Shown here piece by piece: positions 1 through 64,000 of a stretch of 64,000 bases of DNA. A model generated the notes under the pieces. The model searched no databases. It was not told the origin of the DNA and saw only the letters and a program-made list of their open reading frames with translations. The position numbers were made by a program, and so were the translations under genes. Source of the DNA: Parasphingorhabdus sp. SCSIO 66989 (GTDB lineage Bacteria; Pseudomonadota; Alphaproteobacteria; Sphingomonadales; Sphingomonadaceae); the NCBI RefSeq assembly GCF_032852305.1, contig NZ_CP136594.1, forward strand, positions 310,001-374,000, in the 5' to 3' direction. Position 1 is the first letter of the stretch, and the number at the start of each line of letters is the position of its first letter.

Positions 1-188
1 CCAAGAGCGGGGTCAAGAAACGCTTCAAGATCACCGCCAATGGCAAGGTGAAGCATGGTGTCGCGGGCAAGCGCCACCGGCTGATCAGCCATAATTCCAA
101 ATATATCCGCCAGAACCGTGGCACCACCGTCATCTCTGATGCCGATGCCAAGACCATCAAGAAATGGGCACCCTACGGCCTGAAATAA
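1..188 (+). CDS. rpmI: 50S ribosomal protein L35, 5' end outside window
   Basis: The open frame enters from the left edge and ends with the stop at 186-188. The visible 61 residues are basic and match the L35 family: an early [11 protein letters not shown] stretch, then GKRHRL, and a C-terminal KKWAPYGLK-like end. L35 is a small structural protein of the large ribosomal subunit. Only the first few codons are missing. It lies 43 bases before rplT on the same strand, the usual rpmI-rplT pairing, often cotranscribed with infC upstream (not in this window). Confidence 0.95.
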
Positions 189-231
189 GCCGTGCGCCCA
201 ATTCTCAGCGACATTCTGAAAGGATAACATT

Positions 232-594
232 ATGGCACGAGTTAAACGGGGTGTTACCACCCGCGCCAAACACAAACGCGTATTAGAGCAGGCCAAAGGC
301 TATTATGGCCGCCGCAAAAACACCATCCGCGTCGCGCGGCAGGCGGTCGAGAAGGCCGGTCAATATGCTTATCGCGACCGCAAGGTCAAAAAGCGCAATT
401 TCCGCAGCCTGTGGATCCAGCGCATCAACGCTGCCGTTCGCGCTGAGGGCCTGACCTATGGCCAGTTCATGCATGGCCTGAAGCTGGCTGAGGTTGATCT
501 GGACCGCAAGATTCTCGCCGACCTGGCGATGAACGAAAATGACGTGTTCAAGACCATCGTCAAACAGGCACAGGACGCACTGGCCAAGGCCTGA
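232..594 (+). CDS. rplT: 50S ribosomal protein L20
   Basis: This 120-residue protein has the usual length and composition of L20. It starts MARVKRGV and continues with the RNA-binding basic helix region ([12 protein letters not shown] around residues 23-34, [22 protein letters not shown] around 47-68). L20 binds 23S rRNA early in assembly of the large subunit. An AAAGGA ribosome binding site lies just before the ATG. A strong hairpin terminator follows the stop, so rpmI-rplT is probably a closed unit here, separate from pheST. Confidence 0.97.
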
Positions 595-613
595 GCGTTT
601 TCATAGCCAATCC

Positions 614-650
614 AAAAGGCCGCCGCCCTGCATCAGGGTGGCGGCCTTTT
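614..650 (+). terminator. Rho-independent terminator after rplT
   Basis: A 17-base stem (AAAAGGCCGCCGCCCTG paired with CAGGGTGGCGGCCTTTT, one G-T wobble) with a CAT loop ends in a T-run. It sits 20 bases after the rplT stop and is a textbook intrinsic terminator, probably bidirectional. Confidence 0.9.
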
Positions 651-660
651 GCTTTATAAT

Positions 661-798
661 ATCCTCCCCAGGATGGGGAGGGGGACCGCCGAAGGCGGTG
701 GAGGGGGCGAACTGCCAGACGCGGCGCAAGTGGATATCCCCCTCCGTCTCGCCTTCGCTAAAGCTACGGCGAGCCACCTCCCCGTAAACGGGGAGGGC
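661..798. repeat. Intergenic palindromic repeat, CTCCCC/GGGGAG family
   Basis: This is a nested series of inverted repeats: CCTCCCC-aggat-GGGGAGG, ACCGCC-gaa-GGCGGT, then a second half with CCCCCTCC and CTCCCCGTAAACGGGGAG. Relatives with the same order of motifs lie at 40081-40137 and 63912-64000. The stretch 799-1115 between this repeat and the AraC-type gene shows no convincing gene. Confidence 0.7.
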
Positions 799-1115
799 CA
801 TATGAAAACGCCGGACCGGGCGGAACCCGATCCGGCGCCGACAACCATCTTGCTCCGCAGCAGAACAGGATGGCCCCCTGTCATCACATCACCGGCCGAA
901 AGGGTCGCATTGTTCAACCGGCACTGCTTTGACGTGGTTAGCTGATGCCCCCTGTTAACGGACACCGGTTGCGGCAGATGTGATGAATGTCACTTATGGT
1001 AAAAAATCTCTTTGCCGCTCGCCTTGTAAATTTCCGACAATTGGTCCATTTTCGCGGACATTCTTGCTGCTTGGGATGGTGGTGCCCGGGAATAGTGACC
1101 GATTCTGCGTTGGAT

Positions 1116-2003
1116 ATGAGCGGCATTACGCTCCGGTTTTTCTCACCGGGTGACACACTTGCGCCCTATATATCCACGCTGTACCGATTGGACATTGAAC
1201 GCGGCGACCGGCCCCGGCTGGAGGATTTTCTCCACCCGGAATGGGCTAATATCAGACTGGTTCGCGGTGAGGCCGTAACCGGCGCCATTGGCGACGCAAA
1301 GCCGCGCAAGCGATCGCGCATATTCATATCGGGCCCGACCAGCATATCGAGCTATTTCTCACCCGGTAACGCATCGATTTGGGGCATTGGGCTATTGCCT
1401 CTGGGCTGGCATATGTTTGTCGGGGCAGATGCCGACAATTATGCCGACCGCGCGGTCGATGCCGAAACCGACCCGGTCTTTGGCAATCTGCTTGCCGTGC
1501 TGCAGAGCATATCGCTGGACAAACCCGAAGATGACGAAGCGGAGGCAGCGGCCATCTTAAAGGCTCTGAATGCCATCGTCGCGAAGCAGCCTGAACCCGA
1601 TCCGCGCATTGCCAAGGCGCATAGCGCGCTGGTGGATGATCGGCTCGTCAGCGTCACCGCGCTAGCTGAACGCCTGGCAATGACCGAACGCTCGCTGGAA
1701 CGCTTTAGCCGCCGGGTCTTTGGCTTTCCGCCGAAATTGCTGTTGCGGCGTCAGCGTTTCTTGCGCTCGCTGGCACAGTTTATGATTGATCCTTCGCTGC
1801 GCTGGATCAACACGCTTGATCTGCAATATCATGATCAGGCACATTTCAGCCGCGACTTTCTGCGCTTTATGGGGATGCGTCCGGGTGATTATGCCGCCAA
1901 GCCTCACCCAATAATGATGGCGGCGGCCAAGGCGCGTATGGCCGCGGCCGGCGCGCCGATGCAGGTGCTGCACAAGCCGGTCGAAACCAACGACAGCGAC
2001 TAA
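1116..2003 (+). CDS. AraC-family transcriptional regulator
   Basis: The C-terminal third carries an AraC/XylS double helix-turn-helix: DDRLVSVTALAERLAMTERSLERFSRRVFGFPPKLLLRRQRFLRSL, then a second helix pair ending in HDQAHFSRDFLRFMGMRPGDYA, the family's typical end of the DNA-binding domain. The N-terminal half is an uncharacterised sensing region, so no ligand can be named. The frame is open back to an ATG at 987, but residues before MSGITLRFF at 1116 do not look like protein of this family; a GTG at 1095 is another option. The gene stands alone between rplT and pheS and may regulate a distant target. It was not recognised as a named regulator. Confidence 0.8.
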   Translation: MSGITLRFFSPGDTLAPYISTLYRLDIERGDRPRLEDFLHPEWANIRLVRGEAVTGAIGDAKPRKRSRIFISGPTSISSYFSPGNASIWGIGLLPLGWHMFVGADADNYADRAVDAETDPVFGNLLAVLQSISLDKPEDDEAEAAAILKALNAIVAKQPEPDPRIAKAHSALVDDRLVSVTALAERLAMTERSLERFSRRVFGFPPKLLLRRQRFLRSLAQFMIDPSLRWINTLDLQYHDQAHFSRDFLRFMGMRPGDYAAKPHPIMMAAAKARMAAAGAPMQVLHKPVETNDSD

Positions 2004-2116
2004 GCCGCGATACACCGCACAGATTCTTGCACCCCAATGCCCGCTGGCCTTGCTTTCACTGGCCAGCCTTGCTTTAGCGATCCGCGCATAAGCACCGCTG
2101 GTAAAGTGAAAGACAG

Positions 2117-3229
2117 ATGAGCGATATAGAAACCATCCGCGATGGCTATCTGGCCAAAATCGCACATGCCGATCTTGAGGGCCTGGAGCAATTGCGCGTT
2201 GCCGCTCTCGGCAAGCAGGGCGAGATCAGCCTGTTGCTCAAAACGCTGGGCAAGATGACGCCGGAAGAGCGCCAGAGTGAAGGCCCACGCATCAATGGCG
2301 CGCGTGCCGCGGTGGCCGATGCCATATCCGCGCGTAAAGAGGCGCTGGAAGATGCGGCACTGGACGCCAAACTGGCGGCGGAATCGCTTGATCTGACCCT
2401 GCCCGTCGCGGACAATCCGAAAGGCAGTGTCCACCCGGTATCGCAGGTGATGGATGAACTGGCCGAGATTTTCGCCGATCTCGGCTTTGCCGTTGCCACT
2501 GGCCCGGAGATTGAGAATGACTGGCGCAATTTCACTGCGCTCAACATCCCGGAGACCCATCCGGCGCGGGCAATGCATGATACCTTTTACTTCCCCGACA
2601 CCGATGGCGACGAACGCGCCATGCTGCTGCGCACACATACCTCCCCGGTGCAAATCCGCACCATGGTCGAGGTGGCCGAGCGCAGCCAGGGTAAGGGCGA
2701 ACCGATCCGCATTATCGCGCCGGGCCGCACCTATCGCTCCGACAGCGACGCCACCCATACGCCGATGTTCCATCAGGTTGAGGGTCTTGTGATCGACCGC
2801 GATATCCATATGGGGCATTTGAAATGGACGCTGGAGACATTTGTCCGCGCCTTTTTTGAGCGCGATGATATTACCCTGCGACTGCGCCCCAGCTTCTTCC
2901 CCTTCACCGAACCTTCGGCGGAAATCGATATGGGCTTCACTGTCGAAAAAGGTCGCCGGATCATTGGTGGCGACCCCTATGGCCCCGATGGCGGCTGGAT
3001 GGAGCTGGGGGGCAGCGGCATGGTCCACCCCAATGTCATCGCCAATTGCGGCCTTGATCCGGATGAGTGGCAGGGCTTTGCCTTTGGCTGCGGCATCGAC
3101 CGTCTGGCGATGCTGAAATATGGCATGGACGATCTGCGCGCGTTCTTTGATGGCGATCTGCGCTGGCTCGGCCATTATGGCTTTGGTGCACTCGACACGC
3201 CGACATTGTCCGGGGGGGTGGGCGCATGA
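2117..3229 (+). CDS. pheS: Phenylalanine-tRNA ligase alpha subunit
   Basis: PheS is the catalytic alpha subunit of the alpha2-beta2 enzyme that charges tRNA-Phe. The 370 residues show the N-terminal coiled-coil arm (about 1-90), then class II synthetase motifs: motif 2 around [22 protein letters not shown] and motif 3 near the end ([22 protein letters not shown]). The end [15 protein letters not shown]-like region is followed by a short extension. The stop overlaps the pheT start by four bases (ATGA), which implies translational coupling so that both subunits are made in equal amounts. Confidence 0.97.
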
Positions 3230-5736
3230 AGTTCACGCTAAGCTGGCTCAAAGAGCATCTCGACACCGAGGCGAGCCTTGAGGAAATCACAGACAAACTG
3301 ACCGCTATCGGCCTTGAGCTGGAGGGCGTGGAGAACCCCGCCGATGCGCTGCGTCCGTTCCGTGTCGCCAAGGTGCTGGAAGCCGGGCCCCACCCCAATG
3401 CCGACAAGCTGCAACTGCTCAAGGTCGATGACGGCTCGGATCAGCCCTGGCAGGTGGTCTGCGGCGCGCCCAATGCGCGTACTGGTATGGTCGGCGTATT
3501 CGGCCCGCCGGGCACCTATATTCCGGGTAGCGATTTCACGCTGAAACCGGCCAAGATTCGCGATGTCGAGAGCTTCGGCATGATGTGCTCGGCGCGTGAG
3601 CTAGAGTTGGGCGAGGATCATGACGGCATTATCGAGCTCGACGTTGATGCGGAAAGCGCAGTGGGACAGAGCTATGCCGATTATGCCGGGCTTGATGATC
3701 CGGTGATCGATGTGTCGGTAACGCCGAACAAACAGGATTGCATGGGCGTGCGCGGCATTGCCCGCGATCTGGCGGCATCGGGTATCGGCACGCTAAAGCC
3801 GCTGAACGCCGATGCTGTCGAGCGTTCAGGCACTGGCCCGGATATCCGTATCAGCGATAGCGAAGGCTGTCCGGCTTTCTACGCCTGCATCGTATCGGGC
3901 GTCAGCAATGGCGCGGCACCAGACTGGATGCAGCAGCGGCTCCGCGCCATCGGCCAGAACCCAATTTCGGCACTGGTCGATATCACCAACTATGTGATGT
4001 TCGATCTCGGCCGCCCGCTGCACGTCTATGATATCGCCAAATTGAACGGCCCGCTGGAAGCGCGCAAGGCCAGGCCGGGCGAGAGCCTGACTGCGCTGAA
4101 TGGCAAAGAATATACGCTCGACGAGACCATGACGGTGATCGCCGATGGCAATGGCGCGCATGATATTGGCGGCATTATGGGCGGCGAGGCCACCGGCGCG
4201 GCGGATGACACGACAGATGTGCTGATCGAATGCGCCTATTTCACGCCCGAGCGGATCGCCATGACCGGGCAGAAGCTGATGCTGACCTCCGATGCGCGGC
4301 AGCGCTTTGAGCGGGGCGTCGATCCGGCTTTTCTTGATGATGGTATCGAAATTGCGACCGCCTATGTCGTATCGCTCTGCGGCGGCAAGGCGAGCGAGAT
4401 CACCCGCACCGGCACCCCGCCGACCGAGCAGCGCAGCATCAACTATGATCCATCGCATTGCCTGCGCCTGGGCGGTGTCGATGTCGCGCTCGATGAGCAA
4501 CAGGCGATATTGGAGCGGCTCGGCTTTGCAATAACCCGTCATCCCCGCGAAGGCGGGGATCAGGCTTCTTCTGCAAGCACACAAGAAAAAAGCCGTGCCC
4601 CCGATCAAGTCGGGGGCGACGAGAAATGGGACATATTGGTCCCTACATGGCGGCGCGATGTCCATGGATCAGCCGATATTGTCGAAGAAGTTATCCGCAT
4701 CACCGGGCTGGATGCGGTGCCCTCTACGCCGCTGCCGCGCGCACCGGGCGTTGCCAAGCCGACAGCTTCCCCCGCCCAGCTTATGGAACGCAAAGTGCGT
4801 CGTGCTGCGGCTGCCCGGGGCCTTAACGAGGCGGTCAACTGGTCGTTTATCTCGGAGAAGGAAGACGCAGCCTTGCGCGGTCAGGGCAACCCGGGGGGCG
4901 ACAACACCGTCCCCTGGGTACTCGCCAATCCGATCTCGGAAGACCTCAAGGTTATGCGCACCTCGATGCTGCCCGGTCTGTTATCGGCCGCCAAGCGCAA
5001 TATGGATCGCGGCGCGACGTCAATCTGTCTGTTCGAAGTTGGGCGGCGCTACTTTCGCAGCGGCACCAATGCCAGCGACGAGCGCGCCACTATCGGGCTG
5101 GTGCTGGCCGGCGAGGCAACCCCGCGCCAATGGCAAACCGGCAAAGCTGTCGGCTTTGATCCTTATGCGATCAAGGCTGAAGTTCTGGCGCTTCTCGAAG
5201 CGGCAGGCGCACCGGTTGGCAATCTAATGGATTTCGTCCCCGATGATGCCGGGCCGGGCGGGCATTATCATCCCGGCCAGTCGGCCACCTTGCGCCTCGG
5301 CCCGAAAAAGCTGCTCGCCGCATATGGCACGCTACACCCCAAAACCGCCAAGGCATTCGGCCTCAAAGGTGCGGTCATGGCGGCAGAGATTTTCCTCGAC
5401 GCCATCCCCGCCAAACGCAGCAGTGACCATATGCGCTCAGGCTATGCGCCGCCCGCGCTGCAGGATGTGACGCGCGACTTTGCCTTTGTCGTGGATGCAG
5501 CACTGCCCGCGGGTGATCTGGTCCGGTCGGTCAAGAGCGCAGATAAAAAGGCGATTGTCGGCGCAAGGATTTTTGACGTGTTTACCGGCGCAGAACTGGG
5601 CGACGACAAGAAATCCCTCGCGCTCGAAGTCACACTACGCCCCGGCACGACGAGCTTCACCGATGAAGAGCTGAAAGCGATTTCCGACAAGATCATCGCC
5701 AATGCCACCAAGCTGGGCGCAGAGTTGCGCGGCTAA
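3226..5736 (+). CDS. pheT: Phenylalanine-tRNA ligase beta subunit with an in-frame palindrome-derived insert
   Basis: PheT is the beta subunit of phenylalanyl-tRNA synthetase and carries tRNA-binding and editing domains. The 836 residues contain the N-terminal tRNA-binding domain (about 40-150, [24 protein letters not shown]), the B3/B4 editing region (about 210-380), the B5 domain (about 400-490) and the C-terminal anticodon-binding domain (ending about 740-836, with [11 protein letters not shown]). Family members are typically about 800 residues. Residues about 439-466 (HPREGGDQ onward) interrupt B5 between LGFAITR and [14 protein letters not shown]; this insert is encoded by a dispersed palindromic repeat and explains the extra length. 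The surrounding domain is intact, so the enzyme is presumably functional. Confidence 0.96.
4536..4617. repeat. Palindromic repeat inserted inside pheT
   Basis: CCGTCATCCCCGCGAAGGCG plus GGGATCAGG forms the first hairpin (ATCCCCGC-gaag-GCGGGGAT). After a spacer a second hairpin follows, GCCCCCGATcaagtCGGGGGC. The unit is in frame and adds about 28 residues to PheT. A related intergenic copy, reverse-oriented and ending in GGGAATGACGGGG, lies at 10528-10562. Confidence 0.8.
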
Positions 5737-5748
5737 CGAAATAGCCCC

Positions 5749-5820
5749 GTTCGTGTCGAGCGCAGTCGAGACACATCCCTCCACTTGCTACGGCCTCTCG
5801 ACTTCGCTCGAGGCGAACGG
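5749..5820. repeat. Inverted repeat between convergent genes (GTTCGTGTCGAGC family)
   Basis: The arms GTTCGTGTCGAGCGCAGTCG and the reverse complement of CTCGACTTCGCTCGAGGCGA plus ACGG flank a short centre. A second copy of the same design lies at 53058-53133. Both fill the gap between two genes that converge (pheT with the amine oxidase here, dienelactone hydrolase with terC there), so a role as bidirectional terminator is plausible. Confidence 0.75.
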
Positions 5821-5826
5821 AAGGTA

Positions 5827-7059
5827 TTAGCCAGGATAAGCCCGCGCCAGCGTCGCCAGCGCCTGCGCCACCATATCCTCATCACTCTGCCCCGCCAGTG
5901 CCAGGGCCGATGATCCGCCATTAAACGCGGCCAATACCGGGCTTCCGGTAAAGCGGTGCTGGTTGAACCAGATGTTGAACTGACCGCGCGGCAAGCCGTT
6001 TTCCGGCGTCGCAATCCAGGTCGCGTCATCCCAAAAGGCGCGATCAAACAGCAGATAGACTTTATCAAGCGTACCCATGCCGAGCCGGTCAATCGCCTGT
6101 TGCTTGCGCTGCGGCAAAGGCGGATCAAAACGCACAGAACCCTTTTTCAATACGCCCAACGGCAAGGTTACGATCACCGCGTCGAAAACCTGTTCTGCTC
6201 CAGTATCCAGGCCAATGGTCACGCCCTCGGCGTGCTTCTCCACGCTGGTGACAATGGTTTCAAGACGCAGCGTGTAATCCGCTTTCAGCGCATCCAATAT
6301 CCCGGCATAGCCTTTGGGGAAGATGACATGTTTGCCGCCATAATCATCCTGATAATTATAGGCGCCGAAATCGATCTGGCTGCTGTCTGCGGCATATTCA
6401 TTCTGAATCTCGCCAACCGTATAAAGCCAGTCCGGCGCATTGCGGGTGCGGATTCTGCGACCATCGCCGCCCCGGATCCAATAGCTTTCATTGGTGTGCA
6501 CAAAAGACTGGTCCGAACGCTCGGCCAGATCAACCAGCGGGTTGCCGCGCATGCCATGTATCCAGCTGGCACCGAGATCGAGCGGCACGCCCAGACTATT
6601 ATCGGTCCACATGCGACCACCCAGCCGATTACGCGCTTCAAACACAGTGACGTCGCGACCTCTCTCAGCAAGATAATGCGCTGCCGAAAGCCCGCTGATC
6701 CCTGCGCCGATAATCGCAATACGCTGCGCATCCCCTTTGCTGACAGCACGCGCCGCTCTTTGCCCTGATTCATAGGCAGCATGGACGGTGCTGGTGTGGT
6801 CGGTGTTGGTCGCCTCTCCGGCAAAATGGAGCCAGTCACCCACCGGCTTGGCCAGCGCGCGTAAATCGCGGCGGTTGGAGCCGCGGGCGAAATAGGAATA
6901 GGCCCCGAAACTGAACGGATCGCGGCTCCAGTTTGTGCGGACATAGCCAAGCAGCTTGGCCCCTCGCGGCCCGGAGCGGGTCATTGCGGTAAGCGGCGCA
7001 GGCAGCGCTGTGATCAGGCCGCAAAGGGCCAGGTTCTTGAGAAGGTCACGTCTTTGCAT
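5827..7059 (-). CDS. Circularly permuted flavin amine oxidase with Tat-like signal
   Basis: The protein belongs to the FAD-dependent amine oxidase family (oxidative deamination of amines; substrate unknown). In family members the Rossmann FAD motif is N-terminal and the FAGEAT...VHGA..SG segment is C-terminal. Here the order is reversed: after a twin-arginine signal (MQRRDLLKN, hydrophobic to about residue 26) comes LLGYVRTNWSRDP (36-48), HFAGEAT (78-84) and TVHAAYESGQRAA, and only then IAIIGAGISGL (about 114-124), EARNRLGGRMW (141-151), LDLGASWIHG, LPLGVLKKG, and an end at LARAYPG. Nothing of the canonical fold seems lost, so this is a true circular permutation, 410 residues. An upstream in-frame ATG at 7086 would add nine residues and hide the Tat motif. 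A paralogue lies 63 bases upstream, probably in one operon. Confidence 0.85.
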   Translation of the reverse strand: MQRRDLLKNLALCGLITALPAPLTAMTRSGPRGAKLLGYVRTNWSRDPFSFGAYSYFARGSNRRDLRALAKPVGDWLHFAGEATNTDHTSTVHAAYESGQRAARAVSKGDAQRIAIIGAGISGLSAAHYLAERGRDVTVFEARNRLGGRMWTDNSLGVPLDLGASWIHGMRGNPLVDLAERSDQSFVHTNESYWIRGGDGRRIRTRNAPDWLYTVGEIQNEYAADSSQIDFGAYNYQDDYGGKHVIFPKGYAGILDALKADYTLRLETIVTSVEKHAEGVTIGLDTGAEQVFDAVIVTLPLGVLKKGSVRFDPPLPQRKQQAIDRLGMGTLDKVYLLFDRAFWDDATWIATPENGLPRGQFNIWFNQHRFTGSPVLAAFNGGSSALALAGQSDEDMVAQALATLARAYPG

Positions 7060-7122
7060 TGCGCAAAGACTAGACCAAATCACCATAGGGAAAAAGCGGT
7101 CCGGTCCATAGCGGACATCACT

Positions 7123-8313
7123 TTACTTATCGGACGGATATGCACGCTCCAATGTGGCCAGCGCCTTTTCCAGCAACGCTTCATCCGAATCCTCCGCCAG
7201 GGCAAGCGCCGCCGGGCCGCCGTTAAACGCCAGGATGACAGGAGCATCGAGATATCTGTGGAAGGTCATCCAGTCATTGAACTGCCCGCGCGGCAGGCCA
7301 TTTTCCGGGGTGGTAATAAATGTTGAATCATCCCAAAATGCTTCGTCAAACAACAGGTAAAGCTTGTCGAGCGTTCCCATAGCCATGGCATCAATCGCGT
7401 CCCGTTTTTCTGCAGGCAGCGCTGGATCAAAAGCTATCATACCCCGTTTGAGCACACCGAGCGGAACAGTGACAATAGCCGCATCGAAATGCTCTTTCGC
7501 CTGACCGGCATCCCGGATCGTCACGCCTTTCTGGCCATAGGCAATAGCCTCGACCGGGGTGGAGAGCTTCACCGCATAGTCGCCCGTGAGAGCCGAAAGG
7601 ATCGCCGCATATCCTCCAGGGAAGATGACATCCGGCCCGGCATGGCCATCCCCTTTCTCATACAGCGCCAGGTTCAGACGTTCAGGATCGGCACCAAGGC
7701 TGTTTTGCACATCAGTGACGGTGGTCAGCCAGTCCGGCGCAGACAGGTTGGAAATACGTCGCCCGTCACCACCGCGAATAGTCAGGCTCTTGTCATTCTG
7801 AACACGCCTGATGCCCTTGTTGTCTGCCAAATCGGTGAGCGGATTTCCCTCCATGCCATGAATCCAGCTGGCACCGAGATCGAGCGGTGGCCCGAGATCA
7901 TGATTGGTCCAGACACGGCCACCAATTCGCTCACGTGCTTCATATATGGTGACGGCCGCGCCGGTTTCCGTCAGTAGCTGCGCCGCGGCAAGGCCGCTGA
8001 CCCCGGCACCGATAACAGCGATATGGGCATATCCCGCATCTTTGATCAACGCCGCGACCTTTTGCCCGGATTCCAGCGCTGCATGCACCGTGCTGTTATA
8101 GTGCGGGTGCATGGCCTCACCGGCGAAAAACAGGCGGTCAACCAGCGGTTTGGCGAGCGGCGCGACCAGTGTGCGATCGGTACCTTTGGCAAAATGGGAA
8201 TAGGAACCATAGCTATAGGGGTCACGGCTCCAATTGGTCCGGAGATAGCCCAGAAGCTTACGCTCGCCAAAGCCCCTTTTTTTATCTGCCCTGCTGTCAA
8301 TCATCACGGCCAC
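7123..8313 (-). CDS. Circularly permuted flavin amine oxidase, no signal peptide
   Basis: This paralogue of the next gene has the same permuted order: LLGYLRTNWSRDP (about 20-32), FFAGEA (62-67) and STVHAALESGQKVA come first, followed by HIAVIGAGVSGLAAA (98-111), EARERIGGRVW (125-135), LDLGASWIHG, VPLGVLKRG and a C-terminus at LERAYPSDK. It is 396 residues long. Unlike its neighbour it starts directly with a hydrophilic N-terminus and is predicted cytoplasmic. Known family members oxidise polyamines, monoamines or amino acids; nothing here defines the substrate. The pair reads leftward and is divergent from prfC. Two possible starts exist (8313 and 8304). Confidence 0.85.
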   Translation of the reverse strand: MAVMIDSRADKKRGFGERKLLGYLRTNWSRDPYSYGSYSHFAKGTDRTLVAPLAKPLVDRLFFAGEAMHPHYNSTVHAALESGQKVAALIKDAGYAHIAVIGAGVSGLAAAQLLTETGAAVTIYEARERIGGRVWTNHDLGPPLDLGASWIHGMEGNPLTDLADNKGIRRVQNDKSLTIRGGDGRRISNLSAPDWLTTVTDVQNSLGADPERLNLALYEKGDGHAGPDVIFPGGYAAILSALTGDYAVKLSTPVEAIAYGQKGVTIRDAGQAKEHFDAAIVTVPLGVLKRGMIAFDPALPAEKRDAIDAMAMGTLDKLYLLFDEAFWDDSTFITTPENGLPRGQFNDWMTFHRYLDAPVILAFNGGPAALALAEDSDEALLEKALATLERAYPSDK

Positions 8314-8426
8314 GCCTTTTTTGATCCTGTCTCTCCGGCCCTTACTCCGAGCCTAACATGCATGCCGTCAGCGACATAGCCGCCATGGTCATTGCCAGTG
8401 GCGGAAAATCGGCTAGAGACAGCCGC

Positions 8427-10016
8427 ATGAACCAAGCCAACACCCATAGCCGCCGCACCTTTGCCATTATCTCGCATCCCGATGCGGGTAAGACGACGCT
8501 GACCGAAAAGCTGCTCTTGACCGGCGGCGCGATCCATCTCGCCGGTGAGGTGAAGGCGCGCGGACAGGCGCGGCGGGCGCGTTCTGACTGGATGAAGATC
8601 GAACAGCAGCGCGGCATCTCGGTCACCTCCAGCGTGATGACCTTTGAACGTACCGGTGCCAATGGCGAGACCATCACCTTCAACCTGCTCGATACGCCGG
8701 GGCATGAGGATTTTTCCGAAGACACCTATCGCACGCTGACCGCAGTCGACAGCGCGATCATGGTGATCGATGCGGCCAAGGGGATCGAGCCGCAGACACG
8801 CAAGCTGTTCGAGGTCTGCCGCCTGCGTTCGGTGCCGATCATCACCTTTATCAACAAAGTCGATCGCGAGGGCCGCGATCCGTTCGAGCTGATCGATGAG
8901 GTCGCCGATATGCTGGCGCTCGATGTTGTGCCGATGAGCTGGCCTGCGGGTATGGGCGGATTGTTTGAAGGGATATGGTCGCTGGAAAGCCATCGCCTCA
9001 GCCAGCCCGAGGGCGAGGCCAAAGAGTATCTCGGCAATGCGCAGGCCTTTGATGGTTTGGACGATCCCGAGCTGGCCGAAACGCTTTCCGCCGATGCGCT
9101 GGAAAAGCTGCAGGAAGAGGCAGGGCTGGCCGCCGAAGCCTATAGCGATTTTGACGTCGAGGCCTATCGCGCCGGTGATCTCACCCCGGTCTATTTCGGC
9201 TCGGCGCTGAAGAATTTCGGGGTTGAGGAACTGATCGAGGCGATTGCCACCCATGCTCCGCCGCCAAGGCCGCAGCCTGCCGAACCGACGGAGATTGCGC
9301 CCGATGGTAAAGATGTGACCGGCTTTATCTTCAAAGTGCAGGCCAATATGGACCCGCAGCATCGCGACCGCATCGCCTTTATGCGGCTGTGTTCGGGCAC
9401 GTTCAAACGCGGCATGAAGCTGACGCCCAGCGGCCATGGCAAGCCGATTGCGGTGCATTCGCCAATCATGTTTTTCGCCCAGGACCGGGAAATTGCCGAT
9501 ACCGCTTTGCCCGGCGATATTATCGGCATCCCCAATCATGGCACGCTGCGCGTCGGCGATACGCTCTCTGAGAAGAACGATGTCCGCATCACCGGCCTGC
9601 CCAATTTCGCACCGGAGATACTGCGCCGCGTTGCGCTCAAAGACCCGACCAAGACCAAGCAACTGCGCAAGGCGCTGGATGATCTGTCTGAGGAGGGCGT
9701 AATTCAGGTCTTCTACCCGGAGATTGGCGGCCAATGGATTGTCGGCGTGGTCGGCCAGCTCCAACTCGATGTCCTGGTGTCACGGCTATCGGCGGAATAT
9801 AAGGTCGAGGCCATGCTCGAAGCCGCCCCCTTCGAGACCGCCCGCTGGATCAGCGGCGAGGACAGCGTGCTCGACAGCTTCGCCCGCATCAGCCAGGCCA
9901 ATCTCGCCAAAGACCGCGACGGCAACCTCGTCTTCCTCGCCAAATCCACCTGGGATGTCGGCTATCAGGAAGAACGCAATCCGGAAATTGCGTTTAAGGC
10001 GACAAGGGAGCGGTAG
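8427..10016 (+). CDS. prfC: Peptide chain release factor 3
   Basis: RF3 is a GTPase that helps release RF1/RF2 from the ribosome after peptide release. The sequence has the G1 motif HPDAGKTTLTEKLLL, the switch region QQRGISVTSSVM, G3 DTPGHEDFSEDTYR, and G4 NKVDREGRDPFELIDEV, followed by EF-Tu-like domain 2 and the RF3 C-terminal domain (GVVGQLQLDVL). From ATG 8427 the length is 529 residues, the usual RF3 size; the upstream ATG at 8358 would add 23 unlike residues. It ends three bases before the next small gene. Confidence 0.95.
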   Translation: MNQANTHSRRTFAIISHPDAGKTTLTEKLLLTGGAIHLAGEVKARGQARRARSDWMKIEQQRGISVTSSVMTFERTGANGETITFNLLDTPGHEDFSEDTYRTLTAVDSAIMVIDAAKGIEPQTRKLFEVCRLRSVPIITFINKVDREGRDPFELIDEVADMLALDVVPMSWPAGMGGLFEGIWSLESHRLSQPEGEAKEYLGNAQAFDGLDDPELAETLSADALEKLQEEAGLAAEAYSDFDVEAYRAGDLTPVYFGSALKNFGVEELIEAIATHAPPPRPQPAEPTEIAPDGKDVTGFIFKVQANMDPQHRDRIAFMRLCSGTFKRGMKLTPSGHGKPIAVHSPIMFFAQDREIADTALPGDIIGIPNHGTLRVGDTLSEKNDVRITGLPNFAPEILRRVALKDPTKTKQLRKALDDLSEEGVIQVFYPEIGGQWIVGVVGQLQLDVLVSRLSAEYKVEAMLEAAPFETARWISGEDSVLDSFARISQANLAKDRDGNLVFLAKSTWDVGYQEERNPEIAFKATRER

Positions 10017-10019
10017 TTT

Positions 10020-10490
10020 ATGGACGAGCTGAAAATCAATATAACCAGATCGCTCTTGCCGCTGGCTTTGATGTCATGTGGAGAGCAAACTGAAAATACT
10101 GGCTATCAAGACATGTTAGCCCGCAAAATTGAGAGCACTATAACTCTACCAGATGACGCCTATGAAATGGAACAATACGCTCGCGTATATTTTTTGGCAT
10201 CAAATGATGAAGTTCATGCTCGATACATCCGTAATTTTGACAATGCTCTCAAGCCTGATGAAACATGCGAGCAAGAAGTGCTTCTGAATAATGGTGAAAG
10301 CACAACAAGGCCTGTGCCATGCCCCGAGTTTCTTTATGAAAAGCCACAGTTCCAAACAGACCAAAGCGTCTGGGTAGATGATGAAACCGAGTTTCCAGGG
10401 ATAGATGACGGTGGCTGCATTCTTGTCAGCATCATTTATGACTTGAAGACGAACTCATTCAAATCTGTGAGTTGCAATGGGCAGGCATAA
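10020..10490 (+). CDS. Putative small lipoprotein, unknown function
   Basis: A 156-residue protein that I do not recognise. A short basic N-terminus (MDELKINITR) precedes a hydrophobic stretch and a possible lipobox LMSC-G at about residue 20, which would make it a lipoprotein. Three further cysteines and an acidic composition follow. Base composition is clearly lower in GC than prfC and the other flanks, a sign of foreign origin. It begins immediately after prfC, but the change in composition suggests it was added there rather than being an old operon member. Confidence 0.5.
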   Translation: MDELKINITRSLLPLALMSCGEQTENTGYQDMLARKIESTITLPDDAYEMEQYARVYFLASNDEVHARYIRNFDNALKPDETCEQEVLLNNGESTTRPVPCPEFLYEKPQFQTDQSVWVDDETEFPGIDDGGCILVSIIYDLKTNSFKSVSCNGQA

Positions 10491-10527
10491 AGGTGTGCGC
10501 CCTTAGCTACGGTTATCCTCACACTTC

Positions 10528-10562
10528 ATTATAGATTCCCGCCTTCGCGGGAATGACGGGGT
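10528..10562. repeat. Intergenic copy of the palindrome also found in pheT
   Basis: GATTCCCGCCTTCGCGGGAA followed by TGACGGGG is the reverse-oriented form of the CCCGTCAT-CCCGCGAAGGCGGG motif at 4536. The stem is TTCCCGC paired with GCGGGAA. It sits in the 247-base gap between two small unknown genes. Confidence 0.7.
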
Positions 10563-10574
10563 TACTATTTTGGA

Positions 10575-10713
10575 GCCTTTGTGGCTTAGTGTGTGAAAAT
10601 TTCTCACTAAGCCACAAAAGCACAAAGCAGGCCAAGACCTCTAGCTCTTCAAAATCTTCTCGGGCTTCGCGTGAAACAAAGTAACGGCCCTTCGACAAGC
10701 TCAGGGCGAACTG
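10575..10713. repeat. Two further short palindromes in the islet gap
   Basis: GTGGCTTAGTGtgtgaaaatttctCACTAAGCCAC forms an 11-base stem around 10585-10616. A second, single-armed motif CCCTTCGACAAGCTCAGGGC GAACTG lies at about 10688-10713 and resembles one half of the inverted repeat at 5749. No gene is seen between 10491 and 10737. Confidence 0.55.
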
Positions 10714-10737
10714 TTTTGGTGCAAGCAGCGATTATAG

Positions 10738-11028
10738 TCAGTAAATATCCGGTTGGGGCCCGATATCCAGGTCGAAAGCACTTCGATCAAAATCGCATTC
10801 GATTACAAGTTCAGGATATTCTGCGACCAAAGCCGCTTTTGCTTCTGGTCGAGACGCATATAATCCTGAGGGCGGGTAATCATTCTCCCAAACCTTCTCA
10901 GGCAGATCATCACAATATTTCAGCCTGTCAATCGAGAAGTAGTATCGATCGTCGTTGCGCCGTTTACATATGCGACCGCGCAAATCATTGGCGGTGTTCC
11001 GCAGAGCATATACAGTTCGTACTTTCAT
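10738..11028 (-). CDS. Hypothetical protein, islet gene
   Basis: A 96-residue protein without a family I recognise. It is rich in tyrosine, aspartate and arginine (DDRYYFSIDRLKYCDD around residues 25-40) and has no membrane segment. Its ATG overlaps the stop of the upstream gene by four bases, which suggests translational coupling and that the two small proteins act together; an antitoxin/toxin or regulator pair is only a guess. Low GC relative to the neighbourhood fits a recent arrival. Confidence 0.55.
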   Translation of the reverse strand: MKVRTVYALRNTANDLRGRICKRRNDDRYYFSIDRLKYCDDLPEKVWENDYPPSGLYASRPEAKAALVAEYPELVIECDFDRSAFDLDIGPQPDIY

Positions 11029-11204
11029 CCTTCTTTGTCTGAAGCGGCTTTGTCGACGTTATGCCTAGCGGCAATTACTTCTTTACGGATTTCATTTTGA
11101 CCAGCACGCCTTTCGCCTCTCCAGAACTGTCTCTTGGCAAAGGCTCGCAAGTGTTTAGCCCATTCGGGGGAAACGGTGAGTTGTCCCTTTTTCTTCGTGG
11201 CCAT
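11025..11204 (-). CDS. Small basic hypothetical protein
   Basis: About 59 residues from ATG 11204 (an upstream ATG at 11222 adds six). It begins MATKKKGQLTVSPEWAKHLR and stays strongly basic throughout, with FAKRQFWRGERR and EIRKEV. The composition would suit a nucleic-acid binding protein, but there is no motif that proves it. It is the first gene of a two-gene leftward unit and overlaps the following gene by four bases. Confidence 0.5.
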   Translation of the reverse strand: MATKKKGQLTVSPEWAKHLRAFAKRQFWRGERRAGQNEIRKEVIAARHNVDKAASDKEG

Positions 11205-11290
11205 TCCCTTAATCCTCGGCAAGAACAGGCGTTTCCAACATTCGATGATTAAGTCGACAATGCGCTATTTTCAATGCCTCGTTGCTGCCT

Positions 11291-11680
11291 CTACTGCGCG
11301 TGACCCAAAGTCGCCTTATGCCACCACCAGAGCAGCGGCGGCAGCAGCAGTTCCACAAACATCAGAAAGATAAACAGCGCAATCGGCGGGCCGACCATGG
11401 CCCAGGAGATAATCCGCGCCACGCCGCTGAAGAAGAATATCAGCAGCAAAAAGCCGAATACCCGTATCCGCTCGGCCTCATGCAGCGCGCGGGCGCACCA
11501 GATCAGGGCTATGCCGAAGCCGAGGAACAGTGTCGCATAGAAGCGGTCCTCGCTGTCCATGGTGGCGTTGACCGGGATCGAACCGGGGATCGATTTCGGC
11601 CCCAGTGCGATATGCGCCAGGGCGATCAGGCAGCATACGCTGCCGAAAAAGATGACGAAATACTCAAGCCATTTGCGCAT
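11291..11680 (-). CDS. DUF4345-like integral membrane protein
   Basis: About 129 residues starting MRKWLEYFVIFFG. Four hydrophobic segments are visible, with the conserved-looking loop GPKSIPGSIPVNATMDSEDRFYATLFLGFGIALIW that resembles the DUF4345 family of small inner-membrane proteins. The function of the family is unknown. The upstream in-frame ATG at 11713 adds eleven residues including GSPKSGES and is less likely. The gene lies just downstream of the TonB receptor on the same strand (gap of about 57 bases to that gene's stop), though a functional link is unproven. Confidence 0.7.
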   Translation of the reverse strand: MRKWLEYFVIFFGSVCCLIALAHIALGPKSIPGSIPVNATMDSEDRFYATLFLGFGIALIWCARALHEAERIRVFGFLLLIFFFSGVARIISWAMVGPPIALFIFLMFVELLLPPLLWWWHKATLGHAQ

Positions 11681-11737
11681 GATCGACTCCCCTGATTTCG
11701 GGGAGCCTATCATGCGCCTTTGAAGCCCTCAATCGGC

Positions 11738-14131
11738 TTAATAGTTAAAGCCCAAGGTAATGGTGAAGGTGCGCGGATCGCCGAAATAGACGGTCTGGAT
11801 ATTGCCCACTGAGCTGAACTCCTGCCCGTCGGTGCGATAGAGCGTATCGGTGAGGTTGCGCGCGCCACCGCGGATGAAATAGCGGCCATCATCAAACGAC
11901 GCCTGAACATAGGCGTTGAGCAACGCATAGCCATCTTCACGCAGGCCTTCGCGGTTATCCACCGAAAGGAAATGCTCGCCGACATAGCGGGCTTCACCGC
12001 CAATGGAGATATCGGCTGAACCGAGCGAGAAGGTATAATCGCCCGCAATCCGCGCATTGATTGGCGGCGCGAAAGCGGGTTCGCAGATGATTTCCTCGCC
12101 GGTCGGGTTACAAGAGAAGCTTTGCGGCGGCACCCGGCGGCCATCGTTAAACTCATTATACTGCGCTTCGAGATAGCCGAGCGAGCTCATCAGCGTCAGG
12201 CCCTCGAGCGGCTTGACCGTGGCCTCCAACTCAAAACCGTAAATCTCCAGCTCACCGGCGTTAAGCACGGGGAAGACGCCGACACCGGCGCCGCCATCAA
12301 TGCCGCCACCAACACGCGCCTGGAAATCCTGATAATCGGAATAAAAGGCCGCAGCCGAAACAACAACATCGCCATCGAGGAATGACGCCTTGCCGCCAAT
12401 CTCATAGGTCCACACGGTTTCCGGCTCGAATGTCGTGACCAGTTCGGGGTTGCCATCCACAAACAGCGTCAGGTCGGCCAGCGAGTTGGCGCGACCGTTA
12501 AAGCCGCCCGATTTAAAGCCACGGCTGGCGCTGGCATAGATCAGGCGATCCGGTGCGGGCGTATAGCTGATGGTCAGGCTGGGGGTAAACGCATCGAAGG
12601 ACTGGCTGTCATCCTCATTCAGCGGCGGCGGCAGGTCGCCGGGAAAGCTGAAATCCAGACCATTAAACGGTGCCAGATCAGACTGGGTGGTGGTGAAGCG
12701 GTTATATTGCCGCTCCTCATAAGTGTAACGCAGACCGGCCGTGATCGACCAGTAATCGCTGAGGTCATAGGTTAGCTGACCAAAGGCGGCATAGCTGTCG
12801 GTTTCCTGCTCATCATTGATCAGCCGGGTAAAGCTGATCGGCGCGCCACCAAAGGCGAAGAGATCATCGGCAAAGGCTTCCTGATCCGAAGTCACGCGTT
12901 CGTTGAGATAATAGAGGCCGAAGACACCGTTCAGATTATCGCTGCTATAGCGCAACTGCAGTTCCTGGCTCCATTGCCGTTGGTCCGTGCCGACAAAGAC
13001 ATCGCCAATCTCTGCCTGGGTGGCATCAATATCGATAAAGAACTCGGTGTTTAGATCACGATAAGAGGTGATCGATACCAGCTCCAGATTGTCTGAAAGC
13101 TGGAAATTCGCATTGAGCGCCAGGCCCCAGTGGTCCAGTTCCTGGCCCTCACCATTGGTGAAGCTGGTAGCCGATTCAAAATCAAACGGACCGAATTGAT
13201 CAGGCTCGACCAGAACTTGGGGGCCTAACGCCAAATCTGTCTGGATAATCGGTGCTGTTGGCGCGCCGAGGTTCAGGGCATTGCGCTGGCGGGTATAGTC
13301 ACCTGACAGGCTGAGCTCGATCGAATCAGACGGCTGCACCCGCAAGATGCTGCGAAAGGTCAGATTATCGCGATCGTTGAAATCCTCGCCGGTCAGCGGA
13401 TTGGTGATAATGCCATCACGCGTATCATAAAGCCCGGCGATTGAGAGCGCGACGCTGTCCTCGGCAATCGGCGCCGAGACATAGCCATTGACGGTAAACT
13501 GGTCGAAGCTGCCATAGGTGACATCGCCACTCGCCTGAAACTCATCAAGATCGGGCTTGCGCGAGACGATATTGACCGCGCCGCCAATAGTGTTTTTGCC
13601 ATAGAGCGTACCCTGTGGTCCGCGCAGCACCTCGACGCGCTCGACATCCGAAAGGGTCAGCAAAGCGCCCTGAATACGGCTGAGAAAAACGCCATCAACA
13701 TAGACGCCGACAGCCGGGTCAAAGGTCTGCAGCGCATCGGGCTGGCCGACGCCACGGATAAAGATATTGGCACTGGTCGCCGAACCACGGCCCTGCACCA
13801 GATTGAGGTTGGGCACCGCGCCCTGAATGCCGGACAGATCCTGCGCCTGCAGATCGCGCAGCTGGTCCTGGCTGAAGGCGGTGACCGCAACTGGCACATC
13901 AATCAGCGCTTCCTCGCGCCGCCGCGCGGTGACGATGATAACATCGCCATCATCCTCATCACTTTGCGCCACATCCTGAGGCGGTGGCGGCGTATCCTGC
14001 GCCATGGCCGGGGCGGACAGGCCCGCGAACATGAATGCCATCATGGCGGCGCTGCCGTGCAGGCCCCGTTTCCAATAGGCTTTTGATTCGATACCGGCTG
14101 GAGCCACGCGATGCTTGGCGATCCGCAACAT
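11738..14131 (-). CDS. TonB-dependent outer membrane receptor
   Basis: An outer membrane beta-barrel that imports a ligand using TonB energy. After a signal peptide (about 1-45, ending near APAMAQ) comes a TonB box region DVIIVTARRREE, the plug domain with VERVEVLRGPQGTLYGKNTIGGAVNIVSRKP, and a barrel that ends in an aromatic residue (TITLGFNY). The length of about 797 residues is normal. The start at 14131 (MLRIAKHR) is preferred over 14146 because GGAGAGGATT precedes it directly. The divergent TetR gene may control it. The substrate cannot be told; siderophores, plant compounds or vitamins are all possible for this receptor type. Confidence 0.9.
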   Translation of the reverse strand: MLRIAKHRVAPAGIESKAYWKRGLHGSAAMMAFMFAGLSAPAMAQDTPPPPQDVAQSDEDDGDVIIVTARRREEALIDVPVAVTAFSQDQLRDLQAQDLSGIQGAVPNLNLVQGRGSATSANIFIRGVGQPDALQTFDPAVGVYVDGVFLSRIQGALLTLSDVERVEVLRGPQGTLYGKNTIGGAVNIVSRKPDLDEFQASGDVTYGSFDQFTVNGYVSAPIAEDSVALSIAGLYDTRDGIITNPLTGEDFNDRDNLTFRSILRVQPSDSIELSLSGDYTRQRNALNLGAPTAPIIQTDLALGPQVLVEPDQFGPFDFESATSFTNGEGQELDHWGLALNANFQLSDNLELVSITSYRDLNTEFFIDIDATQAEIGDVFVGTDQRQWSQELQLRYSSDNLNGVFGLYYLNERVTSDQEAFADDLFAFGGAPISFTRLINDEQETDSYAAFGQLTYDLSDYWSITAGLRYTYEERQYNRFTTTQSDLAPFNGLDFSFPGDLPPPLNEDDSQSFDAFTPSLTISYTPAPDRLIYASASRGFKSGGFNGRANSLADLTLFVDGNPELVTTFEPETVWTYEIGGKASFLDGDVVVSAAAFYSDYQDFQARVGGGIDGGAGVGVFPVLNAGELEIYGFELEATVKPLEGLTLMSSLGYLEAQYNEFNDGRRVPPQSFSCNPTGEEIICEPAFAPPINARIAGDYTFSLGSADISIGGEARYVGEHFLSVDNREGLREDGYALLNAYVQASFDDGRYFIRGGARNLTDTLYRTDGQEFSSVGNIQTVYFGDPRTFTITLGFNY

Positions 14132-14320
14132 AATCCTCTCCTGCATTCTCTCGCGATCTGATGCCGCGCCTGATTAACTGAGACCGCCTATAATGAAAGA
14201 TGAACCACCTTTCAACTTTTTGTTTGCGCCCCTTGATTTCATGGCGTAAACTGATGCAATCAGGACACAGGTGGCGGCAGGCCAACTGCGGACAGTTCTA
14301 GCGGAAAAGGGAGTGCGTCT

Positions 14321-14989
14321 GTGGATCAGCAGGCCAGCAGCAAGGCAGAGGCACAAGACCCTGAACTGCGGAAAACGGGCAAAGAGCCGCGCACGTCACG
14401 CGGGCGTGCGACACAGAAAAAGCTGCTTGATGCGGCTGCGCTGGAATTTGGCGAAAAGGGCTATCATGAGGCTTCGGTGAGCAGCATCACCCGTCGCGCC
14501 GGCACCGCCTTGGGCAGCTTCTACACCTATTTTGACAGCAAGGATGAGATCTTCCGCGCCCTGGTGCAGCATATGTCCAAAGAGGTGGGGCATCATGCCG
14601 CAAGCGCTATGTCTGCTGCAGACAATGCCTTGGAACGCGAGCAACTGGCACTCGAAGGTTTCCTTGCCTTCACCCGCAGCCATAAAGAGATTTATCGCAT
14701 CATTGATGAAGCGGAATTTGTCGATCCAGACAGCTATCGCAGCCATTATGAGACAGTCGCCGAGCGCATTGCCAGCCGCCTCCAGGCCGGAGCCGAATCT
14801 GGAGAGATGCGTGGTGATATGGGCGAATTGGAAGCCTGGGCCCTGATGGGAATGAATGTGTTCCTTGGCCTGCGCTATGGTGTTTGGAACGAAGACGAGA
14901 CGCTCAGCGACGCAGACATTGCCGAGATCGGCCAGCGCGCCAACCGCTTTCTGCGAAATGGCATCGGCCCGGAAGAGCCGGTCGGCTAA
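14321..14989 (+). CDS. TetR/AcrR-family transcriptional regulator
   Basis: A 222-residue repressor-type protein beginning with GTG (ribosome site AAAGGGAG seven bases before). After a polar tail of about 28 residues comes the TetR DNA-binding domain: RATQKKLLDAAALEFGEKGYHEASVSSITRRAGTALGSFYTYFDSKDEIFRALVQ. The remaining helices form the ligand-binding and dimer region. It is divergent from the TonB receptor, with 189 bases between the starts, an arrangement that often means control of the neighbour. The ligand is unknown. Confidence 0.85.
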   Translation: MDQQASSKAEAQDPELRKTGKEPRTSRGRATQKKLLDAAALEFGEKGYHEASVSSITRRAGTALGSFYTYFDSKDEIFRALVQHMSKEVGHHAASAMSAADNALEREQLALEGFLAFTRSHKEIYRIIDEAEFVDPDSYRSHYETVAERIASRLQAGAESGEMRGDMGELEAWALMGMNVFLGLRYGVWNEDETLSDADIAEIGQRANRFLRNGIGPEEPVG

Positions 14990-15003
14990 GCTATAGCGTT
15001 GCT

Positions 15004-15591
15004 TTAGTCGCTCGATCCGCCGGGCATCATGCGTTCGACCGTATTGTCGAAACCGGAAACCAGGTGGTACGCGGCAGCGGTAATGTGCAGCACGATTAAT
15101 CCAGCCATGACATAGCCACCCCAGCTATGGCCCTGATGCGCCATCTCCCAAAGCGCCGATTCACGCTCAATCGGCACCTTGGGAAGCTCGACACCAAACC
15201 ATAGCATCGGCCGACTGCCGCCTGACGACATCAGATAGCCGCCAATCGGCAGGCCAATCATCAGCGCATAGAACAGCCAGTGAACCGCTGTCGCCAGCGT
15301 CTTCTGCCAAGCCGGGAGCGGCGGTGTATAGGGGGGCGGCTTATGCGTCAGCCGCCAGCCGAGCCTGATCAGCACCAGCGCAAAGACCGTAATCCCGAGC
15401 GACTTGTGCAATCGCATGGTCACGCCCTTCACCTCATCGGTCCAGCCCTCATGAAACAGGCCGATCACCACCATGGTGATGATCATAAGGGCCATCAGCC
15501 AATGCAGGAGCTGGGCAACGCCGTGATAACGGTCATTCTGACCGCTTGCGGAGGATGAGGAAAGGGCTTCTGAATTCATAATGCGCATCAT
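15004..15591 (-). CDS. Cytochrome b561-type membrane protein
   Basis: A 195-residue integral membrane protein with four or five hydrophobic helices and histidines placed as in the di-heme cytochrome b561 family (YHGVAQLLHWLMAL near the N-terminus, MRLHKSLGI, WLFYALMIGLPIGGYLMSS, HQGHSWGGYVMAGLIVLHI). Such proteins pass electrons between the quinone pool and other acceptors, for example superoxide. An AAAGG site precedes ATG 15591; ATG 15579 is an alternative. It faces the TetR gene tail to tail with a gap of 14 bases. Confidence 0.85.
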   Translation of the reverse strand: MMRIMNSEALSSSSASGQNDRYHGVAQLLHWLMALMIITMVVIGLFHEGWTDEVKGVTMRLHKSLGITVFALVLIRLGWRLTHKPPPYTPPLPAWQKTLATAVHWLFYALMIGLPIGGYLMSSGGSRPMLWFGVELPKVPIERESALWEMAHQGHSWGGYVMAGLIVLHITAAAYHLVSGFDNTVERMMPGGSSD

Positions 15592-15754
15592 TAGCAGCGA
15601 CCTTTGGCGATGGCCAGTATTTTGCGTGATGCTTTGGTTTCTCGCGAAGAGCGCGAAGATTTTTAAGAGGTGGGTTTTTGGCGGTTGGGTGTCCGCATAT
15701 GCGCGCAGACATCATTCTCCCTCGCCTAGACTGTTTTTCACTTAGCTTGAAACA

Positions 15755-15870
15755 CGTCATTGCGAGCGTAGCGGGCCGAAGGCGACCGAAGGTCAACCAA
15801 TCCAGGGCAACACGCACCTGCTCTGGATTGCCGCGTCGCCCGAAACAAGTTCGGCCTCCTCGCAATGACG
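15755..15870. repeat. Large palindromic repeat, CGTCATTGCGAG family
   Basis: The outer arms CGTCATTGCGAG and CTCGCAATGACG enclose inner arms CAATCCAGG and CTGGATTG. A sibling at 44074-44164 has the same nested order. The rest of the 15592-15943 gap holds a short GCGAAGAGCGCGAAGA motif and nothing gene-like. Confidence 0.85.
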
Positions 15871-15943
15871 ATTCAATGTAAATGAAATCAACTCTAAGGG
15901 GAGAGGGCTTAATCTCCGCGGCTTCGTGTCTCCGCGCGAAAAC

Positions 15944-16546
15944 CTAGCCCCGAAGCAGAAACACCGCATGTTCAGCAAGCAAATTGCCCATCATATGACC
16001 AGTCGTCGCATCACCGCTAAGGAACCATCTACCCTCAACCTGCCAGCCGCGCTCTGCGATCAGATCTTCAAAATCGGCAATGGTGACATGGTGGATATTG
16101 GGGGTGTTATACCAGCGTTCCGGGATCAGCCGGGTGACCGGCATGCGCCCACCGGTCAGCAGGTTCAGTCGGACGCGCCAATGGGCGAAATTGGGGAAGC
16201 TGACGAAAGCGCGCGCACCAATCCGCAATAGCGATTCCACAATGCGGTCAGGGTGATCGGTGGTCTGCAGCGTCTGGCTCAGCACCGCATAATCAAAGCC
16301 ACCCGCCGGATAATCAGCAAGATCGGTATCGGCATCGCCCTGCACCACGGACAGGCCTTTGCCCATGGCCGTAGCGACCTTGACCGGATTGATCTCCAGC
16401 CCTCGAGCATCCACCGCTTTGTCTTGCCTCAGCGCAGCGAGCAACGTGCCTTCGCCACAGCCAATATCCAACACGCGTGAATTGGGGGCAATCTGGTCAT
16501 AAATGACGGCCAGGTCAGGGCGGAGGTTGGTGGTCATCCTACCCAC
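15944..16546 (-). CDS. metW: Methionine biosynthesis protein MetW
   Basis: MetW is a methyltransferase-fold protein that works with MetX in methionine synthesis in many proteobacteria. The 200 residues show the SAM-binding-like motif VLDIGCGEGTLLAAL near residue 35, VVQGDADTDLADYPAGGFDYAVLSQTLQ, and the MetW-typical FPNFAHWRVRLNLLTGGRMPVT around 120-140, then WYNTPNIHHVTIADFEDL. It follows metX on the same strand, with a palindromic repeat in the 109-base gap. Confidence 0.93.
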   Translation of the reverse strand: MGRMTTNLRPDLAVIYDQIAPNSRVLDIGCGEGTLLAALRQDKAVDARGLEINPVKVATAMGKGLSVVQGDADTDLADYPAGGFDYAVLSQTLQTTDHPDRIVESLLRIGARAFVSFPNFAHWRVRLNLLTGGRMPVTRLIPERWYNTPNIHHVTIADFEDLIAERGWQVEGRWFLSGDATTGHMMGNLLAEHAVFLLRG

Positions 16547-16553
16547 CCTAATT

Positions 16554-16636
16554 CGTCATGCTGAACTTGTTTCAGCATCCCGAGCCACAAGTTCCGCAGC
16601 GCCGGCATGGGACCCTGAAACAAGTTCAGGGTGACG
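16554..16636. repeat. Inverted repeat between metX and metW
   Basis: Arms CGTCATGCTGAACTTGTTTC (followed by AGCATC) and CCTGAAACAAGTTCAGGGTG (followed by ACG) can fold into one long hairpin. It lies inside the likely metX-metW transcript and could affect mRNA decay or the ratio of the two products. Confidence 0.8.
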
Positions 16637-16655
16637 AAGTTTGTATATAGGTACA

Positions 16656-17807
16656 TCACACCTCGCCCCCATTACCAAGGAAGCCACTGACGACGCGGTC
16701 CATTTCGGGATTCTCCAGCAAAAACGCATCATGGCCAAAGGGCGAGGACAGCTCGACAAAGCTGGCCTCCGCCCCGGCGGCATTGAGCGCATGGACGATG
16801 CGGCGCGATTCCGCGGTCGGATAAAGCCAGTCGGTATCAAAGCTTATCAGGCAGAAACGCGCTTTGGCCCGTCCCAACGCCTGTGCCAGCGAGCCATCGC
16901 CCTGATCGGCAAGATCAAAATAGTCCATCGCTCGGGTGATATAGAGATAGCTATTGGCATCAAAACGATCGACAAAGCTGATCCCCTGATGCCGCAAATA
17001 GCTCTCGACCTGAAAATCGGCATCAAAGCCGAAACTCTTGGCATCTCTGTCCTGCAGACGCCGCCCGAATTTTTCGGTAAGGCCCGCTTCAGAGAGATAG
17101 GTGATATGCGCCGCCATACGGGCCACGGCCAGCCCCGATGCTGGCGCATCGCCATCGGCATAATAAGCGCCACCGCGCCAGCGTGGATCGGCCATAATCG
17201 CCTGGCGCCCAACCTCATGAAAGGCGATATTCTGCGCCGAATGGCGCGCTGCCGAGGCAATGACCAAAGATGCCTGCACCCGATCAGGAAACAGCACCGG
17301 CCAGCTAAGCGCCTGCATCCCGCCCATCGAGCCGCCAACCACCGCCGCCAGCTTTTCTATGCCCAGATGGTCGAGCAGCAACGCCTGCGCGCGCACCATA
17401 TCGGCAATGGTGATCACCGGGAAATCCATGCCCCAGGGCGCATCGGTCGCAGGGTTGATCGTCGCCGGGCCGGAGGAGCCCATACAGCTGCCAATGACAT
17501 TGACGCAGATAACGCAAAAGTGATCCGTATCCACCGGCTTGCCGGGTCCAACCAGCCGTGCCCACCATCCGGGCTTACCCGTTACCGGGTGCTCGCTGGC
17601 GACATATTGGTCACCGGTCAAAGCATGGCAGACCAACACCGCATTGCTGGCATCGGCATTGAGCGTGCCATAACTCTCATAGGCCAGTTCCACCGGGCTG
17701 AGTTCCGCGCCACAATCAAGCGGCAGCGGACCCATGAGCGACACCTTTCGGTCACGGCCAAAGCGGCTATCATCAGCGGCAGGGGAAGCGGCGGAAGTCA
17801 TTGCCAT
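16656..17807 (-). CDS. metX: Homoserine O-acetyltransferase
   Basis: MetX acylates L-homoserine at the start of the trans- or direct-sulfhydrylation route to methionine. The alpha/beta-hydrolase fold is clear over 383 residues: [33 protein letters not shown], the oxyanion/NGxSMGG nucleophile elbow [14 protein letters not shown] with the serine near residue 157, and a late catalytic Asp and His ([20 protein letters not shown]). Acetyl versus succinyl specificity cannot be settled by eye; family members in this group may use either. It precedes metW. Confidence 0.92.
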
Positions 17808-17851
17808 GGCGCTAGAGCGGTTTGGCTCTGGCTGTCAATGATTGCCAATAA

Positions 17852-18085
17852 GCCCCTCCTCTTCAGAGAGTTGTCAGTAAAGCCGAGGTAAAACATGCTC
17901 CCAGCATGTTTTAGAAATTGCCGGGGGCAATTTCGACCTCAGCTTTCCTGTCAACTGGTTGGGGTGGTGGCGATACTTTAGTATCGCTCGCGCCAGCGAA
18001 TTCTTTCTTTGCTGCGGCACCACCCCGCTGCGACTAAGGGCCTTACGGCCCTAAGTCTCACTGCCCCTCCTCTGAAGAGGAGGGG
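17852..18085. repeat. Composite element of nested hairpins
   Basis: The ends CCCCTCCTCTTCAGAG and CTCTGAAGAGGAGGGG are inverted. Between them lie separate hairpins: AAACATGCTcccAGCATGTTT, AAATTGCCgggGGCAATTT, GCGATACtttaGTATCGC and GGGCCttacGGCCC. This fills the gap between metX and hisC. A section (CGCTGCGACTAAG...AAGTCTC.CTGCCCCTCC) recurs at 39909-39956. Confidence 0.7.
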
Positions 18086-18155
18086 AGAAGCAATATATTC
18101 ACAATGACTCAAAGCCTCGCTAAGGGCCTGATATGGCAAGACAGAAGAGAACCGC

Positions 18156-19265
18156 ATGACTGCCCCGCAGCCAAAACCCTGGATCAGCGCGATATCGGCC
18201 TATAGCCCGGGCAAGTCGAAGCTCGCCGGGGATCGGGTGCCGGTCAAGCTGTCGTCTAACGAGAACCCGCTGGGCGCGTCCGCCGCTGCAATCGCAAGCC
18301 TGGCGAGCGATGCTGAGGCCAAAACCGCGCGCTATCCTGACCCGGATTGCATCGCTTTGCGCGCGGCTCTCAGCGAGTTGCACGATTTGCCAATGGATCA
18401 GATTGTCTGCGGCACCGGCTCGGATGAGCTGCTTAATCTTGCGGCGCAAGGCTATGCCGGGCCGGGCGATGCAATCATCCATGTGCGTTATGGCTTTTCG
18501 GTCTATGATATCGCAACGCGGCGTATCGGCGCGGAACCGGTGATCGCGCCGGACACAGATTATGGCAGCGATGTTGATGCAATCATCGCCTGTATAACCG
18601 ACAAGACGCGGGTAATCTTCCTCGCCAATCCCAATAATCCCACCGGCACGCTATTGCCTGATAGCGAGATAGAGCGGCTGCACGCCGCCCTGCCCGCCAA
18701 TGTGCTGCTCGTGCTTGATCAGGCATATGAAGAATATCTTGATCCACTCCCCGGGCGCGATCCGTTCGCGCTGGCACGCGAATATGACAATGTGCTGATC
18801 ACCCGCACATTCTCGAAAATCTATGGCTTGGCAGCGCAGCGTATCGGCTGGGCCTTTGGTGCGCCGGAGCTGATCGACACCATCAACCGCATCCGTGCGC
18901 CGTTTAATGTCACCTCTTCCGGGCAGGCCGCAGCGATGGCCGCGCTGGAGGATCAGCGTTTTGTCGCCCGTTCGCGCGCGCATAATGCTGAATGGCGGCA
19001 ATGGTTGGCCGATGAGATTGCGACACTGGGCAATCACGGGCTACACGCTATTCCCAGCCACGCCAATTTCCTGCTGGTTCGCTTTGATGGCACGTTGACC
19101 GCAGAAGCCGCCTATAACGGGCTGGCCGCTGCAGGCTATATCACCCGCTGGCTGCCCGGTCAGGGGCTTGCCAATTGCCTGCGCATCAGCATCGGCACCG
19201 AGGCGGAGATGCGCGGGCTGATACAAGCCTTGCGCGCGCTGCTTGAAAGCGGGGTGCACTCATGA
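18156..19265 (+). CDS. hisC: Histidinol-phosphate / aromatic aminotransferase
   Basis: A class II, PLP-dependent aminotransferase of 369 residues with KLSSNENPLG at the start, NPNNPTGT near residue 152, and the PLP lysine motif TRTFSKIYGLAAQRIGWAFG near 212-231. HisC enzymes convert imidazole acetol phosphate to histidinol phosphate, and copies beside tyrC often also transaminate prephenate or phenylpyruvate. The ATGA overlap with the prephenate dehydrogenase gene points to a role in tyrosine or phenylalanine synthesis, so this may be a second, aromatic HisC rather than the histidine-operon enzyme. Confidence 0.9.
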   Translation: MTAPQPKPWISAISAYSPGKSKLAGDRVPVKLSSNENPLGASAAAIASLASDAEAKTARYPDPDCIALRAALSELHDLPMDQIVCGTGSDELLNLAAQGYAGPGDAIIHVRYGFSVYDIATRRIGAEPVIAPDTDYGSDVDAIIACITDKTRVIFLANPNNPTGTLLPDSEIERLHAALPANVLLVLDQAYEEYLDPLPGRDPFALAREYDNVLITRTFSKIYGLAAQRIGWAFGAPELIDTINRIRAPFNVTSSGQAAAMAALEDQRFVARSRAHNAEWRQWLADEIATLGNHGLHAIPSHANFLLVRFDGTLTAEAAYNGLAAAGYITRWLPGQGLANCLRISIGTEAEMRGLIQALRALLESGVHS

Positions 19266-20167
19266 GAGCCTTTACCCATATCGCGATTATCGGCACCGGC
19301 CTGATCGGCAGTTCGGTTGCGCGCGCGGTGCGTGAAAAGCTGCCCGAAAGTCGGTTAAGCGGCTTTGATCGCGACCCCGCGACACGCCAGCGCGCCGAAG
19401 AGTTGGGACTATTTGACGCGGTGCATAGCGATTATGCGCCGCTCGCCGAGGCTGATCTGGTGCTGCTATGCGTCCCGGTCGGTGCGATGGCGGCGGTGGG
19501 ACGCGATATCGCGCCGCATATCGGTGCAGATGCGATCATCAGCGATGTCGGCTCATGCAAGGCCAGCGTGCTCAATGATCTGCGCAGCGCCCTGCCCGAT
19601 GCCACCATCATCCCGGCCCATCCGGTGGCGGGGACCGAGAAAAGCGGGCCGGATGCCGGTTTTGCCAGCCTGTTTGAAGGCCGCTGGTGCATCATCACCC
19701 CCGATGACAACACCGATGAAAGCGATATTGCGCGGCTGGAAGCGTTCTGGAGCGCGCTCGGTGCCAATGTCGAGCGCATGGATGCCGAGCATCATGATCT
19801 GGTGCTCGCCGTCACCAGCCATTTGCCGCACCTTATCGCCTATACCATTGTGGGCACTGCCAGCGATCTGGAGAGCGTGACCCGATCCGAGGTGATCAAA
19901 TATTCCGCCGGGGGTTTCCGTGATTTCACCCGCATTGCCGCTTCTGATCCGGTGATGTGGCGCGATGTATTTCTTTCCAATCGTGAGGCGGTGCTGGATA
20001 TGCTGCAACGCTTCACTGAAGACCTGACCGCCCTGCAACGCGCCATCCGCCGCGATGAGGGCGACACATTGGAAGACCTCTTCACCCGCACCCGCGCCAT
20101 CCGGCGGGGGATTATTGATGAAGGACAGGATGTGGCCGAACCCGATTTCGGACGGGATCATGGGTGA
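19262..20167 (+). CDS. tyrC: Prephenate/arogenate dehydrogenase
   Basis: The 301-residue protein has an N-terminal Rossmann dinucleotide site (HIAIIGTGLIGSSVARAV), then SDVGSCKASV, HPVAGTEKSGPDA and the helical domain with VTSHLPHLIAYTIVGT and AGGFRDFTRIAASDP, all typical of TyrA/TyrC prephenate dehydrogenases. It oxidises prephenate or arogenate toward tyrosine. Its start overlaps the hisC stop by four bases, so dehydrogenase and aminotransferase are likely made together. Cofactor choice (NAD or NADP) is not clear. Confidence 0.92.
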   Translation: MRAFTHIAIIGTGLIGSSVARAVREKLPESRLSGFDRDPATRQRAEELGLFDAVHSDYAPLAEADLVLLCVPVGAMAAVGRDIAPHIGADAIISDVGSCKASVLNDLRSALPDATIIPAHPVAGTEKSGPDAGFASLFEGRWCIITPDDNTDESDIARLEAFWSALGANVERMDAEHHDLVLAVTSHLPHLIAYTIVGTASDLESVTRSEVIKYSAGGFRDFTRIAASDPVMWRDVFLSNREAVLDMLQRFTEDLTALQRAIRRDEGDTLEDLFTRTRAIRRGIIDEGQDVAEPDFGRDHG

Positions 20168-20210
20168 GAGTTTTCTTGGCTCGTTGGCAGGTGGGATCGC
20201 ACCAAGGCAG

Positions 20211-20447
20211 GTTTCATAAAAGCCACAAAGGGAAAAAGGAAAGAAGAGGGCGTATCCAGCCGATCCCTTGGCTAGCAATCGAGACCGATGTTCCATGTGC
20301 AGAACAAGCAAAAAAGCCTCCGTCCCCTTTTGGGGACGGAAAATACTATGGCCCGCTCAGCAGGTAAATCGTCAGCGCCTGATCAGATTCCCCCGCAACA
20401 AAGCACAATCCCTTTTATACTTTTTCCCTTAGTGGCTTTTATGAAAC
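20211..20447. repeat. MITE-like element with 27-base terminal inverted repeats
   Basis: GTTTCATAAAAGCCACAAAG plus GGAAAAAG at the left is matched, with one mismatch, by the reverse complement of CCCTTAGTGGCTTTTATGAAAC at the right. Inside is one further hairpin, TCCGTCCCCttttGGGGACGGA. There is no coding capacity and no clear target duplication. The right end provides the last codons and the TAA stop of plsC. A shorter relative of the GCCAC.AAG motif occurs at 10585-10616. Confidence 0.65.
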
Positions 20448-21173
20448 TTTATCAGCCACATCCTCGCCATTAAGCGCATTGATCGCTTCCGTCACCCGCG
20501 CTTCCATCTCTTCCCGATCCAGACCCGGCGGGATAGGCTCACCAATCTTATAGGTTATAACGCCCGCATATTTTATCCGATTATACGGCCCCAATAGCCG
20601 CCCGCTATTCACCGCAACTGGCACGACCGTAAGGCCGAGCATGCGATAGAGCCCGGCAAAGCCCGATTGCAGTTTACGCTGCTCGCCATGACGCATTCTG
20701 GTGCCTTCGGGGAAGATAATCAGCGGTCGACCATCATCGGTATAGCCCTTTGCCGCCTTCAACATCGCCCGCAGCGCTTTGGCACCACCCGAACGGTCGA
20801 CATAGATCATGCCATAACGCTCAGCCACCATGCTCCATAGCGGGACGCCGGAAAGCTGTTTCTTGGCTATCGGCACCGGACGATCGTGCAAGCGCAACAG
20901 CTCTATCGCCTCAAAAAAGGATTCGTGGCGGATGGCATAAAGCACCGGACCGTGCCGGAAATGGCCATCGATCTCTACCCGGATACCCAGCAGCCAGCGG
21001 ACACAGCCATAGTGAAAATGCCCCCAGCTATGCGCAACCTTGCGCAATAGCGGCATGGATAAGGGGGCCATGATGGCCGCGATAATGACAAAGGGCACCG
21101 AGCCGAGATAAAAGACAAGTGTGAACAGCGCCGTGCGGATCGCAGCGATGAGTGTCGACAATGCGGCCAACAT
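20439..21173 (-). CDS. plsC: 1-acyl-sn-glycerol-3-phosphate acyltransferase
   Basis: PlsC adds the second acyl chain to make phosphatidic acid at the inner membrane. The 244-residue protein has N-terminal hydrophobic helices (about 8-50), the catalytic HX4E block IRHESFFEAIELL around residue 88 (the acidic residue is Glu rather than the more common Asp), GMIYVDRSGG, and the acyl-acceptor motif FPEGTRMRHGE. The last residues (DKVS) and stop come from the inverted repeat element downstream. It lies just after the YdcF-like gene, with a six-base gap, and follows ftsEX in one leftward group. Confidence 0.9.
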   Translation of the reverse strand: MLAALSTLIAAIRTALFTLVFYLGSVPFVIIAAIMAPLSMPLLRKVAHSWGHFHYGCVRWLLGIRVEIDGHFRHGPVLYAIRHESFFEAIELLRLHDRPVPIAKKQLSGVPLWSMVAERYGMIYVDRSGGAKALRAMLKAAKGYTDDGRPLIIFPEGTRMRHGEQRKLQSGFAGLYRMLGLTVVPVAVNSGRLLGPYNRIKYAGVITYKIGEPIPPGLDREEMEARVTEAINALNGEDVADKVS

Positions 21174-21179
21174 GTGCGG

Positions 21180-21710
21180 TCACACCCCGGTTAGCGCCCC
21201 GGCAAGACGCAGCAGATATTTGTTATATTCCCTGAACAACGTTTCCAAAGATGGCTGACCACGCACCGCATCCTGATAGATGGTGACATTGTCCGGCATT
21301 GCCCGGCCAATCTCAAAGGCGGCGCGATGCATGTGCCAATCCGAGGTAATCAGCCGCACGCTGTCATACTCGCCCTTCGCCACCCAGCGCGCCATTTCCA
21401 GCGCATTGGTGCGGGTATCGACAGCCGCAAAACCAAGATCAATGCAGCAATTGAACGTCGCTTCATGATCGGGATATTGCGCCACAAGTTCCTCGCGCAG
21501 CACCTGGCGGTCGACCCCGGTGATCAGCATCGCCTTGGACCAGTCTTTCTCAACCGCTTCCAGCCCGCGATCAATCCGCTTCGGTCCACCCGTCAGGACA
21601 ACAATGGCATCGGTCTTCTGCTCCTCAAGCGGCAGCGGAAGCGACACAGCGAAGACGACAAAGCCGATAATCCAGCTCAGCAGGAGAAGGGCAAAAATAC
21701 GGATAATCAT
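21180..21710 (-). CDS. YdcF/DUF218 family envelope protein
   Basis: A 176-residue protein with a single N-terminal membrane helix (IFALLLLSWIIGFVVFAVSL) followed by the DUF218 core: DAIVVLTGGPKRIDRGLE, a TRTNALEMARWV segment and LITSDWHMHRAAFEI. Members such as YdcF and SanA are linked to envelope or vancomycin barrier functions but the reaction is not settled. It is packed between ftsX (gap ten bases) and plsC (gap six bases), so all may be one transcript. Confidence 0.85.
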   Translation of the reverse strand: MIIRIFALLLLSWIIGFVVFAVSLPLPLEEQKTDAIVVLTGGPKRIDRGLEAVEKDWSKAMLITGVDRQVLREELVAQYPDHEATFNCCIDLGFAAVDTRTNALEMARWVAKGEYDSVRLITSDWHMHRAAFEIGRAMPDNVTIYQDAVRGQPSLETLFREYNKYLLRLAGALTGV

Positions 21711-21720
21711 AAAGCGATAA

Positions 21721-22617
21721 TTATAGTGTTTTCTTCAGGGCGACCAGCACTGTGATGCGCGCGGTGATAATCGTCAGCGCAATAACCGCTATCGGCACCA
21801 GTGCAAGCACAACCAGATCCATCCACTGCAATTGCCCGGCATTCAGCAATCCCGCATCAAGCTGCATCACCTGCTGACCGAGCAAAAGCAGCAGCAGCGC
21901 GGCAATGCCTGCGCCCACAAGGCTGCCAAAGGCGGCGTCCAGCGCCACCCTGCGCTGGAACAACCGTGCCACCTGAACATCCGTCGCGCCCAATAAATGC
22001 ATGACATTGATGGTGTCGCCATGGGTGTTCAATGCACTGCGCACCGAGAGCATCACCGCAGCAACCATGGCGATCACCAGCAGCAACACCAACAGGCCAA
22101 CCAGAATCTGCAAGGATTGCAACAGGTCAAAAACAGGGCGCAGCCAAGCCCCATGCGCATCAATGCGCGCCGAGGGCGCCTCTTCGCCAAGCGCTTCACG
22201 CAACGTGCCTAAGGCCGCTTCATCGGCTGTGCCGACAAGATCAAGGTCGATCATCGTCGGGATGGTGATGGTGTCGGCCATATCCTGCTCGCCAAGCCAG
22301 GGAGTCAGCAAATCATCAACCTCCGCATCGCTCAGGGTCTTACGCCGGTCAACAATATCCAGCCCATCGAGAATCTTCTCCGCCGCTTGGCGCTCTGCCT
22401 GTTGCTGCACCGGATCGGCGGCGACAATCTGCACCGTCACCCGCCCGGCAAGCTCGGCATTCATGCCTTGCGCCGCACTGCGTAAAGCCAACCCGCTGGC
22501 GACGGCCAATAAGGTGAAGACAATCATGATCGCGATGACCCAGGGCATGGGGCCAGATAGCCGCCCCTCTGGAATCAGTCGTTTTTCCGCTGCTGTTGCT
22601 TGTAAAGGCCCGATCAT
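21721..22617 (-). CDS. ftsX: Cell division protein FtsX
   Basis: FtsX is the membrane part of the FtsEX complex that governs septal cell wall hydrolases. The 298 residues contain a first membrane helix (about 28-48), a periplasmic domain to about 165, and three helices in the C-terminal half (ILVGLLVLLLVIAMVAAVML, AAFGSLVGAGIAALLLLLLG, LVVLALVPIAVIALTII) with the MHLLGATDVQVARLFQRR loop common in FtsX. The ATG overlaps the ftsE stop by four bases. Confidence 0.92.
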   Translation of the reverse strand: MIGPLQATAAEKRLIPEGRLSGPMPWVIAIMIVFTLLAVASGLALRSAAQGMNAELAGRVTVQIVAADPVQQQAERQAAEKILDGLDIVDRRKTLSDAEVDDLLTPWLGEQDMADTITIPTMIDLDLVGTADEAALGTLREALGEEAPSARIDAHGAWLRPVFDLLQSLQILVGLLVLLLVIAMVAAVMLSVRSALNTHGDTINVMHLLGATDVQVARLFQRRVALDAAFGSLVGAGIAALLLLLLGQQVMQLDAGLLNAGQLQWMDLVVLALVPIAVIALTIITARITVLVALKKTL

Positions 22618-23366
22618 TGCAGCGCCTCAGGCAAGCCACCGGGATCAGCTGCGGGAATGTCACGATCAGACGGTCTTGGCGGATTGCGCAACGCCCCTGT
22701 CGGGTCAGACAAGGCACCCCGATTGAGCCGCATCATATGGGCATCGCGCACTTGAGAGAGCAGGTGCACGTCATGGGTGGCGACCACCACGGTCGTCCCC
22801 AGACGGTTCAGCGCTTCAAACAGTTTCAGCAGCCGCAAGGCCATATCCGGATCCACATTTCCGGTCGGCTCGTCAGCGACCAAAATCTCAGGTCGCGCAA
22901 TCACGGCGCGGGCAATGGCGACGCGTTGCTGCTCCCCGCCGGAAAGCGTCGCTGGCCGGGCGTCAGCACGGTCATCAAGGCCCACCCAATCCAGCATCTC
23001 GCGGACCGGTCCCTGCAAATCCTGCTCTACGACCCCCGCGACGCGTAAAGGCAGCGCGACATTGTCAAAGGCTGAAAGATGCGGCACCAGCCGGAAGTCC
23101 TGAAACACCACGCCGATACGCCGCCGGAAACCGGGGAGCCGATCGCGGGTCAGCGTGACAATATCGGTATCAAACATATGGATGACACCGCGGCTCGGTC
23201 TCTGGGCCAGATAGAGTAATTTGAGCAATGAGGTTTTGCCCGCGCCCGATGCACCGGTGAGAAAGTAAAAGCTGCCGGGAAACAGGCGAAAGCTGATATC
23301 GCTGAGCACTTCATTGCCTGTGCCATAGCGCAGGCCAACATTATCAAATGTAACGATTTCCTGCAT
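22614..23366 (-). CDS. ftsE: Cell division ATP-binding protein FtsE
   Basis: FtsE is the ATPase of FtsEX. The 250 residues carry Walker A ([18 protein letters not shown]), a Q-loop ([24 protein letters not shown]), the ABC signature [16 protein letters not shown], Walker [15 protein letters not shown], and the H-loop [11 protein letters not shown]. Beyond the usual length near 220 there is a C-terminal tail rich in proline and aspartate ([18 protein letters not shown]). It is the first gene of the leftward ftsE-ftsX group. Confidence 0.95.
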
Positions 23367-23634
23367 CTACGCTCTGTATTGGCTAACGCCCTTCCCAACT
23401 GACATTCCGATTTCGGCACCTATTTGCACCATATTGGATGCTGCTATACGCGCCAGAACCTGCCCTGCAAAGGTTGCATGGCACCCAACGCCGCCAAGCA
23501 GCCAGTGCGTCAAGGCTAGGTGCAGGTTTTTTGGCGCATAACTGATGTGAAACTCTTGCGGGGATTCCTCCCAATGTGGTTAGAATCTTTCGCGATGGAA
23601 CGCACCCTATTAGCATGAGGTTTTTGCGCGTAAC
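23367..23634. other. Divergent promoter gap between ftsE and a zinc-ribbon gene
   Basis: This 268-base gap separates two divergent starts and must hold both promoters. I see no clear repeat, hairpin or small gene in it. Confidence 0.4.
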
Positions 23635-24510
23635 ATGATTATTGCCTGTCCATCCTGCGGTACACGCTATGCGGTTCCGGATACCGCGATTGGCGCCACC
23701 GGGCGCACGGTGCGCTGTGCCAAATGCGGCCATAGCTGGCATCAGCAAGGGCCGGTGCTGGAGCTTGAGAAAGACACGGTGCTGCCAACTGCCAGCAGAG
23801 AAGAGCCGGTATCAAAGCCAACGGCTCCGGCAGAATCCGCGCCATATCAGGAGCCGGACGCGGAGGATACGGTTGCGGCACAGGATGCTGAGGATAGCGA
23901 CAAGACCATTGCCGCACCGGCGACATCGCCTCCACTTCATAATGCACCACCAGGCCAAGACGTAAGTGCTGCGACCGAAACCCACAGCGATGCGCCTGCC
24001 TATGGCGATGATAGTCCCTATATGGACGACTTTCCGGCAAAAGACCCTTTCGCCCATGAGCCGCCATTCAAGCCCCGCCGCAATCCAGCGAAGCTGTGGA
24101 CCCGGGCAGCTATCGGCTTTGCACTGATTGCCGCGCTGCTGATCGGATGGCTGTATGTCTATGGCCTGCCAGCGGGTTTCTCTTTCGGCCAATCCGTGCC
24201 CGAGGCCGCGGTTGTCGGGCTGGAAATAAACCTGCCGATAGACGAGGATGACCGCCGCACCCTGCCCGATGGCACCGAGCTGTTCGCCGCCAGCGGCAGC
24301 GTCATCAACAAAAGTGCGGAGCGCCGCGATGTCCCCGATATGCTGATCGTATTGCGCAATGCCGATGATCGCATTGTCTATGAACAGGAAATCCGCGCGC
24401 CGGTCGCCAGCCTCGGACCCGGCGAAGAAGCGCGCTTTGACGAAGCCCTGCTGGACATTCCAAGATCAGCAGTAAAGGCTGAGATCAGCTGGGCGCCGGG
24501 AGCGCTCTGA
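23635..24510 (+). CDS. Zinc-ribbon membrane protein (MJ0042/DUF3426-like)
   Basis: The first 38 residues form a zinc ribbon with two CxxC pairs (ACPSCGTRYAVPD and RCAKCGHSW), matching the MJ0042-type finger. A long acidic, proline-rich linker (about 45-145) leads to one membrane helix (AAIGFALIAALLIGWLYVY, about 157-176), then a periplasmic domain with VVGLEINLP and ASGSVINKSAERRDVPDMLIVL that resembles the DUF3426 domain. The function of this family is not established. It faces ftsE across a shared promoter region. Confidence 0.8.
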   Translation: MIIACPSCGTRYAVPDTAIGATGRTVRCAKCGHSWHQQGPVLELEKDTVLPTASREEPVSKPTAPAESAPYQEPDAEDTVAAQDAEDSDKTIAAPATSPPLHNAPPGQDVSAATETHSDAPAYGDDSPYMDDFPAKDPFAHEPPFKPRRNPAKLWTRAAIGFALIAALLIGWLYVYGLPAGFSFGQSVPEAAVVGLEINLPIDEDDRRTLPDGTELFAASGSVINKSAERRDVPDMLIVLRNADDRIVYEQEIRAPVASLGPGEEARFDEALLDIPRSAVKAEISWAPGAL

Positions 24511-24526
24511 CGGCTCGGTTGCAAGC

Positions 24527-24787
24527 CTAGCGATACTCGACCAGCAATGCGCCCTTTTCTGTGCGCCGGATTTGCGCTGACGCCTTTATTAGCCGCTTGT
24601 GATCCACACTCTGCTGTGTCTGCTCCATCACCATGCCGCGCGCGGAGTCCGCTCTGACAATGGTTGCGGTCGCGACGGCGCTCGCTTTGGCCGCACCATG
24701 TCTTGGCGACTCTGCAGTGGCGGTCGCCGATAAGGCGGCCCCTTGTAGCAGCAACAGCGTGATCGACGAGACAGGCATGCCGCGCAT
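24527..24787 (-). CDS. Small exported hypothetical protein
   Basis: About 86 residues with a signal peptide (MRGMPVSSITLLLLQGAALSATATA, likely cut after TATA). The mature part is alanine-rich (ATATIVRADSARG) and then polar, ending RTEKGALLVEYR. Similar tiny exported proteins with an ATATI-type stretch occur in related bacteria, but I know no function. The frame is open upstream to 24901, but those residues lack protein character. It converges with the zinc-ribbon gene. The gap to the tRNA at 25054 shows nothing clear. Confidence 0.55.
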   Translation of the reverse strand: MRGMPVSSITLLLLQGAALSATATAESPRHGAAKASAVATATIVRADSARGMVMEQTQQSVDHKRLIKASAQIRRTEKGALLVEYR

Positions 24788-25053
24788 TAACCGGCTGTTT
24801 ACCCTGTCTGTCGAGCGGCAAAGACAGTTAACGGAACGAAAACGGGCACAGAAACGCTTGGTTTTCCGACATATCCGCTGATCTGCCCCATGCTGGCACA
24901 CCCCGCAACGGATTCATAAACCAAAGGCCATGCATAAAGCGCGCATAAGGCGGCTTGCGCACCGGCGGCGGACTTGCTAATGGCTCGCCCCTGCCGCTGA
25001 CAAGCGGTGCTACCAGATACTGGCCATGGCGCCGGTTTTCACCATCGAAGTGT

Positions 25054-25142
25054 GCGGTCGTGGCGGAATTGGTAGACGCGCAGCGTTGAGGTCGCTGTGG
25101 GGATAACACCCCGTGGAAGTTCGAGTCTTCTCGACCGCACCA
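25054..25142 (+). tRNA. tRNA-Leu (anticodon GAG)
   Basis: The 5' GCGGTCG pairs with CGACCGC in the acceptor stem, followed by discriminator A and an encoded CCA. The D arm contains TGGCGGAATTGGTAGACGCG, the anticodon loop GTTGAGGTC gives GAG, the long variable arm (TGTGGGGATAACACCCCGTG) marks a class II tRNA, and the T arm has GTTCGAGTC. This reads CUC and CUU leucine codons. Confidence 0.97.
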
Positions 25143-25218
25143 TTATTCTAACATCGCAGCAGAGCTAACCCAGTGGTAATATTGGCGGCTATAAAAACAG
25201 CGCCAAGTCTTTCATGCA

Positions 25219-25491
25219 CTAGGGTCAGGATGCATTAAATTGATGGGCGAGGCGTCAAAATGACGAACATATCGGGCGAAAACACGCGCCGGGAAGGCTG
25301 GTTGCCTTTCCAAGCGTGTTTTTGGTCGAGATGGAAGTCATTTTGACGTTCCTTCGGGATTTGACCAATTTGCCCCTGTGCCACGTCAGAAAAGCTTGCG
25401 ATAGAACCACTATCGACTGCGCTTTCCTTCCTCGCACAAGGGCAAATTGCTTCAAACCTCGCTCCAGCAATTTAATGCATCCTGACCCTAG
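25219..25491. mobile_element. Candidate MITE with 24-base terminal inverted repeats
   Basis: Both ends read CTAGGGTCAGGATGCATTAA ATTG from outside to inside, identical over 24 bases. The element is 273 bases, non-coding, and flanked by GCA on both sides (25216-25218 and 25492-25494), a possible 3-base target duplication. Inside are hairpins GTCAAAATGAC/GTCATTTTGAC, AAAACACGC/GCGTGTTTT, and CAATTTGCCC/GGGCAAATTG. The right edge supplies the TAG stop of the winged-helix/TPR gene. It fills nearly the whole gap after tRNA-Leu. Confidence 0.7.
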
Positions 25492-27059
25492 GCATCAAGG
25501 CCGAATTCGGAGAACGCCTCGTCAAACGCGTCTTTGAAACGTTGGAGCATGGGCATTTTTCGGCTGATTTCGACAACGCTGAATTCAGGCTTCATTTGCT
25601 TGAGCTGATCCGCCAATTCCATCCCGCGCTCCTTATGGTCAGCTTGATGATAGGTCAGAAGCGCCATGGCATAGGTCGGCATGATGGCCTTGGGCGAAGC
25701 TATGGCACGCTCTGCATGTTCAATGGCCTCTTCGGCGCGGCCAAGTTGGAGCAGCGCGCCCATTTGCGTGGCCAGCCAGGTGTGCATATTGGGGTCTAGC
25801 GGACTGAGCGCGATGGCTTCGGAATTGGCATCGATGCTGGCCTCTGCCTCACCCAGTAGCATGTGCAGGCCAGCCAGATTGGTGAGCGCTGCGGTCGAGC
25901 TGGGCGCGACCTTGAGAGCGTGCCTGAACTGGTCCTTCGCGGTGTCGATCCGCCCGGTAAACCAGCTCGCGCGGCCCATGGATACCAGCACGGAAGGGTC
26001 ACCGGGATCAATCTGTTCGGCTTGCTTTGCCGCCTCGATCATCCCGGTCAATTCCGCTGCTTTCTGGTCGAGCTCCAGCTGGAGCGTGCGCAGCCAGCGG
26101 GTGTGCACCAGCCCGGTATAGCCGCGCGCGAAACGCGGGTCGAATTCGATACAGCGCGAGAAATCGGCAAGCGCGCCATCCAGGTTTTGCGTGTTATGGC
26201 CGAGCACCTTGGCGAGACCATTATGATATACGCCCCAGGCATCCAGGCTATTCGGGTTCTTCAGTCGGGCCTGGGCAATTTCATGATCGGTGATCCTGCG
26301 ATCAAGCTCGCTGGCAATGCGCGAGACGATTTCCTGACGCAATTCATGCGCGCCGGTGATTTTGGTGGTGAAGCTGTCGCGCCAAAGGATCGTCTCGCCA
26401 ACAGTCTCTGCCAGTTCGACGGTGATCCGCAGCTTGTCGCCCTCATCTCTGACCTCGCCCGAGAGGCAATAGCGCACCTGCAACTCGCGTCCGATCTCTG
26501 TCAGGCTGTGCTGATAGGATGGAAAGCGGAAGGTCGATCCGCGTGCGATGACGAACAGCCAGCGGAGATTGGTGAGTTCAGAGATTATATCATCGGGAAG
26601 TGCATCAGAGACGGCGACTTGTTCTGGCGACCCGGAGCTTTGCTTGAAAGGCAGCACCGCGATTGATGGCCGCCCTCTGGTCTGCTCCTTTTGGCCAGCT
26701 GCCTCCTCTGCCCGATCCGCCAATGTGATGCGTGCGCTATCAAGCTCCACCTCGCCGACAAATTGCACCCCCTTGCCATAAACCGTGCGCACAGGATTTG
26801 GTCGCTTGGCGCTGGCGAGCGCGCGGCGCAGATCGCTGAGCCGCGCGGTCAGCGTGTGATCGGCCACAAGATGGTCGGGCCAGGCGGCCTTTGCCAGCTC
26901 CTCGCGTGTGCAAACGCGATGCCGATTGTCGATCAGATGCGCCAGCATGGCGCGCACGGTGGCAGGCAGCGCGACAATATCGCCCTTGCGCCGCAGCTCG
27001 CGATTGATCGGCGAGAACTCAAACTCATGAAAACGATAGCGCACCAGCACGTCACCCAA
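25488..27059 (-). CDS. Winged-helix transcriptional regulator with TPR domain
   Basis: A 523-residue one-component regulator. Residues about 5-105 form an OmpR/PhoB-type winged helix (YRFHEFEFSPINRELRRKGDIVALPATVRAMLAHLIDN, WPDHLVADHTLTARLSDLRRAL, VRTVYGKGVQFVGEV). Residues about 130-250 are a TolB-like/adenylate-cyclase-associated segment (SIAVLPFKQSSG, DALPDDIISELTNLRWLFVIARGS). The rest are TPR units. No membrane helix is obvious, unlike CadC. It starts 403 bases from the divergent giant adhesin gene, which makes it the best candidate for the adhesin regulator. The stop codon lies within the MITE-like element at its 3' end. Confidence 0.85.
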   Translation of the reverse strand: MGDVLVRYRFHEFEFSPINRELRRKGDIVALPATVRAMLAHLIDNRHRVCTREELAKAAWPDHLVADHTLTARLSDLRRALASAKRPNPVRTVYGKGVQFVGEVELDSARITLADRAEEAAGQKEQTRGRPSIAVLPFKQSSGSPEQVAVSDALPDDIISELTNLRWLFVIARGSTFRFPSYQHSLTEIGRELQVRYCLSGEVRDEGDKLRITVELAETVGETILWRDSFTTKITGAHELRQEIVSRIASELDRRITDHEIAQARLKNPNSLDAWGVYHNGLAKVLGHNTQNLDGALADFSRCIEFDPRFARGYTGLVHTRWLRTLQLELDQKAAELTGMIEAAKQAEQIDPGDPSVLVSMGRASWFTGRIDTAKDQFRHALKVAPSSTAALTNLAGLHMLLGEAEASIDANSEAIALSPLDPNMHTWLATQMGALLQLGRAEEAIEHAERAIASPKAIMPTYAMALLTYHQADHKERGMELADQLKQMKPEFSVVEISRKMPMLQRFKDAFDEAFSEFGLDA

Positions 27060-27191
27060 ATGTCAGATTGCTGCCGCCCAATCGATGGCGGCATGCAATT
27101 TTGGAGGTTCTTGGGAGGTTTATCCCAATCCCTCATAAATATGAAGTGATTAGCAGGAATCCGTCGCCTCCATTAGCGCCTATTTTACCGC

Positions 27192-27235
27192 GCGTTAACG
27201 AGAGAGACTTGCGTTAAAGGTTGAAATATAACGCG
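27192..27235. promoter_or_regulatory. Candidate operator: repeated GCGTTAA boxes
   Basis: GCGTTAA occurs at 27192 and 27211 in the same orientation, 19 bases apart (about two helical turns), and an inverted AACGCG follows at 27230. The boxes lie in the 402-base gap between the winged-helix regulator and the adhesin, a suitable place for the regulator to bind. OmpR-type proteins commonly bind tandem direct repeats. No other clear structure is seen in 27060-27461 apart from the AGGAG ribosome site before the adhesin ATG. Confidence 0.35.
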
Positions 27236-27461
27236 TTTTTTTGAATTCTCCGCTTGTGACATCTGTAAAACCTGCAACGGTTTGCACAAGAGTGATGGAA
27301 GGCGGGGAAGAGATGATGAGCCTGGGTCCAGGCGTATTTTACCGCAGGGCTTGTCCCAGCCTGTCACGCGCCGCGATGCGCGCGCCTTCATCAACCACGC
27401 AACGCACGCAAAAATCTTTTCGGTCGCCCGTGTCGCGCCAAGAAAACAGGAGTATTACCCC

Positions 27462-30400
27462 ATGAGGAACATCCGCAATTCGCTTTTGCTCAGCACCATA
27501 TTGACGGCGGGCACCACCACGCTGCTGATCACGCCGCAGGAAGCGAGGGCGGAGGATTGTATCCTCGACACCAATGGCGATGGCACCGCAAATGGTACCG
27601 GCGGGGCCAACAGCGCCAGCGGCAGTGGCCGTCTTGCCTGTGGTCCAAACGCAATCGCCAGCGGCTCAGCGAGCACCGCAGTTGGCCCCAGAGCCGAGGC
27701 ATCGGGCACCGACTCGGTGGCCATTGGCGGCGATGGCGGCGACGCTGATGATGAAGGCGCGCTTGCTGCGGGAAACCAGTCTACTGCGCTGGGCAACGAG
27801 GCCAAGGCTTATGACAATGGCGCAACGGCTATAGGGTTTGACGCGCGGGCAGGCAGCAATGATGGGAACCCGGGCAACGCCATCAACGCCACCGCCATCG
27901 GCAATGCGGCCAGAGCGTCAGCCACTTCGTCCACCGCATTAGGGCAAGGCGCTGTTGCCAGCGGTGTGCGCTCCAGCGCCTTTGGCGCAAACGCGTCCGC
28001 TACCGCGCCCGATACCACAGCCAGCGGCCAGAACGCCCAGGCTATCGGGCAACGCTCAAGCGCCTTTGGCGTGGGCTCGTTAGCGGGGCGCGATGATGCC
28101 ACTGCCATCGGTCAAGGCGCGCGGGCTGCGGGCTTTAATGGAACAACAGCAGTCGGCACAGGTGCGAACGCCACGGGCAATGAAAGCACCGCGATTGGCT
28201 TCAATTCGGTGGCGAACTTACGTGCCACCGCTCTGGGAAATGGTGCACAGGCAAGCCGTGGGGGGTCCACCGCGATTGGAAGCGCTGCTGTTTCGAGCGG
28301 CCTTAACTCTATCGCTATCGGACAAGGTGCCAATGCCAGCGGTGACCAATCATTCGCTGCAGGGCAGGGGACCATAGCCGATTTCAACGACACGACTGCG
28401 ATTGGGCACAGCGCCGATGTGGGGGCGATCAATGCCACGGCGCTGGGTGCCAATGCGAATGCGGGCGGGCAAAGTGCGATCTCCATAGGTACAAGAAGCG
28501 CAGCGACCGGCGAGAACTCGGTCGCAATTGGCGGCGACGGAACCGACGGAGGGAACCAGGGTTCGATCGCATCGGGTGCCAATTCCGTTGCACTTGGAGG
28601 CGATTCCCAAGCCAATGGCGAGGACGCCACCGCTATTGGCGCAGGTGCGCAGGCAGCGGCGTTCGGCACCGCATTTGGCCGCCTCGCCATTTCCAGCGCC
28701 AGCGAGGCACTCGCAATCGGCCAGAACAGCGATGCAACCGCAGTCACCGCGACCGCTGTGGGCACCGACGCGCAGGCCACAGCCATTGGCGCGGTGTCGC
28801 TGGGCCGCCAGGCCAACGCTTCGGGCACCAACGCTCTGGCATTGGGTCGCTCAAGCGTGGCCAATCAGACCGGTTCCATCGCCATTGGTGGCGACGGTAA
28901 CGATACTGGGAATGAGGGTGCGCAGGCCACCGGGGACGCGGCCATTGCTCTCGGCATGGACGCCACAGCGAGCGGCAACAATGCCACCGCAATCGGCAAT
29001 AGCGCCGCTGCTGCGGGTGTAGATGGCATCGCAATAGGCAGAGGCTCCGGCATTGGCACCTCCGGCCCCGACAATATCGCCAGTGGCAGAAATTCGGGCC
29101 GGGCTGTCGATGGCAGCTTCAATATCGCCAGTGGCTATTCCGCAGGCAGAAATATCACAGGTATCGCCAATACCGCCATCGGCATAAATTCCGGCAGAGA
29201 TGTTGTTGGCAGTTCCAACATCGCTTTTGGTCCCGACGCAGGCCGCGATGTCGACGGCGGCTATAATACGGCCATCGGGGAAGGCGCAGGCAGATATATT
29301 GACGGAAACTACAACCACGCCTCCGGCTATTATGCGGGTCGGAACGTTACTGGAAACACCAATATTGCCAATGGCAATTTCGCTGGCGGTAGTATTTCGG
29401 GCAGCAGGAATATCGCTATCGGCAGACTTGCAGGCACCAATGGTTCGGGCGCTGGTCCCACGCTGAATATCGACCGCACGGTTGCCATTGGCGATGCGGC
29501 CATAGCCAGAGCCGATGACGCGGTTGCATTGGGTGCAGGCTCTATAGCGGATACCGCGAATACCGTTTCGGTCGGCGCGGCCGGTTCGGAACGCCGCATC
29601 GTCAATGTCGCGGATGGCACGACCGACACCGACGCCGCCACTGTGGGCCAGCTCAACGCCGCGATTGCGGGAGCGGGCGGGGGTTCGATCTATCTCGACG
29701 TCGATTCAACCACTGCAGCGGCCAGCGCAGGCGGCACCGGCGCGATTGCCATTGGCGGCGACAGCACCGCAGGAGATTCGCGCGCCATTGCCATTGGCGA
29801 AGACAGCAACGCCAGCGCCGAAGACACAACGGCCCTTGGCGCGGGCGCACAAGCCAGCTTCGGCGAATCCACCGCTATCGGCAGCGGCGCGCAAGCAGTT
29901 CGCTTTGGCAGCGCCTTGGGCTTCAATTCGGAAGCGGGCGCACAGGGTTCCGTCGCCATCGGGGCAAACACGCGCGCCCTGGCAGGTAACGCCATAGGGA
30001 TAGGCAATGGCGCTGTGGCCGCTGGTACGGCCGGAGTCGCGATCGGCAATAATGCAGGTATTGGCACCACGGGTGCGGGCAATGTCGCCAGCGGCGAAGC
30101 TGCGGGTCAGGATGTCGATGGCAATGGCAACATAGCCGGTGGCCGTTTTGCCGGCGGAAGTGTCACTGGTGATGCCAATATTGCCTTTGGCACCACTTCC
30201 GGCACCAATGTCTCAGGCAGCTACAATATTGCCACTGGCACATTTGCAGGCCAGAGCGTGACAGGCGACTATAACTTTGCCAGCGGCAGATATGCCGGAC
30301 TCGCTGTCTTGGGCGATCACAATATTGCCAATGGCTATTCTGCTGGCAGAAATGTTACCGGAAACGATAATATTTCCAGTGGTTATTCTGCAGGTAGAAA

Positions 30401-33400
30401 CATCTCCGGCGATAGCAATATCGCTTTAGGCAGAAATGCAGGCACCAATTCTCCGGGCGGTGCCACGCTGAATATTAACCGCACAGTTGCCCTTGGTGAT
30501 GAGGCTGTCGCCAGCGCTGATGATGCGGTTGCCATTGGTTCAGGAGCGCGAGCAAGCGGCCAGTCATCAGTGGTCATTGGCGATAGTGCCTTTTCTTCAA
30601 GTGATGGTGGCGTGTCGATAGGCAATGCTGCTGGCGCCAACAGCACAGGTGAAGTCAATATCGCAACCGGCGCAGGTGCGGGCAGCTCTGTTTCCGGGGG
30701 GTATAATCTCGCCAGCGGCGTCTCTGCCGGCACACGCGTTACCGGCTATAATAATATTGCACTGGGCAGATCAGCCGGCCGTTTAGTCGATGGCGAGAAT
30801 AATATTGCCAGCGGATATGCGGCAGGGCTTGCGGTTGACGGCAACCGCAATATTGCCAGCGGTGTCGATGCCGGTGGGTCAGTGACGGGAGATGACAATA
30901 TCGCCACGGGCATCAGAGCAGGCACCAATGTCGCAGGCAATAGCAATATCGCCATCGGTAGCCTTGCAGGTACCAATGGCTCGGGCGGTGCGACGCTGAA
31001 TATTAACCGCACGGTTGCCCTTGGTGATCAGGCCGTTGCCCGCGCCGATAATGCGGTTGCTCTGGGCGCTGGCTCTATAGCCGATACTGCGAACACGGTT
31101 TCGGTCGGGTCCTCCGGCAGCGAGCGCCGCATTGTCAACGTCGCCGATGCGACGGGCGATAATGACGCGGTTAACCTGAGCCAGCTCAACGCCGCGATTG
31201 CCGGTGCGGGCGGTGGATCGATCTATCTCGATGTGAACTCCACCGGCGCAGCCGCCAATGCTTCGGGAGCTGATGCCGTCGCGATTGGGTCCAATGCGCG
31301 CGCAACAAACACGGATACGATTGCGATCGGCCGAGATGCTGAGGCCAATAGCGACAGAGTGATCGCCCTCGGCGCGGAATCGGTGGCCAGCGGCGCGCGA
31401 AGCACCGCGATTGGCAACCAAGCCAATGCCTCTGACGAGGGGAGTCTTGCGGTTGGTTTTCGATCCGATGCCTCTGGATTTGGCAGCGTGGCGCTGGGCG
31501 GTACGAACGGAGGCGCGGATGGCGCGCAGGCCAGCGGGGAATCGTCCACCGCCGTCGGCTCCGCCTCGTTGGCGAGCGGGGAATTGTCCTCGGCCTTTGG
31601 CAGCGGATCCGAAGCAAGCGGAGAACTCTCCCTAGCAGTTGGTGCCCTTGCCGATGCCTCAGCCAACAACGCGACCGCCTTGGGTGCCAATGCGTTCGCC
31701 ATGGCAAGCAACGCCACCGCCGTGGGACGAAACGCCAACGCCAGCGGGACCAGTTCGGTCGCGGTCGGCGCGAATTCCGTCGCCAGCGAGGGCGGCGCCG
31801 TCGCGCTGGGCCGCAACGCCAACGCTTCGGGTGTTCAAGCTCTCGCTTTGGGGCAGTCAGCCACAGCCAATCAGCAAGGAACGATCGCCTTGGGCGGCGG
31901 CTCTGTTGCAAGCGGAATTGAGAGCATTGCGATCGGTCGCCAGTCCGACGCCACAGAGAACGGGAGCGTAGCCATCGGCGGCGATAGCGATTCTAGCGGT
32001 GACGGCGCCCAAGCCACGGGCGAGCTTGCCACGGCCATCGGCTCCGATGCGGTGGCGAGCGGCGAATTGTCATCCGCCTTGGGACATCTCGCTACGGCAA
32101 GTGGGGTCACTTCCTTGGCGTTGGGTCAAGACTCCAGAGCGACCGACACTAGCGCCGTCGCGGTGGGTCCCACCGCCCGCGCAACCGCTCGCAACAGCGT
32201 GGCGCTTGGCGCTGGGTCCCGGGCCGATCAGGCGAACACGGTTTCGGTGGGCTCCGCAACCAATCAACGCCGCATCGTCAACGTCGCGGACGGCACAGGC
32301 GATAATGACGCGGCAACCGTGGGCCAGCTTAACGCGGTGTCGAGCGTTGCCGATGCCAACAGCGCTGAACTGGCGTACTTCGATGTGAACTCAATCGGCG
32401 CAGCGGCCAGCGCTACAGCAACGAACGCGATCGCAGTAGGACCTGGATCTCAGGCAGTCGGCGTCAATTCTTTGGCGCTTGGAAACGCAGCCGGAGCCAG
32501 TGGTGCGGAATCGATAGCCCTCGGCGGCATTGCCGCCGCCGTCGCCGATGGCAGCATAGCCATTGGCGGCGATGGCGATTTTGATGGCGACGGCACACTG
32601 GCTTCGGGAGAGCAATCGACCGCGATTGGGTCCGATTCTTTGGCGAGTGGGGAACGCTCGGTTGCCTTGGGCAGCGAGGCGGTTTCGAGCGGGGAGAGCA
32701 CGGTTGCGGTCGGTGCGAATTCTGCCGCCAGTGGAGCCGGGGCAGCCGCACTGGGCCGCAACGCCAACGCTTCGGGCCTTCAAGCTCTTGCTTTGGGGCA
32801 GAACTCCAGAGCGACGAACTTCAGCTCTGTTGCGCTGGGGTCAAATGCCCGCGCAACCGTCAACAGCAGCGTTGCTCTCGGGGCGAGTTCTGTAGCCGAT
32901 CAAGCCAACACCGTCTCGGTCGGCTCGCCTGGTTTCGAACGCCGCATCGTCAACGTCGCGGACGGCACAGGCGATAATGATGTGGCAACCGTGGGCCAGT
33001 TGAACGCCGCCATCAGCGGCGCGGGCTTTGCCGGCAGCGACTATGTCGTCGTCAACTCCACCGGCACAGCGGCCAGCGCGACCGGCACCGATGCAATTGC
33101 CATTGGTCAGGAAGCGGTGGCGAGCGGCCCGGTAGCGCTCGCTATCGGACGCGGAGCCGATGCGACCCAGTCCCAATCGGTTGCGCTGGGTGCCTCCGCA
33201 GAAGCCTTGGGCGGCGGTTCAACCGCTGTCGGCTTCAGCGCGGAAGCAACCGAGGGTGACGCAACCGCCATCGGCAATGCGGCCGAAGCCTTGGGCGCGG
33301 ATGCCACGGCAGTCGGCGCAGGCTCGGCGGCCTTTGCTGACAGTGTCGGGGTGGGCGCAGGCGCTCAGGCCCAGAATGAGCGCGCCATTGCTGTGGGGCG

Positions 33401-36400
33401 CACCGTGGTTGCCGCTGGTGAAGGCGCGATTGCGATTGGCAGCGATGGTAATGACGTCGACTTTCCTTCTGATCCCAATATCGAGATCGGTGCGCAGGCC
33501 ATAGGTGACTATGCCATCGCGCTGGGGGCGGATGCGGTCGCCCTGGGCGAAAGCTCCATCGCCACGGGTGATGGCGCGTCTGCGGCCGGGCTCGATTCCA
33601 TTGCCATTGGCACCTTTTCCACCGCGACCAATGTCGACAGCGTTGCGATAGGCTTTAACGCGCTCGCCGATGGCGATTTCGCGGTCGCCTTTGGCTCAGA
33701 AAGCCTGGCATCGGGTGAAGATGCGGTGGCCTTGGGCGCGCAGGCCGTTGCCCTTGCTGATGACGCCATAGCGATTGGCGATGACAGTCTGGTCGAGGGC
33801 GATAACGGCATTGCCATTGGCGATGATGCCAGGGCGCTGGCCGCCGATGGGGTGGCGATAGGCGAAAGCGCCTTTATTGATACCACTGCGCAAAACAGCC
33901 TGGCCTTCGGTAAAGACGCATCGGCAACAGCGGCCAATGCGGTGGCGCTGGGGGCTGGCTCGGTCGCTGATCAGGCGGATACGGTCTCTGTGGGTGCCAG
34001 TGGCGCTGAACGTCGTATCGTCAATGTTGCTGACGGCAGCGCAGCAACGGATGCAGCGACTGTCGGCCAGGTCGATACTGTAGCCACAGCAGCAGCAGCG
34101 GCACAGGGCGATGCAACACAGGCGCTGGCAAATGCGGCCGCAGCCCAATCGTCGGCTGATGGCGCTCAGGGTGATGCGACGCAGGCTTTGGCGGATGCGG
34201 CTTCTGCTCAGACAGCGGCAGATGCTAATGCGGACGAACTCGTCTTCTTCGCGGCCAATGGTGCAGGCGCGGCAAGCGTGACTGGTGCAAACTCGGTCGC
34301 TATCGGTGCCGGTTCGGTGGCTGATGAGGATAACACCGTTTCGGTTGGCGCGGCGGGTAGTGAGCGCCGTATTGTCAATGTTGCCGATGGCACCGCAGAT
34401 GCGGATGCAGCTACGGTCGGGCAGCTCAATACCGCCATCGCCAATGTCTCTGTCGGCGGTAATCCCTTTGTTGCGATCAACAGCACCGGTCTGGCCGCCA
34501 ATGCGAGCGGCGCAAATGCGGTGGCGATAGGGCAGGCAAGTGCAGCCTCGGGCGCAAATGCAGTGGCCTTGGGCGCGGACTCGGTTGCGGATCGCGATAA
34601 TAGCGTTTCTGTGGGTGCGGCCGGCAGCGAGCGGCAGATCACCAATCTCGCCGCTGGCACACAGGACAGCGATGCGGTCAATCTGGCGCAGCTGACTGCG
34701 GTGGGTGATGCAACTACCACCGCGCAAACTGCGGCCGATGCGGCGCAGAATGACGCGACACAGGCGCTGACAGATGCAGCCGCCGCGCAAGGTGATGCAA
34801 CACAGGCCCTTGCGGACGCAGCAACAGCGCAAACTGCGGCGGACGATGCCCAGACCGATGCCGATCAGGCTCTGTCCGATGCTTCGGATGCGCAAGCCAG
34901 TGCGGATGCAGCTCAGGACAGCGCCGATGCCAATGCCGAAGAGCTGGCCTATTTTGATGTCAACTCCACTGGCGCAGGCGCGGTGGCTTTCGGCACAGAT
35001 GGCATAGCCATCGGACAAAATGCACAGGTCGGCAATGGTGCCGTTAACGGCATTGCCCTCGGCAATGGCGCGATTGTCGGCGACAACATCACCAATGCGG
35101 TGGCGCTGGGCGCGGGATCGGTCGCCGATCGCAACAGCACTGTCTCTGTTGGCGCGGTGGGCAGCGAGCGGCAGATCGTCAATGTTGCAGCCGGAACGCA
35201 GGATACGGACGCGGTCAATCTGGCACAGCTGACGACCGTGGGCGATGCCGCCAGCACAGCGCAAACCGCCGCCGATGCGGCGCAAAATGATGCTACACAG
35301 GCGCTGGCCGATGCCGCCGGTGCGCAGGGCACTGCCGACACCGCTTTGGCCAATGCCGCCACCGCCCAAAGCTCTGCCGATCAGGCGCTCAGCGAGAATG
35401 TCACCCAAAATGGCCTGATCGCTGGCAACGCCGCCAGTGCGGCCGCGGCGCAAAACACGGCAGATCAGGCGCTTGCCGATGCGGCGACGGCGCAAGGCAC
35501 CGCTGATACGGCCCTGGCCAATGCCGCCACGGCGCAATCATCGGCCGATCAGGCATTGGCCGAAAATGTTGTGCAAGATGGCCTGATCGCCGCCAACGCC
35601 ACCAGTGCAGCCGCAGCGCAAAGCACTGCGGATCAGGCATTGGCGGACGCCGCGACTGCAAAGGGAACCGCGGATACGGCGTTGGCCAATGCCGCCGCTG
35701 CCCAATCATCAGCGGATCAGGCGCTCAGTGAGAATGTTGTGCAGGATGGCCTTATCGCCGCCAACACGGCAAGCGCAGCAGCTGCGCAAAACACCGCCGA
35801 TCAAGCACTGTCCGATGCTGCAACCGCGCAAGGGACGGCCAATACGGCCATATCCAATGCCGCGGCGGCACAGGCGCGAGCCGATCAGGCGTTTAACGAT
35901 GCCGCGACGGCGCAGCTAACAGCAGACGAGGCTCGGGTTGAGGCGCGCGACGCCATGATGGCCGCGACGCAGGCTGGTGTGGACAGTGCCGAAGCTCAGG
36001 CACAGGCCGATGCGGCGTTTCAACGTGCGGTTGAGGCGCAGGCCGATGCCGATCTGGCCCGCAACAATGCAATGCAGGCGCAGGTGGACGCCGATGCGGC
36101 CTTTGCGCTCGCCGAGAGCAACAGCGAGGAGCTGGAATATTTTGCGGTTAATTCAACTGAACCAGGCTCCAGCGCAACCGGCAGCGATGCAGTTGCCATC
36201 GGCCCACAAAGCACGGCATCGGGCGACCGCTCGGTGGCCATTGGTGCCATGGCCGAGGCCAGCAACGGCCAGTCGGTCTCCATCGGCTATAGCAATGTCG
36301 CCAGCGGCGATGGCGCGGTCGCTATCGGCAATCCCAATAGCGCCATCGGCACCGGAGCGGTGGCGCTGGGCGCAGGCAATAGTGCTACCGGCACCGGTGC

Positions 36401-36986
36401 CGTTGCCTTGGGCAATCTGAATGTCGCCAATGGAGAAGGGGCAATCGCACTGGGCAATGGCGCAATGGCCACTGCCGATGGCGCCGTCGCGATCGGCAAT
36501 GGTGCCATCGCCGATCGTCCCAACCATGTTGCGCTGGGCTCAAGCGTCTCAACCTATCGGTTTGCAGGTCTCACTTCTGATGTCAGCAATGCCGCGCAAC
36601 AGGGCGTTGTCAGTCTGGTCACCACCGACGCACTGGGCAATCTTGGTACCAGCAGCCTCAACCTCGCCTCGCTCAACCAGCTGGATGGCCGGGTGGCGAC
36701 GCTGGAAGGGCAGATGGTCGCCGCTTTCGATCTCGCCAATACGGTGGACCGCGATGCGCAGCGCGGCATCGCCTCGATCGCAGCACAAGCCAACCCGCAT
36801 TTCCCAAGCGCAGCGGGGCGGACAAGCTATGCCAGCAACTTTGCGGTGTATCGCGGTGAGGTCGGCTTCTCCCTCGGCCTGATGCATCGCCTCGACAGCG
36901 AAGCACCATTCGCGGTCACCGCAGGTGTGAGCTATGCAGGCGGCAACTCGACCGCAGTGCGTGCCGGCATTGCCGGGGAGTTTTGA
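27462..36986 (+). CDS. Giant trimeric autotransporter adhesin (YadA/Hia type)
   Basis: About 3174 residues from the ATG at 27462, chosen because ACAGGAG stands ten bases before and MRNIRNSLLLSTILTAGTTTLLITPQEARA is a signal peptide; the frame extends upstream to 27282 without protein character. The passenger is a long left-handed beta-roll head with AIG..A.A.G..S.A.G repeats, three blocks of a 16-residue variant (see separate entries), eight neck motifs (NTVSVG..GSERRIVNVADGT..DAA.VGQLN), alanine-rich coiled-coil stalk with three 56-residue repeats, and a C-terminal YadA-like anchor (about 3074-3174: LDGRVATLEGQM ... GEVGFSLGLMHRL ... GIAGEF) that forms a trimeric 12-stranded barrel. The product should be a very long surface fibre for attachment. 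The ligand is unknown. A strong terminator follows. Confidence 0.93.
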   Translation: MRNIRNSLLLSTILTAGTTTLLITPQEARAEDCILDTNGDGTANGTGGANSASGSGRLACGPNAIASGSASTAVGPRAEASGTDSVAIGGDGGDADDEGALAAGNQSTALGNEAKAYDNGATAIGFDARAGSNDGNPGNAINATAIGNAARASATSSTALGQGAVASGVRSSAFGANASATAPDTTASGQNAQAIGQRSSAFGVGSLAGRDDATAIGQGARAAGFNGTTAVGTGANATGNESTAIGFNSVANLRATALGNGAQASRGGSTAIGSAAVSSGLNSIAIGQGANASGDQSFAAGQGTIADFNDTTAIGHSADVGAINATALGANANAGGQSAISIGTRSAATGENSVAIGGDGTDGGNQGSIASGANSVALGGDSQANGEDATAIGAGAQAAAFGTAFGRLAISSASEALAIGQNSDATAVTATAVGTDAQATAIGAVSLGRQANASGTNALALGRSSVANQTGSIAIGGDGNDTGNEGAQATGDAAIALGMDATASGNNATAIGNSAAAAGVDGIAIGRGSGIGTSGPDNIASGRNSGRAVDGSFNIASGYSAGRNITGIANTAIGINSGRDVVGSSNIAFGPDAGRDVDGGYNTAIGEGAGRYIDGNYNHASGYYAGRNVTGNTNIANGNFAGGSISGSRNIAIGRLAGTNGSGAGPTLNIDRTVAIGDAAIARADDAVALGAGSIADTANTVSVGAAGSERRIVNVADGTTDTDAATVGQLNAAIAGAGGGSIYLDVDSTTAAASAGGTGAIAIGGDSTAGDSRAIAIGEDSNASAEDTTALGAGAQASFGESTAIGSGAQAVRFGSALGFNSEAGAQGSVAIGANTRALAGNAIGIGNGAVAAGTAGVAIGNNAGIGTTGAGNVASGEAAGQDVDGNGNIAGGRFAGGSVTGDANIAFGTTSGTNVSGSYNIATGTFAGQSVTGDYNFASGRYAGLAVLGDHNIANGYSAGRNVTGNDNISSGYSAGRNISGDSNIALGRNAGTNSPGGATLNINRTVALGDEAVASADDAVAIGSGARASGQSSVVIGDSAFSSSDGGVSIGNAAGANSTGEVNIATGAGAGSSVSGGYNLASGVSAGTRVTGYNNIALGRSAGRLVDGENNIASGYAAGLAVDGNRNIASGVDAGGSVTGDDNIATGIRAGTNVAGNSNIAIGSLAGTNGSGGATLNINRTVALGDQAVARADNAVALGAGSIADTANTVSVGSSGSERRIVNVADATGDNDAVNLSQLNAAIAGAGGGSIYLDVNSTGAAANASGADAVAIGSNARATNTDTIAIGRDAEANSDRVIALGAESVASGARSTAIGNQANASDEGSLAVGFRSDASGFGSVALGGTNGGADGAQASGESSTAVGSASLASGELSSAFGSGSEASGELSLAVGALADASANNATALGANAFAMASNATAVGRNANASGTSSVAVGANSVASEGGAVALGRNANASGVQALALGQSATANQQGTIALGGGSVASGIESIAIGRQSDATENGSVAIGGDSDSSGDGAQATGELATAIGSDAVASGELSSALGHLATASGVTSLALGQDSRATDTSAVAVGPTARATARNSVALGAGSRADQANTVSVGSATNQRRIVNVADGTGDNDAATVGQLNAVSSVADANSAELAYFDVNSIGAAASATATNAIAVGPGSQAVGVNSLALGNAAGASGAESIALGGIAAAVADGSIAIGGDGDFDGDGTLASGEQSTAIGSDSLASGERSVALGSEAVSSGESTVAVGANSAASGAGAAALGRNANASGLQALALGQNSRATNFSSVALGSNARATVNSSVALGASSVADQANTVSVGSPGFERRIVNVADGTGDNDVATVGQLNAAISGAGFAGSDYVVVNSTGTAASATGTDAIAIGQEAVASGPVALAIGRGADATQSQSVALGASAEALGGGSTAVGFSAEATEGDATAIGNAAEALGADATAVGAGSAAFADSVGVGAGAQAQNERAIAVGRTVVAAGEGAIAIGSDGNDVDFPSDPNIEIGAQAIGDYAIALGADAVALGESSIATGDGASAAGLDSIAIGTFSTATNVDSVAIGFNALADGDFAVAFGSESLASGEDAVALGAQAVALADDAIAIGDDSLVEGDNGIAIGDDARALAADGVAIGESAFIDTTAQNSLAFGKDASATAANAVALGAGSVADQADTVSVGASGAERRIVNVADGSAATDAATVGQVDTVATAAAAAQGDATQALANAAAAQSSADGAQGDATQALADAASAQTAADANADELVFFAANGAGAASVTGANSVAIGAGSVADEDNTVSVGAAGSERRIVNVADGTADADAATVGQLNTAIANVSVGGNPFVAINSTGLAANASGANAVAIGQASAASGANAVALGADSVADRDNSVSVGAAGSERQITNLAAGTQDSDAVNLAQLTAVGDATTTAQTAADAAQNDATQALTDAAAAQGDATQALADAATAQTAADDAQTDADQALSDASDAQASADAAQDSADANAEELAYFDVNSTGAGAVAFGTDGIAIGQNAQVGNGAVNGIALGNGAIVGDNITNAVALGAGSVADRNSTVSVGAVGSERQIVNVAAGTQDTDAVNLAQLTTVGDAASTAQTAADAAQNDATQALADAAGAQGTADTALANAATAQSSADQALSENVTQNGLIAGNAASAAAAQNTADQALADAATAQGTADTALANAATAQSSADQALAENVVQDGLIAANATSAAAAQSTADQALADAATAKGTADTALANAAAAQSSADQALSENVVQDGLIAANTASAAAAQNTADQALSDAATAQGTANTAISNAAAAQARADQAFNDAATAQLTADEARVEARDAMMAATQAGVDSAEAQAQADAAFQRAVEAQADADLARNNAMQAQVDADAAFALAESNSEELEYFAVNSTEPGSSATGSDAVAIGPQSTASGDRSVAIGAMAEASNGQSVSIGYSNVASGDGAVAIGNPNSAIGTGAVALGAGNSATGTGAVALGNLNVANGEGAIALGNGAMATADGAVAIGNGAIADRPNHVALGSSVSTYRFAGLTSDVSNAAQQGVVSLVTTDALGNLGTSSLNLASLNQLDGRVATLEGQMVAAFDLANTVDRDAQRGIASIAAQANPHFPSAAGRTSYASNFAVYRGEVGFSLGLMHRLDSEAPFAVTAGVSYAGGNSTAVRAGIAGEF
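29073..29456 (+). repeat. Adhesin head block 1: eight 48-base units
   Basis: Eight consecutive 16-residue units of the form NIASGxxAGRxVxGxx (first NIASGRNSGRAVDGSF, last NIAIGRLAGTNGSGAG) with no insertion or deletion. The period differs from the 14-residue period of the classic YadA head. A neck motif follows at about 29560. Confidence 0.85.
30081..30464 (+). repeat. Adhesin head block 2: eight 48-base units
   Basis: Eight 16-residue units, from NVASGEAAGQDVDGNG to NIALGRNAGTNSPGGA, continuous in phase. The last unit again ends in GTN and is followed by TLNINRTVALGDEAV, like the end of the other two blocks. Confidence 0.85.
30657..30992 (+). repeat. Adhesin head block 3: seven 48-base units
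   Basis: Seven 16-residue units, from NIATGAGAGSSVSGGY to NIAIGSLAGTNGSGGA, followed by the same TLNINRTVALGDQAV exit sequence. One unit fewer than blocks 1 and 2 suggests unit gain or loss by recombination. Confidence 0.85.
35376..35879 (+). repeat. Adhesin stalk: three 168-base tandem repeats
   Basis: Three consecutive 56-residue units begin at 35376, 35544 and 35712, each starting ADQAL(S/A)ENV.Q.GLIA. Fifty-six residues equal eight heptads, so unit number can change without breaking the coiled-coil register. Confidence 0.85.
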
Positions 36987-37015
36987 GGGCACATCAAACT
37001 ATCTCGTGCGGCAAA

Positions 37016-37050
37016 CAATGACCCGGGGCCAAAGCCCCGGGTCTTGTTCG
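37016..37050 (+). terminator. Terminator after the adhesin gene
   Basis: GACCCGGGGCcaaaGCCCCGGGTC forms a perfect 10-base stem followed by TTGTT, about 30 bases after the adhesin stop. It would end the long transcript before the mscS-type gene. The rest of 36987-37196 shows nothing else. Confidence 0.8.
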
Positions 37051-37196
37051 GCTGTCCAAGATGGCTCTGCTTGCTGACAAGCCGTTACACTATGGACCAG
37101 CTTTGGCGTTGTTCCACCGGTTATGCATGATAGACTGGGCAAACAGCAGCCATACAGGACTGCCTCGTTCCCCTTTTCACGATTTCCGGTGATAGC

Positions 37197-38591
37197 ATGT
37201 TGCGGCCCCATATTCTTCTATTTGCCCTCGGCCTGTTTCTGGCGGCTTCCCCTGTGTTGGCACAAGAAGCCGAGCTAGAGATTCCCGAGGCGGAAGAGCC
37301 GCTTGACCCGGATGATGTGCGCACGGCGCTGGAAGATATTATCGATGGTGAGGATGCTGACCCGGCGGAAGCGATCAGCACCGGCAATCCGGATATCGCC
37401 ATCGACGCGCTCGACATTGTTCTCGAGCCGCTGACGGCGGGGGAGCTGGAGCCCGAAATTGCCGGATGGCAGGCGCTGCTGCGCGCCGCGATTGAGGATC
37501 TGGCCGCTGCCGAGATGGAGCTGTATCGCTTCAACCAGCAGCGGGCGCGTGCGGCGGCGCAAGATGCGGGCATCAGCGAAACGGACGCCGAGGGCGACAC
37601 AGTCAGCCCGGAAAAGCTGGCGCTGATCGACCGGATATCGGCCTTGCGCGAGGTGCGCACCGCGCGGGCGGATCGGTTGCGCCATGTGCTCGATACCCAG
37701 ATTGCCCGGGGCGGTGACCCGGAAGATCAGGAAGAGGTCCGCGCCTATATCGCCGATGTTGGCGGCGTGCGTGTCGATACGCAAAATCTGCAGACCACCA
37801 TGTTAACGGTGCAGGAATGGGCCGGCGCGCGCGATGGTGGCCAGCGGCTGTTGCGCAATATCGGCGCGGTGCTGCTCAGCACATTGGGCTGGTATGTGCT
37901 TGGCTGGATCATCGGGCTGATCGTCTCGCGCACCTTTCGCCGCGCCGATCTTTCCTCCGAATTGCTCAGCCGCTTCCTGCGCAAATGGATTGCGCGCATT
38001 GCCGGCTTGCTCGGTTTCCTGTTCGGGCTGGCGTCTATCGGCGTCAATATGACCCCGGTTCTCGCCTCTATCGGCGCGGCGGGCTTTATCCTCGCCTTTG
38101 CGCTGCAGAACACCATCAGCAATTTTGCCAATGGCATATTGATCCTGTTCCAGCGGCCCTTTGATGCCGGGGACGAGATTGAGGCGGCGGGCGTGACCGG
38201 CATTGTCGAGCATGTCTCGCTCTTCTCCACCCATCTCAGCACCGCAGAAAACCGCAAGGTGATTATCCCCAATAATATGATCTGGGACGATGTGGTGGTC
38301 AATTCCACTGGCACCGAAACGCGGCGGCTCTCCATCGAAATCGAGGTCAGTGCCGATGATCATGATCTGGACGAGGCAGAGGCCAAGCTGGAGCAGATCA
38401 TGAATGAGCATCCCGACATTCTGCCCGACCCGGCCCCCGAAGCGACGCTCACCGGCGTCAGCGCCGAGGCGATCACCTTCACCTGCTGGCCCTGGGTGCT
38501 GACCAAGGACAAAGACCGAATGCGCCGCGAACTGGTGGCCCAATTCGGCCGCGAGCTTTCAGTGCTGAAGGGCGTGACCAAGAACCGGTAG
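37197..38591 (+). CDS. Mechanosensitive ion channel, MscS family
   Basis: A 464-residue inner-membrane channel that opens under membrane tension to release solutes. A signal peptide (about 1-22, ending VLAQ) precedes a long periplasmic alpha-helical domain (about 23-210). The MscS core follows: helices VLLSTLGWYVLGWIIGLIV, IAGLLGFLFGLASIGV, and the pore helix TM3 PVLASIGAAGFILAFALQNTISNFANGILILFQRPFDAGDEI, then the cytoplasmic beta and alpha/beta domains (IIPNNMIWDDVVVNSTGT). The extra N-terminal domain makes it closer to medium-size MscS-like paralogues than to E. coli MscS. No partner gene is nearby. Confidence 0.9.
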   Translation: MLRPHILLFALGLFLAASPVLAQEAELEIPEAEEPLDPDDVRTALEDIIDGEDADPAEAISTGNPDIAIDALDIVLEPLTAGELEPEIAGWQALLRAAIEDLAAAEMELYRFNQQRARAAAQDAGISETDAEGDTVSPEKLALIDRISALREVRTARADRLRHVLDTQIARGGDPEDQEEVRAYIADVGGVRVDTQNLQTTMLTVQEWAGARDGGQRLLRNIGAVLLSTLGWYVLGWIIGLIVSRTFRRADLSSELLSRFLRKWIARIAGLLGFLFGLASIGVNMTPVLASIGAAGFILAFALQNTISNFANGILILFQRPFDAGDEIEAAGVTGIVEHVSLFSTHLSTAENRKVIIPNNMIWDDVVVNSTGTETRRLSIEIEVSADDHDLDEAEAKLEQIMNEHPDILPDPAPEATLTGVSAEAITFTCWPWVLTKDKDRMRRELVAQFGRELSVLKGVTKNR

Positions 38592-38669
38592 CGCAGGGCT
38601 TCGGGTTACGTTTACGGTTCACGCGATCCCTTAATTGTCGATATGCGCGGCGCAATTGTGGCAGTCTGA

Positions 38670-38790
38670 TAGCCCCCCAAGCCCTCCCCTGGAGGGGAGG
38701 GCTTATTGTGTCGCACAAAGGCGCAAAGGCACAAAGATGCTATCCCCTTGGCGCAACCCCTTAGTGCCTTTGCGCCTTCGCGCGAGCATA
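38670..38790. repeat. Short inverted repeats after mscS-type gene
   Basis: AAGCCCTCCCCtggaGGGGAGGGCTT is a perfect hairpin followed by ATT and may serve as terminator. It is followed by GCGCAAAGGCACAAAG and its inverse CTTAGTGCCTTTGCGCC. No gene is seen in 38592-38797. Confidence 0.6.
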
Positions 38791-38797
38791 TATTCCC

Positions 38798-39082
38798 CTA
38801 CCGCTTGTGGTAATGGTTAGGGTATGCGGCAACGAGCTTAGTGATCTTAGAAAACATGAAAATCAGCACCATATTCGCTATTACAATCGCCAATACGATA
38901 GCCCAAAACTCTCCGCGTCGATCATAACCCACAGCTGGTCCAATCACTGAATGGATTAGTTCAACATAAACCGCAAAGAATGAAAAACAAAAATGATTGG
39001 CCTTCATACATTCAATTTGCGAATATATTTCAATCGCAATCCAGATATTTAGACCCAATGCAAATGCAGCATTCAATCTCAT
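38798..39082 (-). CDS. Small membrane protein, unknown
   Basis: A 94-residue protein with three likely membrane segments (ALGLNIWIAIEIY, FCFSFFAVYVELIHSVIG, FWAIVLAIVIANMVLIFMF) and a basic tail (PNHYHKR). I do not recognise a family. The ATG overlaps the stop of the upstream gene by four bases, so the two proteins are probably translated together. Low GC compared with flanking genes. Confidence 0.55.
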   Translation of the reverse strand: MRLNAAFALGLNIWIAIEIYSQIECMKANHFCFSFFAVYVELIHSVIGPAVGYDRRGEFWAIVLAIVIANMVLIFMFSKITKLVAAYPNHYHKR

Positions 39083-39378
39083 GATTCTTCATTCTGAGTA
39101 GGTAGAAAGCCCTCCGCGCCGCAGTGGGAACATTTTTTGGGAAGCCAGAAAGGCCCATAGAGTGTCGACAATATAAGCCACTTGCCGCTTCTTAGCCACG
39201 GCAGACGCCCGCAATTCAGGCATTTTTCCGTGTAGGCGCACATAGGGAGAAACATCAGTACTACGCCAGTAAAAGCCCGAATACCCGATTGGCTCTGGCT
39301 GCCGAATATGATCACATAAAAGAAACATACAGCTAAATAAATCCAAATACGAATACGCATCGACATTAAATAAGACAT
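39079..39378 (-). CDS. Small membrane protein with two CxxC pairs
   Basis: A 99-residue protein. Two hydrophobic segments occupy the N-terminal half (IRIWIYLAVCFFYVIIFG, IRAFTGVVLMFLPMCAY), followed by a cytoplasmic-looking tail with CLNC (about 53-56) and CSHC (about 83-86), which could form a zinc ribbon. I do not recognise the family. It is the first gene of the overlapping pair. Its composition is lower in GC than the neighbourhood, which fits a mobile origin. Confidence 0.55.
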   Translation of the reverse strand: MSYLMSMRIRIWIYLAVCFFYVIIFGSQSQSGIRAFTGVVLMFLPMCAYTEKCLNCGRLPWLRSGKWLILSTLYGPFWLPKKCSHCGAEGFLPTQNEES

Positions 39379-39450
39379 TTATTGTCCTCAGAACTACACT
39401 AAATAAGTCGACAGTCTAATAAACCCCTTAATTACCGAGAGGAAGGCGCA

Positions 39451-39529
39451 GGGGTAATTCGGGGATAGTTTCATGGGCAATGCGCTCAAACGCGACCGAA
39501 GCCATCAAAAACTGTCCCCGAATTACCCC
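39451..39529. repeat. REP-like palindrome, GGGGTAATTCGGGGA family
   Basis: The arms GGGGTAATTCGGGGATAGTT and AACTGTCCCCGAATTACCCC are inverted with one mismatch, followed inward by CATGG and CCATC. Motifs of this kind are typical of REP elements mobilised by RAYT (Y1) transposases; no such transposase gene is in the window. Confidence 0.65.
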
Positions 39530-40080
39530 GAATTACGCGAATTGCCTCAGCACCCTCTTACACGCTCTAACAATACGCACACCAAACATGTCCTACAAGC
39601 GCCATCGCTGCTATTCTTGTTTCGGCTCTTTCTATCCGTTGATCTCCCGCGACTATTTTCGCTGTTTACGGGCAAATGTGTCACCCGGCCTGTCTGGGTG
39701 CAAGCTATTGGCTTAAGCCATTGCCTTGCAACAGGAAAATGGCCGCACCACGCCCAATCCCTACGAAAATTACAGGGTGACACCCTGTCACTTGTGTCAC
39801 CTTTGGTTGGAATATCTCCGCGCCTCCGTGTCTCCGCGTGAGACTATTTCCCGCCCGATTGCGGGCAAGGTTTGTTCAAAAGGCATTGCGCGAGTGGCGG
39901 GCCCCCACCCCGCTGCGACTAAGCGCCTTACGGCGCCAAGTCTCGCTGCCCCTCCCCTAAAGGTGGAGGGGGTATAGCGCACAACCCCTTTGCGTCCTTC
40001 GCCTCTTCGCGAGAAACACTTGGCATTGCGAGAGCCTGCCACTTTGTTAGTCGGCAGCGACTATAGCAGCATATTGCCTG

Positions 40081-40137
40081 TGCCCCTCCACCACCTTTGG
40101 TGGTCCCCCTCCCCGAGACAAGCTCGGGGAGGATTTT
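40081..40137. repeat. CTCCCC/GGGGAG palindromic repeat
   Basis: CCCCTCCACCACCtttGGTGGTCCCCCTCCCCGAGacaagCTCGGGGAGG is the reverse-oriented form of the repeat at 661 and 63912, with the order of the two inner hairpins kept. Confidence 0.7.
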
Positions 40138-40247
40138 CCTCTCCGCGACTTCGCGTCTCCGCGTGAGATCATTCACGCGTTTCTGCAGCTCATAGGCGTG
40201 AACTTTGTGAACTTTGTGCAGCCATCATGCACGCCAGGGCACCGTCC

Positions 40248-43001
40248 CTAATCCTGCGCCTCGGCAATCCGTCGCCGCCAGCCCTGTATGCGGATGGCAC
40301 CCAGATTGACCAACGGTTCAGCATCATCCAGCACTATCGCCGGGGCCTTGAGTAGCTGGTCCGCCTCGATGGCATCTGCGGAGAGCTTTTCGACCCGCAG
40401 GGTATAGCGGCCATAGGGCACGCGATCGAACAGGAAGAAACCGTCAAATTCGGTCTCGGTGCTGGTGTGTATCCGGCCTTCCACGTCGAGAAGTTCCAGC
40501 TTCACCCCGCCAATACCGGTGCCGCTGGGCCGCACCAATGTGCCGTCTATCTCGCCCGCCGCCACCAGCGGCAGCTCGACCCGTGCGGCGACGCCCGGTC
40601 TTGGGGTCACCACGATCCCGGCACCGGCGGGCTGCAAATAGGGATCGGGCAGGCTGCCGGCATCGACGCCGACCAGCACCGGCTGAAACGGTTGCAAGCC
40701 ATCGATCACCGAGCGGCCATTGGCATCAGTCGGGGTCAGCGCCACGGTGCGTCCGGCGGTCAGTTCGACATCGGCTTCCAGCGGCTCATCATGCTGGCGG
40801 ATGCCATCGGCATTGATATCGCGGAACACCGTCGCCATCACCTGGCCATTGGTCGCCAGCCGCTCATTGCTGAAACGCAGCTGGCCATTGCGCGGATCGG
40901 GGCCGAGGCTGAAGGCAAGATTGATCCCGGCGGCAAAAGACCCATCGCTGGCCGCTTCAACACTGGTGTTCAATGAGAATTTGTCAAACTGGCGGATATA
41001 GCCAATGCCCAGGCGGGTGCGGTCAAGCTGGGCGTCAAAGCCAAGCTCTGCACGCCAGTTGGACCGCCGGCCCTGTCGCCATTCGCCGACTATGGTAGCT
41101 GATTGGAAGCGCGACTCCGGCGACAGACGGAAACGCGACTCCCCGCGCAGGCGGAACTTGCCAAGCCGGATATTGGCGCGCAACGCGGTGTCGAGCAGAC
41201 CATCGGGGTCAGGGCCAAAGCGGCTGGTATTGCGCACCCATTGCACCTCGCTGGTCAGCGACAGGTTACGCACCGCATAGGAGAAGCGGCCCGACGCCTC
41301 GAGCGTATCATTGCCAGTATTGCGCGATCGGTGCACCGCCTCCACCTCAATCGGGATGGTCGCATCGCCAGAACGGAAAAAGTGCGTCAGCGACAGGCGC
41401 TGGCGCCGGGTGACATTTTCCTGCAGCTGATCGGACCGGAAGCCATCATTGCCCCAGATGCTTTCCGCACGGACAAAGCTCTGGCCGAACTGACCAAGAA
41501 ACTGCCCGCGCACGGCATGATTGCCATCTGCATCATAAGCTCCGGAGATTTCGATCAGTGCTTGTCCGACGGCCCTGCGGCCCGACAACTCGAAGATGTT
41601 CGATCTCCTGCCAAAGATATTGAGGCTGTGAAACGCCGCGCCCAGCGATGTTCGCTTGTCGAGGCCATGTTCCAGCCCTAATGTGCCGCGCCAACCCTGG
41701 GTCGGCACCTCAACCGGATCGCGCAGCGTGATCAGATCGCGTCCGGCCTGGGTTGCACCGGCCCAATAATAGGTGTCGCCTGGCGGAATACTGTCCTGCC
41801 CCACCGGCAATGACAGCTTTTCGCGGCGTACCTGACCTTGCGGGCCGTAGAGCACGATCTCGAAATCATTGACCCCGAACAGCAGCGGCACATCGATAAA
41901 TTCATAGCGGCCATCGGCGCGGTTCTCGGTAAAAGCCAAAAGCTGGCCATTGCGATACAGCTCGGCATCCCAGCCGACGGGCAGCGATCCACGAAAGCTG
42001 GTGCGGTCAAAGGTGTCGGGGCGCTGGAGCGGACGATTGGTCACCAGCGCACCACGGCCAATCACGCTTTGCGCCACCAAGGGCGTGGAAATGGTCGCGA
42101 CATCGCCCACCGCCACCTGTGTCGCCTTGAGCGGGCCCAGCATGTCACCGCGTGGATCGGCGCGATAGGCCCGTACACGCAGGCTGTTCGGCACGCCTTC
42201 ATTGTCCGATGCCAGCCGTGCATCGACCGAGGCCTTGCCAATCTCGCCCGAGGCAAACAGTTCATAGCGCACATCAAACTGCCCCCTGCCCTGCGCCTGG
42301 TCGCGCAATCCGCCGACCGACAAAACCGCATCAACCGAAGGCGTTTCCCAGACCGAATAAGGCTGGTCCGCCTGCGGCAGATCGGCAAGGTCAAAGGCCT
42401 TGACCGGGCGGATACGTGCGGCACGCGCCTTGCGTTCAGCGGCGCGCTGAAACGGCAATTTGCGCTCCGAGGTCAGCAGCAACAGCGCATTGGAAAGATC
42501 AGGGGTCAGTGTCACGCCCAGCCAGTTGGACAAAGCGCGGCTATCCACGCACCAGCCTTCGGGCGTATCATAAAGATCGCCCGGCGCCAGTGACTGCCTC
42601 TTGTTCATGTTTTGTACTATATTCTGGTCACGGTCAACGGTGAGATTTTCCTCCTCCGCGAAAATCCAGCCAGTTGCGCGGCGCGACTTTTTGTCAAGCC
42701 GCACCGGAATATCGAGCGCCATAATCACATCGGCAAAATCGACGCAGACGCCCCTATCGGTGACATAGCCGCGCACCCCATCACCCAGTCGGAACTGGCC
42801 TGAGCGGATATCGAGAAGCAGAAAATCATCGTCATTGGCCTGCCAGCCATTGCTCGCACTATCGCTACCTATGGTGAACGATGCCTCCGCGGCGCTTTCA
42901 TTTTGCGCAAAGCCAGGCACGGCAAAAACCGCAGACAGACAGGCTGTCGCTGCGGCTAATGCTCTGAAAACAGGCTTTTTTAGGGAAAGGAGAGAGATCA
43001 T
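40248..43001 (-). CDS. Usher-like outer membrane protein of a chaperone-usher locus
   Basis: A 917-residue exported protein (signal peptide 1-32, ending GFAQ). An N-terminal domain with LLLDIRSGQFRLGDGVRGYVTDRGVCVDFADVIMALDIPVRLDKKSRRATGWIF is followed by a plug-like and barrel region (about 230-700) with features of ushers, such as LPVGWDAELYRNGQLLAFTENRADGRYEFIDVPLLFGVNDFEIVLYGPQG. The C-terminus (about 730-910) has carboxypeptidase-regulatory-like beta domains (GQVMATVFRDINADGIRQHDEP, EIDGTLVRPSGTGIGGVKLELLD). It should secrete and assemble subunits at the outer membrane together with the chaperone upstream. It is divergent from classical FimD-type ushers, so the call rests partly on its neighbours. 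Confidence 0.75.
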   Translation of the reverse strand: MISLLSLKKPVFRALAAATACLSAVFAVPGFAQNESAAEASFTIGSDSASNGWQANDDDFLLLDIRSGQFRLGDGVRGYVTDRGVCVDFADVIMALDIPVRLDKKSRRATGWIFAEEENLTVDRDQNIVQNMNKRQSLAPGDLYDTPEGWCVDSRALSNWLGVTLTPDLSNALLLLTSERKLPFQRAAERKARAARIRPVKAFDLADLPQADQPYSVWETPSVDAVLSVGGLRDQAQGRGQFDVRYELFASGEIGKASVDARLASDNEGVPNSLRVRAYRADPRGDMLGPLKATQVAVGDVATISTPLVAQSVIGRGALVTNRPLQRPDTFDRTSFRGSLPVGWDAELYRNGQLLAFTENRADGRYEFIDVPLLFGVNDFEIVLYGPQGQVRREKLSLPVGQDSIPPGDTYYWAGATQAGRDLITLRDPVEVPTQGWRGTLGLEHGLDKRTSLGAAFHSLNIFGRRSNIFELSGRRAVGQALIEISGAYDADGNHAVRGQFLGQFGQSFVRAESIWGNDGFRSDQLQENVTRRQRLSLTHFFRSGDATIPIEVEAVHRSRNTGNDTLEASGRFSYAVRNLSLTSEVQWVRNTSRFGPDPDGLLDTALRANIRLGKFRLRGESRFRLSPESRFQSATIVGEWRQGRRSNWRAELGFDAQLDRTRLGIGYIRQFDKFSLNTSVEAASDGSFAAGINLAFSLGPDPRNGQLRFSNERLATNGQVMATVFRDINADGIRQHDEPLEADVELTAGRTVALTPTDANGRSVIDGLQPFQPVLVGVDAGSLPDPYLQPAGAGIVVTPRPGVAARVELPLVAAGEIDGTLVRPSGTGIGGVKLELLDVEGRIHTSTETEFDGFFLFDRVPYGRYTLRVEKLSADAIEADQLLKAPAIVLDDAEPLVNLGAIRIQGWRRRIAEAQD

Positions 43002-43074
43002 GATATTGCGATTTGCAGATCAGCAGGGCCAGCCGGGTATATGCCCGCTCCTCTCTGGCCGAGCGCCCAGGTGC

Positions 43075-43917
43075 CTATTGCAGCACCGTGTCCATCTTGG
43101 TGATCAGGCCGCCGCCGGCATTGCTCGCCTCATAATAGGCAATCGACACTGGCCCTTTCATCGCGCTGGCCAGCTCCTCCGGGATCGGGAAGCGCACCGT
43201 GCGGCCATCCAGCTCGGGATAGACGGCGATACCGCGTGCCACCAGCAATGGCTCGTCTGCACCCGGCTTGGTCACGCGAATCTCGCCAAAGGTCGAACCC
43301 TCGCCCAGCCGCGCCAGATCGAAAGCCAGCGCTGCGCCTTCATTGTCACGCTCGATGCGGCCATTGGCGATGCTCGCCGTAGCCTCGAGGCGGCCTTTGC
43401 GCACGATAATCGGGATGGTCACGCCGTAGATCGGGGTCAGGGCAATGGCGAGGCCTTCGGTCGGCGCTTCGCTCTGCTCTGTCACTGAACGCGCATCGGG
43501 AATGGCACGGAACAGCATATGTGCACGATATTCGCCATCGGGCAGATCCGCAGGTGGACGGATACCGATGCGGATCGCCTGGGGCTGGTTCGGCGGCAGG
43601 GTGACGCGGCGTGGCGCATAGCGGATCATTTTCAGCGCCGCCTGTTCCAGCGCATTGGCCTCTTCCTGGCTAACCTCATCAAGACGGCCATCAGCCGTCA
43701 TCCGCCGCAATTCCAGGCTGATGCGATAGGTAGCGGTCTCATCGCCGACATTGTTGAGGATCACCTCGGTGCCGCGCTGCCCATCGAGCACCACCCGCGT
43801 CGGCGCGACCAGCAAGTCGCCGCCCGCAGCATGCGCCGGACTTGTTGCCAGAGTGCCTAGCGTACAGACCGACAAAGCGGCATATGTAAGAAAAGCGGCG
43901 AGACAGCTACGAAACAT
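43075..43917 (-). CDS. Periplasmic PapD-like pilus chaperone
   Basis: About 280 residues from ATG 43917 (ribosome site AGAGGGA; the frame is open to 43989). A signal peptide ends near SPAHA. The mature part has the two immunoglobulin-like domains of fimbrial chaperones: GDLLVAPTRVVLDGQRGTEVILNNVGDETATYRISLELRRM, the family-typical IRYAPRRVTLPPNQPQAIRIGIRPPADLPDGEYRAHMLFRAIP, then a second domain with TPIYGVTIPIIVRKG. It would hold pilin subunits until the usher accepts them. It lies between the subunit gene and the usher-like gene. Confidence 0.85.
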   Translation of the reverse strand: MFRSCLAAFLTYAALSVCTLGTLATSPAHAAGGDLLVAPTRVVLDGQRGTEVILNNVGDETATYRISLELRRMTADGRLDEVSQEEANALEQAALKMIRYAPRRVTLPPNQPQAIRIGIRPPADLPDGEYRAHMLFRAIPDARSVTEQSEAPTEGLAIALTPIYGVTIPIIVRKGRLEATASIANGRIERDNEGAALAFDLARLGEGSTFGEIRVTKPGADEPLLVARGIAVYPELDGRTVRFPIPEELASAMKGPVSIAYYEASNAGGGLITKMDTVLQ

Positions 43918-44073
43918 GCGGATAATCCCTCTGCGATATGTGTCAGGACACACAGGCAGAAAACTCTCCCCGCCAGTGCATCCGCTCACCGCATGTCATC
44001 GCTGAATATGGTTGATATTTCGCTAACCATAGCTGTCAGCGTTTTGGAAACCCGCTTTCGCGTTGCATTGCAC

Positions 44074-44164
44074 CGTCATTGCGAGGAGCGAAGCGACGAC
44101 GCAATCCAGTGCGGTTTATGATGGCCCTGGATTGCCGCGCTCCCTCTGGTCGCTCGCAATGACG
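44074..44164. repeat. Large palindromic repeat, CGTCATTGCGAG family, second copy
   Basis: CGTCATTGCGAG at the left and CTCGCAATGACG at the right enclose CAATCCAGTG and CCTGGATTG. It has the same layout as the copy at 15755-15870 and stands between the chaperone gene and the subunit gene. Confidence 0.85.
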
Positions 44165-44214
44165 CATGGAATTGGGTGTTTGGGAAACTCGGCCTCGTCT
44201 ACGTTTTAAGCATA

Positions 44215-44255
44215 AAAAAGGTGCCCAACGCGCGAGCGCCAGACACCTTGAGCTT
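44215..44255 (-). terminator. Terminator between subunit and chaperone genes
   Basis: Read on the minus strand, AAGGTGtctGGCGC and GCGttggGCACCTT form an interrupted stem followed by TTTTT, about 50 bases after the subunit stop. Partial termination here would give more subunit than chaperone and usher. Confidence 0.65.
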
Positions 44256-44306
44256 TTATATGTGAGGCCGAATTAAATGCGCATCGGCTCGTAGTTGGAT
44301 CAGCTA

Positions 44307-44804
44307 TTACTGATAATCGACGGTCACTTCAAAAGTGCCACTATAGGCACCATCGGCCTGGCTATCGCCAACGGTCAGCGTGCCGCCGACGGCGAAGCTG
44401 TCACCACCGGCGAGAACCAAAGTGGCGTCCGAACCAGACAGAGCAGCAGTCATGCTGTCGCCGTCATTATTGGTCAGCGTCACATTGTTGTCGACGGTGA
44501 TATCAACGGTTTCGCCGGTGGTACCGGTAACGTCAAAACCTGCGGCCGAGACGGTGCCCGAGCATACCAGGTTCGCATCACAAGCGGAAAGCGCGCCTGC
44601 TGCGCTGATAACCACATCACCACCGGTATCCCCGACAACGATGGTGCCGAAGTTCAGCGCCGAGCCGTCCGATTCAACCGTAACCTGTTGCAGAATTTCT
44701 GCGGTCGCAACGGCTTCTGCCGTATCTGCATGTGCAGCGGTTGAGGTCATGGCCGCCATAGCCGCAGCCGAAACTGCCATTGCTTTAAAAATCGTCTTGT
44801 TCAT
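44307..44804 (-). CDS. DUF4402-like major pilin/fibre subunit
   Basis: A 165-residue exported protein. The signal peptide covers about 1-26 (ending TAAHA-D). The mature part is rich in Ala, Gly, Thr and Val with alternating beta strands (ALNFGTIVVGDTGGDVVISAAGALSACDANLVCSGTVSAAGFDVTG) and two cysteines that could form a disulfide. The pattern and the C-terminal GAYSGTFEVTVDYQ resemble the DUF4402 family, which is found with chaperone-usher genes. A clear ribosome site (GAAGGGA) precedes the ATG. It is first in the leftward locus and likely the abundant subunit. Confidence 0.85.
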   Translation of the reverse strand: MNKTIFKAMAVSAAAMAAMTSTAAHADTAEAVATAEILQQVTVESDGSALNFGTIVVGDTGGDVVISAAGALSACDANLVCSGTVSAAGFDVTGTTGETVDITVDNNVTLTNNDGDSMTAALSGSDATLVLAGGDSFAVGGTLTVGDSQADGAYSGTFEVTVDYQ

Positions 44805-45058
44805 CTCTGGTCCCTTCCAAATCGCACCGTGCGATAATAGTGAAAGCCGATGCCCGTTTCACGGCGCATCGTGATGAATGGCAAATCCCACTCCATTCGC
44901 GGACGCTTATGACGATCAGCGGTTCAGGCTTTGCTGAAGATTATGGTTAATGGCGCATTAGGAAATGGCGTTACCCAGCATTTACCATGACGGTTCACCA
45001 GAGCTTTTCTACCAAAGCCAGGCAAGAAAAGCGATATTATTGCTTTAATATCAGTATA

Positions 45059-46105
45059 TTAAAGGAAATCGCCCGACAATCTCTGACATAGCAAATCAAG
45101 CTGGTCGAGACTGGAATAGCGCACCGAAATATCGCCAGATGTGCCATTGGCCCCTGGCTTTATACTGACATTCATGCCGAGAAGATCAGACAAATGCCGC
45201 TCAACCGCCGCGATATCCGATTCGGCCTGTCCGGCCAGGGGAGCGCTTTTTGTCTCCAGCTTTTGCTTTGAAGGCTTGGGTGCGTCGCCCGCACGCGCCA
45301 GCTTCTCCACCTCGCGCACCGACAGACCCTGCTTGACCACCCGCTGCGCCAGATCCTGTGGTGCTGGGGAGTTGATCAGCGCCCGGGCATGACCCATGGA
45401 GAGATCGCCTTTATCAACCATCTCCAGCACCGCATCAGGCAGCGCCAACAGCCGCATCATATTAACGACATGGCTGCGCGACTTGTCGACCAGCTGCGCC
45501 AGATCGGCGGGACTGAGCTGCTGCTGTTCGGTCATCTGCTTATAGGCGCGTGCTTCTTCAACCGGTGTCAGGTCTTCGCGCTGAATATTCTCGATCAAGG
45601 CAATGGCGAGCGTCTGCTCATCGTCGAGATCGCGGACAATGGCGGGGATTTCGTGCAATCGTGCCCGCTGTGCCGCGCGCCAACGCCGTTCCCCGGCCAC
45701 CAGCTGATAATGGCCGCTCTTATTGGCAGGCCGCACGATAATCGGCTGGATCACCCCGCGCTGGGCTATGCTCGCGGCCAGCTCATCAAGCGCGGCGTCA
45801 GCAAAATAGCGGCGGGGCTGATCGGGATGCGGCGCAATATTGGCAACCGAGATCGAAGCCACGCCATTGGCAGCAGGCGGCGCGGCAATCGTCGTGCCTT
45901 CTGCTTCAGAAACAGAGCCAGCCTCAGCCGAACGGGCCGCAATGGGCCGTTCGGGGCGGGCCTCGCCCAACAGGGCGCTCAGACCCCTACCCAATCCGCT
46001 AGGCCGCTTGGATGCCGCTACTGTCTTTTTGACACTGGCCTTTTTGTCACCCTTCTTCTCGCTGTTCTTTTTCTTGGTCATCTTGGTCTCGGTGCTTTCG
46101 CTCAT
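45059..46105 (-). CDS. parB: Chromosome partitioning protein ParB
   Basis: ParB is a CTP-dependent clamp that loads at parS and spreads along DNA to help chromosome segregation. The 348 residues have a lysine-rich start, an N-terminal ParB/Srx domain (ISVANIAPHPDQPRRYF, QPIIVRPANKSGHYQLVAGERRWRAAQRA), a helix-turn-helix (SPADLAQLVDKSRSHVVNMMRLLALP, ALINSP) and a C-terminal dimer domain. It overlaps parA by four bases. Three parS sites are in the same cluster. Confidence 0.96.
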   Translation of the reverse strand: MSESTETKMTKKKNSEKKGDKKASVKKTVAASKRPSGLGRGLSALLGEARPERPIAARSAEAGSVSEAEGTTIAAPPAANGVASISVANIAPHPDQPRRYFADAALDELAASIAQRGVIQPIIVRPANKSGHYQLVAGERRWRAAQRARLHEIPAIVRDLDDEQTLAIALIENIQREDLTPVEEARAYKQMTEQQQLSPADLAQLVDKSRSHVVNMMRLLALPDAVLEMVDKGDLSMGHARALINSPAPQDLAQRVVKQGLSVREVEKLARAGDAPKPSKQKLETKSAPLAGQAESDIAAVERHLSDLLGMNVSIKPGANGTSGDISVRYSSLDQLDLLCQRLSGDFL

Positions 46106-46887
46106 GCGGCAACCTTTCGTTCGGGCAAGCGGGCAATCAATTCTTTGGCAAGGTCAATATAGGCGGCAGACCCAGCGCAGCGGTGATCATAGATAAGTGC
46201 CGGCATGCCGTGGCTTGGTGCTTCAGAAAGGCGCACATTACGCGGGATCACCGTTTCAAACACCAGATCGCCCAGACATTCGCGCACATCCTCGCTGACA
46301 TGGTCAGTCAGCCGATTGCGGCGGTCATGCATGGTGAGGACCACGCCCAAAATGGCAAGGTCAGGGTTGAATACCTGCTGCACCCGTTCGACCGTCTGGA
46401 GCAACTGACTCAGCCCTTCCAGTGCGAAGAACTCGCATTGCAGCGGCACCAGCAGCGAATTGGCTGCAACCAGCGCGTTGAGGGTCAACAAGCCAAGAGA
46501 TGGCGGGCAATCGATCAGGCATACATCATAGCCCTTACCCCGGCTTGCTTCGGCTATCGCGTTTTTCAGCCGCTCGGTTCTGTCTTCGAGTTCAACCATT
46601 TCGACCTCCGCACCGGACAGATCAACGGTCGCAGGCACGACTTCAAGGTTGGGAATGTTTGTCGGTCGGGCGCTGTCAGCAATCGTGGCATTGCCAGTGA
46701 GCACGTTATAGCTAGAACGCTCGCGCTCACCCAGCGGGACACCCAGACCGGTCGAGGCATTGCCCTGTGGATCAAGGTCAATCAGCAAAGTGCGCCAGCC
46801 TGTCGCCGCCAAGGCGGTGGAAACATTGATCGCCGAGGTGGTTTTGCCCACCCCACCCTTCTGATTCGCGACGGCTATGGTGATCAT
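46102..46887 (-). CDS. parA: Chromosome partitioning ATPase ParA
   Basis: ParA is a Walker-type ATPase that moves ParB-bound origins. The 261-residue protein starts MITIAVANQKGGVGKTTSAINV (deviant Walker A), continues with LLIDLDPQGNASTGLG and DVCLIDCPPSLGLLTLNAL, and ends before parB with a four-base overlap. ATG 46887 has an AAGGA site; the frame stays open to 47037, where the apparent upstream residues are a readthrough of a parS site and non-coding DNA. Confidence 0.97.
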   Translation of the reverse strand: MITIAVANQKGGVGKTTSAINVSTALAATGWRTLLIDLDPQGNASTGLGVPLGERERSSYNVLTGNATIADSARPTNIPNLEVVPATVDLSGAEVEMVELEDRTERLKNAIAEASRGKGYDVCLIDCPPSLGLLTLNALVAANSLLVPLQCEFFALEGLSQLLQTVERVQQVFNPDLAILGVVLTMHDRRNRLTDHVSEDVRECLGDLVFETVIPRNVRLSEAPSHGMPALIYDHRCAGSAAYIDLAKELIARLPERKVAA

Positions 46888-46952
46888 TTTGGCGTCATTC
46901 CTTTGCGCATTTGACCGCCAAAGCGATCTGCTCCACTGAAAACGCCATATAA

Positions 46953-47597
46953 TCAGGCGCTTATCTTGCCCTGGCCGCACAAAATCCCGGCGTCGGGATC
47001 GGTGAGCGAGTGTTTCACGTGAAACAGTTTCTGCCATTTGCGCGGCAGGGCGTCCAGTTCATGTACCGCATTTTTGCCTTTGGGCAGAATCCAGAAAGTG
47101 TTTTCTGTGGAAAAGCGCCCCGCCAAAGTCAGCAATTTCGGCAAAGGCGCAAAGGCGCGGGCAGTGATGACACCCGTTTCGCAGCTCTCCATGGCCTCCA
47201 ATCGACCGCCAAAAATCGTTACGCTATTGGCGAGATCGAGCGCATCGACCACCTGCTGAAGAAACTCTACACGCTTGCGGCGCGACTCTACCAGGATGGC
47301 CGGCATATCCGTGCAAATTGCCACAACGAGGCCGGGCAATCCGGGGCCGGAACCCAGATCAAGCCATGGTCCCCGATGATCGTCGGGAATATGCTGTAGT
47401 AGCTGCGCACTATCGACAATATGCCGCGCCCAGACCGTCTCCAGCGTCGAGCGCGCAATCAGATTTTGCTGTTCTGACTCAGCCTTGAGCATCGCGACAT
47501 AGCGCTCAAGCCGCTCCATCGTTTCACGTGAAACACCAAGATCATGCGCCAGCCATTCGCGCGCAGCCTGGTCCGTGGTGATAATGGAATGCGTCAC
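46953..47597 (-). CDS. rsmG: 16S rRNA (guanine527-N7)-methyltransferase
   Basis: RsmG (GidB) methylates G527 of 16S rRNA with SAM. The 214 residues include WLDLGSGPGLPGLVVAI near residue 78, PAILVESRRKRVEFLQQV and TARAFAPLPKLLTLAGRF. Two parS sites lie inside the reading frame and encode GVSRETM near the N-terminus and LFHVKHS near the C-terminus. The order mnmG-rsmG-parA-parB is the standard origin-proximal one. Confidence 0.96.
   Translation of the reverse strand: MTHSIITTDQAAREWLAHDLGVSRETMERLERYVAMLKAESEQQNLIARSTLETVWARHIVDSAQLLQHIPDDHRGPWLDLGSGPGLPGLVVAICTDMPAILVESRRKRVEFLQQVVDALDLANSVTIFGGRLEAMESCETGVITARAFAPLPKLLTLAGRFSTENTFWILPKGKNAVHELDALPRKWQKLFHVKHSLTDPDAGILCGQGKISA
47011..47026. 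promoter_or_regulatory. parS site 1
   Basis: TGTTTCACGTGAAACA is a perfect match to the bacterial parS consensus. It lies in the 3' part of the rsmG frame and encodes FHVK in that gene. It is the binding and CTP-dependent loading site for ParB. Confidence 0.95.
47520..47535. promoter_or_regulatory. parS site 2
   Basis: CGTTTCACGTGAAACA matches the consensus except for the first base. It lies in the 5' part of rsmG and encodes VSRET. Confidence 0.92.
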
Positions 47598-47614
47598 AAG
47601 ATCGCGAGATCAGT

Positions 47615-49462
47615 CTAGGCAGCGCGTCGCTTGGCATGGACCAAAATCGCCGACAGCGCCGCAGGGGTAATGCCGCGAATACGTGATGCCGCGGCGAGAG
47701 TTTCCGGGCGCGCTGCTGTCAAGCGGTCAATCATCTCGTTGGAAAGGCCGGGAAGAGCGCTATAATCCAGATCATCGGGCAGGCTGATCCGCTCACTATT
47801 GCGGATATCGCGAAGCTCTGCATCCTGCCGCTTGAGATAAGGCGCATAGCGCGCATCTTCGGTAATCTCGTCAGCCAGCTCCGCCTCACACGCTAGATCA
47901 GGGCGGATCGTCGCGATATCGTCGAGATGGATGTTGGGAAAGCGCAGCCAGTCAAACAGGCTCTGCTTACCCGCATCGCGCTTGACGGCAATATCCGCCG
48001 CTATCAGCGCTTCTGCACCGACCTGCTCGTCCAGAGCCTCGACGATACGCGTCTTGCTAGCCGCCCGCTCCTCAAACCAGCGGGAGCGCTCGGCACCAAC
48101 GCAGCCGGTTGCAATCGCCATTCCCGTCAGCCGGTCCGAAGCATTGTTGGCGCGTAAGCGCAGCCGATACTCGGCCCGCGAGGTGAGCATGCGATAGGGC
48201 TCCGTCACCCCATGCAGCACCAGGTCATCAATCATTACCGCGATATAGCTATTGGCACGGTCAAGGGTCGGCATCGCCTTGTCCTGCACTGCACAGGCCG
48301 CCGCCATCCCCGCAACCAGTCCCTGCGCCGCCGCTTCTTCATAGCCGGTGGTGCCATTAATCTGCCCAGCGCAATACAGGCCGGGAATCGCCGACAGCTG
48401 CAAATCGCGGCCCAAAGCGCGCGGATCAATATGGTCATATTCGACCGCATAGCCCGGAATAACGATTTCCGCGCGCTCAAGCCCGGCCATGGCATTGACC
48501 ATCGCCTGCTGAATATCGGTCGGCAGCGATGTGCTGATGCCATTGGGATAGATCAGCGGATCATCCAGCCCCTCAGGCTCCAAGAAAACCTGATGCCCGT
48601 CACGGTCGCCAAAGCGGTGAATCTTGTCCTCAATCGACGGACAATAGCGCGGCCCTTCACCCTGAATATCGCCACCAAATAGCGGCGAGCGATCAAGGCC
48701 GGAGCGGATAAGATCATGCGCCTTCTCATTGGTCCGCGTAATCGCGCAGAACAGTGCCGGATTGGTGCGTTCTTTTGTCAGCGGCGACATGGTCCAGTCG
48801 TCGTCATCGCTGGGCTGCACTTCCAAGCGGCTCCAGTCGATGGTGCGGCCATCGATCCGCGGCGGCGTTCCGGTCTTGAGCCGCGCCATCGGCAGATCAT
48901 GGCCGTAAAGCTGATCGGCCAGCTTTGTTGCCGCCCGTTCTTCGATCCGGCCACCCTCATAACGCTCATCGCCGCGGAACAATCGCCCACCGAGAAAGGT
49001 TCCCGTCGCCAATATCACCCGTTCGCCATGGACAATGCTGCTATCACCCAGCACCACGCCTGAAAGCTTGCCATTGGGCATATGTAACGACGCCGCTTCG
49101 CCCTCGACCACGGTCAGCGTGTCCAAGTCAGCCATCATCTGCTGGATAGCGGCGCGGTAGAGCTTGCGATCCGCCTGCACCCGCGGCCCCTGCACCGCAC
49201 TGCCCTTGCTACGGTTGAGCATGCGGTAATGGATCGCCGCCGCATCCGAGGCGCGGCCGATCAGCCCGTCAAACGCATCGACTTCACGCACCAAATGGCC
49301 CTTACCCAGGCCGCCCATGGCCGGGTTGCACGACATCGCTCCCAGCCCATCACGGCTGAAGCTGATCAGCGCCACGCGGCAGCCCATGCGCGCCGCGACC
49401 GCCGCGGCTTCGCACCCGGCATGGCCACCGCCGACCACAATAATGTCAAATGTCTGGCTCAT
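47615..49462 (-). CDS. mnmG: tRNA uridine-5-carboxymethylaminomethyl modification enzyme MnmG
   Basis: MnmG (GidA) works with MnmE to add the carboxymethylaminomethyl group to the wobble uridine of several tRNAs. The 615 residues show the FAD site [21 protein letters not shown], the family signatures [20 protein letters not shown] and [33 protein letters not shown], and the C-terminal helical domain binding MnmE and tRNA ([12 protein letters not shown]). The usual order with mnmE directly upstream is broken here by a RhuM-type gene. Confidence 0.97.
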
Positions 49463-49519
49463 GGCTGCGCCCTATAACTGCGGGTCAAAGACTCTGATAA
49501 GTCTGCAATCCACCGAAAG

Positions 49520-49535
49520 TGTTTCACGTGAAACA
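49520..49535. promoter_or_regulatory. parS site 3
   Basis: A perfect TGTTTCACGTGAAACA in the gap between the mnmG start and the stop of the RhuM-family gene, five bases from that stop. It is the parS closest to the probable origin, about 7.4 kb away. Confidence 0.95.
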
Positions 49536-49539
49536 TTGC

Positions 49540-50562
49540 CTACTTTTTCTCTTTGCGCAGTCGTTTGGCCTGCTTCCTTAAATCGTCAATGTTACTAACG
49601 ACCTGATCGGCTAAAGCAGCCTTTTGTTCTTCTCTCCATAATACATATTCGCGTTTAGCATGCCGGTCTGCGTCAGCTTTACGGACTGTCCCACCACTCT
49701 GCAAGATGCTACGTCCTAAATCCTTGAGTTGTTTGTCCAACAAAATAGCTGCCTGAGACATGGTCGTCAGTCTTCCCAGATCAAGCTGATCTTCGAATAT
49801 GTCTAACAAGATCGATGTCAGCCGATTCAATTCGTTAATCTCGGTTTTGCCAAGATAGTTTTTTGATACAGTCACATCTGATTTGCGAATATTGGCTTTT
49901 GGCCAGTTGGTAAGGCCAAGGTTTTCGGAGCGCGCGTTTGCTCTGTTTTTGATGATTTCTGACGGTGTTGATGAACTCACCGCATAGACCAGCTTGGCCT
50001 GTGTTCTCCGATAAAACTCGGTCCATTTGGACGAACCCGGCTCATAATCCTGGCACATTGCACATATGTTTTTGAGTTCGCGGTAAAGATTTGCCTCATC
50101 TGAGCGAATATCACGGACTATTTCCCGGAGTTCTTTTATACGGTCATAGTTTTCAGGATTTTTGAGCCGAGGGGTGTCAATAACAAAACCTTTTGATGCA
50201 AATTGCACCAGTTTGTCGGTTGCCCATTTGCGGAAGATAGTCGCCTGCTTCGATGATACTCGATATCCCACTGATATGACCATATCGAGACTGTAAATTG
50301 CGGTAGGCTTGGTTGATGAAGCACTTTGCATTTTCTGCAAATTGCTACTGTCCAGCTCCCCTTCATCGAGAATATTGTTGATGTGTCGCGATATGACCGA
50401 AACATCCCGCCCATAAAGCTCGGCTATCTGAGCTTGCGTCATCCAAAGAGCATCTGAAGTATAACGCAGCTCTACCTTAGCACCCTCGTCATCGCCATAA
50501 ATGAGAACAGGGATACCATTCTCCTCTTCGGTCAGATGGACGGGCTCATTACTACTAACCAT
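49540..50562 (-). CDS. RhuM-family protein inserted in the gid cluster
   Basis: About 340 residues from ATG 50562 (a GGGGGT ribosome site stands directly before; the frame extends to 50592). Residues near 10-100 carry the RhuM family signature: VELRYTSDALWMTQAQIAELYGRDVSVISRHINNILDEGEL with AIYSLDMVISVGYRVSSKQATIFRKWATDKL. The rest is helical and ends in a very basic tail (KQAKRLRKEKK). RhuM proteins are known from pathogenicity islands and defence or mobile contexts, without a settled activity; a DNA-binding N-terminal part is likely. GC is clearly below mnmE and mnmG, which together with its position between two normally adjacent genes points to horizontal insertion. Confidence 0.88.
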   Translation of the reverse strand: MVSSNEPVHLTEEENGIPVLIYGDDEGAKVELRYTSDALWMTQAQIAELYGRDVSVISRHINNILDEGELDSSNLQKMQSASSTKPTAIYSLDMVISVGYRVSSKQATIFRKWATDKLVQFASKGFVIDTPRLKNPENYDRIKELREIVRDIRSDEANLYRELKNICAMCQDYEPGSSKWTEFYRRTQAKLVYAVSSSTPSEIIKNRANARSENLGLTNWPKANIRKSDVTVSKNYLGKTEINELNRLTSILLDIFEDQLDLGRLTTMSQAAILLDKQLKDLGRSILQSGGTVRKADADRHAKREYVLWREEQKAALADQVVSNIDDLRKQAKRLRKEKK

Positions 50563-50628
50563 ATTGACCCCCATAGAACAATAAGTGAACAATATAGGCT
50601 TGCTTCCGCGCTGGCAAGCTCTTCCGGA

Positions 50629-51915
50629 TTACTTCCCGATGCAGAATTTTCCGAACAGCGTATCGAGCATATCCTCAACATGGCTGCGACCGGTAATCTG
50701 GTCGAGCGCGAGACGTGCCAGACGCAATTCTTCGCCCACCACCAGCATATCCTCACCCAGTTGCGCTCGACCCAGTGCCTCGGCAAAAGCACGCAAAAGG
50801 CCGCGCTGCCGCGCATTCCAGGCGGGTTGGTCCAGTGGCGGCAATAGAGTTTGCGCCAATTTGGTAAGCTGGGAGATCAGCGCTTCAACCCCCTCCCCTG
50901 TTTTGGCTGACACAACACAATCGGCCCCGGCTTTATCAGCCCCAAGATCGGCCTTGGCGGCAATATCGATCAAAGCCGGATGATCGGGCTTGTCCCACGC
51001 TGCGCCCAGCCATAGCACGATATCTGCCCGCACCAGTGCCTGTTGCGCCCGGTTTATGCCGATGGCCTCGACCGCGTCAGCGCTATCCTCGCGCAATCCG
51101 GCGGTATCGGTGAAGATATAGGCGATACCGTTCAGCGTTACCGGCGCCTCGATAATATCGCGTGTGGTTCCGGCAATATCGGTGACAATCGCCGCTTCGC
51201 GCTGCACCAGCCGATTGAGCAAAGTCGACTTGCCCGCATTGGGCGGCCCGGCAATCACCACGCGCAGGCCGTCATGCAATCGCTCCGCCGGTGGCGTTGC
51301 CAGCGCTGTCTCCACCTCACTCGCAAGATCGGAGAGAAAACGGCGCAGCTTCTCTGCCGAGGCGGCATCGACATCATCCTCATCGGAAAAATCGAGCTCG
51401 GATTCGACCAGTGCCGAGCCTTGCAATAATCGCTGCCGCCAATCCTCAATCTGGCGCGATAGCAGGCCACCAGCCTGATCAAGTGCCTGTTTGCGCTGGC
51501 GCTCGGTTTCTGCCGCGAGGAGATCGGACAGCGCCTCGGCCTCGGCCAGATCCATCACGCCATTGGCAAAGGCGCGGCGGGTAAATTCGCCTGCCTCGGC
51601 GGGACGGCAGCCGTCAATCGCGCCCAATGCGGCACTGACCGCGACAATCACCGCCCTGCCCCCATGGCAATGCAGCTCGGCACAGTCCTCGCCTGTCGCG
51701 GTGCGCGGTCCGGGGAACCACAGCACCAGCGCACTATCGAGGATATGGCTATCCACCGGATGTTTAAGCGAACGCAATACCGCGCGGCGCGGTTCGGGTA
51801 GTTCTCCCGCCAGTGCTGTTAGCGCAGCACCACTATGCGGACCGCTGATACGGATAACCGATATGGCCGAAGGCGGCGCGCCGCTCGACACGGCAAAGAT
51901 CGTGTCCGGCGACAT
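50629..51915 (-). CDS. mnmE: tRNA modification GTPase MnmE
   Basis: MnmE (TrmE) is the GTPase partner of MnmG in wobble uridine modification. The 428 residues contain the tetrahydrofolate-binding N-terminal domain (TIFAVSSGAPPSAISVIRISGP, EFTRRAFANGVMDLAEAEALSDL), the G domain with VIAGPPNAGKSTLLNRLVQREAAIVTDIAGTTRD and DTAGLRED, and the C-terminal CIGK that carries the catalytic-site cysteine motif. It is well preserved. The 66-base gap to the RhuM gene carries no obvious element. Confidence 0.97.
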   Translation of the reverse strand: MSPDTIFAVSSGAPPSAISVIRISGPHSGAALTALAGELPEPRRAVLRSLKHPVDSHILDSALVLWFPGPRTATGEDCAELHCHGGRAVIVAVSAALGAIDGCRPAEAGEFTRRAFANGVMDLAEAEALSDLLAAETERQRKQALDQAGGLLSRQIEDWRQRLLQGSALVESELDFSDEDDVDAASAEKLRRFLSDLASEVETALATPPAERLHDGLRVVIAGPPNAGKSTLLNRLVQREAAIVTDIAGTTRDIIEAPVTLNGIAYIFTDTAGLREDSADAVEAIGINRAQQALVRADIVLWLGAAWDKPDHPALIDIAAKADLGADKAGADCVVSAKTGEGVEALISQLTKLAQTLLPPLDQPAWNARQRGLLRAFAEALGRAQLGEDMLVVGEELRLARLALDQITGRSHVEDMLDTLFGKFCIGK

Positions 51916-51925
51916 GAGGGTTTGG

Positions 51926-52195
51926 TCAGTCCTTCTTCTTGTCCGAACTGCTCTTGCTACTTCCGGTCATCCCTGCGGCCCCGGCCTGCATCAGCGACTG
52001 GAAGAAGCGCATCCCCATCTCGCCCATCGGCGCGATGTTCTTGGTCAGCGTCTGCATCTGCTCGAGCGTAGTTGCGCCTTTCATCATATCCTTGACGCTA
52101 TCGACATAGGCCTGGTTGACCTCGCTGACATCGGGCAGCCCCAACAGGCGGCGCATCTCTTCCGGTGTGCAATCCAGTTCGACATTCATTTTCAT
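51926..52195 (-). CDS. DUF6489-like small protein
   Basis: An 89-residue protein starting MKMNVELDCTPEEMRRLLGLPDV, with an apparent ribosome site GGGAGAAG before it; the frame runs on to 52345 without protein character. A helical middle (YVDSVKDMMKGATTLEQMQTLTKNIAPMGEMGMRFFQSLMQAG) resembles a short phasin or coiled-coil helix pair, and the tail is serine and lysine rich. It resembles a conserved alphaproteobacterial family (DUF6489) of unknown function. It stands ten bases upstream of mnmE and may be in its transcript. Confidence 0.8.
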   Translation of the reverse strand: MKMNVELDCTPEEMRRLLGLPDVSEVNQAYVDSVKDMMKGATTLEQMQTLTKNIAPMGEMGMRFFQSLMQAGAAGMTGSSKSSSDKKKD

Positions 52196-52320
52196 GGTTC
52201 TTCTCCCGAAAAGCGAGCGCATGGCATCGCCTGCTGATTTGCCCTTAACCCGTAACAGATTGTCGCTAATGTGCGCCTGAAACGACCGAAAAGCAATGAC
52301 CGAGGAAAGGACAAGTCTAT

Positions 52321-53022
52321 ATGGGCAGCATGGAAAATATCGCAACTGGTGAGGGTGACAGCGAATTTGGGGCCTATGTCAGCACGCCTGATGCGGCGGC
52401 GCCGAAAGCTGCAATTATTGTGATTCAGGAAATCTTCGGCGTCAATCGCGGCATTCGCAGCAAATGTGATGCATGGGCCGAGGCTGGCTATCTCGCCATC
52501 GCACCTGATCTGTTTTGGCGGCTGCAACCGGGCATTGCACTCGACCCCGATGTTGAGAGCGAATTCCAGCAGGCGCTCGATTGGATGGGTAAATTCAATC
52601 AGGATCAGGGAGTGCGTGATATCGCCGCAACTATCGACCATGCCCGCGCAGCCATGGACGGTGGTAAGGTCGGCTGTGTCGGCTACTGCCTCGGCGGTCG
52701 CCTTGCCTTTATGGCCGCTGCGCGCACCGATATTGATGCCTCGGTCGGCTATTATGGCGTCGGCATTGATGGCCTATTGGGCGAGAAGGACGCGATTACC
52801 ACACCCTTGATGTTGCATATCCCGACCGAAGACGGCTTTGTCGATGCCGCGACGCAAAAGGCAATGCATGAATGGCTGGATGATCATCCGCAGATCGTGC
52901 TGCATGACTATGTCGGGCTTGATCACGGCTTTGCAACGGAATTTGGCAAACGCCGCGATGAAGAAGCCGCGCAACTCGCGGATGGGCGTACTGCGGCCTT
53001 TTTTGCCGAGCATTTGGGTTAA
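52321..53022 (+). CDS. Dienelactone hydrolase family protein
   Basis: A 233-residue alpha/beta hydrolase with the dienelactone hydrolase layout: AAIIVIQEIFGVNRGIRSKCDAWAEAGYLAIAPDLFWR at the start, the nucleophile elbow VGCVGYCLGGRLAFMAA with Cys near residue 122, the aspartate in TEDGFVDAAT, and the histidine in GLDHGFATEF near 203. The cysteine nucleophile, rather than serine, fits the true family. The natural substrate in this organism is unknown since no catabolic genes are beside it. Confidence 0.9.
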   Translation: MGSMENIATGEGDSEFGAYVSTPDAAAPKAAIIVIQEIFGVNRGIRSKCDAWAEAGYLAIAPDLFWRLQPGIALDPDVESEFQQALDWMGKFNQDQGVRDIAATIDHARAAMDGGKVGCVGYCLGGRLAFMAAARTDIDASVGYYGVGIDGLLGEKDAITTPLMLHIPTEDGFVDAATQKAMHEWLDDHPQIVLHDYVGLDHGFATEFGKRRDEEAAQLADGRTAAFFAEHLG

Positions 53023-53057
53023 AGTCTTTGCGATTTCAGCTTTAGCCATTCCATTCT

Positions 53058-53133
53058 AATCGTTCTTCTCGAGCGAAGTCGAGAGACATTGTAACTGGAG
53101 AACTGTGTCTCGACTACGCTCGACACGAACGGA
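53058..53133. repeat. Inverted repeat between convergent genes, second copy
   Basis: CGTTCTTCTCGAGCGAAGTC plus GAGAGAC and GTCTCGACTACGCTCGACAC plus GAACG are inverted. It is the sibling of 5749-5820 and lies between the convergent ends of the dienelactone hydrolase and terC-type genes. Confidence 0.75.
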
Positions 53134-53151
53134 GTTTAACGAAGGCCTCGC

Positions 53152-53886
53152 TTAACCCATTGCCAACTGCATCAACCCGACATTCGGATCGACAAAACCG
53201 TCATAGATCATGGTGCAGGCAACATAGATAATCACCAGCAGGCCGAGATAGGCGATCCATTTATAGCGCTCGATATATTTGGCGATGATATTGGCGGCGA
53301 GGCCCATCAAAGCCACCGACAGTAACAGGCCGATTACCAATATCCCGGGATGCTCGCGCGCGGCGCCGGCGACGCCGAGGACATTGTCGAGGCTCATCGA
53401 CACGTCCGCCGCGGTTACCGCCCAGACAGCGCCCCAGAAGCTTTTGGACGGTGCCAGACCACTATCCTCATCGCCTTCAATTTCAGGCGAACCCTCTGAT
53501 TCTCCGCCCATTTCGCGGATTTCGCGCCAGAAGCGCCACGCCACCCAGAGCAGCAAAAGGCCGCCTGCGAGAATCAATCCGACAATGCCGAGCAAGACAC
53601 TCACCATCAGAGCGAAGACAATGCGCAGCACCAGGGCCGCACTAATCCCGATCAGGATGACTTTGCGCCGCTGATCTGCTGGCAGTCCGGCGGCGAGTGC
53701 GCCGACAACGATGGCGTTATCAGCGGCGAACACCAGATCGATGAGAATGACCTGACCAAAGGCCCAAAGCGAGGATGGCGAGCCAAATCCGCTGAGGTCA
53801 TTCATAATCGCCAGCCACAGCGCGCCGAAGGAGTCATAGCCTCCCATGAACGCGCTCGCTTGTGCCAGTTGGGTGAGAATTTCCAT
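53152..53886 (-). CDS. TerC-family integral membrane protein
   Basis: A 244-residue protein with seven predicted hydrophobic helices and TerC signatures: VILIDLVFAADNAIVVGALAAGLPADQRRKVILIGI and ITAADVSMSLDNVLGVAGAAREHPGILVIGLLLSVALMG, each with the conserved DN pair. TerC proteins are linked to metal (manganese) export at the membrane and to tellurite resistance. A polar, acidic loop (GGESEGSPEIEGDEDSG) lies near the middle. It is just downstream of rho on the same strand. Confidence 0.9.
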   Translation of the reverse strand: MEILTQLAQASAFMGGYDSFGALWLAIMNDLSGFGSPSSLWAFGQVILIDLVFAADNAIVVGALAAGLPADQRRKVILIGISAALVLRIVFALMVSVLLGIVGLILAGGLLLLWVAWRFWREIREMGGESEGSPEIEGDEDSGLAPSKSFWGAVWAVTAADVSMSLDNVLGVAGAAREHPGILVIGLLLSVALMGLAANIIAKYIERYKWIAYLGLLVIIYVACTMIYDGFVDPNVGLMQLAMG

Positions 53887-53916
53887 CTATGCTGTCCAGT
53901 ACGGTGTTTAATCCGC

Positions 53917-55173
<1,257 letters not shown>

Positions 55174-55357
55174 GACGCACAAATCCGAGTTGAAAAGAGA
55201 GTCTGGCCAGCGTGAAACAGTCAGATCGAAATGAGAAAAGCTAGCGCGGTTACTATTTGGGGAGTGGCGCTATATACCCGAACGGGCTTGGCGCAATAAA
55301 TACGCTCTCCGGTGCTCCATGTCAATGAAACACCGTGCTGACATTATGATAGTCTGC

Positions 55358-55798
55358 CTAAATCGGCCGGACGATAACCAATATTACAATAATCGCCGCG
55401 GCAATGCCGGGCACTTCATTGAGCAGGCGCAAAGTCTTGCCGCTCATCGGTCGCTCACCGCGCGCCAATTTCTTCGAATATCCGACCATCCAGCCATGAT
55501 AACCTGACAACAATAGCACAAACAGCAGCTTGGCATGGAACCAGCCCTGGCTGAATGCCCCGGTATAATAAGCCAGTGCCAGGCCGACGATCCAGACAAT
55601 GATCAAAGACGGGTTGAGAATAATCTTGCGCAGACGTGCTTCGCGCTCAACCCATTGTGCATCCTCGGTCGATCCTTCGGGTGACTCCTGGTGATAGACA
55701 AAAAAGCGAGGCAGCATGAACAACCCCGCCATCCAGAAGATGACGAAGATCAGATGCGCCGATTTAAGCCATTCATAGAGCAATGCGAAGATATCCAT
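55358..55798 (-). CDS. hemJ: Protoporphyrinogen oxidase HemJ
   Basis: HemJ oxidises protoporphyrinogen IX to protoporphyrin IX in many alphaproteobacteria and cyanobacteria. The 146 residues form four membrane helices with the family's conserved motif around HLIFVIFWMAGLFMLPRFFVYHQE and LSGYHGWMVGYSKKLARGE plus LRLLNEVPGIAAAIIVILVIVRP. It lies 21 bases downstream of hemE on the same strand, completing a two-step heme group. Confidence 0.92.
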   Translation of the reverse strand: MDIFALLYEWLKSAHLIFVIFWMAGLFMLPRFFVYHQESPEGSTEDAQWVEREARLRKIILNPSLIIVWIVGLALAYYTGAFSQGWFHAKLLFVLLLSGYHGWMVGYSKKLARGERPMSGKTLRLLNEVPGIAAAIIVILVIVRPI

Positions 55799-55819
55799 CA
55801 GAGTCCGGGAGATGCAAAG

Positions 55820-56860
55820 TTATGATCCACTACGCACAAGAGTAAGCAGCTTCTCGACATGTGCAATAGGGGTTTCCTTGATAATGCCATGGCCGAGGTT
55901 GAAAATATGTGGCCGCTCGGAAAATGCCTCGAATATGTGTGCCACAGCGCTATCGAGTGCCTCACCGCCCTCTAGCAAAGCTAGCGGATCAAGGTTGCCC
56001 TGCACCGGCATATCAGCCGGGAGGTAAGTATGTGCCCAGACCGGGTCCACCGTCTCGTCAATCCCCAGCGCATCGATGCCGGTTTCACGGGCATAAGCAG
56101 GCAGCTTGCCACCTGCGCCTTTGGGGAAGCCGATAATCGGCGTATCGGGATGGCGTTGTTTCAGCGCGGCTACAATCGCCGCATTGGGCGCGATCACCCA
56201 GCGCTCAAACTGTGCCGGAGACAATGTCCCTGCCCAGCTGTCAAACAGCTGTACCGCATCAACACCCGCCTTTATCTGACCTGAAAGATACTCCACGGTC
56301 TGCGCGGTAATGGCATCGATCAGGGCGCTGAACGCGGCGACATCCTGATAGGCCATAATTCGCGCCTCGGCCTGATCCTTGCTCCCCTGCCCGTGCACCA
56401 TATAAGTCGCCACCGTCCAGGGTGATCCGGCAAAGCCCAAAAGCGCACGCTCTTTATCATAATCGTTGTCGAGCATATGGCGCACTAGGCGCACTGTCTC
56501 ATAAATCGGATTCAGACGCTCCGGCACCGCTTCAAGGCCTGCAAGGTCATGATCAACCATTTTCGGGCTCAGATGCGGTCCCTCGCCCGCGAGAAAGGCA
56601 AGATCCTGCCCCATCGCATGCGGGATATTCAAAATGTCGGCAAACAGGATCGCCGCATCAAAGCCGAAACGACGGATCGGCTGGATCGTAATTTCCGCCG
56701 CAGCCTCGCTATCATAGACCAGCTCAAGAAAGCCGCCCTTCTTTGCCCGCAATTCGCGATATTCGGGAAGATACCGCCCTGCCTGGCGCATAAGCCAGAC
56801 GGGACGGGTTTCGGTGCGCTCGCCTTTGAGCTGCCTTACGATCAGTGCATTCTCGCTCAT
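55820..56860 (-). CDS. hemE: Uroporphyrinogen decarboxylase
   Basis: HemE removes four carboxyl groups from uroporphyrinogen III to give coproporphyrinogen III. The 346 residues show the N-terminal signature RPVWLMRQAGRYLPEYRELR, ADILNIPHAMGQDLAFLAGEGP, GFAGSPWTVATYMVHGQGSKD, and the second signature FDSWAGTLSPAQFERWVIAP, with FNLGHGIIKETPIAHVEKL at the end. It reads away from the probable origin, the same gene order as in Caulobacter and Rickettsia. Confidence 0.97.
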   Translation of the reverse strand: MSENALIVRQLKGERTETRPVWLMRQAGRYLPEYRELRAKKGGFLELVYDSEAAAEITIQPIRRFGFDAAILFADILNIPHAMGQDLAFLAGEGPHLSPKMVDHDLAGLEAVPERLNPIYETVRLVRHMLDNDYDKERALLGFAGSPWTVATYMVHGQGSKDQAEARIMAYQDVAAFSALIDAITAQTVEYLSGQIKAGVDAVQLFDSWAGTLSPAQFERWVIAPNAAIVAALKQRHPDTPIIGFPKGAGGKLPAYARETGIDALGIDETVDPVWAHTYLPADMPVQGNLDPLALLEGGEALDSAVAHIFEAFSERPHIFNLGHGIIKETPIAHVEKLLTLVRSGS

Positions 56861-57216
56861 ATATAATCTTTATATATTAGAATCTTTAGATGATGTTTGT
56901 TGTCGGGATGACAAATGGGATAAAACCTCTTTGCAGCAATTTTCGACAGATTGACAGAGCGGATTCATGGTTTGGTTAATGAGTCGTTTGCCTTATCCGC
57001 ATTTTGCACAGGCTGTGGATGGACAAAGTGCCATGTGGATATCTGGTGGGAGAAAAATCGACGCTATGGGCAGAAAAACAGCATTGGCATTTGTCCGCTG
57101 ATTTGTGCACAGGCTTTCCAGAGGGTTTATGCGCGGAGATTGCGGAGCGTGAAATCGCGACGCTATGGCGATGATCACAGCGTTGATAGATATCAGAGGA
57201 TCAGAAAGCAAAGGCC
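56861..57216. other. oriC: Probable chromosomal replication origin (oriC)
   Basis: This 356-base gap lies between hemE and ppsR, the position of the origin in Caulobacter and other alphaproteobacteria. An AT-rich stretch at 56861-56892 (TATAATCTTTATATATTAGA) could be the unwinding element. Near-consensus DnaA boxes (TTATNCACA) are TTATCCGCA at 56993, TTTTGCACA at 57002, TGTGGATGG at 57014, TGTGGATAT at 57034 and TTGTGCACA at 57103. The parS sites are 7-10 kb away, as expected. There is no gene here. Confidence 0.7.
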
Positions 57217-58077
57217 ATGGGCGCAAAACAGTTGCATCTCCATCTCCTGTCTGACTCTACCGGTGAAACGCTGGAAAATATCGCCAAGGCATCGCTGGCG
57301 CAATTTGATGGCGTCGAGATTATCAAGCATTTCTGGCCGATGGTGCGTTCGGAAAGCCATTTGGACCGGATATTGACCGAAGTGGCGGCCAATCCAGGCT
57401 TGGTATTGTTCACCCTTGTGAATCCAACGACGCGGCGCAAGCTGGAGCGGCAATGCCGCACATTAGGATTGCCTGCGGTACCGGCACTGGATGCCGTGAC
57501 CGATGCTCTCTCTAATCTGCTGGGGCAAGAAGCGAAAGCGCGGCCGGGGCGTCAGCATATATTGGATGCCGCCTATTTTGAGCGGGTCGAGGCGATTCAG
57601 TTCACCATTGCGCATGATGATGGCGTTGCCTGGGAGAATTGGGAGGAGGCGGATATCGTGCTGGCGGGTGTTTCGCGTTCATCCAAAACGCCAACCTCAA
57701 TCTATCTCGCCAATCGTGGATTTAAGGTGGCGAATATCCCTATCGTCCCGCAATCGCCGCCGCCCGATGCGCTGTATAATCTGAAATTTCCATTGGTGGT
57801 CGGCCTCACCACCAATGCCGACCGGCTGGTGCAGGTGCGGCGCAACCGTCTGTTATCGTTGAATCAGGCCCCGGAAACCGATTATGTTGATGCCGATGCG
57901 GTGCAGGAAGAAATTCGCTACGCCCGGAGGATGTTTGCCGATAATGGCTGGCCGGTGATTGATGTGACACGCCGGTCCATCGAAGAAACGGCAGCGGCGA
58001 TTATCAATTTGGTCAATGATCGGGCGATGGCGCGGTCGCAGGGTGATGGCGAGACCGCCGAGCAGTATAAAGCATGA
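57217..58077 (+). CDS. ppsR: Pyruvate,water dikinase regulatory protein
   Basis: PpsR (DUF299) is a bifunctional kinase and pyrophosphorylase that turns PEP synthase off and on by threonine phosphorylation using ADP. The 286 residues start MGAKQLHLHLLSDSTGETLENIAKASLAQF, carry the P-loop GVSRSSKTPTSIYLANRG near 148-165 and VVGLTTNADRLVQVRRNRL. An alternative substrate, PPDK, is used by some members. It overlaps maf by four bases and reads away from the origin. Confidence 0.95.
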   Translation: MGAKQLHLHLLSDSTGETLENIAKASLAQFDGVEIIKHFWPMVRSESHLDRILTEVAANPGLVLFTLVNPTTRRKLERQCRTLGLPAVPALDAVTDALSNLLGQEAKARPGRQHILDAAYFERVEAIQFTIAHDDGVAWENWEEADIVLAGVSRSSKTPTSIYLANRGFKVANIPIVPQSPPPDALYNLKFPLVVGLTTNADRLVQVRRNRLLSLNQAPETDYVDADAVQEEIRYARRMFADNGWPVIDVTRRSIEETAAAIINLVNDRAMARSQGDGETAEQYKA

Positions 58078-58670
58078 ACCTGATCCTCGCATCGCAAAGC
58101 CAGTCCCGACAGACTATGCTGCGCAATGCCGGCGTCCCCTTCGTGGAGCAAGCTGCGCATCTGGATGAAGAAACATTGCGCGACGGTTTGGTCGATCGGG
58201 GCACCAGTCCGCGCAATATCGCCGATGCTCTTGCCGAGGCAAAAGCGCTAAAAATCTCGCTGACCCATGGCGAAGCGCTGGTCCTCGGTTCCGATCAGAT
58301 ATTGGAAACCGCTGATGGTTCGATGCTCAGCAAAGCACCCTCACCCGAAGCGGCCAAAGCGCATTTGCAAAGGCTTTCCGGGCAAAGACATACACTGCAT
58401 AGCGCTGCCGTGATCGCGGAAAATGGCGAGCCCGTATGGCGCGCACTCGAGAGCGTCAAAATGACTATGCGCCCGCTCAGCGATGATTTCATTGATGACT
58501 ATGTCGCCGCGCATTGGCAGGCGATACGCTATTGTGTCGGTTGCTATCAGATGGAAGGCGCAGGCGCGCAGCTTTTTGCCCGGATCGAGGGCAGCCATTT
58601 TGCGATATTGGGGATGCCGTTATTGCCGGTACTCGGCTTTTTGCGCGAACGGGGGATGCTGCCACAATGA
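58074..58670 (+). CDS. maf: Maf-family nucleotide pyrophosphatase
   Basis: Maf proteins hydrolyse non-canonical or modified nucleoside triphosphates. The 198 residues begin LILASQSQSRQTMLRNAGVPF, have the catalytic LGSDQILE near residue 68 and PSPEAAKAHLQRLSGQRHTLHSAAVI, and YCVGCYQMEGAGAQLFARIEGSHFAILGMPLLPVLGFLRERG at the end, all typical of the family. Which nucleotide is preferred cannot be told. It overlaps ppsR and aroE by four bases each. Confidence 0.93.
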   Translation: MNLILASQSQSRQTMLRNAGVPFVEQAAHLDEETLRDGLVDRGTSPRNIADALAEAKALKISLTHGEALVLGSDQILETADGSMLSKAPSPEAAKAHLQRLSGQRHTLHSAAVIAENGEPVWRALESVKMTMRPLSDDFIDDYVAAHWQAIRYCVGCYQMEGAGAQLFARIEGSHFAILGMPLLPVLGFLRERGMLPQ

Positions 58671-59503
58671 GTTTTGACACCCGTTTTGATCGACCGACAG
58701 CAGAGGTGATTGGCGATCCGATCAGCCATAGCAAATCGCCTCTGATTCATCGTTTCTGGCTGGAACAGCTCGGATTGAATGGCGATTATCAGGCCTGTCA
58801 TGTCGCGCCCGATCTATTGGCAGATTATTTCGCAGCGCGGCGGAGCGATCCCAATTGGCGCGGTTGCAATGTCACCATCCCGCATAAACTGGCGGTGCTA
58901 GACCATGCCGAAGATCGTGGCGGGGTTAAGCAAAGCATCGGTGCCGCGAACACGGTGTTTCGCGAAGATGGCAAGGACAGTCTGATCGCAACCAATACCG
59001 ATGCTGCCGGATTCTACGCGCCCTTGTCGCAAAGCGATTTGTCCGGTCGCTCGGCTTTGGTTATCGGTGCCGGTGGTGCGGCGCGCGCGGTGCTGTTTGC
59101 GCTGGCGCGGGCCGAGATTGGCACGGTGGCGCTGATGGCGCGCAACCCGCTCAAGGCGATGGCGTTGCTCTCGGGTCTTGGTGTCAAGGGCGAAGTCATC
59201 GGCTTTGATGCACCCCTGCCCGCTGCCGATCTGTTGATCAACGCCAGCCCGCTTGGGATGACCGGTTTTGATCCCCTACCCGATCTGGATCTGGGTCGCC
59301 TGCCGAATCATGCCATTGTCTATGATCTGGTCTATGCGCCGCTTGAGACAGAGCTGCTGTCTGTCGCCAAAGCGCGCGGTCTGGAGACGATTGACGGCCT
59401 GTCAATGCTGATTGGTCAGGCTGCTCTGGCGTTTGAGCTGTTCTTTGGCGCTGCGGTTCCGGCTGATAGTGAGCAGCAATTACGCGAGAAGCTGATCGCA
59501 TGA
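58667..59503 (+). CDS. aroE: Shikimate dehydrogenase
   Basis: AroE reduces 3-dehydroshikimate to shikimate with NADPH. The start is ATG 58667, which overlaps the maf stop (ATGA); the frame is open to 58514 inside maf. The 278 residues have VIGDPISHSKSPLIHRFWL, the catalytic lysine motif NVTIPHKLAVLDHA, the NADP site VIGAGGAARAVLFALA and the ending DGLSMLIGQAALAFELFFG. Confidence 0.95.
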   Translation: MSFDTRFDRPTAEVIGDPISHSKSPLIHRFWLEQLGLNGDYQACHVAPDLLADYFAARRSDPNWRGCNVTIPHKLAVLDHAEDRGGVKQSIGAANTVFREDGKDSLIATNTDAAGFYAPLSQSDLSGRSALVIGAGGAARAVLFALARAEIGTVALMARNPLKAMALLSGLGVKGEVIGFDAPLPAADLLINASPLGMTGFDPLPDLDLGRLPNHAIVYDLVYAPLETELLSVAKARGLETIDGLSMLIGQAALAFELFFGAAVPADSEQQLREKLIA

Positions 59504-60153
59504 CACAAAGCACGCAGCACAGTCGCCCGCATATTATCGGCCTCACCGGCTCGATCGGCATGGGCAAATCCACCGTTGCGGATATGTTTCGCGATAATGG
59601 TGTGCCGGTGTTCGATGCTGATGCCGCAGTGCATATCCTGCAAGGACCGGGCGGTGAATTGGTCAGCGCGATTGAAGCGGAATTTCCCGGTACGACTATC
59701 GGCGAAGGGTCAGATGCTTATGTTGATCGCCAGAAACTCGGCGCGGCGGTATTGGGTGACAAGGACAAGCTGGCGCGGCTGGAGGCGCTGATGCACCCGG
59801 CGGTCGGTGAGATGCGGGCGCAGTTTTTTGCCGATAATGCCGATGTGCCGATGGTGGTGTTCGATATTCCGTTGCTGTTTGAAAAAGGCGGTGCGGATTA
59901 CGTCGATACCATTGTCACGGTATCCGCGCCTGGCGATGTCCAGCGCGAACGGGTATTGGCGCGGCCTGGCATGAGCGAAGAGAAATTTGCGCATATCCTC
60001 GGCCTGCAAACGCCCGATGCGGAAAAGCGCGCGCGGTCTGATCATGTTGTCGACACTGGTGTCACGCTCGAGGAAACCGCCGCGGCAGTGAAACAGCTGG
60101 TGGACCAGATCGGACAAAAACTTGCACAAAATGCCGATCAATCTGATATATAG
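59500..60153 (+). CDS. coaE: Dephospho-CoA kinase
   Basis: CoaE performs the last step of coenzyme A synthesis, phosphorylating the ribose 3' hydroxyl. The 217 residues start with a short tail and the P-loop IIGLTGSIGMGKSTVADMFRDNGVPVFDADAAVH, then the lid and CoA motifs VVFDIPLLFEKGGADYVDTIVTVSAP and RARSDHVVDTGVTLEET. Overlap with aroE by four bases shows it belongs to the ppsR-maf-aroE-coaE group. Confidence 0.95.
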   Translation: MTQSTQHSRPHIIGLTGSIGMGKSTVADMFRDNGVPVFDADAAVHILQGPGGELVSAIEAEFPGTTIGEGSDAYVDRQKLGAAVLGDKDKLARLEALMHPAVGEMRAQFFADNADVPMVVFDIPLLFEKGGADYVDTIVTVSAPGDVQRERVLARPGMSEEKFAHILGLQTPDAEKRARSDHVVDTGVTLEETAAAVKQLVDQIGQKLAQNADQSDI

Positions 60154-60170
60154 TCATAGAAGGGTACTAT

Positions 60171-60896
60171 ATGCGCGAGATTGTTTTCGACACCGAAACC
60201 ACCGGATTTGAGCCGGGACTCGATGGTGGCGACCGGATGGTCGAAATTGGCTGCATAGAAATGATCGACCGGATAGAAACCGGACGTACTTATCATTGTT
60301 ATTTCAATCCTGAACGATCCATGCCTGCTGCGGCAGAAGAAGTGCATGGTCTGAGCGACGCCTTCCTTTCGGACAAACCGCTCTTCGCCAGCAAGGCCGA
60401 GGAAATCCTGGAATTTATCGGCGACGCTAACCTTGTGGCGCATAACGCCGCTTTTGACTTCAAATTCCTCAACGCAGAGCTGGAATGGGCGGGCCATGCG
60501 CCGGTATCGATGGACCGCATGGTCGATACGCTGGCCATTGCCCGCGCCAAGCATAGTGGTGCCAAGCTGTCGCTTGATGCGTTGTGCACTCGCTATGGCA
60601 TTGATCGCAGCCAGCGGGTGAAGCATGGCGCACTGCTCGATGCCGAGTTGCTGACACAAGTCTATATTGAACTCACCGGCGGCCGCCAGATCGGTCTGGG
60701 ACTCGATGCCGAGGCCGCTGCGCCGGCTGTCGAGGCTGTGAATATAATCAGCCCGAGCAACAAGACCGTGCGCCCTGCCCGACCGCATCATGCCAGCGCA
60801 GAAGAGCGCGAGCGACACCGGGCATTTCTGGAAAAAGTGGATGACCCCTTGTGGGAAAAGCTGGAGGCGCATATTGCGATCCGAATTTCGGGATAG
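60171..60896 (+). CDS. dnaQ: DNA polymerase III epsilon subunit (proofreading exonuclease)
   Basis: DnaQ removes mismatched bases during replication. The 241 residues contain the DEDDh motifs: EIVFDTETTGFEPGLDGGDRMVEIG (ExoI), LVAHNAAFDFKFLNAEL (ExoII) and VKHGALLDAELLTQVYIEL (ExoIII with the catalytic His-Asp). A C-terminal tail (about 190-241) should bind the polymerase alpha subunit. It follows coaE after 17 bases. Confidence 0.95.
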   Translation: MREIVFDTETTGFEPGLDGGDRMVEIGCIEMIDRIETGRTYHCYFNPERSMPAAAEEVHGLSDAFLSDKPLFASKAEEILEFIGDANLVAHNAAFDFKFLNAELEWAGHAPVSMDRMVDTLAIARAKHSGAKLSLDALCTRYGIDRSQRVKHGALLDAELLTQVYIELTGGRQIGLGLDAEAAAPAVEAVNIISPSNKTVRPARPHHASAEERERHRAFLEKVDDPLWEKLEAHIAIRISG

Positions 60897-60944
60897 CCGA
60901 AATAACAAACATATATATTTCAGTAAGATAGTTAGGTTTACATT

Positions 60945-61523
60945 ATGGATATTCGCGTTTCAGGTCATCAGGTGGACACCGGTTCGGCTTTGCAGACCCA
61001 TGTCGAAGACCGACTGGGCGCGATTGTTGACAAATATTTCGACAAGGCGATTTCGGCGCATGTGACGCTAAGCAAGGGGCCGCATGACAGTTTTGTCGTC
61101 GATATTGTCATGCATGTGATGCAGGGCCTGATCCTTAAAGGCTCGGCCCAGGGCCAGGAAGCCCATCCGGCTTTTGATGGCGCGGCCGACAAGATCGAGA
61201 AGCAGCTACGCCGCTATATGCGCCGGTTGAAGGACCGGCATGAGAAGATGCAGCACGCTGCGAAGATGGACGAGGCCGCCTATACCGTGTTTGAAACGCC
61301 CGATAGCGATGAGGAACCGGAAAGCCAGGAGGCGTCCGATGCGCCTCCGGTCATTGCCGAAACCCGGGTCGATATTCCTGAAGCATCGGTTTCTGATGCG
61401 GTGATGATGCTCGATCTGCGCAACACCTCGGCGCTGATGTTCAAAAACACTGGCACTGGCGCGCATAATATGGTTTATCGCCGCTCCGACGGCACCATCG
61501 GCTGGGTCGAACCGCAAGAATAA
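60945..61523 (+). CDS. hpf: Ribosome hibernation promoting factor, long form
   Basis: The 192-residue protein has the N-terminal HPF/RaiA domain (MDIRVSGHQVDTGSALQTHVEDRLGAIVDKYFDKAISAHVTLSK) and the C-terminal domain of long HPF (MLDLRNTSALMFKNTGTGAHNMVYRRSDGTIGWVEPQE). Long HPF dimers join 70S ribosomes into 100S particles in stationary phase. An acidic linker (DSDEEPESQEASDAPP) separates the domains. ptsN follows after about 100 bases. Confidence 0.95.
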   Translation: MDIRVSGHQVDTGSALQTHVEDRLGAIVDKYFDKAISAHVTLSKGPHDSFVVDIVMHVMQGLILKGSAQGQEAHPAFDGAADKIEKQLRRYMRRLKDRHEKMQHAAKMDEAAYTVFETPDSDEEPESQEASDAPPVIAETRVDIPEASVSDAVMMLDLRNTSALMFKNTGTGAHNMVYRRSDGTIGWVEPQE

Positions 61524-61624
61524 GACCGATTGTCCGTTAATCGGGCTGAACCGAGCCCTGCTGTCCGGCGCTTAATCTCGCCTAAATCTCGATGCGTTAG
61601 AGAGTCTTGAGGACCTGAAAAAAC

Positions 61625-62101
61625 ATGATGTATCAAGATACCCGATTGCTGGTGCTTGATCGCGAGGCCGTGGTCACCGGGCTAGCCATTGCGAACAAGA
61701 AGCAGCTATTTGACATTATTGCTGAGCAGTTCGCCCATATTTATGGGCTGGACCGACAGCAATGCCTCGACTTGCTGAGCGCCCGCGAGGATATGGGCAG
61801 CACAGGCTTTGGCCGCGGCATCGCCATTCCGCATGCCCGGATTGAGGGGATTACCCGTCCGGTGGCACTGTTCCTTCAGCTTGATCAGTCAATTGATTAT
61901 ATGGCGGTGGATTCCGAGCCGGTGGATCTGGTCTGGGCCATGCTGTCTCCAGCCAATCAGGGCGCGCTGCATCTGCGCGCACTGGCGCATGTGTCGCGGT
62001 TGCTCCGCGATGAGGCGCTGGTGAGCCAGTTGCGCGGGGCCGATGATGGCAATGCGATCCATGCTCTGCTCGGCGAAAAGCTGCAGCGCAAGGCAGCATG
62101 A
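61625..62101 (+). CDS. ptsN: PTS IIA-like nitrogen regulatory protein PtsN
   Basis: PtsN (EIIA-Ntr) is a signalling phosphoprotein of the nitrogen PTS, acting on potassium transport and stress. The 158 residues have the phosphorylated histidine in GFGRGIAIPHARIEGITRP (His70) and AVDSEPVDLVWAMLSPANQGALHLRALAHVSRLLRDEAL. A GAGGACC ribosome site precedes ATG 61625. The gene commonly follows hpf, as here, and overlaps the thioesterase gene by four bases. Confidence 0.95.
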   Translation: MMYQDTRLLVLDREAVVTGLAIANKKQLFDIIAEQFAHIYGLDRQQCLDLLSAREDMGSTGFGRGIAIPHARIEGITRPVALFLQLDQSIDYMAVDSEPVDLVWAMLSPANQGALHLRALAHVSRLLRDEALVSQLRGADDGNAIHALLGEKLQRKAA

Positions 62102-62571
62102 GCGGCGCGAACACCCTGGAACAAGCCAGTCAGGGTGCTGCCGCCCATTTCCGTTCGCTTGAATCGCTTTATGCCTCAGCGCAGATCAATGCATTGTTTG
62201 ACTCACAGCTCAGTATTGCTGCTGAGGGCCAGTCGGTTATCGAGTTCACCATAACCCCTGCCGTCTATCATGCCGCCGGAGCGGCGCATGGCACGATTTA
62301 TTTCAAAATGCTCGATGATGCCGCCTTTTATGCTGCGAACTCGATGGTCAGTGATCGGTTTCTGCTGACCACCGCATTCAACCTGCACTTTACCAAGCCG
62401 GTAAAGGAAGGAAAAGTGCGCGCCGAGGGCAAATGGATATCGGGTCATCGCCGGGTGTTGGTCGCCGAATCGCGGCTGGTTGACACGGAAGGCGATGAGA
62501 TCGGTCGCGGCACCGGCACCTTTATGCGCTCGCATATCGGGCTGAGCGGCCTTGATGGTTATCACCAATAA
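62098..62571 (+). CDS. PaaI/hotdog-fold thioesterase
   Basis: A 157-residue hotdog-fold protein: INALFDSQLSIAAEGQSVIEFTITPAVYHAAGAAHGTIYFKMLDDAAFYAANSMV is the core with the H..G...F.....A pattern, then LLTTAFNLHFTKPVKEGKVRAEGKWISGHRRVLVAESRLVDTEGDEIGRGTGTFM. Members cleave acyl-CoA or aryl-CoA thioesters; the substrate is unknown. ptsN overlap suggests cotranscription, and DUF1491 follows 23 bases later. Confidence 0.88.
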   Translation: MSGANTLEQASQGAAAHFRSLESLYASAQINALFDSQLSIAAEGQSVIEFTITPAVYHAAGAAHGTIYFKMLDDAAFYAANSMVSDRFLLTTAFNLHFTKPVKEGKVRAEGKWISGHRRVLVAESRLVDTEGDEIGRGTGTFMRSHIGLSGLDGYHQ

Positions 62572-62594
62572 ATTCGCCACTTCCGGGCCGAACC

Positions 62595-62939
62595 ATGATT
62601 GAGCCACGTATCGCGACTCACATCCGGGTGCGCGCCTTGCGACAAACTGTCGAGGCTGAGGGTGGATTTGCGATTGTGTTACAAAAGGGCGATCCGGTTT
62701 CTGGCGCGCTTCTGGTGCAACAGCTAAAAAATGGCAGAAACCCTGTCCTTTTTGAGCAAATGCCAAATTTTGACGGCCCCGGCGAATGGCTGGAAATCAA
62801 ACAGGAAAATCCTGATAACCTACAGGAATATAAAGATTATTTATCGCGACGCATGGAGCGTGATCGCGATTTATGGCTGATTGAACTGGATATCGCTGAT
62901 AGCGCACAACTGGTCGCCCTATTGCAATCCATTGGTTGA
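62595..62939 (+). CDS. DUF1491 family protein
   Basis: A 114-residue soluble protein beginning MIEPRIATHIRVRALRQTVEAEGGFAIVLQKGDPVSGALLVQQLKNGRNPVLFEQMPNFDG, followed by YKDYLSRRMERDRDLWLIELDIADSAQ. This pattern matches DUF1491, conserved in alphaproteobacteria and of unknown role. It follows the thioesterase closely and is likely in the same transcript as ptsN. Confidence 0.88.
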   Translation: MIEPRIATHIRVRALRQTVEAEGGFAIVLQKGDPVSGALLVQQLKNGRNPVLFEQMPNFDGPGEWLEIKQENPDNLQEYKDYLSRRMERDRDLWLIELDIADSAQLVALLQSIG

Positions 62940-63118
62940 CTCTTGTTACAAGATCGCTATTTGCGCCCCCACATTGATAAAGGCGTAGGCAGTCTGTGAA
63001 CTGAGGCAGATGAGCGCGCAGACGGGGGGCCGTCGAAATTGTCCGAGTGGCTGATCATAAAGATCGGCTGCAGAATGGCATTTTCACCAGACGCGCTCAC
63101 CGCACATATATTTGGTAT

Positions 63119-63850
63119 ATGAGTAAGAAACTGCAGATCGCGAGCGCGGTGGCTGTCACCGCGTCGACCCTGACCGTCCTTATGACCGGCGATGTTGGTC
63201 TGGCCTATGATCAGATGATCGGCAATGCGGCGGCACAGGAAATTTCTGACAGCAAAATGGAAGCACAGGTCGCCCCCGAGGTTATTATTGCCGAAACCGA
63301 GGGTGAAGATGGTGCGACCGACGGCGAGATCGTGGCCGATACCGCTGCCGATGGCGAAGGCGCCATGGTGCAGCCGCTGCCTGCAGACTATAAGACCCCG
63401 GAAGAAAAGCAGGCCGAAGCGCCCGTTCTCACCGGCGCAGACAGCTTGCGTGAGCTGGTGCGTCTGCAGGACGGCAATGCTGGCATGGATGAGCAACTGC
63501 GCTGCCTTGCCGGTGCGGTCTATTTTGAATCCAAGGGTGAATCTCTGCGCGGCCAATTGGCGGTGGCGCATGTGGTGAAGGCGCGTAAGCAATCGTCGCG
63601 CTTCCCCAATAGCTATTGCGGCGTTGTCTATCAGCGCAGCCAATTCTCTTTCGTGCGCGGCGGCAAGATGCCACGGATCAACACCGGCAGCCAGGCCTGG
63701 GCCAATGCCAAGGCGATTGCCCGCATTGCTGATCAGGATGCGTGGAAAAGCGATGTTGATGGCGCTCTGTTCTTCCATGCGCGTTACGTTAATCCGCGCT
63801 GGCGTCTGACGCGTATTGCGCAGATCGATAATCACGTCTTTTATCGCTGA
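63119..63850 (+). CDS. Cell wall hydrolase, SleB family
   Basis: About 243 residues with an N-terminal signal or anchor (SKKLQIASAVAVTASTLTVLMTGDVGLA), a long acidic linker (about 35-110), and a C-terminal SleB/hydrolase_2 domain: LRCLAGAVYFESKGESLRGQLAVAHVVKARKQSSRFPNSYCGVVYQRSQFSFVRGGKMPRI ending NPRWRLTRIAQIDNHVFYR. The glutamate of FESKGE is the probable catalytic residue. It should cut peptidoglycan in the periplasm. ATG 63119 was preferred over GTG 63047 because the signal starts there, but neither has a strong ribosome site. Confidence 0.88.
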   Translation: MSKKLQIASAVAVTASTLTVLMTGDVGLAYDQMIGNAAAQEISDSKMEAQVAPEVIIAETEGEDGATDGEIVADTAADGEGAMVQPLPADYKTPEEKQAEAPVLTGADSLRELVRLQDGNAGMDEQLRCLAGAVYFESKGESLRGQLAVAHVVKARKQSSRFPNSYCGVVYQRSQFSFVRGGKMPRINTGSQAWANAKAIARIADQDAWKSDVDGALFFHARYVNPRWRLTRIAQIDNHVFYR

Positions 63851-63870
63851 TATCCAAGCGAGCAAGATCA

Positions 63871-63908
63871 CCAAAAGGCGGCGTCGGGCAACCGGCGCCG
63901 CTTTTTTA
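63871..63908 (+). terminator. Rho-independent terminator after the cell wall hydrolase gene
   Basis: AAAAGGCGGCGtCGGgcaaCCGgCGCCGCTTTTTT folds into a GC-rich stem with a GCAA loop and ends in a T-run, about 20 bases after the stop. Confidence 0.88.
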
Positions 63909-63911
63909 TTC

Positions 63912-64000
63912 CTCCCCATTTTGGGGAGGGGGACCAGCGAAGCTGGTGGAGGGGCACCGTCGGCATGTTCCAATCTGCCGATTTCAACGGCCTCAGCCAA
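63912..64000. repeat. CTCCCC/GGGGAG palindromic repeat, cut by window edge
   Basis: CCTCCCCattttGGGGAGG, ACCAGCgaaGCTGGT and GGAGGGGCACC repeat the order seen at 661-798. The end of this copy may lie outside the window. Confidence 0.65.

Follow-up and report, generated by a model that had tools for sequence, protein, structure and literature searches.

Does the three-gene locus at 40248-44804 of the window (the whole 64,000-nucleotide stretch of Parasphingorhabdus sp. SCSIO 66989 DNA that was analyzed) encode a chaperone-usher system, and if so, how does that system relate to the known ones? A preliminary description of this DNA had proposed genes for a subunit, a chaperone, and an usher in that order, with an usher divergent from the FimD type. 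The extent it gave for the locus is exact, and the features within it are as follows:

44307-44804, minus strand: DUF4402 subunit (pilin), 165 aa with a signal peptide; reading frame open
44218-44249, minus strand: terminator-like hairpin between the subunit stop codon and the chaperone gene
43075-43917, minus strand: periplasmic chaperone, 280 aa counted from the ATG that precedes the signal peptide; reading frame open
40248-43001, minus strand: usher, 917 aa; reading frame open

An alternative start for the chaperone, an upstream GTG, would give a protein of 304 aa. Standard annotation conveys little of this arrangement. In Pfam, the subunit matches PF14352 (DUF4402) at 4.8e-26, the chaperone has no match above the cut-off, and the usher's sole matches are CarboxypepD_reg and SdrD_B, both near its C terminus; NCBIfam returned nothing useful for any of the three. 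RefSeq names the Sphingopyxis counterparts “DUF4402 domain-containing protein,” “molecular chaperone,” and “carboxypeptidase regulatory-like domain-containing protein,” and the chaperone of Polaromonas JS666 “fimbria/pilus periplasmic chaperone.” The suggestion that this is a poorly described class agrees with these names and with the literature searched, in which, with most subscription papers outside the search and a prior description thus possible, DUF4402 is nowhere mentioned; the same literature yielded no paper joining chaperone-usher systems with Sphingomonadales. Elsewhere in the window, a few kb from the locus, a 3234-aa protein (27282-36986, plus strand) with repeated trimeric-autotransporter (YadA/Hia-like) head motifs is, by its sequence, likely a second surface adhesin. 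Two inverted repeats, at 44074-44164 (between the subunit and chaperone genes) and 15755-15870, end in CGTCATTGCGAGCG, which matches the window seven times where 1.45 would be expected; these repeats are a dispersed palindromic element.

Identification of the usher required comparison of profiles and predicted structures. Alignment (hhalign) of a profile of 37 homologues with a profile of 17 archaic ushers gave a match of 99.3% (E 1e-20, 531 columns), collinear from the plug through both C-terminal Ig-like domains up to residue 872. The same profile matched alternative ushers at 97.2% and classical ushers at 96%, with reversed profiles reaching a few percent at most. The AlphaFold model (mean pLDDT 85.5) contains the barrel and plug that the preliminary description had proposed to look for: 24 barrel strands, counted from the DSSP line of the model, with a six-stranded plug inserted between strands 6 and 7. 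A Foldseek search of the PDB with this model returned FimD and PapC as its top 17 matches (E down to 5e-29), the next kind of protein following only at 5.5e-10, some 19 orders of magnitude behind. The predicted usher domains are:

residues ~52-200: N-terminal domain
residues 218-701: barrel
residues 333-400: plug
residues ~719-798: CTD1
residues ~804-870: CTD2

The divergence from FimD-type ushers that had been noted is thus borne out for what is by fold a real usher. Pfam's usher model PF00577, a sequence model with no structural criterion, does not match the window protein in its own genome even at E<=10, and matches 4 of the 37 homologues weakly (best 9.7e-4). Searches of PDB sequences, by single protein and by profile, recovered no usher, and chaperones only as weak, non-significant matches, the similarity being too remote for that method. 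With a single FimD or EcpC sequence the usher profile gave no alignment, profiles being needed on both sides; BamA, LptD, and FhuA as single-sequence controls also gave none, a result that says little when FimD and EcpC alone fail likewise. The least certain part of the usher is its N-terminal domain, modeled as a folded unit with two helices ahead of the barrel; its own profile match is weak (35.6%), and the Foldseek alignments with FimD span more than 900 columns and cross it.

The preliminary description had treated C-terminal regulatory-like beta domains as an atypical feature of this protein. In alignment, the “regulatory-like” domain corresponds to CTD2 of ordinary ushers and, given the FimD/PapC fold of the whole, is the usual CTD2, not an atypical addition. 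In CTD1, residues ~726-739 (FRDINADGIRQHDE) resemble the calcium-binding DxNxDG loops of SdrD B domains; Asp728 of this loop is invariant, and FRDINADGIRQHDE-like sequence is conserved in much of the family. Ushers of three loci (L058, L059, and L061) carry ~300-400 extra proline/alanine-rich residues ahead of the N-terminal domain. An apparent 3603-aa usher in L078 was discarded as an artifact of a run of N in the sequence.

The chaperone likewise matches its archaic counterparts: hhalign of its profile against ten archaic chaperones gave 98.0-98.3% (E 1.7e-13 to 1.1e-14), with reversed profiles below 1%. Pfam PapD_N is touched by 16 of 36 homologues, at best at 1.6e-7. Residues Pro39, Asn56, Gly77, Pro102, Arg116, and Pro169 coincide with conserved archaic chaperone residues. 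One proline is invariant across all chaperone classes (PMC4654587); Pro102, kept in 35 of 36 homologues and aligned with a proline in 10/10 archaic chaperones, would be this residue. The archaic carboxylate anchor spans two domains and comprises CsuC Arg89, Arg174, and Tyr196 (PMC4654587). It appears to be matched only in part: Tyr233 aligns with the conserved archaic tyrosine; Arg131 and His133 are nearly invariant in the family at the position of the strand-F arginine, and it is His133, not Arg131, that falls on the archaic arginine; Arg203 aligns with an asparagine of the archaic chaperones. The chaperone profile also touches Gram-positive WxL-interacting proteins (EfmWxLIP1, E 8e-4), which are another Ig-like partner of surface proteins.

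The subunit had been described as DUF4402-like and no classic fimbrin. The PF14352 match upholds the first part; that the protein is foreign to pilins does not follow, as its domain is remotely related to the spore-coat-U type (SCPU) pilins of archaic systems, with a profile match of 96.5% against at most 0.1% for reversed profiles (hhalign). The AlphaFold model (pLDDT 89.3 overall, 93-98 over the domain from residue 31) gave 49 chaperone-usher pilins or their complexes among its top 50 Foldseek matches in the PDB, including Caf1, CfaB, CsuA/B, FimG, DraD, and SafA, with Caf1 as the nearest solved fold; TM-scores are low (0.3-0.46) and match probabilities near 1. A complete immunoglobulin fold, in which a chaperone would have no part, did not come up in the predicted model: its last strand is the C-terminal one (160-164), the segment EVTVDY being proposed as strand F, and an N-terminal extension of residues ~27-41 is left unpaired. 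Across 59 homologues, positions -22, -20, -18, -16, and -14 of this extension, counted back from the Phe of an LxFG motif, are hydrophobic or alanine in 46-90%, and the positions between them in 15-39%. We propose that the extension, with this alternation, is a donor strand fit for donor-strand exchange.

Conservation of the gene arrangement supports a joint role for the three proteins. A search of 301 Sphingomonadales genomes with the usher found matches in 92, strong in 89 and through the C-terminal domain only in the other three. The order subunit-chaperone-usher was present in all 40 diverse loci read, each chosen by its usher match and holding one to five subunits, and another collection showed it in 76 of its 80 loci, with a gene missing from the remaining four, mostly on short contigs; such recurrence is not chance. 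Close relatives have one subunit gene per operon in 64/80 cases and, as in the window, a parB gene near the locus, also in 64/80. DUF4402 scores above the family cut-off in 88 of the 301 genomes (about 30%), every one of which has the usher. The domain never occurs without the usher in this set, and the single genome with an usher and no DUF4402 match (G137) has a DUF4402-like subunit adjoining the usher (L073). The co-occurrence has p = 1.8e-76, a value that overstates independence given the relatedness of the species. A stand-alone surface protein, considered as a role for the subunit, was rejected on this co-occurrence. Beyond the order, a collection of 84,980 species holds at least 488 usher-like stretches, the locus occurs on Polaromonas and Pseudoalteromonas plasmids, and two more genomes of the phylum hold full-length homologues. 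The Polaromonas loci (L245 and L246) have IS6 transposases nearby, and the locus can thus probably move between strains.

The hairpin at 44249-44218 consists of a 13-14-pair stem with a trailing TTTTT and lies 58 nt past the subunit stop codon. By one strict criterion, 41 of 77 related loci have a similar hairpin ~20-58 nt past their subunit stop, compared with none in five shuffles of each locus and one on the reverse strand. We propose that it is an intrinsic terminator acting as an attenuator. A terminator past the subunit gene in many relatives is what would be expected of a major pilin, made in surplus by attenuation.

Where does this system stand among its kind? Three groups are distinguished within the chaperone-usher pathway: alternative, classical, and archaic (PMC9452303; PMC10104325). 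In a quick tree of 55 ushers (22 of this family, 15 archaic, 7 classical, and 11 alternative), built on a remote alignment and with long branches, all 22 family members fall on one side of a branch with an SH-aLRT of 100. On the tree and the profile scores, the ushers of DUF4402 loci form a separate family that lies apart from the sampled ushers of all three groups. The tree tests allow more than one sister group for it: a tree uniting it with the classical group stands unrejected (p-AU 0.345), and its placement beside the alternative ushers has a support of 91. The matter bears on the origin of the chaperone-usher pathway, according to whether the sister group is archaic or alternative. That the system is simply an ordinary archaic (sigma, Csu-like) member that has drifted, with no lineage of its own, is rather unlikely. 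The archaic ushers are indeed the best match to the usher profile, and the tests do not reject a tree that unites the family with the archaic core (p-AU 0.087); against this stand the split of the 22 family ushers from all three sampled groups and the fact that archaic and classical ushers match each other (1.6e-50) far better than either matches the family (6e-20 and 1.7e-9, respectively). As for archaic membership itself, the pilins are DUF4402 proteins, SCPU-like only remotely, and the ushers lie outside the sampled archaic clade. We are slightly more inclined to believe than to doubt that the family is a main chaperone-usher lineage beside the classical, alternative, and archaic ones, with DUF4402 as its own pilin domain and one usher operon plus distant pilins, common in Sphingomonadales and present also in Polaromonas and Pseudoalteromonas. 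Such a lineage would owe its lack of a name to standard models that fail to recognize its usher.

The preliminary description further held that the locus has no tip gene, so that the subunit itself may bind the target. The window indeed has no adhesin gene adjoining the usher; the conclusion drawn from this is weakened by genes elsewhere. Five DUF4402 genes occur in the window's genome, which has no other usher by Pfam: one at the locus, three in tandem at C1:738-2509, and one at C1:3141218. The tandem adjoins a tldD-like gene, and single or paired DUF4402 genes have this neighbor in nine other genomes read. Because none of the 301 genomes had DUF4402 in the absence of the usher, the simplest view of the distant genes is that they encode additional subunits of this fiber; the four are probably further pilins. 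In three relatives (L069, L070, and L072), the usher gene is directly followed by one for a protein of 324-330 aa that ends in a DUF4402 domain and appears built like a two-domain tip adhesin. The window's genome has no full-length homologue of this protein, the DUF4402 part alone matching well and in single-domain genes, so the tip would be one of the distant pilins, or the fiber is tipless. A separate class of distant DUF4402 proteins has a conserved N-terminal QC-x-x-C after the signal peptide (L007:9219-9749, L257:1989-2501, and L258:2319-2825), and is perhaps a tip or terminating subunit.

Whether the fiber is a tipless polyadhesin, in which a single DUF4402 pilin both polymerizes and binds its target as in F1/Saf/Psa-type thin fibers, is doubtful. 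The prevalence of one subunit gene per operon in the close relatives, the lack of an adhesin gene next to the usher in the window, and the identity of the nearest solved fold, Caf1, as a polyadhesin pilin would all suit such a fiber. They are opposed by the four additional DUF4402 genes, three of them in the tandem whose tldD neighborhood is kept in other genomes, by the up to five subunits of more distant relatives, and by the post-usher proteins of L069, L070, and L072.

Taken together, the locus is very probably a chaperone-usher pilus system of an unrecognized, deeply divergent family, known here from its genes and predicted folds. It is highly improbable that the usher-like protein belongs to another kind of outer-membrane barrel carrying regulatory domains, such as a transporter or receptor, with its DUF4402 neighborhood incidental: Pfam and RefSeq see only the carboxypeptidase-regulatory-like domain, but Foldseek places FimD and PapC first by the wide margin given above, the profiles match all three known usher groups and their reversed versions none, and gene order and co-occurrence are near perfect.

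From the genes and models we infer a fiber, its assembly by donor-strand exchange, roles in it for the distant pilins, and a purpose in attachment or biofilm formation. The DUF4402 pilin would be exported and bound by the PapD-like chaperone, which would lend a strand to complete its open immunoglobulin fold. At the usher, the N-terminal extension of the pilin would take the place that the chaperone strand occupies in the preceding pilin, and the lengthening chain would pass through the plugged 24-strand barrel to the cell surface. The terminator after the pilin gene would provide far more pilin than chaperone or usher, and the DUF4402 genes elsewhere would supply minor, tip, or terminating subunits of the same fiber.

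The evidence here makes DUF4402 a pilin domain, at least in Sphingomonadales, and gives a function both to this domain and to hundreds of “carboxypeptidase regulatory-like” proteins. For sphingomonads, known for biofilms and pollutant degradation, the locus points to a likely attachment organelle that is invisible in their annotation. It also extends the range of known usher sequences, with the consequence that surveys relying on the Pfam usher model miss this family.

Among the closest known systems are the archaic (sigma) pili, Csu of Acinetobacter baumannii and CupE of Pseudomonas aeruginosa, with which the locus has in common the usher plug, barrel, and CTDs, a chaperone of two domains that keeps the invariant proline and, in domain 2, the conserved tyrosine, and a pilin with a proposed N-terminal donor segment and a C-terminal aromatic strand. 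In contrast to these, the window usher has no Pfam Usher match and lies outside the sampled archaic clade, DUF4402 pilins take the place of SCPU, the window's branch has no adhesin gene after the usher, and the chaperone anchor arginine is displaced by two residues in the alignment. With the alternative (alpha) pili, ECP and CFA/I, the locus shares the order subunit-chaperone-usher, as in ecpABC, and its usher matches the alternative profile, whereas it has no TcfC match in its own genome and occupies a separate branch of the tree. The classical FimD, PapC, and Caf1 systems are alike in usher fold (FimD and PapC) and pilin fold (Caf1 and FimG) by Foldseek, although sequence similarity to them is at the limit of profile methods. 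Pfam PF14352, to which the subunit and its paralogues belong above the cut-off, gives no function for DUF4402, and the likenesses set out here supply a candidate one, that of a pilin.
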